In this document: one piece after another, positions 1 to 33,649 of the stretch
Layout of the letters: every line of letters begins with the position of its first letter
How positions within the stretch are numbered: position 1 is the stretch's first letter
DNA from: a virus
Virus record (IMG/VR): IMGVR_UViG_3300031239_000010
Span: 1 to 33,649 of that record
Length of the DNA stretch: 33,649 bases
Reading direction: 5' to 3' (one strand)
The notes under the pieces: generated by a model
Seen by the model: the letters and a program-made list of their open reading frames with translations, nothing else
What the model was told of the DNA's origin: nothing
The model's database searches: none
Translations under genes and position numbers: made by a program

Positions 1-100
1 GGTCAATTGTCCCATGGAAGAACTTCCGCACGGGCTTCAGAATCTGCTCAGGCGTGCCCCAATGCATGGACGCGCCCACATCGATATGATCGCTACTCAA
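1..100 (-). CDS. Partial hypothetical protein (5' end only)
   Basis: Only the first 33 codons lie in the window; the gene runs off the left edge. The start is chosen as TTG at 98-100 because a strong GGAGG (106-110, within AAAGGAGG) sits 5 nt upstream and the frame stays open to the edge. The readable protein begins MSSDHIDVGASMHWGTPEQ. It overlaps the end of the upstream gene by 8 nt, as expected in a translationally coupled operon. I do not recognise the family. An in-frame ATG at codon 12 is an alternative start but lacks a good ribosome site. Confidence 0.6.
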   Translation of the reverse strand, partial: MSSDHIDVGASMHWGTPEQILKPVRKFFHGTID

Positions 101-335
101 ACTTTCCTCCTTTGATGTCTTCAAGACGTTGTGAGATTCGACGAAGAGCTTCGGTAGGTCCCCTTTCAAGTAGAGTTTGCACGGCCCAGTCGCCGAACTC
201 GATCATGGCGCGCGTGGCACTTTCGCGGTGCTCACAGCAACGCTCGGAATGCCCGAACTTATCGTCACCAGCCCCGACGTAGCATTGAAGCCGGTCCAAG
301 CATTCCTCATGCGCAAGCTTACGTGGCGTCTTCAC
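93..335 (-). CDS. Hypothetical protein, 80 aa
   Basis: This is a small soluble, charged protein starting MKTPRKLAHEEC with Cys-rich stretches (ERCCEHRE) near the middle. It starts at GTG, which overlaps the TGA stop of the preceding gene (GTGA), with a GAGGGAAG ribosome site. It lies in the operon read from the promoter at 737-764. No family is recognised. The C-terminal half (ALRRISQRLEDIKGG) looks helical. Confidence 0.7.
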   Translation of the reverse strand: MKTPRKLAHEECLDRLQCYVGAGDDKFGHSERCCEHRESATRAMIEFGDWAVQTLLERGPTEALRRISQRLEDIKGGKFE

Positions 336-718
336 TTGCTTCCCTCATCCATCCGCAACAGCGCCCGAACAGTCCGGAGGTCGTCCAGGGTGACGCCCCT
401 GGGGAAGCTATACCGGCAGCGGTCATAGTCCTTGCGGAAGCGTGACCATTCCTCGATCATCTCCTGCTCGGCTGCGTAAGCCTCCCGTGAGGGGTAGCCT
501 CGTCCGTCGATTGGGTTGCCTTCTTTGCTGCTGAGGTTATCCATGCGGAGATTCCACTGCAACGGCCGGCCCACGAAGTCTGCCTTTTCCGCCTCTTCCA
601 CCGTCATGTAAATGCGACCCACCGCAACCACCCGCACGTCGAAGATGGACACCTCGCGCCAGCGGTGGGTGCGGACCACAATCAGCTTGTCGCCAACCGA
701 ATACTTTGCCTTGGACAT
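332..718 (-). CDS. Hypothetical protein with KOW/SH3-like N-terminus, 128 aa
   Basis: First gene of the leftmost minus operon. The N-terminus (YSVGDKLIVVRTHRWREV) has the 'VGDK.xVV' pattern of a small beta-barrel, and the same pattern recurs in the protein at 6639-6968, so the two may be distant paralogues. The C-terminal half is charged and helical. The ATG is preceded by AAGGAG, 12 nt after the predicted transcription start, so the 5' leader is very short. Function unknown. Confidence 0.8.
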   Translation of the reverse strand: MSKAKYSVGDKLIVVRTHRWREVSIFDVRVVAVGRIYMTVEEAEKADFVGRPLQWNLRMDNLSSKEGNPIDGRGYPSREAYAAEQEMIEEWSRFRKDYDRCRYSFPRGVTLDDLRTVRALLRMDEGSK

Positions 719-736
719 GTCAAACTCCTTAATGTG

Positions 737-764
737 AAGATACCACAGCTCTGCGGGCCGTCAA
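737..764 (-). promoter_or_regulatory. Sigma70-like promoter for the 718-to-1 operon
   Basis: On the minus strand: TTGACG (759-764), 16 bp spacer, TATCTT (737-742), with TGTGG before the -10 (extended -10 like). It is back to back with the plus-strand start signal of the baseplate spike gene at 769-774. Confidence 0.75.
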
Positions 765-768
765 GGCC

Positions 769-774
769 GAATCT
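769..774 (+). promoter_or_regulatory. Late-type start signal GAATCT before the spike gene
   Basis: GAATCT ends 7 nt before the ATG at 782, within the block GTCAAGGCCGAATCTT (760-775). The same block, apart from the start-proximal bases, occurs before the tape measure gene. No Shine-Dalgarno site is present, so transcription probably starts at or next to the ATG. See the related sites at 4572, 10051 and 14209. Confidence 0.5.
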
Positions 775-781
775 TGGGAAA

Positions 782-1696
782 ATGGAAGTCATCCCGTCTT
801 TTCACCAAACCCGCAAGGTGGGGGCCCACGAGGCCAACAACCGTGGCTTCGATAACACAATGCTCCGGGCGGGCGAGGTCAAGGCTATCATTTATCCGGA
901 AGACACCAACTCCAGGTCGAAAAAGTGGATTGAATACGACGTGTTAGTCTCTCACCGCGAGAACGGGACCAGCGTCACCAAGCTCTATCATAATTGTATT
1001 CTAGCTAACGATTTGCAGGGCCTGGCAGACAGCTCGTTCAGGACACTGCGCGTAGACGTGCCTCCTCCAGGAAGCATCACAGACAGTTTCTCCCAGCTTA
1101 AGCCCGGGGACGGGTCGAGAGTTCTGCTCCTTTGCATCAACGGCGACACAGCTAACGCGGTGATTATTTCGGGGTTGCGGAACAGCTCGGAGGACGACCT
1201 GGGGGTCAAGGACCTGGGCCACCACCTGGACTATGAATTCAACGGCGTGCACCTGAGCATCCAGGATGACGGTAGCTTCTCGATTACGAAGAATGGGCCC
1301 ACCACCCCTGCCGGCGATTTCGATAGCGCCAGGGGCACGGCAGAGGCCAATGGCACAGTTGTAGAGGTAGACGTAGACGGCTCTTTCCGGGTCTCGACCA
1401 AGGACAACGCCCAGTCGGTAGTCATCGACAACAAGGCCGGCACGATTACGGTATCGGGGGACCAGGACCTGACGCTTAACGCCGACACGATTCACATCGG
1501 GACCAAGGCTACAGAGGCGGCCGTGCTGGGCAACACTCTAGTGTCGCTGCTAAGCAGCATGGTGGACGCGATTACTGCCATCACCCATATCTGCCCGGTG
1601 GGCACCTCGGGGCCGCCAGTGAACACGCCGGCTTTTAAGGCTTTACAGGCCCAGCTTCAGACGGCTCTGTCGTCGTTCGTGACCGTGGGAAAGTAA
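782..1696 (+). CDS. Baseplate spike / gpV-gp5-like tail protein
   Basis: A 304-aa protein. The N-terminal half (MLRAGEVKAIIYPED, then DVLVSHRENG and SRVLLLCINGDTANAVIISGL) has the alternating short strands of the OB-fold seen in phage baseplate spike proteins. It is followed by a repetitive beta region (GTVVEVDVDGSFRVSTKDN, then TITVSGDQDLTLNADTIHIG), typical of the spike shaft. The C-terminus (THICPVGTSGPPV) resembles the end of spike/VgrG-like proteins. The chosen start is ATG 782; earlier in-frame codons lie inside the divergent minus promoter. The family call follows from architecture, not from a search. The gene ends over the 3' end of a convergent minus gene. Confidence 0.7.
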   Translation: MEVIPSFHQTRKVGAHEANNRGFDNTMLRAGEVKAIIYPEDTNSRSKKWIEYDVLVSHRENGTSVTKLYHNCILANDLQGLADSSFRTLRVDVPPPGSITDSFSQLKPGDGSRVLLLCINGDTANAVIISGLRNSSEDDLGVKDLGHHLDYEFNGVHLSIQDDGSFSITKNGPTTPAGDFDSARGTAEANGTVVEVDVDGSFRVSTKDNAQSVVIDNKAGTITVSGDQDLTLNADTIHIGTKATEAAVLGNTLVSLLSSMVDAITAITHICPVGTSGPPVNTPAFKALQAQLQTALSSFVTVGK

Positions 1697-1925
1697 CCGC
1701 CCACGCCTTTTGGAGATTCTCATTCGCTTCCAGAAGCGCCGCGTAAGCCGCATCGACTTTGTTGTCTGCGTTATGCAGTAACTGCCATCGCCGGTCTCGG
1801 TCTATGTGCCTAGTGAACCGAATATCGTCTCTCTCATTGCAGGCAATGATGAGGTCATCGAGCTTTTCGGACTGGGCCTGCTCTAGGTCTTCCAGATGTT
1901 CCATCTCCGCTTCTGTTATCGGCAT
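1635..1925 (-). CDS. Hypothetical coiled-coil protein, 96 aa
   Basis: Almost entirely acidic and helical (EAEMEHLEDLEQAQSEKL; DAAYAALLEANENLQKAW), so probably a coiled coil. Its last 62 nt overlap the convergent spike gene. Start ATG overlaps the upstream stop (TGATG). Function unknown. The region DAAYAALLEANENLQKAW recalls the neighbouring 1925-2221 and 9739-10002 products, which share an 'AY.AF.EA' helical pattern. Confidence 0.65.
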   Translation of the reverse strand: MPITEAEMEHLEDLEQAQSEKLDDLIIACNERDDIRFTRHIDRDRRWQLLHNADNKVDAAYAALLEANENLQKAWAVTFPRSRTTTEPSEAGPVKP

Positions 1926-2221
1926 CAGACTCGCTTCCCCTGTTCTTGGGCCCGGTCACTTGCCTCTGCAAAAGCGGCGTAGGCCTGGCCGCGCAAGCGC
2001 ACCGCTTCCTTGAAGTCTTCCGTCGCTCGGTCGAAACTGTCCAGCGGGAAAACCCTGCCGTAGCCATAGATAGAAGAGTGTATGGCGTGGATCAGGGCAG
2101 TCGAACGTTCCAGGCAAACTCGGTCAGCTTCGTTAAACGCTTCCGAGGCTTCGTAAAGCGCCTCGGTGTCCCTGGTGAGGTCAGAGCCGGGCTTGTTGTT
2201 GGGAGTCACCGTGTCACTCAT
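1925..2221 (-). CDS. Hypothetical helical protein, 98 aa
   Basis: Start placed at ATG 2221 (MSDTVTPNNKPGSD) rather than further upstream, because GGAGA precedes it and the upstream gene ends across it. The protein is helical, with EALYEASEAFNEADRVCLE and EAVRLRGQAYAAFAEASDR. It sits in the operon transcribed from the promoter near 2831-2859. Function unknown. Confidence 0.7.
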   Translation of the reverse strand: MSDTVTPNNKPGSDLTRDTEALYEASEAFNEADRVCLERSTALIHAIHSSIYGYGRVFPLDSFDRATEDFKEAVRLRGQAYAAFAEASDRAQEQGKRV

Positions 2222-2504
2222 CTTTCGTCTCCACTTCGTCAGAAGGATACGCGCACTCGATTCGGTCGCAGCACTCGGCGCACTCCATGTGCATGTCTTC
2301 CCAGTTGGCATCGCATCCTACGACGCGGTACATCTGGCCGTCCCTGTCACGGGTGGCCCGGCCAATGCGCAGGACCTCGACCTTGACGCAGTCCGGGCAA
2401 AGAGTCTCGCCGGTCCCCATCAGGAAGAACAGCGGATAGCTCCCGATGGGGGTGAACTTCCCCATACGCAGGTCTCGAATCAGGTGGTGGTAGGTGTAGG
2501 TCAT
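2214..2504 (-). CDS. Putative zinc-binding hypothetical protein, 96 aa
   Basis: Starts MTYTYHHLIRDLRMG, an opening seen in small conserved phage proteins. It carries CPDC and later C..NWEDMHMECAECC, so it could fold as a zinc ribbon with the pairs CPDC and CAEC. Translation is coupled to the upstream gene (TCATGA overlap). Function unknown; a nucleic-acid or protein-binding adaptor would be a guess. Confidence 0.75.
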   Translation of the reverse strand: MTYTYHHLIRDLRMGKFTPIGSYPLFFLMGTGETLCPDCVKVEVLRIGRATRDRDGQMYRVVGCDANWEDMHMECAECCDRIECAYPSDEVETKDE

Positions 2505-2791
2505 GATTGGTCGCCCTTCAGGAAGTTCTGGTAGGTCGTCTCGGCGGCGTCGCGGGCGCAGAGGAACTTGACGACACTGTCGTACTTCGCGTTCAGAGCG
2601 CTGATCCCTTTGGGGCCGACGTAGTCCTGCTTGTTCACGCCGGCCAGAGCCTGATTCAGCTCTACGACCGCAAGCTGGTAGCGCTCGTCAGCCTCGAACC
2701 AGATATCCGCCAAGAGCTGGCGCTCCTGGTAGAAGTCTTCCTCCCCCAGAAGTCGGGTTGTTTTCGATGCCCAGCTGTCCGATTGGCTCAT
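2501..2791 (-). CDS. Hypothetical helical protein, 96 aa
   Basis: First gene after the promoter at 2831-2859, with an AGGAGA ribosome site in the conserved leader. The protein (MSQSDSWASKTTRLLGEED) is predicted helical with long stretches such as RYQLAVVELNQALAGV. No family recognised. Confidence 0.75.
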   Translation of the reverse strand: MSQSDSWASKTTRLLGEEDFYQERQLLADIWFEADERYQLAVVELNQALAGVNKQDYVGPKGISALNAKYDSVVKFLCARDAAETTYQNFLKGDQS

Positions 2792-2830
2792 GGGATTCTC
2801 CTAGAAAGGGTTTTCGTCGGGACAAGAATT

Positions 2831-2859
2831 ACTCTATGATACTCCACCGGAGTCGTCAA
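2831..2859 (-). promoter_or_regulatory. Sigma70-like promoter with conserved leader
   Basis: TTGACG (2854-2859), 17 bp spacer, TAGAGT (2831-2836). It is followed by the conserved leader CTTGTCCCGACGAAAACCC and a CTAGGAGAATCCC ribosome site. The promoter lies inside the last codons of the upstream gene (2834-3037), so the segment both encodes LDDSGGVS-stop and starts transcription. Confidence 0.75.
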
Positions 2860-3037
2860 GCTGAATTTTAAGAATAATGAGAGCTTCCTCTTCTACCGCA
2901 ACGCGCAGCATGGGCGTCTCAACGTCGAGCATGGCAGTTACGGCCATTTTTACCGCCGTTTCTGGTTGGGTCCCACGTCGCCTGACGTAAAACGCGGCCA
3001 GCCGGAACACGGCGTCTACCAGGTCGTGGAAGGTCAT
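2834..3037 (-). CDS. Hypothetical protein, 67 aa
   Basis: A small protein (MTFHDLVDAVFRLAAFYVRRRG) with mixed helix and strand. Its final codons overlap the next promoter, which is unusual but occurs at least three more times here. Start ATG overlaps the TGA of the upstream gene. Function unknown. Confidence 0.6.
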   Translation of the reverse strand: MTFHDLVDAVFRLAAFYVRRRGTQPETAVKMAVTAMLDVETPMLRVAVEEEALIILKIQLDDSGGVS

Positions 3038-3300
3038 GACCCCATCTGGCTTCCAGCCGACCAGTCAGCGTCCGATCGGGCCTTATCGGCCTCCTTCTGG
3101 AGGGCGTTTATCCAGTCGCGGGCCTGGTTCAGCTGGCCACGCAGACGTTTAATTTCGGCGTCACGATTGATGATGATCTCCCGGGCCAGTCTCAGAGATT
3201 GCTCTAGCTCGTCAAGCTGATTGCCCAGGCTTAAAATTTCCGCTTCCGGGTCGCCATCCCCAAGGCCAACGTTGGTCCAATCTGGGCCTGCTGGGCACAT
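3034..3300 (-). CDS. Coiled-coil hypothetical protein, 88 aa
   Basis: Residues from about 20 to 80 form a strong heptad-like coiled coil (LGNQLDELEQSLRLAREIII; EIKRLRGQLNQARDWINALQ). The start is ATG 3300, overlapping the upstream TGA; GTG one codon earlier is possible. It resembles a small structural or spanin-like soluble rod in shape only; no membrane segment or signal is present. Confidence 0.7.
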   Translation of the reverse strand: MCPAGPDWTNVGLGDGDPEAEILSLGNQLDELEQSLRLAREIIINRDAEIKRLRGQLNQARDWINALQKEADKARSDADWSAGSQMGS

Positions 3301-3587
3301 CACACACCAACCTTCGCGGCTTCAATGACACCAGCCGAAATGACGTCCTGGGCCACCGAAGCGACCTCCTGGACGTAGTCGAACCAGCCCTCCACACGGT
3401 CGGAGTCTGCACCCCGCAAACACGACGTCAGCAGCTGCTCGTTGGTGAAGTCGCCGGCAACCAGCTGGGTCAGGTCGAGGTCCGGGTCGATGCCCACCTC
3501 GTCGATATTCGCCTGCGCAAGCTCGGTGAAGCGCCAGGGGCGGTGGGAGGGAGGGGTGAACACGAAAGCCATATTGGAAGCGGTCAT
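3300..3587 (-). CDS. Hypothetical protein, 95 aa
   Basis: Starts MTASNMAFVFTPPSHRPWRF with ACAGGAGA as ribosome site. Acidic middle (GIDPDLDLTQLVAGDF) and helical C-terminus. No recognised family. Distal to the small zinc protein at 3608-3802 in the same operon. Confidence 0.7.
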   Translation of the reverse strand: MTASNMAFVFTPPSHRPWRFTELAQANIDEVGIDPDLDLTQLVAGDFTNEQLLTSCLRGADSDRVEGWFDYVQEVASVAQDVISAGVIEAAKVGV

Positions 3588-3607
3588 GGTGTCTCCTGTG
3601 AAAGGGG

Positions 3608-3802
3608 TTAGTAAATCGCCAAATCTTTCGGAATCCGATTATCATAGTTCGAGTTCCAGCAGGGCCCGCAGAAGCCATTGCGGTAATTCGTTGGCGTGTC
3701 GCACAGGCGACACTTGCCGTTGTCGCGCCGGTCGGGGAAACGAGCCTCCAGGTCCTTCTGGCGCTGCGACTTGGAGAGCGAAGTAGACGATTTGTTCTTC
3801 AT
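3608..3802 (-). CDS. Small zinc-finger-like protein, 64 aa
   Basis: Contains CRLC followed 13 residues later by CGPC (CRLCDTPTNYRNGFCGPC), a plausible four-Cys zinc site. The N-terminus is basic and Ser/Lys-rich (MKNKSSTSLSKSQRQK), compatible with nucleic-acid binding. It lies 7 nt after the stop of the membrane protein gene at 3810-3989. Function unknown. Confidence 0.65.
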   Translation of the reverse strand: MKNKSSTSLSKSQRQKDLEARFPDRRDNGKCRLCDTPTNYRNGFCGPCWNSNYDNRIPKDLAIY

Positions 3803-3809
3803 TGGTTGG

Positions 3810-3989
3810 CTACCGGTTGACGGACCGCGAGAGCCGCTCCGACGGGGTCTCAGCGGCGGACTTTTCGATCTGCTCTCGGATTGCGGGGATAGACTTGAGC
3901 ACCGCCCGAGCGATGATGAGCCAGAAAAGCGCGACGCAGAAGAAAAAACACGCGAAGAGGGACAAAAGAATGATAATCACGGTTGCCAT
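3810..3989 (-). CDS. Small single-pass membrane protein, 59 aa
   Basis: Starts MATVIIILLSLFACFFFCVA, a hydrophobic segment of about 25 residues, followed by a charged helical tail (IPAIREQIEKSAAETPSERL). It is the first gene of the transcript from the promoter at 4028-4055, with CTAGGAGAATCCC just before ATG. Such small membrane proteins in phages can be lysis-associated or early host-takeover factors, but nothing here decides. Confidence 0.75.
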   Translation of the reverse strand: MATVIIILLSLFACFFFCVALFWLIIARAVLKSIPAIREQIEKSAAETPSERLSRSVNR

Positions 3990-4027
3990 GGGATTCTCCT
4001 AGAGAGGTTTTCGTCGGGACAAGAATT

Positions 4028-4055
4028 ACTCTACCAGGGTTTTGAGAGTCGTCAA
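4028..4055 (-). promoter_or_regulatory. Sigma70-like promoter with conserved leader
   Basis: TTGACG (4050-4055), 16 bp spacer ACTCTCAAAACCCTGG, TAGAGT (4028-4033). The leader (CTTGTCCCGACGAAAACC, then CTAGGAGAATCCC) matches those at 2791 and 25872 nearly base for base. Confidence 0.8.
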
Positions 4056-4061
4056 GAACTT

Positions 4062-4532
4062 TCAACCGAATTTCTTCTGATTCCGGCGGTGGCGGGCAAG
4101 GTGCCCCTTCTCCAGCTTGAGGAACTTTTTGGCCTCCTCGGGGGTCCTCAGGACTTGTGACGCAAAAGGCGAAAGCTCGTGAACCTTCTTGGCGCAGGCC
4201 TCGCCCAGCGAGAACCAGCCCTTCGGAAGCTCCTTCTCGGGGTCGAACCCGTAGAGAACCAGGCCCTCGGCGGTGTAGTCCGCCACGTGGGCGAACGCCT
4301 CCAGCTCTTCGTCCGTGATCCCGGCCGCATGAGCCTTGGGGCGGTCCATCATGAACAGGTCCATAAGCGTCATGCTGCTGGCCACCGGCGTTCCTACATA
4401 CTGGGCGGGGAGAAACCACTCGTTGGCAATGATATTCTCCCAGTACGCGATATACCGGAGGTCGTTGGCGATCTCCTTGTCGTAGTCGATTTTGTGGGAC
4501 CAGGGGTTCTTCTTGCTGAATGAGTAGCTCAT
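4062..4532 (-). CDS. Hypothetical protein, 156 aa, leaderless
   Basis: ATG 4530-4532 (MSYSFSKKNPWSHKIDYD) lies 7 nt after the -10 TAGAGT, so the mRNA should start at or one base before the ATG; no Shine-Dalgarno site exists. The protein has hydrophobic patches (WENIIANEWFLPAQYVG; MTLMDLFMMD) but no clear membrane anchor, and a basic C-terminus (KGHLARHRRNQKKFG). Function unknown. Confidence 0.75.
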   Translation of the reverse strand: MSYSFSKKNPWSHKIDYDKEIANDLRYIAYWENIIANEWFLPAQYVGTPVASSMTLMDLFMMDRPKAHAAGITDEELEAFAHVADYTAEGLVLYGFDPEKELPKGWFSLGEACAKKVHELSPFASQVLRTPEEAKKFLKLEKGHLARHRRNQKKFG

Positions 4533-4539
4533 GTCAATC

Positions 4540-4567
4540 ACTCTACCAGACTATCAAAAGGTGTCAA
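4540..4567 (-). promoter_or_regulatory. Sigma70-like promoter, leaderless type
   Basis: TTGACA (4562-4567), 16 bp CCTTTTGATAGTCTGG, TAGAGT (4540-4545). The spacer is identical to that of the structured-RNA promoter at 14177-14204, showing duplication of the element. Confidence 0.8.
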
Positions 4568-4571
4568 GGAA

Positions 4572-4577
4572 CAATCT
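4572..4577 (+). promoter_or_regulatory. Late-type start signal CAATCT
   Basis: CAATCT ends 6 nt before ATG 4584 with no ribosome site in between. Same position and form as the sites at 769, 10051 and 14209. Confidence 0.5.
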
Positions 4578-4583
4578 TAGGGT

Positions 4584-5024
4584 ATGCGTTTTCAGCCTGA
4601 CGGATACTCTTGCGGCCCCGTGGCAGCAATGAACGTTATCCAGGCAATGACAGGGCGAAGACCCCACCGGGCGACCTTCCTGAAAGACTCGGGGACCTCC
4701 AAAACCAACGGGACAACCCACTTCGGGCTCCAGCAAGCTATCGAGCGGGCCGGGTTCAAGCCGGTGGAGATCGCAGGGGCGTTTGATACCGCTTACGAAA
4801 CGCTCCAGGACTGCTTGGCGAAGGGCTGGGGAGCCGTTTTGCTGACCGAGCGAGGGAACCACTGGATAGCGGCTGTGGGTCGCCTGGGAGAGCGCGTAGC
4901 GGTGTTTGACAGCTTCCCCCACAGCGGCCACCCGGGCGTCCATGTGTATTCCAGGGCCCAGCTCCGAAGAGTCTGGACTCCCTGCGGCCCGGGTGGCCGC
5001 TACGCTATTGCCGTTACGCGCTAA
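4584..5024 (+). CDS. C39/papain-like cysteine peptidase
   Basis: A 146-aa protein with the signature of a papain-fold peptidase close to the C39 family. Gln4 and Cys10 sit in QPDGYSCGPVAAMN (oxyanion Gln and nucleophile Cys), His93 in GNHWIAAVG and Asp109 in RVAVFDSF. Spacing and order match the compact C39 core. No signal peptide, no attached binding domain. Being alone on the plus strand with the same start signal as tail genes suggests late expression; processing of a virion protein or cell-wall cleavage is possible. It could be catalytically a transglutaminase-like relative. Start ATG is fixed by the CAATCT signal. Confidence 0.7.
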   Translation: MRFQPDGYSCGPVAAMNVIQAMTGRRPHRATFLKDSGTSKTNGTTHFGLQQAIERAGFKPVEIAGAFDTAYETLQDCLAKGWGAVLLTERGNHWIAAVGRLGERVAVFDSFPHSGHPGVHVYSRAQLRRVWTPCGPGGRYAIAVTR

Positions 5025-5140
5025 TCGCCGTCCTCGTCGTCGCCTGGGTCCCATTCAATCATCGCCACCGTAACCAACATTGCGATTGCCCCGCAAACCA
5101 CTCCGATAGCGAACAAGACGGTACCAGCCAAGGGGTCCAT
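5021..5140 (-). CDS. Tiny membrane protein, 39 aa
   Basis: MDPLAGTVLFAIGVVCGAIA followed by MLVTVAMIEW forms one transmembrane segment; the tail is very acidic (DPGDDEDGD). The ATG overlaps the TAA stop of the nucleotidyltransferase (TAATG), and the end overlaps the convergent peptidase stop by 4 nt. Coding is supported by the perfect fit between these two genes. Confidence 0.6.
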   Translation of the reverse strand: MDPLAGTVLFAIGVVCGAIAMLVTVAMIEWDPGDDEDGD

Positions 5141-6216
5141 TAAAACCCGTCCAGGTCGGGGTGGTGGTTGTGCGGATTGCCCCAATGAACCAGCTCGCAC
5201 AGGGTCCGGTCAATAGCGACCCGGTCAGGCCCGTGTGGCAGCTTCGAGGTCTGGTAGGCGGACTCGATTAGCTGGTCGGTGCTGGCTGCATACTCAATCA
5301 GCCTGTCGTAGCTCCAGGCTCCATTGCGAATCGCCAACAGCTCCTCGGCGTCTGGCCTCTTTACGATGCAACCCTTCCCTTCAAGGATTTCCTTGCACAT
5401 CCGCATCAGCCGCACGAGGTGGGCCCCGTGCTTGGCGTCGTAACCAGACTGAGCTTCCAGAGCGGCCCTGGCCGGGTTGCGCTCGGTCTTCCACTTCTGA
5501 TAGCTGACGTACTCACGCATGGCGGACCCGTACTTGCGCTCAGCGATAACGATGGGGATCAGGGCAGCCGACACGATCCCGTCAATGGCCTGGTGAATGA
5601 GATGCTCGTCTAAGATTTGGCCCTTGGTCGCTCCCAGCCCGCCGGCCACGTCTTCCAGCTTCTGGACCTTGGAGTTGATGAGCCCCATTTCCTCCTTCGG
5701 GATTGTGGAATGCTCGGGGAGGTTGAAGTCAGCTCGCTCGGGCTTGCGGTCTCGGGGCTGCAGCAAGAAGCTCCGATGGGTCTTGATGCGCTTGAGCTGC
5801 GAATAAGCGTACCCAGAGAAACGGTGTCGAGCGGCCTTGGTCAGGAACAAGTCTCGAATGCCATACAGGCGCATCCAGTTGAAGTCGTCGCCTTCTTGCG
5901 GGTACAACCAATCGCTCTCGTCAGTGAACAACAGCTCAATGACGTTGGGGTTACACTCGGTAGCCAGAGCTACGAACTTGCGGATATCATAAATCACGCA
6001 ATCGATGTCGCCCTTGATTTCGGCTTGCTCGAACTTGTTGAGGAAGCCGTAGAAGTACCGCAGGGGCGGGATGGCCACGCCCCTGATGTCGAGGTCGGAC
6101 GCAGGCGTGTTGGTCCCGTAAGCGTGGCTGCCGGCCTTGCACAAAAAGATGGTGCCGTTCTTGAGCCAGTCTAGGTTGCCCTTGTAATGGGACCAATCGA
6201 ATTTATCGGTAGACAA
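5140..6216 (-). CDS. Nucleotidyltransferase of the RlaP/COG3541 type
   Basis: A 358-aa protein with the polymerase-beta nucleotidyltransferase signature near the N-terminus: GSHAYGTNTPASDLDIRG (residues 29-46), giving the GS motif and the Asp pair D41/D43 that bind metal. A third acidic residue is likely in GDIDCVIYD (about 69-77). This fits the family of predicted nucleotidyltransferases common in phages that often accompany RNA ligases. The start is TTG 6214-6216 with AAGGA upstream, overlapping the previous gene by 14 nt. Substrate unknown; RNA-end or tRNA modification/repair is an inference from the RNA ligase, tmRNA and tRNAs elsewhere in the window. Confidence 0.85.
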   Translation of the reverse strand: MSTDKFDWSHYKGNLDWLKNGTIFLCKAGSHAYGTNTPASDLDIRGVAIPPLRYFYGFLNKFEQAEIKGDIDCVIYDIRKFVALATECNPNVIELLFTDESDWLYPQEGDDFNWMRLYGIRDLFLTKAARHRFSGYAYSQLKRIKTHRSFLLQPRDRKPERADFNLPEHSTIPKEEMGLINSKVQKLEDVAGGLGATKGQILDEHLIHQAIDGIVSAALIPIVIAERKYGSAMREYVSYQKWKTERNPARAALEAQSGYDAKHGAHLVRLMRMCKEILEGKGCIVKRPDAEELLAIRNGAWSYDRLIEYAASTDQLIESAYQTSKLPHGPDRVAIDRTLCELVHWGNPHNHHPDLDGF

Positions 6217-6385
6217 GGTCCTTCTCCTCCCAAGTTTGCACCGAGCACAGATTCTTAATGCTCTTCTGCTTCTCTTGATGGTACAGAATCGTCAAAACCT
6301 TCAGGTCAAAGGTGAGCTTCTCGACTTCCTTTTTGAGGGCGAGGTTCTCTTCCTGGACCTCGTCTAAATGCTTCCAGCCCATCAT
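6203..6385 (-). CDS. Coiled-coil hypothetical protein, 60 aa
   Basis: Residues 8-45 (EVQEENLALKKEVEKLTFDL) form a leucine-heptad coiled coil. Start ATG overlaps the upstream stop. Coupled to the nucleotidyltransferase gene by overlap, which might indicate a partner, but this operon overlaps genes everywhere. Confidence 0.65.
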   Translation of the reverse strand: MMGWKHLDEVQEENLALKKEVEKLTFDLKVLTILYHQEKQKSIKNLCSVQTWEEKDLVYR

Positions 6386-6630
6386 TCAGTCCATTCCAGC
6401 TCTTCGTGCTCATTCCCAAGCTCTCGGGCCTGCGCAAGAATCATCTCCTCGGCCTCGATGAGGGCCTGTGCCATCCTGAGGATGTGTTCTTGTAATCGCT
6501 CCACCAAGACCTGCGCCTCCCAGGCCTCGTGCGAGCGGTCTTGGTAAGCGAGCCACAGTCGGTCGTATTCCGGCTGAGGCACATTTTCTAGCCGATAAGG
6601 TACCCTCTGGAAACGGTGTTGGGTGGGCAT
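6382..6630 (-). CDS. Helical hypothetical protein, 82 aa
   Basis: Start ATG 6630 (MPTQHRFQRVPYRLENVPQP) is set by GGAGA immediately after the upstream stop. The rest is one long helix rich in Glu/Gln/Leu (VLVERLQEHILRMAQALIEA). Function unknown. Confidence 0.7.
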   Translation of the reverse strand: MPTQHRFQRVPYRLENVPQPEYDRLWLAYQDRSHEAWEAQVLVERLQEHILRMAQALIEAEEMILAQARELGNEHEELEWTE

Positions 6631-6638
6631 GGAGTCTC

Positions 6639-6968
6639 CTATTCGAAGTCGCTGAGGTCTTTTCCGTCGAAGATTAAAGCGTGGATCTTTTGCAGGGTCG
6701 GGGTCCCTAGCTTCCTGAGCCCGTGTTTTGTTACGGCCCTGATGTTGGAAACCAGCTTGGTGCGAAGACGTTCTTCTCGGTCGTGTGCGGTGTACGGACG
6801 GGCGAAGGAGTTGCTTCCCAGAAGGGCTCCCGTCTCTGGGTTGATGCTGTAAGGTCCGGCCACAATCATCGTAGGCAAACGTGAACTCACCGTCGCCACC
6901 ACCTCCCACGAGTTGTGGTCGATGACAACCTTGTCACCCACCTTCAGTGCTGCCAGCCAGCCAGCCAT
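6639..6968 (-). CDS. Hypothetical protein with small beta-barrel N-terminus, 109 aa
   Basis: Begins MAGWLAALKVGDKVVIDHNS, recalling the 332-718 product in the VGDK-VV motif. The C-terminal half is basic and helical (EERLRTKLVSNIRAVTKHGL). The start overlaps the upstream stop as TGATG. Function unknown. Confidence 0.7.
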   Translation of the reverse strand: MAGWLAALKVGDKVVIDHNSWEVVATVSSRLPTMIVAGPYSINPETGALLGSNSFARPYTAHDREERLRTKLVSNIRAVTKHGLRKLGTPTLQKIHALIFDGKDLSDFE

Positions 6969-7204
6969 CAGTTCCTCTTTTCCATCCCCTTTGGAAGCCG
7001 GTACCAAAAAGCCTGGTGGTCAATCATCACCACATCGCCCAGCTCGATGGAAGAAACAAACAGGTCAATCAGCAGAGAGTGCAGGGACCCCCGGCGGATA
7101 CCCATGTCGAGGTCTTTCGTTCCGACCCGCTTGGTGACGTCGTAAATCGATTCAAGGTCGGCGGGGTCGAAGTAGCGGGTATCAATATTCCAGTAAGTTG
7201 CCAT
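6968..7204 (-). CDS. Hypothetical protein, 78 aa
   Basis: MATYWNIDTRYFDPADLESI with AAAGGAA as ribosome site. Mixed alpha/beta with a hydrophobic C-terminal strand region (IELGDVVMIDHQAFWYRLP). No recognised family. Confidence 0.7.
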   Translation of the reverse strand: MATYWNIDTRYFDPADLESIYDVTKRVGTKDLDMGIRRGSLHSLLIDLFVSSIELGDVVMIDHQAFWYRLPKGMEKRN

Positions 7205-7213
7205 GTATTCCTT

Positions 7214-7483
7214 TCAGGACAAGATCAGGTCGAGAGATTCAGAGAGTCCTACCTTGATGACGACCAAGAAGAAGTCGTCCATCTTTCTGGGGAGTACGTC
7301 CTCAGAGTAGCGTTCTGCAAACACCTTGATTGCAATGCGCTTGCCGGCGTCGTCAGAAACCACCTCGGCGGCAGCAAACCACGTTTCTCCCCCGTATCGA
7401 AAGTAGACCTCACTTAGGGCGTCTTCAAAAGGGTCGCTGGGCTTATCGGTGCTGAAACCTTCTCGTAACGGATTTTTGCTCAT
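7214..7483 (-). CDS. Hypothetical protein, 89 aa
   Basis: MSKNPLREGFSTDKPSDPFE; the middle alternates short strands (TWFAAAEVVSDDAGKRIAIK) and the C-terminus is hydrophobic (DDFFLVVIKVGLSESLDLIL). ATG overlaps the stop of the gene at 7480-7875. Function unknown. Confidence 0.7.
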   Translation of the reverse strand: MSKNPLREGFSTDKPSDPFEDALSEVYFRYGGETWFAAAEVVSDDAGKRIAIKVFAERYSEDVLPRKMDDFFLVVIKVGLSESLDLILS

Positions 7484-7875
7484 TGTCTCTCCAGTAGGTA
7501 CGCAAGAGTTTTAAGGCCTTCCGACAGTTCAATCTTCCTTTTGATACCGGACAGCTTGTTGACCTTTTCGAGGTCCCACAAACACAAGGCCACGTCGAGG
7601 TCTTCTCCGATGAGGGCTCGCATGGTTTCTTCCGAGTCCACCCACCTGGGCTGCCAGGCCTTGCGCCCTTCCATCTTGAATCGCATGGTACGCAACGTCC
7701 CTCGAAGGCCAGCCTCGACGATTACGTAGCCAATGATATCGACTGGGTGGCCGTCAACCGAGAACACCTTGCTGCGGCCCACGTTGGACAGGTTCAACTG
7801 CCCTTTGAAGACCCGCAAAGAAACCTTCTTAGCTGCTTCCGCCAGCTTCTGACGGTTCAAACGGAACAGGGACAT
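7480..7875 (-). CDS. Hypothetical protein, 131 aa
   Basis: The start is placed at ATG 7875 (MSLFRLNRQKLAEAAKKVSL) because GGAGG lies just upstream; it overlaps the preceding membrane-protein gene by 47 nt in another frame. The body alternates strands and helices (KVFSVDGHPVDIIGYVIVEA). No family recognised. Confidence 0.7.
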   Translation of the reverse strand: MSLFRLNRQKLAEAAKKVSLRVFKGQLNLSNVGRSKVFSVDGHPVDIIGYVIVEAGLRGTLRTMRFKMEGRKAWQPRWVDSEETMRALIGEDLDVALCLWDLEKVNKLSGIKRKIELSEGLKTLAYLLERQ

Positions 7876-8041
7876 CGGAGACCTCCACTTTGTAGTCGGT
7901 ACTGAGGAAGTTGCCGTCCGCCAGTCCGTCTTCGTATCCTTCATCGTAAGCGTGGTCATGGATGTCTTTCAAGACGATTACGAGCATCAAGACCCCGATC
8001 ACCAGCCCAACGATAGCAATGTACAACAACAGTCCGGTCAT
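7829..8041 (-). CDS. Membrane protein with DEGY motif, 70 aa
   Basis: N-terminal transmembrane segment (LLLYIAIVGLVIGVLMLVIV), then HDHAYDEGYEDGLADGN, then an acidic tail. The DEGY..G...G pattern recurs in the membrane protein at 8252-8566, so these two are probably related. Likely inner-membrane, C-terminus cytoplasmic or periplasmic not decidable. Function unknown. Confidence 0.7.
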   Translation of the reverse strand: MTGLLLYIAIVGLVIGVLMLVIVLKDIHDHAYDEGYEDGLADGNFLSTDYKVEVSDVPVPFEPSEAGGSS

Positions 8042-8063
8042 TTTGACTCTCTTTCTTTTGTTA

Positions 8064-8255
8064 TCAGTTCAATGTTTCAGGCTTGTGGATACGCTGGGTG
8101 GTCTCCAGGAGCAAACGCTCCTCTTCATTCTCACGAGCCTGAATCCGAGCTGCCAGCTCGGCGCGGACGAACTCCAGTCGGGCCCGTTCACGACCGATAA
8201 AAAAGAACCCCAGGTTGGTCACCAAGAACAACAAGAAGGTCGCCAGAAAAATCAC
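8064..8255 (-). CDS. Membrane-anchored coiled-coil protein, 63 aa
   Basis: Start GTG 8253-8255 overlaps the upstream TGA (GTGA). The protein begins with a membrane segment (MIFLATFLLFLVTNLGFFFI) and continues as a charged helix (RARLEFVRAELAARIQAREN). This topology resembles inner-membrane spanin subunits, but no partner outer-membrane spanin is adjacent, so the role is open. Confidence 0.65.
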   Translation of the reverse strand: MIFLATFLLFLVTNLGFFFIGRERARLEFVRAELAARIQARENEEERLLLETTQRIHKPETLN

Positions 8256-8566
8256 TGCAGCACCGGGGTCTTGTCGTCGTCTTCGTAGTTCAGCTCGCAA
8301 CTGTCCCAGCCGTTACGATAGCCGTTTCCGTAGCCCGTCCGGTAGCCTTCGTCATGGGCCTCTTGCTCTTCGGCCGTGAACTCCTCGAAGGTATCCTCCA
8401 TGCCCTGGATGTGCCCATACACATAGCCGAGGAGGCCGACGCCCAAGAAGACAACCGCACCGATGAGGGCCACGAGGACCCACACGTGGCTTACCACGAG
8501 GGGGAGCAGCAAGAACCCGAAGAGACCACCAAACAGGACGGCCAGGAAGTTATCATTTATCTTCAC
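8252..8566 (-). CDS. Two-pass membrane protein with DEGY motif, 104 aa
   Basis: Start GTG 8564-8566 overlaps the upstream TGA. Two hydrophobic segments (FLAVLFGGLFGFLLLPLVVS and WVLVALIGAVVFLGVGLLGY) are followed by an acidic stretch and DEGYRTGYGNGYRNGWDSCE. The Gly/Tyr repeats match the DEGY protein at 7829-8041. Function unknown. Confidence 0.7.
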   Translation of the reverse strand: MKINDNFLAVLFGGLFGFLLLPLVVSHVWVLVALIGAVVFLGVGLLGYVYGHIQGMEDTFEEFTAEEQEAHDEGYRTGYGNGYRNGWDSCELNYEDDDKTPVLQ

Positions 8567-8907
8567 TTCGCGTCCGCCTTGTCTCGCCCAGCCAGGGCGT
8601 TCTCGACCTGCTGGATACGCTGGTGGAAGTCGCCCACCGAGGTCAGCCGAGCGGCCACCCGCTTGGACTCGACGTGAGCCAGGAACCGGCGCCCCTTGGG
8701 GTTGAAGTCGTGCTCCTGCAGAGCATACAGGACGGTCTTGCCGCACCGATTGTGCTGGCTCCGGAAGACCGTCCGGTTGAGAGCCTCACGCTGGCTCGCC
8801 AGCTCTCGGTGGGCCTGGTCAAGCGTCTCATAGAACGCTTGACGCTGGGCCTTGGTGGGGACGCCCCCTTTGGTTACCACGGTATCGTAAAGCTGATTGA
8901 ATGTCAT
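8563..8907 (-). CDS. Hypothetical basic protein, 114 aa
   Basis: MTFNQLYDTVVTKGGVPTKA with AAAGGAGA upstream. Arg/Gln-rich helices (QRQAFYETLDQAHRELASQR) and a basic core (HDFNPKGRRFLAHVESKRVA). Soluble; nucleic-acid binding possible but unproven. Confidence 0.7.
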   Translation of the reverse strand: MTFNQLYDTVVTKGGVPTKAQRQAFYETLDQAHRELASQREALNRTVFRSQHNRCGKTVLYALQEHDFNPKGRRFLAHVESKRVAARLTSVGDFHQRIQQVENALAGRDKADAK

Positions 8908-8917
8908 GGGTCTCCTT

Positions 8918-9304
8918 TCAGTCGATTTTGATGGAGGTAACGGTGAAGTCGTATTCTTCGGCCAGCTGGCGCAGCTTGCACACCTCAGTCGCGGTCATGA
9001 GCAGAGTGCCGCCGTCCATGTGGTGCAGGAAGCGCTTGATCGCTTCGGGCTGAAACGATGGGACAATCATGCTGACAGCCTTCACAAGCTCGAAGACCAC
9101 GCGATCCTCGACCGGGGTGTCATAAACCGCAACGCGGTAAGTATCCTCGTCGAAGCGCTCTTCGTCGGACTTCTCTTCGGGCTGCGGATTGGTCAGCTGG
9201 TCCTCGTCAAGAAGCTGAAGGACCAGTGAAGCCACCTTGGCCTGGTCACTCTCGGAAAGGAAACCGAAATTGGCCTGGACGATGTCGAGCTGCTTGCGAG
9301 ACAT
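8918..9304 (-). CDS. L7/L12-ClpS-like fold protein B, 128 aa
   Basis: This is a tandem partner of the gene at 9304-9678: both begin with a similar helix (KQLDIVQANFGFLSESDQAK here) and end with a helix-strand unit. Here the C-terminus AIKRFLHHMDGG then LRQLAEEYDFTVTSIKID resembles the ClpS/ribosomal L7/L12 C-terminal fold, though more diverged than its neighbour. Start ATG overlaps the upstream stop (TAATG). The linker (PQPEEKSDEERFDED) is acidic. Function unknown; see finding. Confidence 0.65.
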   Translation of the reverse strand: MSRKQLDIVQANFGFLSESDQAKVASLVLQLLDEDQLTNPQPEEKSDEERFDEDTYRVAVYDTPVEDRVVFELVKAVSMIVPSFQPEAIKRFLHHMDGGTLLMTATEVCKLRQLAEEYDFTVTSIKID

Positions 9305-9678
9305 TACACCACCTCCTTAATGTTCGAGTAATTGCTGAGGAAATGCCTGAAGGCCAGCTCCTGGTCAGCATAAATGACGAAGGGGATTCCGTCAATCGCA
9401 TCCTTAGCTCCCTTCAGCGAGAAGCCCAGAGCGGCACGGAAGGCCTTGATGGCGGGCAGAATGCCGTTCCCGGTGGGGTTGGTCCTGGTATCGTAGCGGT
9501 TCTCGAAAGAGAGGCGAACGGTGCGAGACGTGGACGTGGGCACGCCGGACTCACAACCGGCCGTGGCCGGCGGGCACAGCTCGCGAAGAGCTGCCTGGAA
9601 CAGCGCCTCCTGGCCGGCCTCGGAGAGGGTGTTGAAGGCGGCAACGATGAGGTCGAGCTTTTGGGAAGAAGTGGCCAT
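9304..9678 (-). CDS. L7/L12-like C-terminal domain protein A, 124 aa
   Basis: The C-terminal 45 residues (IKAFRAALGFSLKGAKDAID followed by GIPFVIYADQELAFRHFLS) closely follow the ribosomal stalk protein L7/L12 C-terminal pattern 'IKxVRxxTGLGLKEAKxLVxxxP', the part that contacts translation factors. The N-terminal helix (QKLDLIVAAFNTLSEAGQEA) is shared with the next gene. It lacks the L7/L12 dimerisation domain. First gene after the promoter at 9715-9742 (ribosome site GGAGA). A translation-factor decoy or adaptor is an inference. Confidence 0.7.
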   Translation of the reverse strand: MATSSQKLDLIVAAFNTLSEAGQEALFQAALRELCPPATAGCESGVPTSTSRTVRLSFENRYDTRTNPTGNGILPAIKAFRAALGFSLKGAKDAIDGIPFVIYADQELAFRHFLSNYSNIKEVV

Positions 9679-9714
9679 TTGAAGTCTCCGTGGAAGGGGT
9701 TTGTGTCGAGATTC

Positions 9715-9742
9715 AAGATATCAGAGTCTGCGTGACTGTCAA
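9715..9742 (-). promoter_or_regulatory. Sigma70-like promoter before the L7/L12-like pair
   Basis: TTGACA (9737-9742), 16 bp, TATCTT (9715-9720). The leader (CTCGACACAAACCCCTTCC) is a diverged form of the conserved leader. The -35 box overlaps the stop codon of the upstream gene (9739). Confidence 0.75.
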
Positions 9743-10002
9743 ACTTTATTTTTAGGATTCAGCTTGTCTGCGATGTGCTGAGCTTCGGCGAACTTCTGGA
9801 ACCAAACGGAGTAGGCCTCGAACGCCACCCTCCAGTTCGCCAGGGCGTTGTCGCGGGCAGCCTTGGCACGGTCCAATGCCTTGCTCCGAATCAGTCTTCG
9901 GTCCAGGACCGTGAAGTGCTTCATCGCGACCTCGGCCTCCTGGGCGGCCCGATTCAGATTCTCTTCGACGGTCTGCTGCTCGGTCTTTTGGGTGTAAGAC
10001 AT
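9739..10002 (-). CDS. Helical hypothetical protein, 87 aa
   Basis: The start is ATG 10002 (MSYTQKTEQQTVEENLNRAA) preceded by GGAGG. The whole protein is helical with Ala/Lys heptads (LDRAKAARDNALANWRVAFE). Function unknown; similar in style to the 1925-2221 product. Confidence 0.7.
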   Translation of the reverse strand: MSYTQKTEQQTVEENLNRAAQEAEVAMKHFTVLDRRLIRSKALDRAKAARDNALANWRVAFEAYSVWFQKFAEAQHIADKLNPKNKV

Positions 10003-10019
10003 AACGACCTCCAGGAACA

Positions 10020-10047
10020 ATGATACTCGATTCCGGGCACTCGTCAA
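10020..10047 (-). promoter_or_regulatory. Sigma70-like promoter
   Basis: TTGACG (10042-10047), 16 bp AGTGCCCGGAATCGAG, TATCAT (10020-10025). Short leader with CTGGAGG before ATG 10002. Confidence 0.75.
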
Positions 10048-10050
10048 CAC

Positions 10051-10056
10051 TAATCT
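10051..10056 (+). promoter_or_regulatory. Late-type start signal TAATCT
   Basis: TAATCT ends 6 nt before ATG 10063, no ribosome site. It lies next to the -35 of the divergent minus promoter, as at 769, 4572 and 14209. Confidence 0.5.
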
Positions 10057-10062
10057 TCGGGC

Positions 10063-10452
10063 ATGGCTAACACGGTTCAGTTTGAGGTATCCATCAAAGG
10101 GGAAAACACCGGCAAGACTTACTCGGGAGTCTTCGAGGTGAAGACAAATCTCAGTCTTCGTGACTCACTGCGTGAAGACCAGGTGCGTCGAAACACCCTG
10201 GGGACCAATCCCGGGGAAGCCTCCGACTACGCGACATCGATCGCGGGCGCCCTGGCCTATCTGGCCGTGCGTATCGTCAATGCTCCTGACTTCTGGGCCA
10301 AGTCCAACGGTGGCGTTGATCTGGAAGACGAAAATGTCCTAGTCGAAGTGAATAACGCCTGCGTAAAGGCCATCCAGGATGAGCGGGATAAGGTCAAGGC
10401 CTTGGCCACAGACGCCCAGAAAGCGCTCGCCACTAAGGCCGCAGGGGCCTAA
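10063..10452 (+). CDS. Probable tail assembly chaperone or tail accessory protein 1
   Basis: A 129-aa protein (MANTVQFEVSIKGENTGKTY). The N-terminal half is beta-rich ending in LSLRDSLREDQVRRNTLG; the C-terminal half is helical. It is the first of two overlapping plus-strand genes that precede the tape measure gene on the same strand (the next plus genes are tape measure and hub), the usual position of tail assembly chaperones. This is inference from order; minus-strand genes intervene. Leaderless start expected. Confidence 0.6.
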   Translation: MANTVQFEVSIKGENTGKTYSGVFEVKTNLSLRDSLREDQVRRNTLGTNPGEASDYATSIAGALAYLAVRIVNAPDFWAKSNGGVDLEDENVLVEVNNACVKAIQDERDKVKALATDAQKALATKAAGA

Positions 10453-10955
10453 TGGACGACTTGTTCCGGCAGTGCCAGACATTGGCGCTGGCGGACGTCC
10501 TTGCCGAAAAGCCTTCGGCCGAGTATTCGCTCCGGCGAATCTTCCGAGCGTATTCCGAAAAGTTCCACACACCCCTCCACCTGGTGGACGACATTCCCTT
10601 GGTGGACGTTTTGACGCACTACTACGAGACCTGCTTTGAGTCAATGCTGGACGGCGACGATGCAGCCCAAAACGAGCTTGACGAGCTGACCAAGACCCTC
10701 TCTATGTCCGAGCAAGAGGCCGAGAAGGCCCGCGCCGAGAAGGCCAAGCAGCAATACCGAGACTACCTGTTCGAGCAAGAGCTTAAGCGAGAGGCGGCGT
10801 CCCAGGAAAAGCCCAAGGCCCAGGAAGTCCTCAAGAAGACAGAGGAACTCATCAACGCTTTGCAGAACGAAGAAATCAAGATGCAGTTCGTCAGCGAAGA
10901 AGAGATGGATGCACTATCCAATCAGGACGGCGTGGGCTCTCTGCTGGACCTGTAA
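10452..10955 (+). CDS. Probable tail assembly chaperone or tail accessory protein 2
   Basis: A 167-aa helical protein (MDDLFRQCQTLALADVLAEK) with a long charged coiled coil (SEQEAEKARAEKAKQQYRDY). ATG overlaps the TAA of the first gene (TAATG), so translation is coupled by reinitiation rather than by an obvious frameshift. The two-gene arrangement before a tape measure protein suggests tail assembly. The last 34 nt overlap the convergent AAA ATPase gene. Confidence 0.6.
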   Translation: MDDLFRQCQTLALADVLAEKPSAEYSLRRIFRAYSEKFHTPLHLVDDIPLVDVLTHYYETCFESMLDGDDAAQNELDELTKTLSMSEQEAEKARAEKAKQQYRDYLFEQELKREAASQEKPKAQEVLKKTEELINALQNEEIKMQFVSEEEMDALSNQDGVGSLLDL

Positions 10956-12286
10956 TCCTCCCAAAGCTGCGCCCGGGCGAAAGCCTGACACCGGCCCATA
11001 AACTGGGCTGGCGTATCGTCTGGGTTGTCTAGGGCTAGCTTACGGGCCGCAGTATCGTCCAGGGTGATTCTAATGCCGAGGCGAACCTTGGCTTCGAAGT
11101 CGATGGCCCCTATCTCTACGATTGAGTCGATCCGCCCAGGCCTGGTGGCCGTGCCGTCCTCTCGGACCTGTCCCAATGCGGGGTCGATGTGTTTTAGGTG
11201 GTTGGTGGTTATGAGCAATATCCTGCCATGAGAAGGGGCCAAGCCGTCAATCGCGTTGAGAATGGTATCGAAGGTCAGCTCGGAACCGGGTACCTGGTTT
11301 TCGCGACCATGAAAAACTGCGTCGAAGTCTTCCAACAGTATGATGTGCGGGGAGGGGAAAGAATCGGCGTACTCAATAACACTTCTGAAACCCTGGTTAT
11401 CGATAGCCGCAAGATCGACGGTGAGTACAGTTAGGCCAAAGCGCTGGGATACAGCCCGGACCAGAGAGGTTTTGCCCGTACCCGGAGGACCGTAAAGCAG
11501 GGCGCCATAGTTCCAGGGTACCCCTCGCTTTTTGTGCCATTCTTCGTGGTCTATGAAGAACTCCAATTCGCGCTCGATTCGCACCATGCCTGGCGACAGC
11601 TCAATGTTTGAGAAAGGGTCGGAGGTGGGATCAATGTCAACTTCCTCCTCGGAGGCCCCCATCCAAACCTGTCCGTTGTTGATATTCAATCGCTTGAACT
11701 TGGCCGGACCCATAGCTCGGGTCAGCAATTTGTTGTTAGGGATGATGCTCCCGTGCTTGTCAACATTGCATCTTACAAACATGACGTTTTTGCTTGTGCC
11801 GGCGGCGCTGTCCGCCTTTTCAATAAGCTCCTTCGTCTCTAGGCCGATCCTGCGTACCAGTTTCCCCCAGTCAAAGGTAAACCGGAAGAAGATGAATGAG
11901 CCCACTATGGTATCGGGGACGTCGCCTCTCCCGCTTTCCCCAGGCTTCTTGAAGAACAGTGGCCTGCCCTCGAACAAAAAGAACATGTCTCCGGAGGTCA
12001 GCTCATGCGCGGTAACGTCGGTAAGCTGTTGCGATATCATCACCCTCATGGGGCTAACGCTTTTGGTTCCAAACGGAATGCGCACCCTGGAATTCCTATA
12101 GAAATATGAAAGCAACTCCTGGTTTGTGCCTTCTGAGCCGTACTTGATTTCCTCGAACAATAGGGTTTTCAGCACCCCAAGCGCAAACGCCCCTATGTCC
12201 CGCAGGCTTGAGGCAACAACAGAGCCTATGAAGCCTGCGGCGCCGAGTTCGAACAGAAGCTTGTGAGCGAAAATGAAGGCTAGCAC
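10922..12286 (-). CDS. BCS1-like AAA+ ATPase
   Basis: A 454-aa protein. Residues 1-45 contain a hydrophobic stretch (LLFELGAAGFIGSVVASSL), probably membrane-associated. Residues 60-200 are a beta-rich BCS1-type N-terminal region. The AAA core follows: Walker A GPPGTGKT (about 266-273), Walker B IILLEDFDA (about 315-323), sensor-1 LLITTNH (about 357-363) and RPGRID with arginine finger (about 382-387). All key residues are intact. Start is GTG 12286 with GGAGGAACC upstream; a TTG 12 nt earlier is less likely. BCS1-type ATPases translocate or remodel folded proteins; the phage substrate is unknown. Confidence 0.85.
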   Translation of the reverse strand: MLAFIFAHKLLFELGAAGFIGSVVASSLRDIGAFALGVLKTLLFEEIKYGSEGTNQELLSYFYRNSRVRIPFGTKSVSPMRVMISQQLTDVTAHELTSGDMFFLFEGRPLFFKKPGESGRGDVPDTIVGSFIFFRFTFDWGKLVRRIGLETKELIEKADSAAGTSKNVMFVRCNVDKHGSIIPNNKLLTRAMGPAKFKRLNINNGQVWMGASEEEVDIDPTSDPFSNIELSPGMVRIERELEFFIDHEEWHKKRGVPWNYGALLYGPPGTGKTSLVRAVSQRFGLTVLTVDLAAIDNQGFRSVIEYADSFPSPHIILLEDFDAVFHGRENQVPGSELTFDTILNAIDGLAPSHGRILLITTNHLKHIDPALGQVREDGTATRPGRIDSIVEIGAIDFEAKVRLGIRITLDDTAARKLALDNPDDTPAQFMGRCQAFARAQLWEDYRSSREPTPS

Positions 12287-12501
12287 GGTTCCTCCCAAAA
12301 CTCGATGTATTGGAATCCGTTCCGGAATCCCAGGGAGCGAAAGCGTTCCTTGGTGGGGAAGGACTCGGGTATTGCGGGCTCATACTCCGGCCACGCTTTA
12401 CAGCGTCCACCGTCGCAGCCGTTGGCGTCGCAGTCACGACAGTAGCCGTTGAGAAGCAGGTCCTCGTCGAAGCAGCTGGGGCAAGCGCAATGGATTTCCA
12501 T
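12280..12501 (-). CDS. Cys-rich zinc-binding protein, 73 aa
   Basis: Opens MEIHCACPSC then CRDCDANGCDGGRC: eight Cys in the first 35 residues, enough for one or two zinc sites. The start is ATG 12501 with TAAGGAACC overlapping the stop of the lipoprotein gene. It overlaps the AAA ATPase start by 7 nt, so the two are co-translated; an adaptor role for the ATPase is possible but unproven. Confidence 0.7.
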   Translation of the reverse strand: MEIHCACPSCFDEDLLLNGYCRDCDANGCDGGRCKAWPEYEPAIPESFPTKERFRSLGFRNGFQYIEFWEEPC

Positions 12502-12509
12502 GTGGTTCC

Positions 12510-13055
12510 TTAGTTGGGGAGACAAGGGGCCGTATGGGTGGCGTCGCAGACATGGAGCCCTACCGGCTCAAGGCCGAACATGGCATCTACACCCTTCTGT
12601 AGCGTCGATCCGGTCGGGTCGCTACAGGTGGTCGGGTCAGAGCCGTAAAACTCGACCGGATGGTCGTGGACACCCAGGACCTCTTCGTTGTGGATTAGCT
12701 CGTGGGCGAGGGCCGACGGCCACAGAGCCCAGGAAGAATCGGGTGCCATTACGATGGTGAGGTCGCCCTCGGTCAACCCAGTGACGCATTCCCCCGTCTG
12801 GGGATTGGTGAATCCTTGCCAGGGGAGACCCTGAAGGCGTCCGCCGTGATTGCAGGTGCCCGTACAGGTAACCGCCTTGGGGCCATACCAGTGGACCTCG
12901 GGCTTGGCGTTTGGCTTCCCATAAGCGGTGAGCGCTGCCTGCAGGTTCTCGGCCGCCATCACTGGGGCGGGTACCTCGAACTCAGGATTCACGACCAGCT
13001 GGGAACACCCCTGAAGGAGGAAAGCTGCCAGGGCGACAGTCATCAAGTTCTTCAT
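12510..13055 (-). CDS. Lipoprotein with HExxH metallopeptidase-like motif
   Basis: A 181-aa protein with a lipoprotein signal (basic MKN, hydrophobic core, lipobox LLQGC, Cys17), so it should be exported and lipid-anchored. HELIH at 118-122 is a zincin HExxH motif; following His residues (GVHDHP, about 130-132) could give the third zinc ligand. Cys pairs (CTGTC; C..) suggest disulphides in the periplasm. ATG lies 6 nt after the -10 box, so the mRNA is leaderless. It could be a peptidase or an inactive host-surface factor (for example superinfection exclusion). Family not recognised. Confidence 0.7.
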   Translation of the reverse strand: MKNLMTVALAAFLLQGCSQLVVNPEFEVPAPVMAAENLQAALTAYGKPNAKPEVHWYGPKAVTCTGTCNHGGRLQGLPWQGFTNPQTGECVTGLTEGDLTIVMAPDSSWALWPSALAHELIHNEEVLGVHDHPVEFYGSDPTTCSDPTGSTLQKGVDAMFGLEPVGLHVCDATHTAPCLPN

Positions 13056-13061
13056 GATTTA

Positions 13062-13089
13062 ATGATACTCGTCTTGGCAGCTTTGTCAA
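13062..13089 (-). promoter_or_regulatory. Sigma70-like promoter, leaderless type
   Basis: TTGACA (13084-13089), 16 bp AAGCTGCCAAGACGAG, TATCAT (13062-13067), then 6 nt to ATG 13055. Confidence 0.75.
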
Positions 13090-13092
13090 AGT

Positions 13093-13281
13093 CTATTTGT
13101 TCTTTGGGACGTAATTCTTCCAAAAAGAATCAGGGGGCGGACTGGTTCCTAGCTCTTTCCAGGTCCCGTCCGCCTCCAAGATAAAGCCCCGCGTCTCGTC
13201 GCCCTGGAACACCCATTTTAGGTCTCCAGGGCCGCAAGGCCGGCCGGAACAGACTACAAACAGTGTCCTGAAATAGCTCAA
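13093..13281 (-). CDS. Hypothetical protein, 62 aa
   Basis: Start is TTG 13279-13281, overlapping the upstream TGA, with GGAGA 5 nt before. The protein (MSYFRTLFVVCSGRPCGPGD) ends KNYVPKNK and contains Trp/Phe-rich beta segments (LKWVFQGDETRGFILEADG). Function unknown. Confidence 0.55.
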   Translation of the reverse strand: MSYFRTLFVVCSGRPCGPGDLKWVFQGDETRGFILEADGTWKELGTSPPPDSFWKNYVPKNK

Positions 13282-13628
13282 CGGTCTCCGCCGCCTTTGA
13301 TACGAAATGGAGAGTTTGCGGAGCGACGGGCGGCCCACTCCGGGAATCGCAGGGCTTGCAGCTTGAGGATGCCCAGGTCCGCCTTGCCGTGGTAGGTTTC
13401 CGACCCGATCGAAATGTCCTCCAGCTTGCCGCCGATGCGGGTGCGCTTGACGATTCGGAAAGCCTTGATTCCGACACGAATCATGTAGCCTTCCTTGTCC
13501 TGACCACGAACGCCGTAATAGCTGAAACGATTGCCCCCGGCCACCCGGAACAGCCCGGCGTCACGCAGGGTGGCCTCGACGGCGGTGCGCTTGTCGTTCT
13601 GGTTGCTGCGGGAAGTGATGGAAGTCAT
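13278..13628 (-). CDS. Hypothetical protein, 116 aa
   Basis: MTSITSRSNQNDKRTAVEAT; beta-rich middle (GYMIRVGIKAFRIVKRTRIG). It shares its first residues (MTSI) and its whole ribosome-site region (CTCAAGGAGCCGCCAATGAC) with the gene at 13700-14026, suggesting duplication of the promoter-leader-start unit. Function unknown. Confidence 0.75.
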   Translation of the reverse strand: MTSITSRSNQNDKRTAVEATLRDAGLFRVAGGNRFSYYGVRGQDKEGYMIRVGIKAFRIVKRTRIGGKLEDISIGSETYHGKADLGILKLQALRFPEWAARRSANSPFRIKGGGDR

Positions 13629-13668
13629 TGGCGGCTCCTTGAGAGGGTTTTCGTTCGGGACAAGAATT

Positions 13669-13696
13669 ACTCTACCAGAGTTTTGAGAGTCGTCAA
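13669..13696 (-). promoter_or_regulatory. Sigma70-like promoter with conserved leader
   Basis: TTGACG (13691-13696), 16 bp ACTCTCAAAACTCTGG, TAGAGT (13669-13674), then leader CTTGTCCCGAACGAAAACCC and CAAGGAGCC. It is the closest match to the consensus in the window. Confidence 0.8.
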
Positions 13697-13699
13697 GAG

Positions 13700-14026
13700 C
13701 TATTTCTTCGCTGCCCGCTTGCCGGCGTCCAGAAGGTACTTGCCGGTCGCCGCGATCATCTTCTCGCGCTCGGTGAAGTATTGCGTCTTTTGAGACGCGC
13801 CGTAGTCCTCCCCGTTGCGGGTGGAATGGGTCACCAGGGTGAAGTAGTGGCCCGGAGCGAGCCTATACCCCCAGCTTTCATTCTCATCGGTCAGCTCTTC
13901 GGAAACCATGTCGCAGGTCCCCTGGGTAATGCGCACCCCGATCTGGCGCCCCTTGGCATCCAAGAACCCGAGGTCGAAGTAAGCCGTTGCCTTGTCGTCA
14001 TTCTTCTTTACAACGATGGAAGTCAT
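13700..14026 (-). CDS. Hypothetical protein, 108 aa, below structured RNA leader
   Basis: MTSIVVKKNDDKATAYFDLG; beta-rich (RQIGVRITQGTCDMVSEEL; GHYFTLVTHSTR) with a basic C-terminus (YLLDAGKRAAKK). Ribosome site CAAGGAGCC. Its mRNA begins with the structured RNA at 14056-14169, so it is the only protein gene here with a long folded leader. Function unknown. Confidence 0.75.
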   Translation of the reverse strand: MTSIVVKKNDDKATAYFDLGFLDAKGRQIGVRITQGTCDMVSEELTDENESWGYRLAPGHYFTLVTHSTRNGEDYGASQKTQYFTEREKMIAATGKYLLDAGKRAAKK

Positions 14027-14055
14027 TGGCGGCTCCTTGAGAAGGTTTGAACAAA

Positions 14056-14169
14056 TGAGCGGGGCGGAGACCGGGGTGTCAATCGTAGGGCTGCAGTCCC
14101 TACAAGGTCCTCCGGGCGTTTAAGTCTCGGCTAACCGTTAGGCGCTTATCTTCATTTCCGCCCCGCTCA
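14056..14169 (-). ncRNA. Structured RNA R1 (novel leader or small RNA)
   Basis: The ends form a perfect 13-bp helix (14056-14068 with 14157-14169, GC-rich), extendable by a G-U and an A-U pair. Inside are a hairpin 14085-14090/14098-14103 (GTAGGG/CCCTAC) whose 7-nt loop contains self-complementary CTGCAG, a small hairpin at 14131-14141, and GGAGACC/GGTCCTCC pairing (14066-14072/14106-14113) that competes with the outer helix. The promoter at 14177-14204 predicts transcription start at about 14170, exactly the outer 5' base. No T-loop, so not a tRNA. No protein reading frame fits it. It may act as a small RNA or as a control element for the gene at 14026. Confidence 0.6.
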
Positions 14170-14176
14170 CAGAATT

Positions 14177-14204
14177 ACTCTACCAGACTATCAAAAGGTG
14201 TCAA
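14177..14204 (-). promoter_or_regulatory. Sigma70-like promoter of structured RNA R1
   Basis: TTGACA (14199-14204), 16 bp CCTTTTGATAGTCTGG, TAGAGT (14177-14182). The spacer is identical to the 4540-4567 promoter. Confidence 0.8.
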
Positions 14205-14208
14205 GGCC

Positions 14209-14214
14209 GAATCT
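14209..14214 (+). promoter_or_regulatory. Late-type start signal GAATCT before tape measure
   Basis: GAATCT ends 6 nt before GTG 14221; no ribosome site. The block GTCAAGGCCGAATCTT is identical to the one before the spike gene (760-775). Confidence 0.5.
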
Positions 14215-14220
14215 TACTTT

Positions 14221-16809
14221 GTGAGCGATCAGAGCAAAACAATCAAAATCGGCGTTGCGATGGACGAGCAGGCCGCCCGGCGCACCGAGCGGACCCTCAA
14301 CGATTTGATGCGGGCAGCCGAGAAGACCGGCTCGGCCTTCGCGGGGCTCCAAAGGAGCATGAATGGCGGGAGCGGGGGCAGCTTCACGGCGAACAAGACC
14401 GTTCCGGGTGTGGCCGGCGGACCCGGTAGCCAGTTCGCCGCAAAGACGGCCACAGCTCGGGGAGGCATCTTCGGGAACCTCCTCGGCGTCCAGGACACGG
14501 GGGCCATGCGCGGGCTGGTTTCGGGGACTCAGTCGGCATTTTCTTCTATCGGGACCGGCGTCAAGTCGTTCGTAGACCGGGCAATAGGAGATATTGGTCG
14601 ACTATCGAGGGCAATTGCTGGGCTGGGGGCGGCTGGTGGTGGAGCTGGTGGTGGAGCTGGTGGGGGCGGTGGCGGGGGCGGCAGCAGTGGGGGAACAGGA
14701 GGAGGCAGTGGGCGGGGGCGACGGGGGACGGGGGTCATAGGCGGAATCAATGCGGCGAATGCTCTGGTTGGCGGCAACGTTATGGGATTCCTGCAGTCCG
14801 GGGCCGGTACTTTGGGTCTGGCTGGGGCAGCTCTCTACGGCGGTTTCAAGCTCGGAGAAACTGTCAATACAGTGGTCTCGGGCGAACGCCAGGCGCGCAT
14901 CGACTACACCACCGGAGACCCCTTCGCTGTCATGAGCCGCAAGGTGGCCATGGCGCAGCCGTTCCTGCAAATGCACGGAGCTGTCCAAGGCCGTGACGTA
15001 TCCTCAATGTACGCCTTTCAGCGAGCAATGGCCAACAAGGGATTGCAAAAATCCCTCAACCAGATTGACCTTCGTACCGAGAGAGAGATGCGGGGGATCG
15101 GGGCCGGCACGGCAACGTACGGTATAAAAAGCGGTATCAATGCGCTGAGGGGCTACGTACCCTCCCACAATGGCGTCATGGACCTAGTGACCAGAGGGCT
15201 CAACCAGACCTGGAATACCCTCAGCGGAGGCATGTGGGGAAAGGCTGTTTCAGCCGGTGGCTCCTATCTCAACAATACTGAGGGAACCACTTCGGAAACC
15301 AAATTCGACCTAGAGCGCAAAGCTGCCCTAAACAACGTGGACGCCCAGTCGGCTGCACAGATGTCGGCCGCTATGGCCGCAGAGCGCGCGTTGATGAACC
15401 CAGTAATCGCTGACCAAGCCAACAAGATTTACGGTGGGGCGATGGGGCGCGTAGGCGCTATGCGGTCGATGGGAATGTCAGCTGGAGAGGTCACCCGACG
15501 GGGGCCTAACGGCCAGACCTATACCACCTCCCGGTTTGAAGAGATGGAGGCCAAGCTCATGAAGGGTGGGTGGACACACGGAGACGCTTCTTCTAACTGG
15601 CAACAAACATTGGGAATCGGCGCTGGATATTCCAGGATCACAGGGGGCGGCGGCCCTAATCCAATGCTGGTTTCTGCGGGCATGGCCGGATTCACCAACG
15701 CGGCATCTTTGATTCGAGCCGGAGGGGCTATGACTGGTTCTGTGGCTGGAGCTGGGGCGATGTATCGCGCGGCGCAATCTTCTATGGGGACTGGCGGGCT
15801 CGACGTTGCAGTAGGAAGAGACCTGTTCGGTGAGGTGGCGTCTTCGGCTGCCGCTTCTGGCAACTACGGGGGCTCGTCGGCCGCACAGAATTACGCTTCT
15901 GCAGCTACCGGGTTGATAGGTGGGTCTGGAGCCGATGTTGGCGGCCAGCAGAGAATGGCAGGTCAACTCTCGGGAGGCATGAATGACTTCGGGGCATTCA
16001 CGTCAGGGGCCAAAGCACCACTTTATAAGGCTACTTCTCTTATGGCTGCTATCGGAGCTATGGGCGGCTACTCTCTTGGGGCTGAAGAGCTTCGGCGCCT
16101 CGATCCGAAACAGCTCACCGCCATAGCCCGTGGAGAGAAGGGGGCTGTGTCCCCAGCTCTTGCTTCTTTGGGTATCACCCCAGAAATCGCCGCCAAGTAT
16201 CTCAAGGCCTCCGGCTCTGCTCCTTTGATGGAGGTGAACGCTTCTCGTGTTGGAGGCTCGGCGGGGGCTGTCGTCGCCGCATACCAAAAGGAAGTATCGA
16301 CAGGTGGTACTGTTCAGACCATGGTAGAAAAAGCGGTGGGTCCGAGAGGCCATAATGAGAAAGCCTCCGACTACGCCAAGCGACGCTGGGCAAAGGTCCA
16401 AGAGATTACTGGACAGCTTGGCGCCGCCGCTCACGCCGCAGGGCTTGCCACTTCACTTGAGAGCGGTGCGGGTATGTTTTTGGGGCAATTTACTCAATCC
16501 AAAGGCTGGGCGTCCGCACTCCACGGCAAGGGCGTAGGTGCTGCGGCTCCGACTGGGCTCGAAAAGGAGGCGCTTACAAAAACAGCAGAAGTGGTGGCTG
16601 ACGACGGCAAGCAGGCTAAGGGCGCAGCTGACATCATCAAGAACGTCGATCCTCTAGCTCTCAGGAAAAAGGCGGCTGGCAGTGTGGCTTTGCTCGGGTC
16701 CGAAAGCTATGGGGCTGGTATCAACGGCTCGGTAGGCGCCCTCATCGGGGCGCTACAGGCGTTCGCGAAGGAAATTTCGAAGGACACTGGCCTCCAGAAG
16801 GTGAAGTAA
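14221..16809 (+). CDS. Tail tape measure protein
   Basis: An 862-aa protein, the longest plus-strand gene, directly upstream of the baseplate hub. It is Ala/Gly/Ser-rich throughout, with an N-terminal helical region (EQAARRTERTLNDLMRAAEK), an almost pure Gly tract around residues 138-170, a hydrophobic segment near 190-215 (LVGGNVMGFLQSGAGTLGLA) and long helical segments after it. These are typical tape-measure traits; the protein sets tail length and is ejected with DNA. Start is GTG 14221, fixed by the GAATCT signal; no ribosome site. The Gly tract is encoded by GGN repeats, a likely hotspot for length change. Confidence 0.8.
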   Translation: MSDQSKTIKIGVAMDEQAARRTERTLNDLMRAAEKTGSAFAGLQRSMNGGSGGSFTANKTVPGVAGGPGSQFAAKTATARGGIFGNLLGVQDTGAMRGLVSGTQSAFSSIGTGVKSFVDRAIGDIGRLSRAIAGLGAAGGGAGGGAGGGGGGGGSSGGTGGGSGRGRRGTGVIGGINAANALVGGNVMGFLQSGAGTLGLAGAALYGGFKLGETVNTVVSGERQARIDYTTGDPFAVMSRKVAMAQPFLQMHGAVQGRDVSSMYAFQRAMANKGLQKSLNQIDLRTEREMRGIGAGTATYGIKSGINALRGYVPSHNGVMDLVTRGLNQTWNTLSGGMWGKAVSAGGSYLNNTEGTTSETKFDLERKAALNNVDAQSAAQMSAAMAAERALMNPVIADQANKIYGGAMGRVGAMRSMGMSAGEVTRRGPNGQTYTTSRFEEMEAKLMKGGWTHGDASSNWQQTLGIGAGYSRITGGGGPNPMLVSAGMAGFTNAASLIRAGGAMTGSVAGAGAMYRAAQSSMGTGGLDVAVGRDLFGEVASSAAASGNYGGSSAAQNYASAATGLIGGSGADVGGQQRMAGQLSGGMNDFGAFTSGAKAPLYKATSLMAAIGAMGGYSLGAEELRRLDPKQLTAIARGEKGAVSPALASLGITPEIAAKYLKASGSAPLMEVNASRVGGSAGAVVAAYQKEVSTGGTVQTMVEKAVGPRGHNEKASDYAKRRWAKVQEITGQLGAAAHAAGLATSLESGAGMFLGQFTQSKGWASALHGKGVGAAAPTGLEKEALTKTAEVVADDGKQAKGAADIIKNVDPLALRKKAAGSVALLGSESYGAGINGSVGALIGALQAFAKEISKDTGLQKVK

Positions 16810-18818
16810 TGGCCTCCAAAGCTGCGCGCTATGATTTGATTCGGGAGTACCAGGCCTCCCTGAAGGACGACCTCAATGGAGTCAGCGACCAGAGGTACAT
16901 CTCACTGTCGCCAGCGTGGCTGATCGCTGTCATTCGGTTAGGGAAGCCTATCAGCTTTTCTCGACGCGAGTACAAGAGCGTAGGAGACGTCAAAGAAGGC
17001 GCGTTCACCCGGAACGATATCCCCCTGCTGATTGACGAAGACTGCGTCCAGCTGTCGATCAGTAACCCCAAGGGCAGCCACACCAAACACCTGAATGCGA
17101 CTCTCAAGAACTCTGGCACCAACTACCTAAACCAAGACGTACTGCTGCCAGGCGATTGGGTGATGGCCTGGATGTTCAATAACCGGGAAGACCTGTCTCG
17201 CATCAGGCAGCAGGTTTTGGACCGCAAGCCTTGCAACAACTTCACCGACGGACTCAAGTTCGTAGGCCGGGCCCACTCGATTCGCAAGCACATATCTGTG
17301 TCAGCCGAGGGCCAACGTGACTCCGGGTTTTCTCTGCAGTGTGTTGGTTTCGAAGAATTGGACAGCAACTTCTTTTATGACATGGCGCTGGCCACCAGCG
17401 CTGGCGTAAGCAACGAAATCTCTCTCTTCATGGCCCAACTTGGGCTCGACTTTAGTAAGTGGGCGAACCAGGAAGAACAGGCCGCAGGCGTTCTCAAAGA
17501 CAACGCTGACCGACTAATTGAGACGATGATTGATACCATTGTCGGCAAGGGCGTGTCTGCAGAGGTCAACGCCCCAATCGAAGAGGGCGCAGCCCGTGCA
17601 CACGCGCTAGACTCTTCGGCGACCTCGGGATTCTCGGAACTAAAGATAGCTCCACAGGCCAACAAAGAGGCGCCTTACGCCTACCTGGTCCCCCGGGACG
17701 TGGGCTCACTTTTGGGCCTCAGCACCATCGAGGCAACGAAGTCCGGCATCTATGGTTACGCCGATATTCTGGAAACGCTCATCGGGGTCCAGAAGTACGA
17801 CCCGAGCGTCAACAACGCCTCGGGGATCTTCGTGCCCGCCTTGTTCTATCCCGAGGTCACCGGCACACAGTCTCGACGCAGGACCGACATCAAGCTGAAG
17901 GGCACCTTCTTGCCCGTCAATCCGTCGTTCGTCAATAGACCTCTGTGGACCTTGCTACAGCAATTCCTAAACGACACCATCAATGAGATGTATACTGCCC
18001 TGAAAGTGAACCCTGACGGGGCGGTGGTGCCCACCGTGGTTGTCAGGCAGATTCCTTTCACGACCGAGTCCCTGGTGGAGCGCCCCGAGTTCCCTGTCAC
18101 GCGGTTTATGGAGCTGCCCAGGTGGGTTGTCTCCCCCACCATGATTTGGAACATTGATGTGGGAAGGTCCAACGCGACACGAGCCAACATGATCCATGTC
18201 TACGGAGAGGCCACCACATCGGGGACCTCCATCGGGGACGTCACGACCCAAATGGTCCGCAACCCACCCATTTTTGACAGCACGGATATCCAGCGCTCGG
18301 GCATCCACGCCATGATGAAGACTGTGAACTGTGCCCTGGAAGACGCCCAGCGCACCGATGGCGCACGAATCTGGATGGAGGCCATCGCAGACTGGACTTT
18401 CGGCTCTCACCTCACCTTGAACGGCTCCGTAAGCCTGGTGGGCATCCAGAGTCCAATAGCCGAAGGCGATAACTGCGAAATTGACGGCATGGTCTACCAC
18501 ATCGAGGAAGTGTCCCACACCTGCTCAGTCGCAGCTGGTGGCCAGAAGCAATTCCGGACTAACCTCCACTTGTCAAACGGCATGCCGGCGAACCAGGACG
18601 GCGCCACCGCTGACTTCCCGGTCTACCCCGGATTCACCAACGCGGGCTCTATTCAGGGCTCCAAGAAACACGCCGTGAACGTCGAACATGACACGGGCCA
18701 GGGTTTCACGTGGACCGAAGAAGTCCAACAGGAAACCGCTGGCGATGTCGATACCAAGACGGTCGGAGACGACTCGATTCTAGAGTCTCAGGACCCCGGG
18801 TTCACTTCGTCTCGGTAA
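16809..18818 (+). CDS. Baseplate hub / tail protein
   Basis: A 669-aa protein translated from ATG overlapping the tape measure stop (TAATG). It begins MASKAARYDLIREYQASLKD; residues 80-190 contain a strand-rich region with LPGDWVMAWMFNNRE and ISVSAEGQRDSGFSLQCVGF, as in hub proteins with gp27/gpD-like barrels. Further beta modules follow (LTLNGSVSLVGIQSPIAEGD then YHIEEVSHTC, resembling the late-control/hub pattern near the C-terminus). Position right after the tape measure supports a hub that receives the spike encoded at 782-1696. Family call is by architecture and synteny. Confidence 0.7.
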   Translation: MASKAARYDLIREYQASLKDDLNGVSDQRYISLSPAWLIAVIRLGKPISFSRREYKSVGDVKEGAFTRNDIPLLIDEDCVQLSISNPKGSHTKHLNATLKNSGTNYLNQDVLLPGDWVMAWMFNNREDLSRIRQQVLDRKPCNNFTDGLKFVGRAHSIRKHISVSAEGQRDSGFSLQCVGFEELDSNFFYDMALATSAGVSNEISLFMAQLGLDFSKWANQEEQAAGVLKDNADRLIETMIDTIVGKGVSAEVNAPIEEGAARAHALDSSATSGFSELKIAPQANKEAPYAYLVPRDVGSLLGLSTIEATKSGIYGYADILETLIGVQKYDPSVNNASGIFVPALFYPEVTGTQSRRRTDIKLKGTFLPVNPSFVNRPLWTLLQQFLNDTINEMYTALKVNPDGAVVPTVVVRQIPFTTESLVERPEFPVTRFMELPRWVVSPTMIWNIDVGRSNATRANMIHVYGEATTSGTSIGDVTTQMVRNPPIFDSTDIQRSGIHAMMKTVNCALEDAQRTDGARIWMEAIADWTFGSHLTLNGSVSLVGIQSPIAEGDNCEIDGMVYHIEEVSHTCSVAAGGQKQFRTNLHLSNGMPANQDGATADFPVYPGFTNAGSIQGSKKHAVNVEHDTGQGFTWTEEVQQETAGDVDTKTVGDDSILESQDPGFTSSR

Positions 18819-19130
18819 TTACAGCAAGCCCTCCTTGAAGGCCTGCTCCAGCTCGTCTCTCGAAAACACAGCGCCGGCAGGCTTACCGGCCAGAAGCTTC
18901 ATCCGTGCCTGGACAAAGAGGTCATGCTGCCAATCTCTCACGACCGCCTCCAGAAGCGCCAGCTTGGTGGCTAGGGCTTCGGCGTTTTCTTCGCTCAGCA
19001 CGTTGGCCACTGCCGCCTGCAAGCAATCGGCGTGTGTCACACGGTTTTCTCTTCGAGCCCTGTCCAGGCTGTTATTCTGGATGGTCGCCTGCGTGGCAAA
19101 CATCCCGCCATTGCGTGTCCCGTTTTCCAT
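18819..19130 (-). CDS. Hypothetical helical protein, 103 aa
   Basis: MENGTRNGGMFATQATIQNN with GGAGG 8 nt upstream. Ala/Leu/Glu-rich helices (LSEENAEALATKLALLEAVV). Its stop abuts the stop of the convergent hub gene with no spacer. Function unknown. Confidence 0.75.
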   Translation of the reverse strand: MENGTRNGGMFATQATIQNNSLDRARRENRVTHADCLQAAVANVLSEENAEALATKLALLEAVVRDWQHDLFVQARMKLLAGKPAGAVFSRDELEQAFKEGLL

Positions 19131-19131
19131 C

Positions 19132-19329
19132 TCAATCCTCCAAGTCTGTGTCCCATCCCGACATATCGGGCAATCTTTTCCTTGGTTCCTCCAGCCGCTT
19201 CTTTACCGCCATCGGCGAATAAACAGCGACTGGTTCCGGATGAACGTGATCGTCCATGCCCTCTAATTGCGGGCTGCAGCCACCACCCAGAATCGCCCAA
19301 CACACCGCAAAAATCAAAGCTTTTTTCAT
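19132..19329 (-). CDS. Small putative lipoprotein, 65 aa
   Basis: Start at ATG 19329 (MKKALIFAVCWAILGGGC) with GGGAGGAC. Basic N-terminus, hydrophobic core and ILGGGC give a plausible though imperfect lipobox, with Cys18 as the lipidated residue. The mature part is short and charged (VKKRLEEPRKRLPDMSGWD). Size and anchor would suit an outer-membrane spanin, but Pro content is low and no inner-membrane partner is adjacent. A promoter candidate lies inside the end of the RNA ligase gene. Confidence 0.65.
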   Translation of the reverse strand: MKKALIFAVCWAILGGGCSPQLEGMDDHVHPEPVAVYSPMAVKKRLEEPRKRLPDMSGWDTDLED

Positions 19330-19379
19330 TGATGTCCTCCCGACCGGCAGCGGCCGGGGGAACATGCTCTCGACTTTTG

Positions 19380-20471
19380 CTAGTGTCGCTCCGTTCCTCC
19401 CTTACGGAGGAGATAGTCCGACCCTACTAGCTTAAGCACCAAACGCGGCTTGTCAAGGGTTTCATGTACCCTACGGACTACAACCCCCTCCCGAATGTGA
19501 CTCCCGCGACCCAGATTCGTCTTGCCATTCTGCAGTGACTCGATAAAGGCCTTGTTGAAGGAGCCCAGGTACATTTCGGGGACCAATGAAAGCCCAGCCT
19601 CCCAAACCGCCTCGTTCCGGTCGCGCAGGCTCAACCAGCACTTGTTGACGGTGTCATAAACGTCGAACACCTTCATCCCAAGCCGCGTATCGTACGCAAG
19701 GTCCTGGACACCATTGCCATAGATTTCGGCGTAGAAGGCGAGGCCCAGGGGGAGAGCCTTATCGAGCTTCAGCTCGCGCACGGCTCGCCAGTAAACAGAG
19801 TTGTCTTCCTTGCGAATGACCTTGTGTGAAGATACCACCAGCTCGCCCTTCTTGCCGACCCGCCCGAATACAAAGTTGGTCCCGTGGATTTTTTCGGTAA
19901 CCTCCACCAGCTCTCCAGGCTCGAACAGCCCATGGTACTTCCGAAAATTGTCGAGGTCATAGACGGGGAAGGGTCGGGGCTGGGCCTTGCGGCGCTTCTG
20001 GGGGAGACCCAGGAAACGGCGGACACGCCAAGCCAAGCGCTCCCAAAACGTCGGTGGCTCCTTTGGCTCGGGGACGAATTCCTCAGGCTCTTCGTACTTG
20101 GTGATTTTGAGAGCCTCAGCCAGCCTGACAGACCCCTCCAGGGCCTGGAGGAAGGAACCCCTCACGCTGTCACCGGTCTCCACCCGGGGCCCGATCAGAA
20201 TCCCCATCGAGAACACGCCGCGAAGCTTCTTGGCCTTGACCCGGTGCTTTCCGCTCTTGAATTCCAGGAAGCTGAGGTGGTTCTTCACCCAGGGCTCGTT
20301 CTCGGGGATGACAGCCTCGACCGGGATGTAGATCGCCAGGTCACCCTCCTTGAAGTCGCCAGTACGAAACACGACGGGCTGGCCTTCGACCTCGGTAATC
20401 GAAAGGGTGTCAGCGTTAGGATGCTTGGTGATGGCGCCGATTCGGACGCACGGTACGACAAACTCAGACAT
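19380..20471 (-). CDS. RNA ligase, Rnl5 / DraRnl-like
   Basis: A 363-aa protein. Residues 1-110 form an N-terminal OB-type module (IGAITKHPNADTLSITEVEG), as in the Deinococcus-type Rnl5 ligases. A Pro/Arg-rich linker follows (about 125-170). The ligase core has motif I EKIHGTNF with nucleotidyl-lysine K194, a motif III-like FYAEIYG (about 246-252), motif IV REGVVVR (about 327-333) and motif V LKLVGSDYL (about 346-354). All catalytic motifs look intact. Rnl5 enzymes seal 3'-OH/5'-phosphate nicks in RNA, some with DNA on one side. Ribosome site AAGGAAGG. A role in repairing cleaved tRNA is suggested by context, not shown. Confidence 0.9.
   Translation of the reverse strand: MSEFVVPCVRIGAITKHPNADTLSITEVEGQPVVFRTGDFKEGDLAIYIPVEAVIPENEPWVKNHLSFLEFKSGKHRVKAKKLRGVFSMGILIGPRVETGDSVRGSFLQALEGSVRLAEALKITKYEEPEEFVPEPKEPPTFWERLAWRVRRFLGLPQKRRKAQPRPFPVYDLDNFRKYHGLFEPGELVEVTEKIHGTNFVFGRVGKKGELVVSSHKVIRKEDNSVYWRAVRELKLDKALPLGLAFYAEIYGNGVQDLAYDTRLGMKVFDVYDTVNKCWLSLRDRNEAVWEAGLSLVPEMYLGSFNKAFIESLQNGKTNLGRGSHIREGVVVRRVHETLDKPRLVLKLVGSDYLLRKGGTERH
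19429..19456 (-). promoter_or_regulatory. Possible promoter inside the RNA ligase 3' end
   Basis: TTGACA (19451-19456), 16 bp, TAAGCT (19429-19434) within codons for LDKPRLVLKLVGS. It matches the spacing of the other promoters and would serve the lipoprotein at 19329. Chance occurrence cannot be excluded because the motif also encodes ligase motif V. Confidence 0.4.
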
Positions 20472-20483
20472 GGGGACCTTCCT

Positions 20484-20717
20484 TTACTTCTTGCCGGCAG
20501 AAGCCGCCGTCGGGCAGTAGAAGTCACAGAACAAAGTGATGGCCGGAGCGAAAAGGGTCCCGATGAAAATCGCCCCCATGGCCACGTTCCGGGCCGACAC
20601 CTTATACCCCTCGTGTGGGTCTTGAACGCCGACACACTCTCCATATTCGTTGGAGCTGGTGCAGGCGGAGGTGGACAGGGCGAGAACGAGACTGAGGGCG
20701 AGAGCAAGCTTCTTCAT
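20484..20717 (-). CDS. Small lipoprotein, YceK/YidQ-like, 77 aa
   Basis: Clear lipoprotein signal (MKKLALALSLVLALSTSAC, Cys19). The mature part has YGECVGVQDPHEGYKV and then a hydrophobic segment ending in F.DFYCP, a layout like the small YceK/YidQ lipoproteins. Four Cys in the mature part may form disulphides. First gene of the transcript from 20753-20780 (AAAGGAGATCCC). Likely acts at the cell envelope. Confidence 0.7.
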   Translation of the reverse strand: MKKLALALSLVLALSTSACTSSNEYGECVGVQDPHEGYKVSARNVAMGAIFIGTLFAPAITLFCDFYCPTAASAGKK

Positions 20718-20752
20718 GGGATCTCCTTTGGTTTTCGATCTTGGTCGGGATC

Positions 20753-20780
20753 ATGATACATCAGGTTATCGAGTTGTCAA
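20753..20780 (-). promoter_or_regulatory. Sigma70-like promoter before lipoprotein and RNA ligase
   Basis: TTGACA (20775-20780), 16 bp ACTCGATAACCTGATG, TATCAT (20753-20758). The leader (GATCCCGACCAAGATCGAAA) is a diverged form of the conserved leader. The promoter overlaps the last codons of the 20766-21053 gene. Confidence 0.75.
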
Positions 20781-21053
20781 GCGCTCCTCTTCGATAAGCT
20801 CGTCGATAATTTGGTTCGAGAGGGCGACCTCATCGTAAAAACGCTCGATCGCCTTCCTGGCCAGCAGGAAGTTTGGGTAAGACTCGGTGTTAATGGCTTC
20901 CCACGGGGTCCAGGTGCCGCATACAGCCTCGCAGCGGTCAATCCTCCACCCACCGGCCTCCTTGATGCCACGGACAGCGTGCGTCGCCTTGCCAACCTTG
21001 ACGAAGCCGAACATGTACTTGTCGGAGCGGGGCTCGAACTTGATGCTTGACAT
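20766..21053 (-). CDS. Hypothetical protein, 95 aa, leaderless
   Basis: ATG 21051-21053 lies 6 nt after the -10 TAGGAT, with no ribosome site. The protein (MSSIKFEPRSDKYMFGFVKV) is beta-rich first, then helical (LARKAIERFYDEVALSNQII). The last codons overlap the following promoter. Function unknown. Confidence 0.75.
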   Translation of the reverse strand: MSSIKFEPRSDKYMFGFVKVGKATHAVRGIKEAGGWRIDRCEAVCGTWTPWEAINTESYPNFLLARKAIERFYDEVALSNQIIDELIEEERLTTR

Positions 21054-21059
21054 AGACTC

Positions 21060-21087
21060 ATCCTACCATTCTTTTGAGAGTCGTCAA
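21060..21087 (-). promoter_or_regulatory. Sigma70-like promoter, leaderless type
   Basis: TTGACG (21082-21087), 16 bp ACTCTCAAAAGAATGG, TAGGAT (21060-21065), 6 nt to the ATG. Confidence 0.75.
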
Positions 21088-21133
21088 GTACTTTTAGGCG
21101 CTCACCCTCCTCCGCACATCAAACCAGGCGATA

Positions 21134-21145
21134 ACCAAAAGGTTT
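21134..21145 (-). repeat. AAACCTTTTGGT hairpin element, copy downstream of tRNA-Tyr
   Basis: The 12-mer AAACCTTTTGGT (minus strand) can fold as ACC-TTTT-GGT and sits inside a larger AACCAGG/CCTGGTT stem, just after the last tRNA. The same 12-mer lies at 23243-23254 upstream of the tmRNA, so the pair brackets the RNA gene region. No U-tract follows. Confidence 0.4.
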
Positions 21146-21196
21146 CGTGATTCCTGGTTACCAACGTTTTATGGCACCAAATGCAGGGAGGAGAGC

Positions 21197-21280
21197 TGGT
21201 TGGTGAGGCAGGACTCGAACCTGCGAAGCCGAAGCGCGGGATTTACAGTCACGACCCTTTGCCACTCGGGTCACTCACCA
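21197..21280 (-). tRNA. tRNA-Tyr (anticodon GTA), CCA encoded
   Basis: Acceptor TGGTGAG/CTCACCA, D arm with CCC/GGG, anticodon loop CTGTAAA (GTA), long variable arm CGCTTCGGCTTC as in bacterial tRNA-Tyr, T arm GCAGG-TTCGAGT-CCTGC, discriminator A and encoded CCA (84 nt). The anticodon stem CGTGA/TCCCG has one mismatch (29-41). Last gene of the RNA region. Confidence 0.85.
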
Positions 21281-21286
21281 GTAAGG

Positions 21287-21475
21287 TTAATAGTCGCGCC
21301 CGGTACCTTTGGGCGCGTTGAGGTCCGCGAAATCTTGGGCCACCAGGCCGGCAGCGATATGGAGGTCGGCGGCCAGGTCCATCAAGGTCTGGAGGTCGTC
21401 TCCGTAGTATTCGTCAGCCGCTTTGACTGCTTGGGCCAAGAGCTTAACAGACTCTTTCATCTTCATGTCGATCAT
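21287..21475 (-). CDS. Hypothetical helical protein, 62 aa
   Basis: Located between structured RNA R2 and tRNA-Tyr on the same strand. It is helical (MKESVKLLAQAVKAADEYYG; LMDLAADLHIAAGLVAQDF) with AAAGG upstream of ATG. Its ribosome site follows R2 and a run of seven T, so readthrough past R2 could control it. Function unknown. Confidence 0.6.
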   Translation of the reverse strand: MIDMKMKESVKLLAQAVKAADEYYGDDLQTLMDLAADLHIAAGLVAQDFADLNAPKGTGRDY

Positions 21476-21498
21476 TGGGTGCCTTTCTTAAAAAAATG

Positions 21499-21621
21499 AA
21501 TAGACCTGCGTTTTAGCAGTGGGGCTAGCGACTTCCCCTCACTTTCACTTGTACGTTTGGGTTGCTATCCCAGGGTCCTTCTCTGAGGTGCCCGCGCAAG
21601 TCTTAGCTCCAGGTCTATTCA
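21499..21621 (-). ncRNA. Structured RNA R2 (related to R1)
   Basis: The ends pair perfectly over 12 bp (21499-21510 with 21610-21621). On the minus strand the closing helix is followed by ATTTTTTTAAG, terminator-like. Inside are ACTTG/CAAGT, a hairpin of 7-8 bp closing on GGGG...CCCC, and a hairpin GGGATAGCAACCC. That last element matches R1 (GGGACTGCAGCCC) as GGGANNGCANCCC, and both are preceded by GGACC and, further up, AGACTT. No T-loop or open frame. It lies between a tRNA-like gene and a small protein gene. Confidence 0.55.
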
Positions 21622-21625
21622 AAGG

Positions 21626-21693
21626 TCCCCGGGGCGAGCGTTAAACTCGCGTCTCCGCGCCCATGCACGGTGTCCTTACTAGACGACCCAGGA
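21626..21693 (-). tRNA. tRNA-like gene with non-canonical loops (anticodon uncertain)
   Basis: Acceptor TCCTGGG/CCCGGGG (two G-U pairs), D stem GTCT/GGAC with a 5-nt loop lacking GG, anticodon stem CCGTG/CGCGG with a 6-nt loop CATGGG, variable AGAC, T stem GCGAG/CTCGC with loop TTTAACG (C56 missing), discriminator A followed by CCT. The D arm and stem order resemble tRNA-Glu. Loss of both G18-G19 and C56 is a matched change. It may be a degenerate or an intentionally altered tRNA. CAT or TGG are possible anticodons. Confidence 0.5.
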
Positions 21694-21703
21694 AATTGAG
21701 TGT

Positions 21704-21777
21704 TTGTGCTGGCAGGAGTCGAACCTGCAACAATCCGCCAATAAGGCGGTCGTTTTGCCAGTTGAAACTACAACACA
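21704..21777 (-). tRNA. tRNA, probable anticodon TAT (Ile), closed anticodon loop
   Basis: Acceptor TGTGTTG/CAGCACA, D arm GTTT/AAAC with GG in the loop, canonical T arm GCAGG-TTCGACT-CCTGC, discriminator A. Anticodon arm ACCGC-CTTATTG-GCGGA gives TAT by position (reads AUA). The stem can extend by C32-G38, leaving a 5-nt loop, and position 37 is T instead of a purine. CCA is not encoded (ACA follows). Neighbouring tRNAs share the closed-loop oddity. Confidence 0.65.
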
Positions 21778-21784
21778 AACATCG

Positions 21785-21855
21785 GGGACCCGGCAGGATT
21801 CGACCCTGCACCTCAGGCCTTAACGGCTTGAGTTCTACCATTAAACTACGGGTCC
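21785..21855 (-). tRNA. tRNA-like gene, anticodon uncertain (TTA by position)
   Basis: Acceptor GGACCCG/CGGGTCC, D arm GTTT/GAAC with GG-containing loop, T arm GCAGG-GTCGAAT-CCTGC (T54 replaced by G). Anticodon arm CAAGC-CGTTAAG-GCCTG gives TTA at 34-36, which would read UAA stop, but position 33 is G, not T, and C32-G38 can pair. A G at 21856 can pair with discriminator C, the G-1:C73 trait of tRNA-His. CCA is not encoded (CGA). Identity open. Confidence 0.55.
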
Positions 21856-21861
21856 CGTAAC

Positions 21862-22143
21862 TCAGTAACGATAAGAGCTGCTATCAAAGGCCACAGCAGC
21901 CACCTGGACTTCGCTCGTTAGTCTATCAACCTGATCTTGAAGCTCGCGGATTTGAGCCCGCATGGTATCCAAAAGTGGAACTACAGCCGCCAGAGCGGTC
22001 GAACCAGCGGGGGCAAAGCTGGCGACACAGTCGCTGCACCAATACCGGTTCACTCCGTCAGAGTCTTGCCGGACGACATAACAATCCGCGTCGGGTGGTG
22101 TTCTGTAGACGTACACCTGCTTCCCACAAAGCCCGTGACTCAC
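21862..22143 (-). CDS. Putative zinc-binding/coiled-coil protein, 93 aa
   Basis: The start is GTG 22141-22143, overlapping the upstream TGA, with GGAGG 5 nt before. N-terminus has four Cys (GLCGKQVYV, DADCYVV, YWCSDC), a possible treble-clef or zinc ribbon; the C-terminal half is a coiled coil (MRAQIRELQDQVDRLTSEVQ). Directly upstream of the tRNA-like gene at 21785-21855. Function unknown. Confidence 0.65.
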   Translation of the reverse strand: MSHGLCGKQVYVYRTPPDADCYVVRQDSDGVNRYWCSDCVASFAPAGSTALAAVVPLLDTMRAQIRELQDQVDRLTSEVQVAAVAFDSSSYRY

Positions 22144-22361
22144 AGCGGCCTCCAGCAAGCGTGGCAGTCGTGGAGGCCCATACGGCGGGCCAGCTCGAAG
22201 CCCACGGCCGCCAGCTCGTCGTGATAGAAGCCCAGCTTCGGGGTGTGATACCCTGCTGCGTTCAAGCGCTCCTGGATGTGGATGACCTCCAAGAGGTCCT
22301 TGCGGACGTACAGGAGGGAATCGGTCGACATCTTCTTGGCAGACTCTTGAGTGATTGGCAT
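22140..22361 (-). CDS. Hypothetical protein, 73 aa, leaderless
   Basis: ATG 22359-22361 lies 6 nt after the -10 TATCAT without a ribosome site. The protein (MPITQESAKKMSTDSLLYVR) is helical and ends GLHDCHACWRPL, with a CHAC motif. Function unknown. Confidence 0.7.
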   Translation of the reverse strand: MPITQESAKKMSTDSLLYVRKDLLEVIHIQERLNAAGYHTPKLGFYHDELAAVGFELARRMGLHDCHACWRPL

Positions 22362-22367
22362 AAGAGA

Positions 22368-22395
22368 ATGATACCTCGTGTTTTGAGACTGTCAA
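22368..22395 (-). promoter_or_regulatory. Sigma70-like promoter, leaderless type
   Basis: TTGACA (22390-22395), 16 bp GTCTCAAAACACGAGG, TATCAT (22368-22373), 6 nt to ATG 22361. It probably also transcribes the tRNAs and R2 downstream. Confidence 0.75.
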
Positions 22396-22397
22396 AT

Positions 22398-22670
22398 TTA
22401 TTCTTCGGTGGCTTCTGCAACGTCAACTTCCGCAATCAGAAAAGCCCGGCGCGCGGCTTCGTTTTGGGTAAGGACCCCCAAAAACCCTGGATCATCCTCG
22501 GCGAAGACATAGTCAAACGGCGAAGAGACGATCGTCCTTATAAACTCTTCCCCGGCGTCCTTGACCCAAGCCAGGGCAAGAACGGGAATGGAATGCACCT
22601 CGCCATCTTCACGGAAGAAGGCTTCGAGACCGGCTGGGGGCGGAAGAAGCTGTTGGATTCTGTTTGCCAT
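22398..22670 (-). CDS. Hypothetical protein, 90 aa
   Basis: MANRIQQLLPPPAGLEAFFR; beta-rich middle (GEVHSIPVLALAWVKDAGEE) and an acidic C-terminus ending in ATEE. Lies downstream of the tmRNA on the same strand; AAGGG precedes ATG. No family recognised. Confidence 0.65.
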   Translation of the reverse strand: MANRIQQLLPPPAGLEAFFREDGEVHSIPVLALAWVKDAGEEFIRTIVSSPFDYVFAEDDPGFLGVLTQNEAARRAFLIAEVDVAEATEE

Positions 22671-22706
22671 TTTATACCCTTGCGTAGCGGGGGCCCGAAT
22701 AAAAAC

Positions 22707-22778
22707 ACACGCATCTTACCAACCCGGTGGCCAATCCAGGGCAAGCGGTCCTCCGGCCGGAGGACCTTTGCGGCGTGT
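22707..22778 (-). terminator. Possible terminator with large loop after the tmRNA
   Basis: ACACGC/GCGTGT (22773-22778 with 22707-22712) followed by GTTTTTATT on the minus strand. The loop holds the 20-nt palindrome at 22747-22766. It could end the tmRNA transcript, or the whole unit could be a third structured RNA; the short closing stem makes either call weak. Confidence 0.35.
22747..22766. repeat. Perfect 20-nt palindrome
   Basis: GGTCCTCCGG followed by its exact complement CCGGAGGACC. The 10-mer CCGGAGGACC also occurs in structured RNA R1 (14106-14115, minus strand). It lies between the tmRNA 3' end and the next gene. Confidence 0.6.
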
Positions 22779-22813
22779 CTGCATCTTGACCCGGTTTTGT
22801 GCCGGATCGAAAG

Positions 22814-23162
22814 TGGAGATGTGGGGAGTCGAACCCCAGTGTTGAAGAGCTACAAACTTGCTACTACGTGTGTTTCTCGCGCTTTATTTTCGTCACCCGG
22901 GACCCCACGAGAAGGAGCCTGGACGCTTTGTCCGCCTATTCTCGCCCCAATCATGGCAGACAGGTTCTTGGGGCATATCCCTGTGAATGACCAATCCCTA
23001 GAGTACGGGCACCCTCTAGTTCATGGGCTCGGCGGTTCTTTAGGCCGCGAGAGCGAACGACTGCTCGTTAGCAGGTATTACTTTGTCCGTTTTTACGAGG
23101 CCTCGGACACCTCGACACGCAACTCATTTTTCACTTACTTCAGTCGAAACCAGTTCATCCCC
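22814..23162 (-). ncRNA. ssrA: tmRNA (transfer-messenger RNA)
   Basis: About 349 nt. The 5' end GGGGATGAACTGGTTTCGAC and the 3' T arm TGGGG-TTCGACT-CCCCA with acceptor CATCTCC match the tRNA-like domain of bacterial tmRNA. The acceptor helix GGGGATG/CATCTCC has the G3-U70 pair that specifies alanine. The PK1 region GAGGCCTCGTAAAAAC is conserved. The tag frame (23072 down to 23040) reads GCT AAC GAG CAG TCG TTC GCT CTC GCG GCC TAA, giving ANEQSFALAA, which with the charged Ala becomes AANEQSFALAA, a proteolysis tag ending in ALAA. CCA is not encoded (A then CTT). tmRNA rescues stalled ribosomes with SmpB; no smpB is in this window, so host SmpB would be used. Confidence 0.92.
23040..23072 (-). 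other. tmRNA tag reading frame, ANEQSFALAA
   Basis: Ten codons plus TAA inside the tmRNA, resume codon GCT preceded by AGTAATACCT. The C-terminal ALAA is the degradation signal recognised by ClpXP-type proteases in bacteria. Confidence 0.9.
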
Positions 23163-23172
23163 GTACATACTG

Positions 23173-23212
23173 GGTACCGGGCTGCTCCAGCACCAGAAAA
23201 CAGCCCGGTACC
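23173..23212 (-). other. Strong hairpin just upstream of the tmRNA
   Basis: A 12-bp perfect stem (GGTACCGGGCTG with CAGCCCGGTACC) and a 16-nt loop, ending 11 nt before the tmRNA 5' end. No U-tract on either side, so it is more likely a processing signal (for example RNase III or RNase P positioning) than a terminator. Confidence 0.6.
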
Positions 23213-23242
23213 ACTCTCAAAATTTCCACAAATTTACCTGAT

Positions 23243-23254
23243 ACCAAAAGGTTT
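23243..23254 (-). repeat. AAACCTTTTGGT hairpin element, copy upstream of tmRNA
   Basis: Same 12-mer as at 21134-21145, here within CATACC...GGTATC pairing in the tmRNA leader. Confidence 0.4.
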
Positions 23255-23280
23255 GAAGGTATGGGCCAGGCCCTCTGCGC

Positions 23281-23286
23281 TTACAT
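23281..23286 (-). other. Start-stop minigene (ATG TAA) in tmRNA leader
   Basis: A perfect AAGGAGG (23293-23299) is followed after 6 nt by ATG (23284-23286) and immediately TAA (23281-23283). It lies about 35 nt after the predicted transcription start of the tmRNA transcript. No longer frame uses this ribosome site. Confidence 0.5.
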
Positions 23287-23327
23287 CTCTTCCCTCCTTG
23301 TGCACTAGACTCTTCGTCTGGAGAAAG

Positions 23328-23355
23328 AGATTAGCACGCCCATAGGGGTTGTCAA
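23328..23355 (-). promoter_or_regulatory. Sigma70-like promoter of the tmRNA transcript
   Basis: TTGACA (23350-23355), 16 bp ACCCCTATGGGCGTGC, TAATCT (23328-23333). Predicted start near 23320, giving a leader of about 160 nt before the mature tmRNA. Confidence 0.75.
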
Positions 23356-23361
23356 ATAAAA

Positions 23362-24852
23362 TCAAACGAGTCTCCACTTCACCTTCCCGATATCCCAAAC
23401 CCGGGCAAACCCATTGCGTTCAGTACACTCCCGTTCCGTCTCGCCCTTGTTCAACAAACCCTTCGCTCTAAGGCCGTCTTTCCGAAAACCAAACCGATGG
23501 TAGCGCTTTGTTCCCTTAAAGTACCAATACCTGGGAGGAACCGCTCCGACCTTTTGAAAACCCGTAGCTTCATAAAGCCTGCCATTGCTAAACCGTAGAT
23601 CGGAAAACGTAAAGACAGGCTCGGGATGGGCCCTCCGGAAGGCGGCGATCAGCCTGCTCAACCCCCCAACCACCGCGTTTTCGCCAACACAGTATCTCGT
23701 CAGATTCCATTCTCCTGATTTATGGGCCACAAAGGTCGCAGCGGCCACAGCGATTCCCTGGTGGACCAACCGTAGAGTGGTCCCCGCCGGGCCAGCCCCC
23801 TGAATATGGTTTTTGTCTATGAAATCTGTGCCCCCGGATTGAATTTCACACTTCCTAGCTCCAATTTTGGGCTTGACACCCAGAATGCCCTTTATGAATC
23901 CCTCCACCGCGCTTCGCCGCTCCCTCCATTCGTCCTCGAAGAGGAACAAGGAACTGGGGATTCCGGCAGCAACAAGTAAGGCGTGTTTCTGCTGCATGGT
24001 CACCTTCTCTTTACCCTCCTGGTGCCAATACATCCCATTCAATTCAATCGCTAGCTTACCTGGAACAAAAACGTCGATTTCGTAAGGTGCGATCACTTTC
24101 CTGGTGTTGTGGACTGTGTCTGGGGCCACGTTTTTTACGAAGTCAAATAATTCAAGCTCTATGCCGGATTTGGTGCAGCCGCAATAGAGGGTGCGGCGCA
24201 GGGCTATGTACTGTGCGGTCGTTGTGAATTCTCTCCCACACTTACAAAGGCAAACACAGGGCCAGCGGGTATGGACCTTGTCCGGGATGGGCTCCTTCAG
24301 TTTCCCACCGACGGAAGCAAGGACCTCTCCGACCTGACCCGAGGTAAGGGAGTATCGATTTACAGAACTGGCCTTTTGTGCGGCAGTGTATTTGCCGCGT
24401 TTGGCGATGCCGCTCGCGATCGCTCCACTTACAAACGCGCACCCACACGAAGTCGTGTTCCCCGAGAGAACGGCCTTGAGGGTGCAGGTCTGTCCAAATT
24501 CATTGCTACAGCGACACCGAAAGCGCCATGCACCGGGTTTTGTGACCTTGGTTAAGGGGTCCTCTGGAGATACCTCTGACACGAGGACAACCTGCCGCTC
24601 CGCAAGCACTCCCGAGATGTCGGCCCAGGTGCGTTTGGAGGGATTCGCCCGAGCGGCGACCTGTTTCTGTAGACAGCCGCAAGACTGAGTCACACCATAC
24701 CAAACGGCGCGGGATTTGGCTTCAAAATAGGAACCGCACAGCGGACAGGTTAGCCCGACGACCGCTTGCGTATTGAACTTTTTACCACCGAAAGTTGGGG
24801 CGAACTTCGAGCATCTCTGCTGGAATTCTTCCCAAGTTATCGGCCGAGACAT
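23362..24852 (-). CDS. Homing endonuclease-like protein with zinc modules
   Basis: A 496-aa protein. Three N-terminal Cys modules of the type CxxC...SCGC (CPLCG at 36 and SCGC at 57; CRC and SCGC near 113-138; CLCKCG and YCGC near 201-226) resemble zinc modules found in phage AP2/HNH-type homing endonucleases. A nuclease-like core follows with EIDVFVPGKLAIELNG (about 258-273), then MYWH, the EDxHD/VSR-like arrangement. The C-terminal region (FSDLRFSNGRLYEATGFQK then PPRYWYFKG) matches a domain common in phage endonuclease-like proteins. Leaderless start, 6 nt after TATAGT. It stands between the tmRNA and tail tube genes, a typical free-standing mobile gene site. Confidence 0.8.
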   Translation of the reverse strand: MSRPITWEEFQQRCSKFAPTFGGKKFNTQAVVGLTCPLCGSYFEAKSRAVWYGVTQSCGCLQKQVAARANPSKRTWADISGVLAERQVVLVSEVSPEDPLTKVTKPGAWRFRCRCSNEFGQTCTLKAVLSGNTTSCGCAFVSGAIASGIAKRGKYTAAQKASSVNRYSLTSGQVGEVLASVGGKLKEPIPDKVHTRWPCVCLCKCGREFTTTAQYIALRRTLYCGCTKSGIELELFDFVKNVAPDTVHNTRKVIAPYEIDVFVPGKLAIELNGMYWHQEGKEKVTMQQKHALLVAAGIPSSLFLFEDEWRERRSAVEGFIKGILGVKPKIGARKCEIQSGGTDFIDKNHIQGAGPAGTTLRLVHQGIAVAAATFVAHKSGEWNLTRYCVGENAVVGGLSRLIAAFRRAHPEPVFTFSDLRFSNGRLYEATGFQKVGAVPPRYWYFKGTKRYHRFGFRKDGLRAKGLLNKGETERECTERNGFARVWDIGKVKWRLV

Positions 24853-24858
24853 ATAGGA

Positions 24859-24887
24859 ACTATATCAGATGTTAGGCGGGCACTCAA
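24859..24887 (-). promoter_or_regulatory. Sigma70-like promoter, leaderless type
   Basis: TTGAGT (24882-24887), 17 bp, TATAGT (24859-24864), then 6 nt to ATG 24852. Confidence 0.6.
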
Positions 24888-24967
24888 GGCAAACCTGCAT
24901 CCCAACGTTCTGAAATGTTCCTAATCTTCTTAAACTGTGATTGGAGGCCGCTAATTACTTGAAATAG

Positions 24968-25456
24968 TTACGGAAGATTGGCCGCAGTCGGGTGCTCATC
25001 ATTGATAACCGACTCGTCGTCCACAAGGAGCCCTACGTATGAGAACGTAGCCTCGGAAAGCTGGCGAGCCGCGAAACCGCCCGAGCCCGAGGTGGGTCGA
25101 ACGTTTCGGATTTTGGCGATACGGGGCTCCTGGCCAAGGGCCTCGGCCTGGCGGTCGATGATAACCATCTCCAGGTACTCGTGCAGCAAGAGGTCCTGCA
25201 CCCGGGGCACCCGTCCGTCGGTGTGCCAGCCGTGACCAATAACGCGCCAGCCAGAGCAGGTGATCTGCACGACGTCGACCGAGGTGTAGTCAATCTCTGC
25301 CGCCGAATAGCGACCGAGGATGAATGCAGGCGAAACCTCGTACGTCACGCCATAGCTGACGTTCGAAAAAAGGCCAATTACCTTGGCTTCTCCGGTGTTC
25401 GGGTCTACCATCGCAACCTTGGCGCGAGCGCCACTCATTACTTTCGGAGCGGCCAT
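24968..25456 (-). CDS. Tail tube protein
   Basis: A 162-aa protein, beta-rich: SGARAKVAMVDPNTGEAKVI, then LFSNVSYGVTYEVSPAFILG and VDVVQITCSGWRVIGHGWHT. Such a layout (sheet strands, loop, GEAKVIG) is that of small tube proteins of contractile tails; size fits. The sheath gene lies further right on the same strand rather than adjacent, because accessory genes intervene. ATG overlaps the TAA of a leader minigene (25456-25482) and has AAGGTG upstream. Family call by architecture. Confidence 0.65.
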   Translation of the reverse strand: MAAPKVMSGARAKVAMVDPNTGEAKVIGLFSNVSYGVTYEVSPAFILGRYSAAEIDYTSVDVVQITCSGWRVIGHGWHTDGRVPRVQDLLLHEYLEMVIIDRQAEALGQEPRIAKIRNVRPTSGSGGFAARQLSEATFSYVGLLVDDESVINDEHPTAANLP

Positions 25457-25482
25457 TAGCTGTTCACCTTGCTATTGTACAT
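25456..25482 (-). CDS. Leader minigene before the tail tube gene (8 aa)
   Basis: ATG TAC AAT AGC AAG GTG AAC AGC TAA (MYNSKVNS). Its ATG is 7 nt after TAATCT (25490-25495), so it would be leaderless, and its stop overlaps the tail tube ATG (TAATG). Coding status is inferred only from this arrangement. Confidence 0.35.
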   Translation of the reverse strand: MYNSKVNS

Positions 25483-25489
25483 GGACAAA

Positions 25490-25495
25490 AGATTA
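25490..25495 (-). promoter_or_regulatory. Late-type start signal TAATCT before tail tube
   Basis: TAATCT on the minus strand, 7 nt before the minigene ATG. Matches the plus-strand virion gene signals in form and spacing. Confidence 0.4.
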
Positions 25496-25513
25496 TGACT
25501 GTGTCCTTTGTTC

Positions 25514-25542
25514 TTGACGGCTCTCAAAACAAATGCTAGGCT
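25514..25542 (+). promoter_or_regulatory. Sigma70-like promoter, near-leaderless
   Basis: TTGACG (25514-25519), 17 bp, TAGGCT (25537-25542), then 8 nt to ATG 25551. Confidence 0.7.
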
Positions 25543-25550
25543 GCCCTCAA

Positions 25551-25817
25551 ATGGCAAAATTCCCTCTCAAATGGCACAAAGAAGTCCACAAGCTCTCCGA
25601 AAACTGGGTACAGGTCAACAAACGGGACCTGGAGGTGTATATCGCCACCAAAAGCGCGGAAATAGAAGGCGCCGAACGTAAAAATGCGCGCCACGCTGCG
25701 CAAATCGCTCGGGCGGAAGCGGAGGGCATCGAGGAATTTGATAGAGACAATTTTCTGCCGGTCACCAAGAGCATGGCCCGGCGCCTGAAAGCTCAAAAAG
25801 TTCTTGACCAAGTTTGA
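25551..25817 (+). CDS. Hypothetical basic helical protein, 88 aa
   Basis: MAKFPLKWHKEVHKLSENWV, then charged helices (AEIEGAERKNARHAAQIARA). ATG follows the -10 by 8 nt; no ribosome site. Its last codons (VLDQV-stop) overlap the -35 of the next promoter. Function unknown. Confidence 0.7.
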   Translation: MAKFPLKWHKEVHKLSENWVQVNKRDLEVYIATKSAEIEGAERKNARHAAQIARAEAEGIEEFDRDNFLPVTKSMARRLKAQKVLDQV

Positions 25818-25831
25818 TAGTCTGGTAGAGT
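25804..25831 (+). promoter_or_regulatory. Sigma70-like promoter with conserved leader, plus strand
   Basis: TTGACC (25804-25809), 16 bp AAGTTTGATAGTCTGG, TAGAGT (25826-25831), leader CTTGTCCCGAACGCAAACCC, ribosome site CTAGGAGAACCCC. Shows that the element works on both strands. Confidence 0.8.
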
Positions 25832-25871
25832 AATTCTTGTCCCGAACGCAAACCCCTTCTAGGAGAACCCC

Positions 25872-26663
25872 ATGAGCGCGAACCTCGACAAAGTCATCGA
25901 CCGCATCCGCAAGCTTCTGGCCCTGGCCTCTTCGGCCAACGAGAACGAGGCCCAGGCTGCCGCTGCCGCTGCCGCCAAGCTTCAGGAAGAGTACCAGATC
26001 GAAGCCGCCCAGATCGAGCTGGAGACGGGCGAAGGCATCGACGACGACATCGTCGCGGACGCCTGGGAGGCGGAGGGGGCGAACCGATCCCGGTGGGAGG
26101 ACGCCATCCTCCTCGGCTTGTGCAAGCTGCACAACGTCAAGGTGTTTGTCACCAAGAAGCGCACCCTGGCCGGCAAGAAGGTCGCTGTCTCGAACCTGTT
26201 CGGGCGGACCTCGTCCATCCAGACCGTCAAGTACACCCTTGCCTTCCTGACGAATATCGGCGAGCGCCTGTCCCGCGAGGGGTACGCGGCTTACCTGCGG
26301 AACGCCTCGACCCTCGGCTACATCGAAAACGGGAAGGCTTGGGGCAACAGCTTCCGCGTCGGCTTCGGGCACCGCGTCCACCAGCGGCTGTGCGAGCTGG
26401 AGAACGCGAATCGGAAATACCGAGAGCAGGGCATCAACAACGGCAACCAGGCCCTGGTGATCGTCGCCAAGAACGACCTGGCCGTGCGCGACGCTTACGC
26501 GGCGTACCTGCGTGACGGGAAGATCAAGCTGCGCACGAGCAGCGCTACTGGCCGAGTCAGCAATGGCAACGGCTACGCTGCGGGCCAGGCTGCCGGTAGC
26601 GGCGTCAACCTCTCCGGCGGTGGCCGGGGACAGCTGGGCGCGGGCCCGGGGCTGCTCCGATGA
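25872..26663 (+). CDS. DUF2786 domain protein
   Basis: A 263-aa protein. Residues 5-50 (VIDRIRKLLALASSANENEA, then AAKLQEEYQIEAAQIE) carry the DUF2786 pattern: a basic helix 'KIRKLLALA' and 'NE.EA..A...A..L...Y.I'. The middle (ILLGLCKLHNVKVFVTKKRT) and basic C-terminus (KLRTSSATGRVSNGNGYAAG) are typical of longer members in phages and proteobacteria. Molecular function unknown. Codon use is more uniform and GC-rich than in neighbours. It heads the operon 25872-27420. Confidence 0.85.
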   Translation: MSANLDKVIDRIRKLLALASSANENEAQAAAAAAAKLQEEYQIEAAQIELETGEGIDDDIVADAWEAEGANRSRWEDAILLGLCKLHNVKVFVTKKRTLAGKKVAVSNLFGRTSSIQTVKYTLAFLTNIGERLSREGYAAYLRNASTLGYIENGKAWGNSFRVGFGHRVHQRLCELENANRKYREQGINNGNQALVIVAKNDLAVRDAYAAYLRDGKIKLRTSSATGRVSNGNGYAAGQAAGSGVNLSGGGRGQLGAGPGLLR

Positions 26664-26914
26664 AGCCCGACAATGAGGCCATGGCCAGGTCCTTCGGGCT
26701 CCTGCTGCAGCTGCAGGAGCTGGTGGCGGAGTACCTGGTGGCGACCGACACCAGGAAGAAGGACGTGGATTACATCCTCGGCAAGCCTAAAGGATGGACT
26801 AAGCGGCTCTTGCGAGAGTCCGAGCCCTCGAAGGTCAGCGTGGAGGATATCGCAAAGGTCTTCTGGGTCCTCGGGCTTCGGCTTGACATCAAGGTCAGTC
26901 TGGGCCATGAATAG
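26660..26914 (+). CDS. XRE-type helix-turn-helix protein, 84 aa
   Basis: ATG overlaps the TGA of the DUF2786 gene (ATGA). The segment RKKDVDYILGKPKGWTKRLL then VSVEDIAKVFWVLGLRLDIK fits a compact Cro/XRE helix-turn-helix as in small antitoxin-like regulators. No partner toxin is recognisable next to it. Likely a DNA-binding regulator. Confidence 0.65.
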   Translation: MKPDNEAMARSFGLLLQLQELVAEYLVATDTRKKDVDYILGKPKGWTKRLLRESEPSKVSVEDIAKVFWVLGLRLDIKVSLGHE

Positions 26915-27065
26915 AGACCAGGCGCTGTTCCTTTTCTGGCTGCCCCTGATTTTGGCGGGGGTGATGGTCGACCGCTTCATCAATGGGCCAGAGGAACCTG
27001 GGACTGTGAGGGAAACCCTGGAGCGACACTATCGATACCTTGGCGAGCGAGACAAAAAGGAATAG
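26907..27065 (+). CDS. Small membrane protein, 52 aa
   Basis: MNRDQALFLFWLPLILAGVM forms one membrane segment; the rest is a charged helix (TVRETLERHYRYLGERDKKE). It overlaps the previous gene by 8 nt and is followed one base later by the deaminase GTG. Function unknown. Confidence 0.65.
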   Translation: MNRDQALFLFWLPLILAGVMVDRFINGPEEPGTVRETLERHYRYLGERDKKE

Positions 27066-27066
27066 T

Positions 27067-27420
27067 GTGAAGCCCTGGGTCAAAAACGTGGCCGTCAAAC
27101 TGGCAGCCACCTCGTCCTATCCCAGGTACCAGCACGGGGCTGCGATTGAACGCGGCGGCAATATCCTAGCACTGGGCGTGAATAGCGCCAAACCTCACAG
27201 GCTCAATACGGCGCGCTCTACGACCCATGCCGAGGAGCACGCACTAAAGCTCGCTGGAGAGGCCGCATCAGGGGCCAGCCTGTACGTTGCGCGGGTCACG
27301 AAGGGCAAAATAGCCCACAGTAGACCCTGCGAAGAGTGCCAAGCGCTGATTCGGGAAGCTGGAGTGCGACGAGTGTATTACTCAATCGACGCCCAGACTT
27401 GGGCAGAATTCGAACTCTAA
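27067..27420 (+). CDS. Cytidine/dCMP deaminase-like protein
   Basis: A 118-aa protein with the deaminase zinc site: HAE (His54, Glu56, within TTHAEEHALKL) and PCEEC (Cys88, Cys91, within SRPCEECQALI), so all catalytic residues are present. It is short, close to the minimal CDA fold. Start GTG 27067 has AAAGGAA upstream; an earlier TTG lies within the previous gene. Possible roles are nucleotide pool adjustment or RNA/DNA base deamination; substrate cannot be read from sequence. Last gene of the plus operon. Confidence 0.8.
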   Translation: MKPWVKNVAVKLAATSSYPRYQHGAAIERGGNILALGVNSAKPHRLNTARSTTHAEEHALKLAGEAASGASLYVARVTKGKIAHSRPCEECQALIREAGVRRVYYSIDAQTWAEFEL

Positions 27421-27424
27421 AAGA

Positions 27425-27452
27425 GACGCCCCCAGCGTGAGCCAGGGGCGTC
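27425..27452 (-). terminator. Intrinsic terminator between convergent operons
   Basis: An 8-bp stem GACGCCCC/GGGGCGTC (27445-27452 with 27425-27432) and 12-nt loop, followed on the minus strand by TCTCTTTTAG. It ends the virion operon (sheath and others); on the plus strand the stem may also stop the deaminase operon though no U-tract follows there. Confidence 0.7.
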
Positions 27453-27479
27453 GGGCAAGGGATGCTATCCCAGGCGGGG

Positions 27480-27800
27480 TTAGGCCTTTAGAATCCCAAC
27501 GTTCTTGAGAGCCAACACGACGTCGCCGATGCGGTAGGCCGTGGTGCCGGTGTTGCCGGTGAAGGTTGAGTCGTTGAACACAGCGCCCGTCGAACCGGCG
27601 GTAAAACCAGCCGAGGTGCCCGTGGTCGATTGCTGGCCTACCGGGTTGACGCCCCAAAAGGCAATCAGGTCGGTGGTAGCGCCGCCCAGCTTGATGCTGG
27701 TGCCGTCGACAGTGAAGAACTCCTGGTCCTTGGCTCCATAATTTCGCGGACGCCCGCGAACCTCGAAGATATCGCCTTCCGAAGCAATGATACGTGGCAT
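27480..27800 (-). CDS. Putative virion protein, 106 aa
   Basis: MPRIIASEGDIFEVRGRPRN; beta-rich and Gly/Thr/Ser-rich (TGTSAGFTAGSTGAVFNDST). Last gene of the sheath operon. Composition and position suggest a small structural or decoration/tail protein. No family recognised. Confidence 0.6.
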   Translation of the reverse strand: MPRIIASEGDIFEVRGRPRNYGAKDQEFFTVDGTSIKLGGATTDLIAFWGVNPVGQQSTTGTSAGFTAGSTGAVFNDSTFTGNTGTTAYRIGDVVLALKNVGILKA

Positions 27801-27843
27801 GTTTCTTGATTTTCCTTTACGTTAGTGGTTGGTGATAGAAAGA

Positions 27844-30381
27844 TTACCCCGCCGAACTTACGACAGGGGTGGCCAAGAAATTGATAGTGATGAAGTAGAT
27901 CGCGCCTGCCAGCTTGATTTCGACCGAGCAAGCCATGGCGGGCCCACTGATCTTGATGACCGGCTTCCTGTAGCCCTTGGGAGCGTCATCAGACGCCGCC
28001 AGGAGTTTCAGCCGCTTCAAGTCAGACAGAATCCCCTCAAACGCCGTCAAAGCGATAGAGGCAGAGATGTCCGCTACGGACTGACCCACAAACATCCCCT
28101 CCATGCGAGTCTGGCAGGTGGTGTTTACCTGGTCAGCGTCATACATGGCCTGGATGCTGTTGTACACGAAATTGTTGTCCTTCGTGTAGGTGGTCTGGTC
28201 CGAAACCCAGCGGTACCCACCCGTGATATCCCGAACGATAGGACAAAGACCGTAGGTCAGGGCTGCCTCGGCACTCGAATCGAGCTGGTCATTGTAGTCG
28301 CCGGCAGCCTGGAGGGCTCCCGAGATGTCGATGAACTTGGACACGATAGCCCGGTAGAACCCAGCAGCCTGCATCCCGGCCGCCTTGACGGCCGCCATCC
28401 AAGGCTGGAACTGGACGATGGTGCCGACCGAGTTTACCTGCTTGATGTCCTGGAAGAACATCGCGCATCGGCTGGAGGCCATATTGCCGGCCTTTGTCTG
28501 GGCGTCCTTGAAGGTTCCCCGATACGACAGGAAGGCCTGCCGAGGGCGACGGCGCTTGAGCTGGCTCATCTTAAGCACATGGGAGCGAGCCAGGGCATGA
28601 ACCGCGTCAATGGTGTAGGTCGAGGACGAATCAGTCGTACCGGCCGCAATGTCCAGCGTAGCGTCCCTGGAGAACAGTGGCACCACGAAATTCCCTCGGA
28701 CGCCCTCCAGAGCCGTAAAGGCTGCGGACACGTCTGCGGCGAGCGTAGGGCCCTTGGCGCCACCAGCGAGGAAGGCCATGCTGTTGACGTCCGGAAGGCC
28801 CGAGGGCTGGATTGCAGGGGAAATCGCGCCCACGGTCACCAAAGTGCTGCCCGCATTCACGTCACGCTGGAAGTTCACGCCGTCAGCCTTGATACGGCCG
28901 GGACCGCTAACGGTGTTGACGAAGGTGGCTCCGATGCCCACCGCAGTTACCTGGTCGAGGTCGAGCGGCGAGGCTTGACCCAAAGACACGGACCCAGGGG
29001 CCGCAAAATACAGCGACTGGGTGTTGATGTAGGCCACCAGGTCATTGATAGTGGCGTAGTCCGACAGGCGAATGCTCAGGTTCGTGCCACCCGAAGAAAT
29101 CGAGGTGGTGAGGAAGCCATTGGAGACCGTGGCGGTCGCAGTCGGCACCATAGATCCACCGTTGAACCCCAGGGTCAGATAAATGTCTCCGCCCGTGATG
29201 ACATCCTGGGAGAGGCTATCGCTCTGTCGAGCGACATTGATATCAACAGCCTGCTCGGCCGTAGAGGTGATAATTTTCCCCGCGCCAGCAACAGAAATCA
29301 TGGGGCTGGTGGAAGCAGGAGGAGTGGAAGAGGCTCCGCTGAACACGAAGCAGAGGCCTGAAACCGAGGTGACTGGAGACGTGTTCCCGTTCGAAATTTC
29401 CAGCGACTTGCCCACGCCCTGGATAGCCGCGCCGGCTTCCAGAGTGATAACGAGCGGCGAGAACGCCTGGATGTCCGTAGTGGCGGCAATCGTCTGTCCA
29501 GCCTGAGTGGTAGGAGCAGAAAGAACAGTTCCCGCGCCGGCAGCATCCAGCAGCTTATAAGCATCAATCCGAGTGCTGGTGGCAGCCGTAACAACGTACG
29601 TTCCCTCGTTGTTGGCAGTCAGCGGGCTGGTGGAGGGCAGATACAGGATATCGCCCACCGTAGGAACGTTTACGAAAGTATTGCCAGCGACAGTAAAGTG
29701 AACTTGATTACCGGAGTCCACGGTGATGGCCAAGGTACCAGCCGCAGAGGTCAAGATAGAGCGATTGACGCCTCCCGTACAGGCTACCCCGGCGAGAGCA
29801 TCAATAGCCGTCTTCATCGCCGAAGGCAGCATGCCAACCGTCAAAGTCGCGCTTACCGGCACGCCACCGTTAACACCGAACAACGGGTTGGCAGTCACCT
29901 GCGGAGGGCAGATGATGAGGGGGCCCGTGGTCGGGAGAGATTCGGCAGTAGAGATGGTCGTGGTGTAGCTGATAAAATTGCCCGTGCGACCATTGCTGGC
30001 GTCCAGTAGGTAAGCATAAGGAGACGCACCCGGAGCGAGCAAAGTAGCCTTCGCGCGGGTCGGGGTGTTGGTCTTTACGGCAATGATACTGCTGAAGCTC
30101 CCCGAGATGTTGGGATCGTTGGCAGCCGAGGCGGCGCCACGAAAGGCGTCCACGAGCGGGCCCGAGCCATACTTCTTGGTGAAGTCTACGATCTGGTCGG
30201 GGCCGAAAGCGTTCAGAGAGAGGTCGGACTCGTCGCTGAATCGAGGACCCGAATCAGACTCGCCAACAAGGAGAATAACCCCCGAGGTGCCGAGGTTGGT
30301 CGGGTTGTTCTGGACCTGAACTTGTCCATATGCGCCAGGTACAATCAGTACCCCATTGTCGGTAACATCTTGCTGTGCCAT
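27844..30381 (-). CDS. Tail sheath protein
   Basis: An 845-aa protein. The N-terminus (VLIVPGAYGQVQVQNNPTNL, GTSGVILLVGESDSGPRFSD) and the C-terminal region (EGMFVGQSVADISASIALTA, FEGILSDLKRL then a final strand) match contractile tail sheath proteins: N-terminal strand, insertion domains and a conserved C-terminal core that carries the strands linking subunits. It is longer than many sheaths, with extra beta-sandwich-like insertions (about 180-460), probably surface-exposed. Ribosome site AAGGAG overlaps the upstream stop. Confidence 0.85.
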   Translation of the reverse strand: MAQQDVTDNGVLIVPGAYGQVQVQNNPTNLGTSGVILLVGESDSGPRFSDESDLSLNAFGPDQIVDFTKKYGSGPLVDAFRGAASAANDPNISGSFSSIIAVKTNTPTRAKATLLAPGASPYAYLLDASNGRTGNFISYTTTISTAESLPTTGPLIICPPQVTANPLFGVNGGVPVSATLTVGMLPSAMKTAIDALAGVACTGGVNRSILTSAAGTLAITVDSGNQVHFTVAGNTFVNVPTVGDILYLPSTSPLTANNEGTYVVTAATSTRIDAYKLLDAAGAGTVLSAPTTQAGQTIAATTDIQAFSPLVITLEAGAAIQGVGKSLEISNGNTSPVTSVSGLCFVFSGASSTPPASTSPMISVAGAGKIITSTAEQAVDINVARQSDSLSQDVITGGDIYLTLGFNGGSMVPTATATVSNGFLTTSISSGGTNLSIRLSDYATINDLVAYINTQSLYFAAPGSVSLGQASPLDLDQVTAVGIGATFVNTVSGPGRIKADGVNFQRDVNAGSTLVTVGAISPAIQPSGLPDVNSMAFLAGGAKGPTLAADVSAAFTALEGVRGNFVVPLFSRDATLDIAAGTTDSSSTYTIDAVHALARSHVLKMSQLKRRRPRQAFLSYRGTFKDAQTKAGNMASSRCAMFFQDIKQVNSVGTIVQFQPWMAAVKAAGMQAAGFYRAIVSKFIDISGALQAAGDYNDQLDSSAEAALTYGLCPIVRDITGGYRWVSDQTTYTKDNNFVYNSIQAMYDADQVNTTCQTRMEGMFVGQSVADISASIALTAFEGILSDLKRLKLLAASDDAPKGYRKPVIKISGPAMACSVEIKLAGAIYFITINFLATPVVSSAG

Positions 30382-30393
30382 GAAAAGTTCTCC

Positions 30394-32445
30394 TTAGGGC
30401 TTGAATGATGGTTTGGGAGCGGAACCTGGAAGAGCGGTAGAGGGCACGCCGGCCTTCACACCTGGAAGCTTGGGGGTCTTGGGGGCTGCCGGAGGGGCAG
30501 CAGCAGGAGCGGCCACAGCGGCAGCGCCAGGGGCCTTGGGCATCGCAGGCTTTGAGGCTGGTAGACCGGCCTTATCGAGGCCAGGCATCGACATCGCATC
30601 GTTGCCGGTGCCTCCGCCCATGCCCATTTCGTCCTTCTGGGTGCGCTGCCATGGACGCCTGAGAGCCTGCCCCTGCACGCGCTTGGTCTCGGCGGCATAT
30701 ACGTCACGCCGGCCCTGTACGGCCTTCTTGGCAGGCTTAGGGTCGACGACCTCTTTAGAGGGTTCCTTCTCTGCAGGCTTGGGATCGACGACCTCTTTAG
30801 AGGGCTCCTTCTCTGCCAAAGCCATACGGGTGCCCATTGCGCGGGTGGCACCAGCGAGAGATGAATGCTCGCTAGGAGCCGACCATCCCTTGTTGCCGAT
30901 GCCCTTGAACTTAGCAATCAGCCCCGAGAGGAAGCCTACACCAGCAGCGTGCTTGTCGGCCTTGAGCTGTGCAGCCTCGTCCACCTTGGGCTTCATTGTG
31001 CCCTGGTCGGGATGAGAGGGCTTGCGGAGGAAGCCGCCGGTCGGGATAGGCGCCGAGGTAGGCATGGCCGGGCTTGGCGGAGCACTGCGCTTAGGCGGAG
31101 CGGTGATGCCCGGAAGGCGTGGGCCAGGGGACTGGGTGTGGTCCACGCTCATCTGGGCATAGTCGGCCTTGATAATGCGCTTGCCGTTACAAACAGCATC
31201 CGACTCGGGCTTATCGTGGGTCACAAGCTCACCGTCCTGGCGAACCTTCGCGTGTGCTCCACAGAGAGAACACTTCTTGGTCTTTGGGCCGGTATCTTTC
31301 TTCTCTGCCTTCTTTGTCACCTTGCCGCCCGAACCCTCTGCTTCAATTACCTTCTCTTTCTTGTCGTCGGGAAGTACGGCGCCCTTGGTGGGCTTCTCGG
31401 TAGCAGACTCAACCTCGGCGATCTCCTTCGAGGCAGGTTTTTCTTCCTTGCGGACGCTGTTGTCAACCGACTGCTTGTTTTCCTCAACAGGGGTACTAGC
31501 CATGATGCCGCAAGTATGACAAGCGAAGTGATCTCGATTGCCGAGAGAGCCGATGTGGGCATATCTTTCGGACTCGCCACATCCCGGGCACTGGCGACCC
31601 AAAGCCTGGCTGTCAGTCTCGGTTTCGGGATTGCCAAACTCGTCCTTCTTAAACTTGTCCTTAATCATGCCAGCCACATGCTGAATAGCCGGCTTGGCAG
31701 TAGCCAAAGCCACACCCACGCCGTGAGCAACGGCGGACATGTCGGCTTTCTTGAGAGCGACAGCCGCTTCCTTGGCCAGGACAAACTTTACCTCTTGCTC
31801 ATGCTTATCCAGAGCTGCACCCAGCGCCTTAGCGAGGCCTTGAGTGATATCTTTGCGAGTGGGTGAATTGTCCATTTTTTGTCTTTCAATAGATTGGGTT
31901 TGGAGTTGTGGATACAAATTGTGTTTCTTGATCCCCACAGGCAAGGGAGTAGCGCTGTTCAAAGGCGCTTTGTAAAGCTTGTTCTCATCGAAATGCAGCC
32001 GCACATAGTCAGGGCGCTCTTGGTTGCCAATACTGGTGTAGTAATCCTCTGGCGGCTGGGTCGGATGGTACCCATAGACAGGCAGGCTAGGATGAAAACT
32101 CCCGTCCTTGTCTCCATTAGAGTAAAGCATCTCTGCGTGCTTGTGGCCGCGTCCGAAAACTACTGACTCTTGCCCATAAGCCTTCGCCAGCCCATACATC
32201 TGCTCGCGAGTAGGATTCCGCACCGTAAAGCCAGATTCGGGCGCTCCATAATGGCCCTGGTGTTTTTGGTACTGCAAACCTAACTGCTGCAGATTCCGCT
32301 CTAAAGACGGATTACCTCCCTGAGCCTGCACGGGAAACCTGGGGTTCTCGGCAGTGATCAGCCCGAACGTGCCCGAAGGGTCGAAAATGGGATGACTCCG
32401 AAGCTCGGGTAGAGGCTCGGAGTAAGTGGGCATGTCCTGTGGCAT
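30394..32445 (-). CDS. Multidomain virion-operon protein with DUF3293-like domain and zinc motifs
   Basis: A 683-aa protein. Residues 25-110 (GTFGLITAENP, ERNLQQLGLQY, YGQESVVFGRG) follow the DUF3293 pattern. After an internal in-frame ATG (31875, codon 191) comes a helical stretch, then CPGCGESERY...CHTCG (about 285-313) and CSLCGAHAK (about 392), two zinc-ribbon-like motifs, then Lys/Glu-rich and Pro/Ala-rich low complexity with a 14-residue tandem repeat (EKEPSKEVVDPKPA). It sits directly upstream of the sheath gene, so it is probably virion-associated or injected. The join at codon 191 could be a fusion or two products. Confidence 0.65.
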   Translation of the reverse strand: MPQDMPTYSEPLPELRSHPIFDPSGTFGLITAENPRFPVQAQGGNPSLERNLQQLGLQYQKHQGHYGAPESGFTVRNPTREQMYGLAKAYGQESVVFGRGHKHAEMLYSNGDKDGSFHPSLPVYGYHPTQPPEDYYTSIGNQERPDYVRLHFDENKLYKAPLNSATPLPVGIKKHNLYPQLQTQSIERQKMDNSPTRKDITQGLAKALGAALDKHEQEVKFVLAKEAAVALKKADMSAVAHGVGVALATAKPAIQHVAGMIKDKFKKDEFGNPETETDSQALGRQCPGCGESERYAHIGSLGNRDHFACHTCGIMASTPVEENKQSVDNSVRKEEKPASKEIAEVESATEKPTKGAVLPDDKKEKVIEAEGSGGKVTKKAEKKDTGPKTKKCSLCGAHAKVRQDGELVTHDKPESDAVCNGKRIIKADYAQMSVDHTQSPGPRLPGITAPPKRSAPPSPAMPTSAPIPTGGFLRKPSHPDQGTMKPKVDEAAQLKADKHAAGVGFLSGLIAKFKGIGNKGWSAPSEHSSLAGATRAMGTRMALAEKEPSKEVVDPKPAEKEPSKEVVDPKPAKKAVQGRRDVYAAETKRVQGQALRRPWQRTQKDEMGMGGGTGNDAMSMPGLDKAGLPASKPAMPKAPGAAAVAAPAAAPPAAPKTPKLPGVKAGVPSTALPGSAPKPSFKP
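30731..30814 (-). repeat. Two-copy 42-nt tandem repeat in coding sequence
   Basis: Two near-identical 42-nt units encoding EKEPSKEVVDPKPA and PSKEVVDPKPAKKA-type repeats within the Pro/Lys-rich C-terminal part of the 30394-32445 protein; the copies differ at a few third positions. Confidence 0.7.
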
Positions 32446-32457
32446 GTGGTACCAAGA

Positions 32458-32817
32458 TTACGCCACAGTGCCGGCCGGCAGAGCGCCAATCGAAGACAGG
32501 TATGTTTCTATCGACTTGTTCTTCGCATTGATACCGTTGCCGGAAATGGCGGCCACCAAGTCCGTAAACCCGGTCGGAGTCTGAAGCCCGAAGTATTCAA
32601 TAATATCCCCATACCCCAAAGGCGAAGCCTTCCCGCGAATGCCGGTTGAAGCTCCGTCTTGGATCGTTAGCTGATACGTGGACGCCCAAGGGAGGGCCCC
32701 TACGCCCTGAACCGCTACTGTCACCAGGGCTGTATTGGTATCGCCGTTTAGATCGACGACGGCCACGCGCATTTTGTTTAGGTTTGGAACAGGGATGTTG
32801 ACCGTAAGGTTGAGCAT
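32458..32817 (-). CDS. Putative virion protein, 119 aa
   Basis: MLNLTVNIPVPNLNKMRVAV; strand-rich, then a helical C-terminus (GFTDLVAAISGNGINAKNKS). AAAGGAGG is a strong ribosome site. Position between fibre-like protein and the multidomain protein suggests a structural or tail-fibre accessory role. TAATCT appears at its stop codon, upstream of the next gene. Family not recognised. Confidence 0.6.
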   Translation of the reverse strand: MLNLTVNIPVPNLNKMRVAVVDLNGDTNTALVTVAVQGVGALPWASTYQLTIQDGASTGIRGKASPLGYGDIIEYFGLQTPTGFTDLVAAISGNGINAKNKSIETYLSSIGALPAGTVA

Positions 32818-32845
32818 TGACCTCCTTTAAGTGGTGAACGAACGA

Positions 32846-33649
32846 TTAAAAAAGGCTCCAAGTGCTTCCGTCATAAACTAGCATATAAGGGCTACCCAAC
32901 ACTGGCACAACTGGCGAGCCAGTCTTAGTCTTGATGCCTCCCGCCGACGCCGAGTGACCCAACGTGATAGAAGCAGAGTTGGGAATCAACACGATAATCG
33001 AGCCCGATTGCCAGCCCGTAGTGGTGATAGCCGTAACGGGTGTCGTGCCGCTTAGAACAAAAACATTCCCGTCGTTGCCGAGGGTGATGGTCGCGGCGCT
33101 GGCGACGGTCGCGCCCTTGCCCTGCTGGTGGCGCGTGTTGTGCTGAAGCCCGTTGGCGTTGACGTGGAATTGCTGAGTGGTCGCCGACGCGAAGCCGATG
33201 TCACCAGCGCCGATGCGCCACATTCCCGTGCCGGTGTCAGCGTTGAACGAATAGGACGGGGTGGTGTTGCCGCCGCCGGCGTTTGCCAGGATCGAGGCGT
33301 TAAAGACCAACGTGGTCCCCGACACCTGCATCAGTACGGTGCCGCCGGTCTGGAGTCCGACAGCGGTCGTGGTCGCCTTGCCCATCCAGACCGAGACGTT
33401 GTTGACCGATAGGACCTGCCAGTTTCCGCCGCCGAGAGAGATGATCTCGGCCGAGTCTCCGATGTCCAGGAGGATGCCCTGGGCGCCGCCTGGACAGAGA
33501 AGGGACGTGGAATTGTGAGTGAAACCGACGGATGACGCGGTGGTGTTCCGAAGTGTCACCCGCCGCCCGTTGGTGACCGTTCCGAAAGAGGTGATGTTGA
33601 CGGCACCGGCACCGGTGAGCAGGACGTATCCGCCCGAGACGGTCGAGAG
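32846..33649 (-). CDS. Partial tail fibre-like protein (5' end beyond window)
   Basis: The frame is open through the right edge, and codons before the GTG at 33559 read sensibly (GAGAVNITSFGTVTNGRR), so the true start lies outside. The 267 visible residues are beta-strand rich, Gly/Thr/Ser/Asn-rich, with fibre-like repeats (GNDGNVFVLSGTTPVTAITT; SYSFNADTGTGMWRIGAGDI) and end MLVYDGSTWSLF, typical of the C-terminus of phage fibre or tail-collar proteins. The GTG is an alternative start only if the gene were short. Confidence 0.75.
   Translation of the reverse strand, partial: LSTVSGGYVLLTGAGAVNITSFGTVTNGRRVTLRNTTASSVGFTHNSTSLLCPGGAQGILLDIGDSAEIISLGGGNWQVLSVNNVSVWMGKATTTAVGLQTGGTVLMQVSGTTLVFNASILANAGGGNTTPSYSFNADTGTGMWRIGAGDIGFASATTQQFHVNANGLQHNTRHQQGKGATVASAATITLGNDGNVFVLSGTTPVTAITTTGWQSGSIIVLIPNSASITLGHSASAGGIKTKTGSPVVPVLGSPYMLVYDGSTWSLF

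Follow-up and report, generated by a model that had tools for sequence, protein, structure and literature searches.

A perfect helix of 13 base pairs closes a 114-nt element, here called R1, and this helix is a real, non-random feature at the head (according to the predicted start) of one early phage mRNA. We propose, with a probability of about 0.4, that R1 is a 5'-terminal stem that would shield the early mRNA of the downstream gene from 5'-end-dependent decay. The proposal builds on the rarity of the 13-bp helix, the promoter that abuts it, the short leaders of the sister genes and a ribosome-binding site located outside R1. The helix, the promoter position, the leader comparison and the chance-level interior are read from the sequence, whereas the start, the transcription and the protection are what we infer.

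The window, i.e. the whole stretch of DNA analysed, is an entire IMG/VR record (IMGVR_UViG_3300031239_000010) of 33,649 bases. Its tail sheath shares 45% identity with the one from Myxococcus phage Mx1 (169.6 kb) and 48% with the tail sheath encoded in a 169-kb IMG/VR record (G001); by sequence, the phage is a large relative of Mx1, with a probable myxobacterial host. The window ends in 127 bases (33523-33649) that are identical to the first 127 of IMGVR_UViG_3300031239_000001 (G004, 132,208 bases). Assembly graphs leave overlaps of exactly this size between adjoining contigs, thus the two records are probably neighbouring pieces (~165.7 kb together) of a single phage of about 166 kb, of which a small part may be missing.

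The closing helix and its surroundings

The initial annotation described a 114-nt RNA with a 13-bp closing helix, and its coordinates proved exact: the inverted repeat is perfect, with 13 of 13 pairs formed between TGAGCGGGGCGGA and TCCGCCCCGCTCA and 88 nt between the arms (Table 1). Under a first-order Markov model of the window, 0.07 strict 13-bp inverted repeats with an outer span of 60-160 are expected per window. Two were observed, of which R1 is the sole non-coding one, the other lying within coding sequence. The 13-mer of the R1 arm does not recur in the window or in G004 at 0-1 mismatches, the nearest site having 2 mismatches. A 15-bp inverted repeat is located at 4923-5001 within the coding gene 4584-5024.

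Table 1. Positions of R1 and of the features of its leader and gene in the window.
Feature	Position	Strand	Basis
R1, 114-nt element closed by 13-bp helix	14056..14169	-	inverted repeat and fold
Closing helix, 5' arm, TGAGCGGGGCGGA	14157..14169	-	sequence and fold
Closing helix, 3' arm, TCCGCCCCGCTCA, then TTTGTTC	14056..14068	-	sequence and fold
Inner hairpin UUGUAGGG-ACUGCAG-CCCUACGA, 7-nt loop with CUGCAG	14083..14105	-	fold and suboptimal folds
Promoter TTGACA-N16-TAGAGT, TG before -10	14177..14204	-	10/12 matches; motif common to the early leaders of the phage
Predicted transcription start, G14170, 7 nt past the -10 hexamer	14170	-	inferred from promoter position
Shine-Dalgarno AAGGAG of the downstream gene, beyond R1	14033..14038	-	sequence and leader fold
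Gene served by the R1 leader, 108-aa protein, function unassigned	13700..14026	-	ORF and homology
Possible upstream ORF ATGAAGATAAGCGCCTAA (MKISA), without good Shine-Dalgarno	14138..14155	-	ORF check

On the minus strand R1 folds to -49.7 kcal/mol (z -4.2 versus dinucleotide shuffles), while the plus strand folds better, to -58.0 (z -4.9). This counts against a protective role, as there is no sign that the fold of the transcribed strand has been optimised. The structural signal resides in the closing helix and the 88-nt interior is at chance level, with -22.5 kcal/mol where shuffled sequences average -20.1 (z -0.8; 93 of 500 shuffles match or exceed its stability) and with its first 41 nt folding worse than the shuffled mean. 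The only well-defined pairing inside R1 is the hairpin with the ACUGCAG loop. This loop does contain the palindrome CUGCAG, as had been pointed out; since a 6-nt palindrome is expected by simple arithmetic in ~3% of cases in a given 7-nt loop, the suggested pairing between two molecules is not supported. A switch between folds had also been suggested, and competing inner pairings indeed occur among the suboptimal folds, but without the closing helix the best fold reaches only -22.5 kcal/mol instead of -49.7; the cost of ~27 kcal/mol renders an equilibrium switch implausible, and the interior offers only chance-level structure. During transcription the 5' arm is predicted to pair elsewhere until the 3' arm emerges, a transient pairing that is general to any closed element of this kind.

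A promoter scan of the minus strand revealed a strong promoter upstream of R1. It ends at 14177 and AATTCT occupies positions -6 to -1 before G14170, hence this nucleotide is likely +1 and R1 would extend from +2. The helix would thereby begin at +1/+2 of the transcript, ~1 nt after the predicted start, in agreement with the earlier view of a base-paired element at the transcription start, with the start predicted from the promoter position. In the fold of the full leader, the Shine-Dalgarno sequence and the AUG lie outside R1, the AUG being unpaired at 0.51-0.69, no less open than in the plain leader, and the Shine-Dalgarno positions at 0.20 to 0.77, a variation that arises from local pairing. 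Control of translation through sequestration is thus unlikely. The short upstream ORF within R1 is probably due to chance.

At 34-38% identity, the 108-aa protein encoded downstream matches hypothetical proteins from Caulobacter phage TMCBR3 and from Streptomyces phage SF3. Searches of PDB, Pfam, PHROGs and NCBIfam gave no match worth reporting for it, and its single-sequence structure model (pLDDT 50) was set aside. Gene 12510-13055 has a promoter on the minus strand, TTGACA-16-TATCAT (13062-13089), immediately before its start codon, and a stem of 16 pairs encloses this codon.

Sister leaders and the search for relatives

Of the five sister leaders, four lie in the window and one in G004. 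They have the same promoter and ribosome-binding architecture as the R1 leader and do not carry R1; they measure 38-42 nt from the -10 hexamer to the ATG, versus 150 nt for the R1 leader, and all five have TGTCCCGA(A)CG in common. The previously noted match between the leader of the R1 gene and that of the gene at 13628 was recovered at both ends, with AATTCT at the start and CTCAAGGAGCCGCCAATG at the end, the two leaders sharing the same CTCAAGGAGCCGCCAATGACTTCCATC end. R1 occupies the place where the sister leaders hold a short conserved sequence, also as proposed. Nevertheless, a clean insertion as a unit is not supported by the comparison: the TGTCCCGAACG block of the five sister leaders is absent from the R1 leader or degraded to TTTGTTCA. 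At the position of TGTCCCGAACGAAAACC in the sisters the R1 leader carries TTTGTTCAAACC, which implies either that the middle was replaced or that R1 was inserted and the bases after it subsequently eroded. Antisense action of R1 on the sister leaders was rejected, as the duplex energies were no better than with shuffled leaders.

Comparison of R1 with phage records by blastn gave no match even at E 10, and a single-sequence covariance model run on the window, Mx1 (~84%), G001, G002 and G004 recovered only R1 itself. Scans of IMG/VR with two inner 16-mers gave only chance matches in coding DNA of unrelated phages, and neither the hairpin 19-mer (IMG/VR and GTDB) nor the exact terminal-repeat pattern (GTDB species genomes) uncovered a relative, in exact-pattern scans that miss diverged copies and may exclude records very near the window. 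Promoter-anchored scans of IMG/VR returned only G004, a same-species fragment without the locus, and unrelated DNA; a same-species IMG/VR record of 28 kb breaks off inside the adjacent gene, short of R1. Furthermore, folds of the regions upstream of the homologous genes of TMCBR3 and SF3 contained no closing helix like that of R1, and the Rfam covariance models gave only two meaningless lncRNA matches (E 4-10). The conserved structured RNA envisaged in the initial annotation is not supported, with an outcome that is empty rather than negative: the searches yielded no homologue, and therefore no covariation or compensatory change. Nor is there a relative to indicate that the R1 helix is maintained, which counts against the protective reading.

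Two other long closed elements of the window were considered as relatives of R1 and rejected (alignment p 0.34 and 0.07); one reverse-complement comparison reached p 0.008, but this value depends on a palindrome and comes from a set of five tests. The element after the tRNA cluster (21497-21621, minus strand) is non-coding, 125 nt long and closed by a 12-bp inverted repeat, TGAATAGACCTG/CAGGTCTATTCA; seven T and a small ORF come after it. It has no Rfam match and resembles either a terminator of unusual size or a structured leader. The element downstream of the tmRNA (22701-22778, minus strand), with the palindrome GGTCCTCCGGCCGGAGGACC and the end GCGTGTGTTTTT, is terminator-like. In the same region, a tRNA with anticodon UUA (21784-21855, minus strand) was predicted to read the UAA stop codon. 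In a sample of 32 ORFs of the window, UAA ends 15, more than any other stop codon, thus its general reassignment is unlikely. An RNA ligase (PF09414; 19380-20471, minus strand) is encoded close to the tRNA cluster and possibly functions in tRNA repair.

A proposed protective stem and its competitors

In the proposed mechanism, transcription would begin 1 nt upstream of R1 and the first 13 nt of the R1 transcript would pair with the arm ~100 nt downstream. The GC-rich helix would bury the 5' end of the mRNA and leave the Shine-Dalgarno sequence and the start codon outside. The most likely effect would be that the buried end is hidden from 5'-end-dependent decay of the RNase E type, and the mRNA with R1 would be longer-lived than the sister mRNAs with short leaders; some weak termination at UUUGUU may accompany this effect. 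R1 itself probably entered, or grew within, a single copy of a promoter-leader module that had been duplicated. In vitro, cleavage by RNase E is more than 10 times faster at accessible 5'-monophosphate ends than at base-paired ones, and work cited in the same review describes stabilisation of the ompA and papA mRNAs by 5'-terminal stem-loops (PMC3997798). A GC-rich helix starting from nucleotide 1-2 is the arrangement by which mRNAs like those of ompA and papA are protected, and shielding of the 5' end is the reading that we favour for R1.

The main rival to the protective stem is partial termination at UUUGUU. Here R1 would be an attenuator or a source of short RNA, where the helix and the subsequent UUUGUUC end a fraction of transcription early, so that an RNA of ~121 nt is made and the gene is expressed less. 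As in intrinsic terminators and attenuators, the GC-rich stem of R1 is followed by a T-rich stretch (TTTGTTCA, 5 T in 8), and T runs also follow the other two long closed elements of the window, the one behind the tRNA cluster and the one behind the tmRNA. However, R1 has no detectable homology to these elements, its T tract is interrupted by a G, and the terminator scan, which expects loops of 3-8 nt, made no call on its 88-nt loop; we therefore regard attenuation as doubtful. A purely DNA-level role, in which R1 is a small insert with 13-bp terminal inverted repeats or a pair of repressor sites, would explain why the terminal repeats are clean and why the non-transcribed strand folds better, yet there is no second copy in ~165.7 kb of the phage or, as the exact pattern, in the GTDB species genomes, and no target-site duplication was seen, which makes this role unlikely. 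It is quite unlikely that a protein or a small molecule binds R1, as an operator, a riboswitch or an antitermination element, to control the single gene: the single copy does sit between promoter and gene and the outer fold is stable, but the interior structure is at chance level, Rfam offers no credible match up to E 10, no relative was found, the ribosome-binding site is left unsequestered and switching would cost 27 kcal/mol. Both the DNA-level repeat and the bound regulator are less likely than either the protective stem or partial termination. It also appears quite unlikely that R1 is a distinct, so far undescribed regulatory RNA of phages, gained as a unit by one copy of the duplicated early promoter-leader module and working either in cis or, once released, as an RNA of ~120 nt.

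By far the least probable reading makes R1 the RNA partner of a Ro (TROVE) protein, of a Y-RNA-like or tRNA-like type. The 5' and 3' ends of R1 pair and close the RNA as in YrlA (RF02553), and the relatives Mx1 and G002 have TROVE genes and carry YrlA-like RNAs, that of G002 directly upstream of its TROVE gene. Nevertheless, the YrlA model does not match R1 up to E 10, neither a T-loop nor any other tRNA-like module was seen in R1, and the two contigs of the phage, the window and G004, contain no TROVE match, though a Ro protein of the host is possible. The YrlA-like RNAs themselves, at L014 16758-16864 (G002 13386-13492, minus strand) and at 45169-45297 of Mx1 (OR576727.2), where the RNA is unannotated and lies within a tRNA cluster, both have permuted tRNA-like arms (T-arm, closed acceptor stem, D-arm) and score below the Rfam gathering score.

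R1 among known systems

Retron msr-msd RNAs likewise have paired 5' and 3' inverted repeats that close an RNA upstream of a gene; for R1 the downstream gene encodes the 108-aa protein rather than a reverse transcriptase, and this class was rejected as no reverse transcriptase (PF00078) was found in the window or in G004. R1 is an orphan of an ordinary kind with an unremarkable interior. If the protective reading is true, it would open no new kind of system and would add a further case in which a phage adjusts the output of one early gene through a base-paired mRNA front. The five sister leaders are natural controls for the R1 leader, and near-identical leaders with and without R1 allow a simple reporter comparison.

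Known mRNA stabilisers are shorter, simple hairpins. R1 differs from those of ompA and papA in its 114 nt, its 88-nt interior and its origin in a phage that probably infects myxobacteria, and stabilisation is predicted here. It nevertheless resembles the ompA and papA leaders of E. coli in two respects: the 5' end is predicted to be paired, with at most 1-2 unpaired nt, and the ribosome-binding site lies outside the stem.
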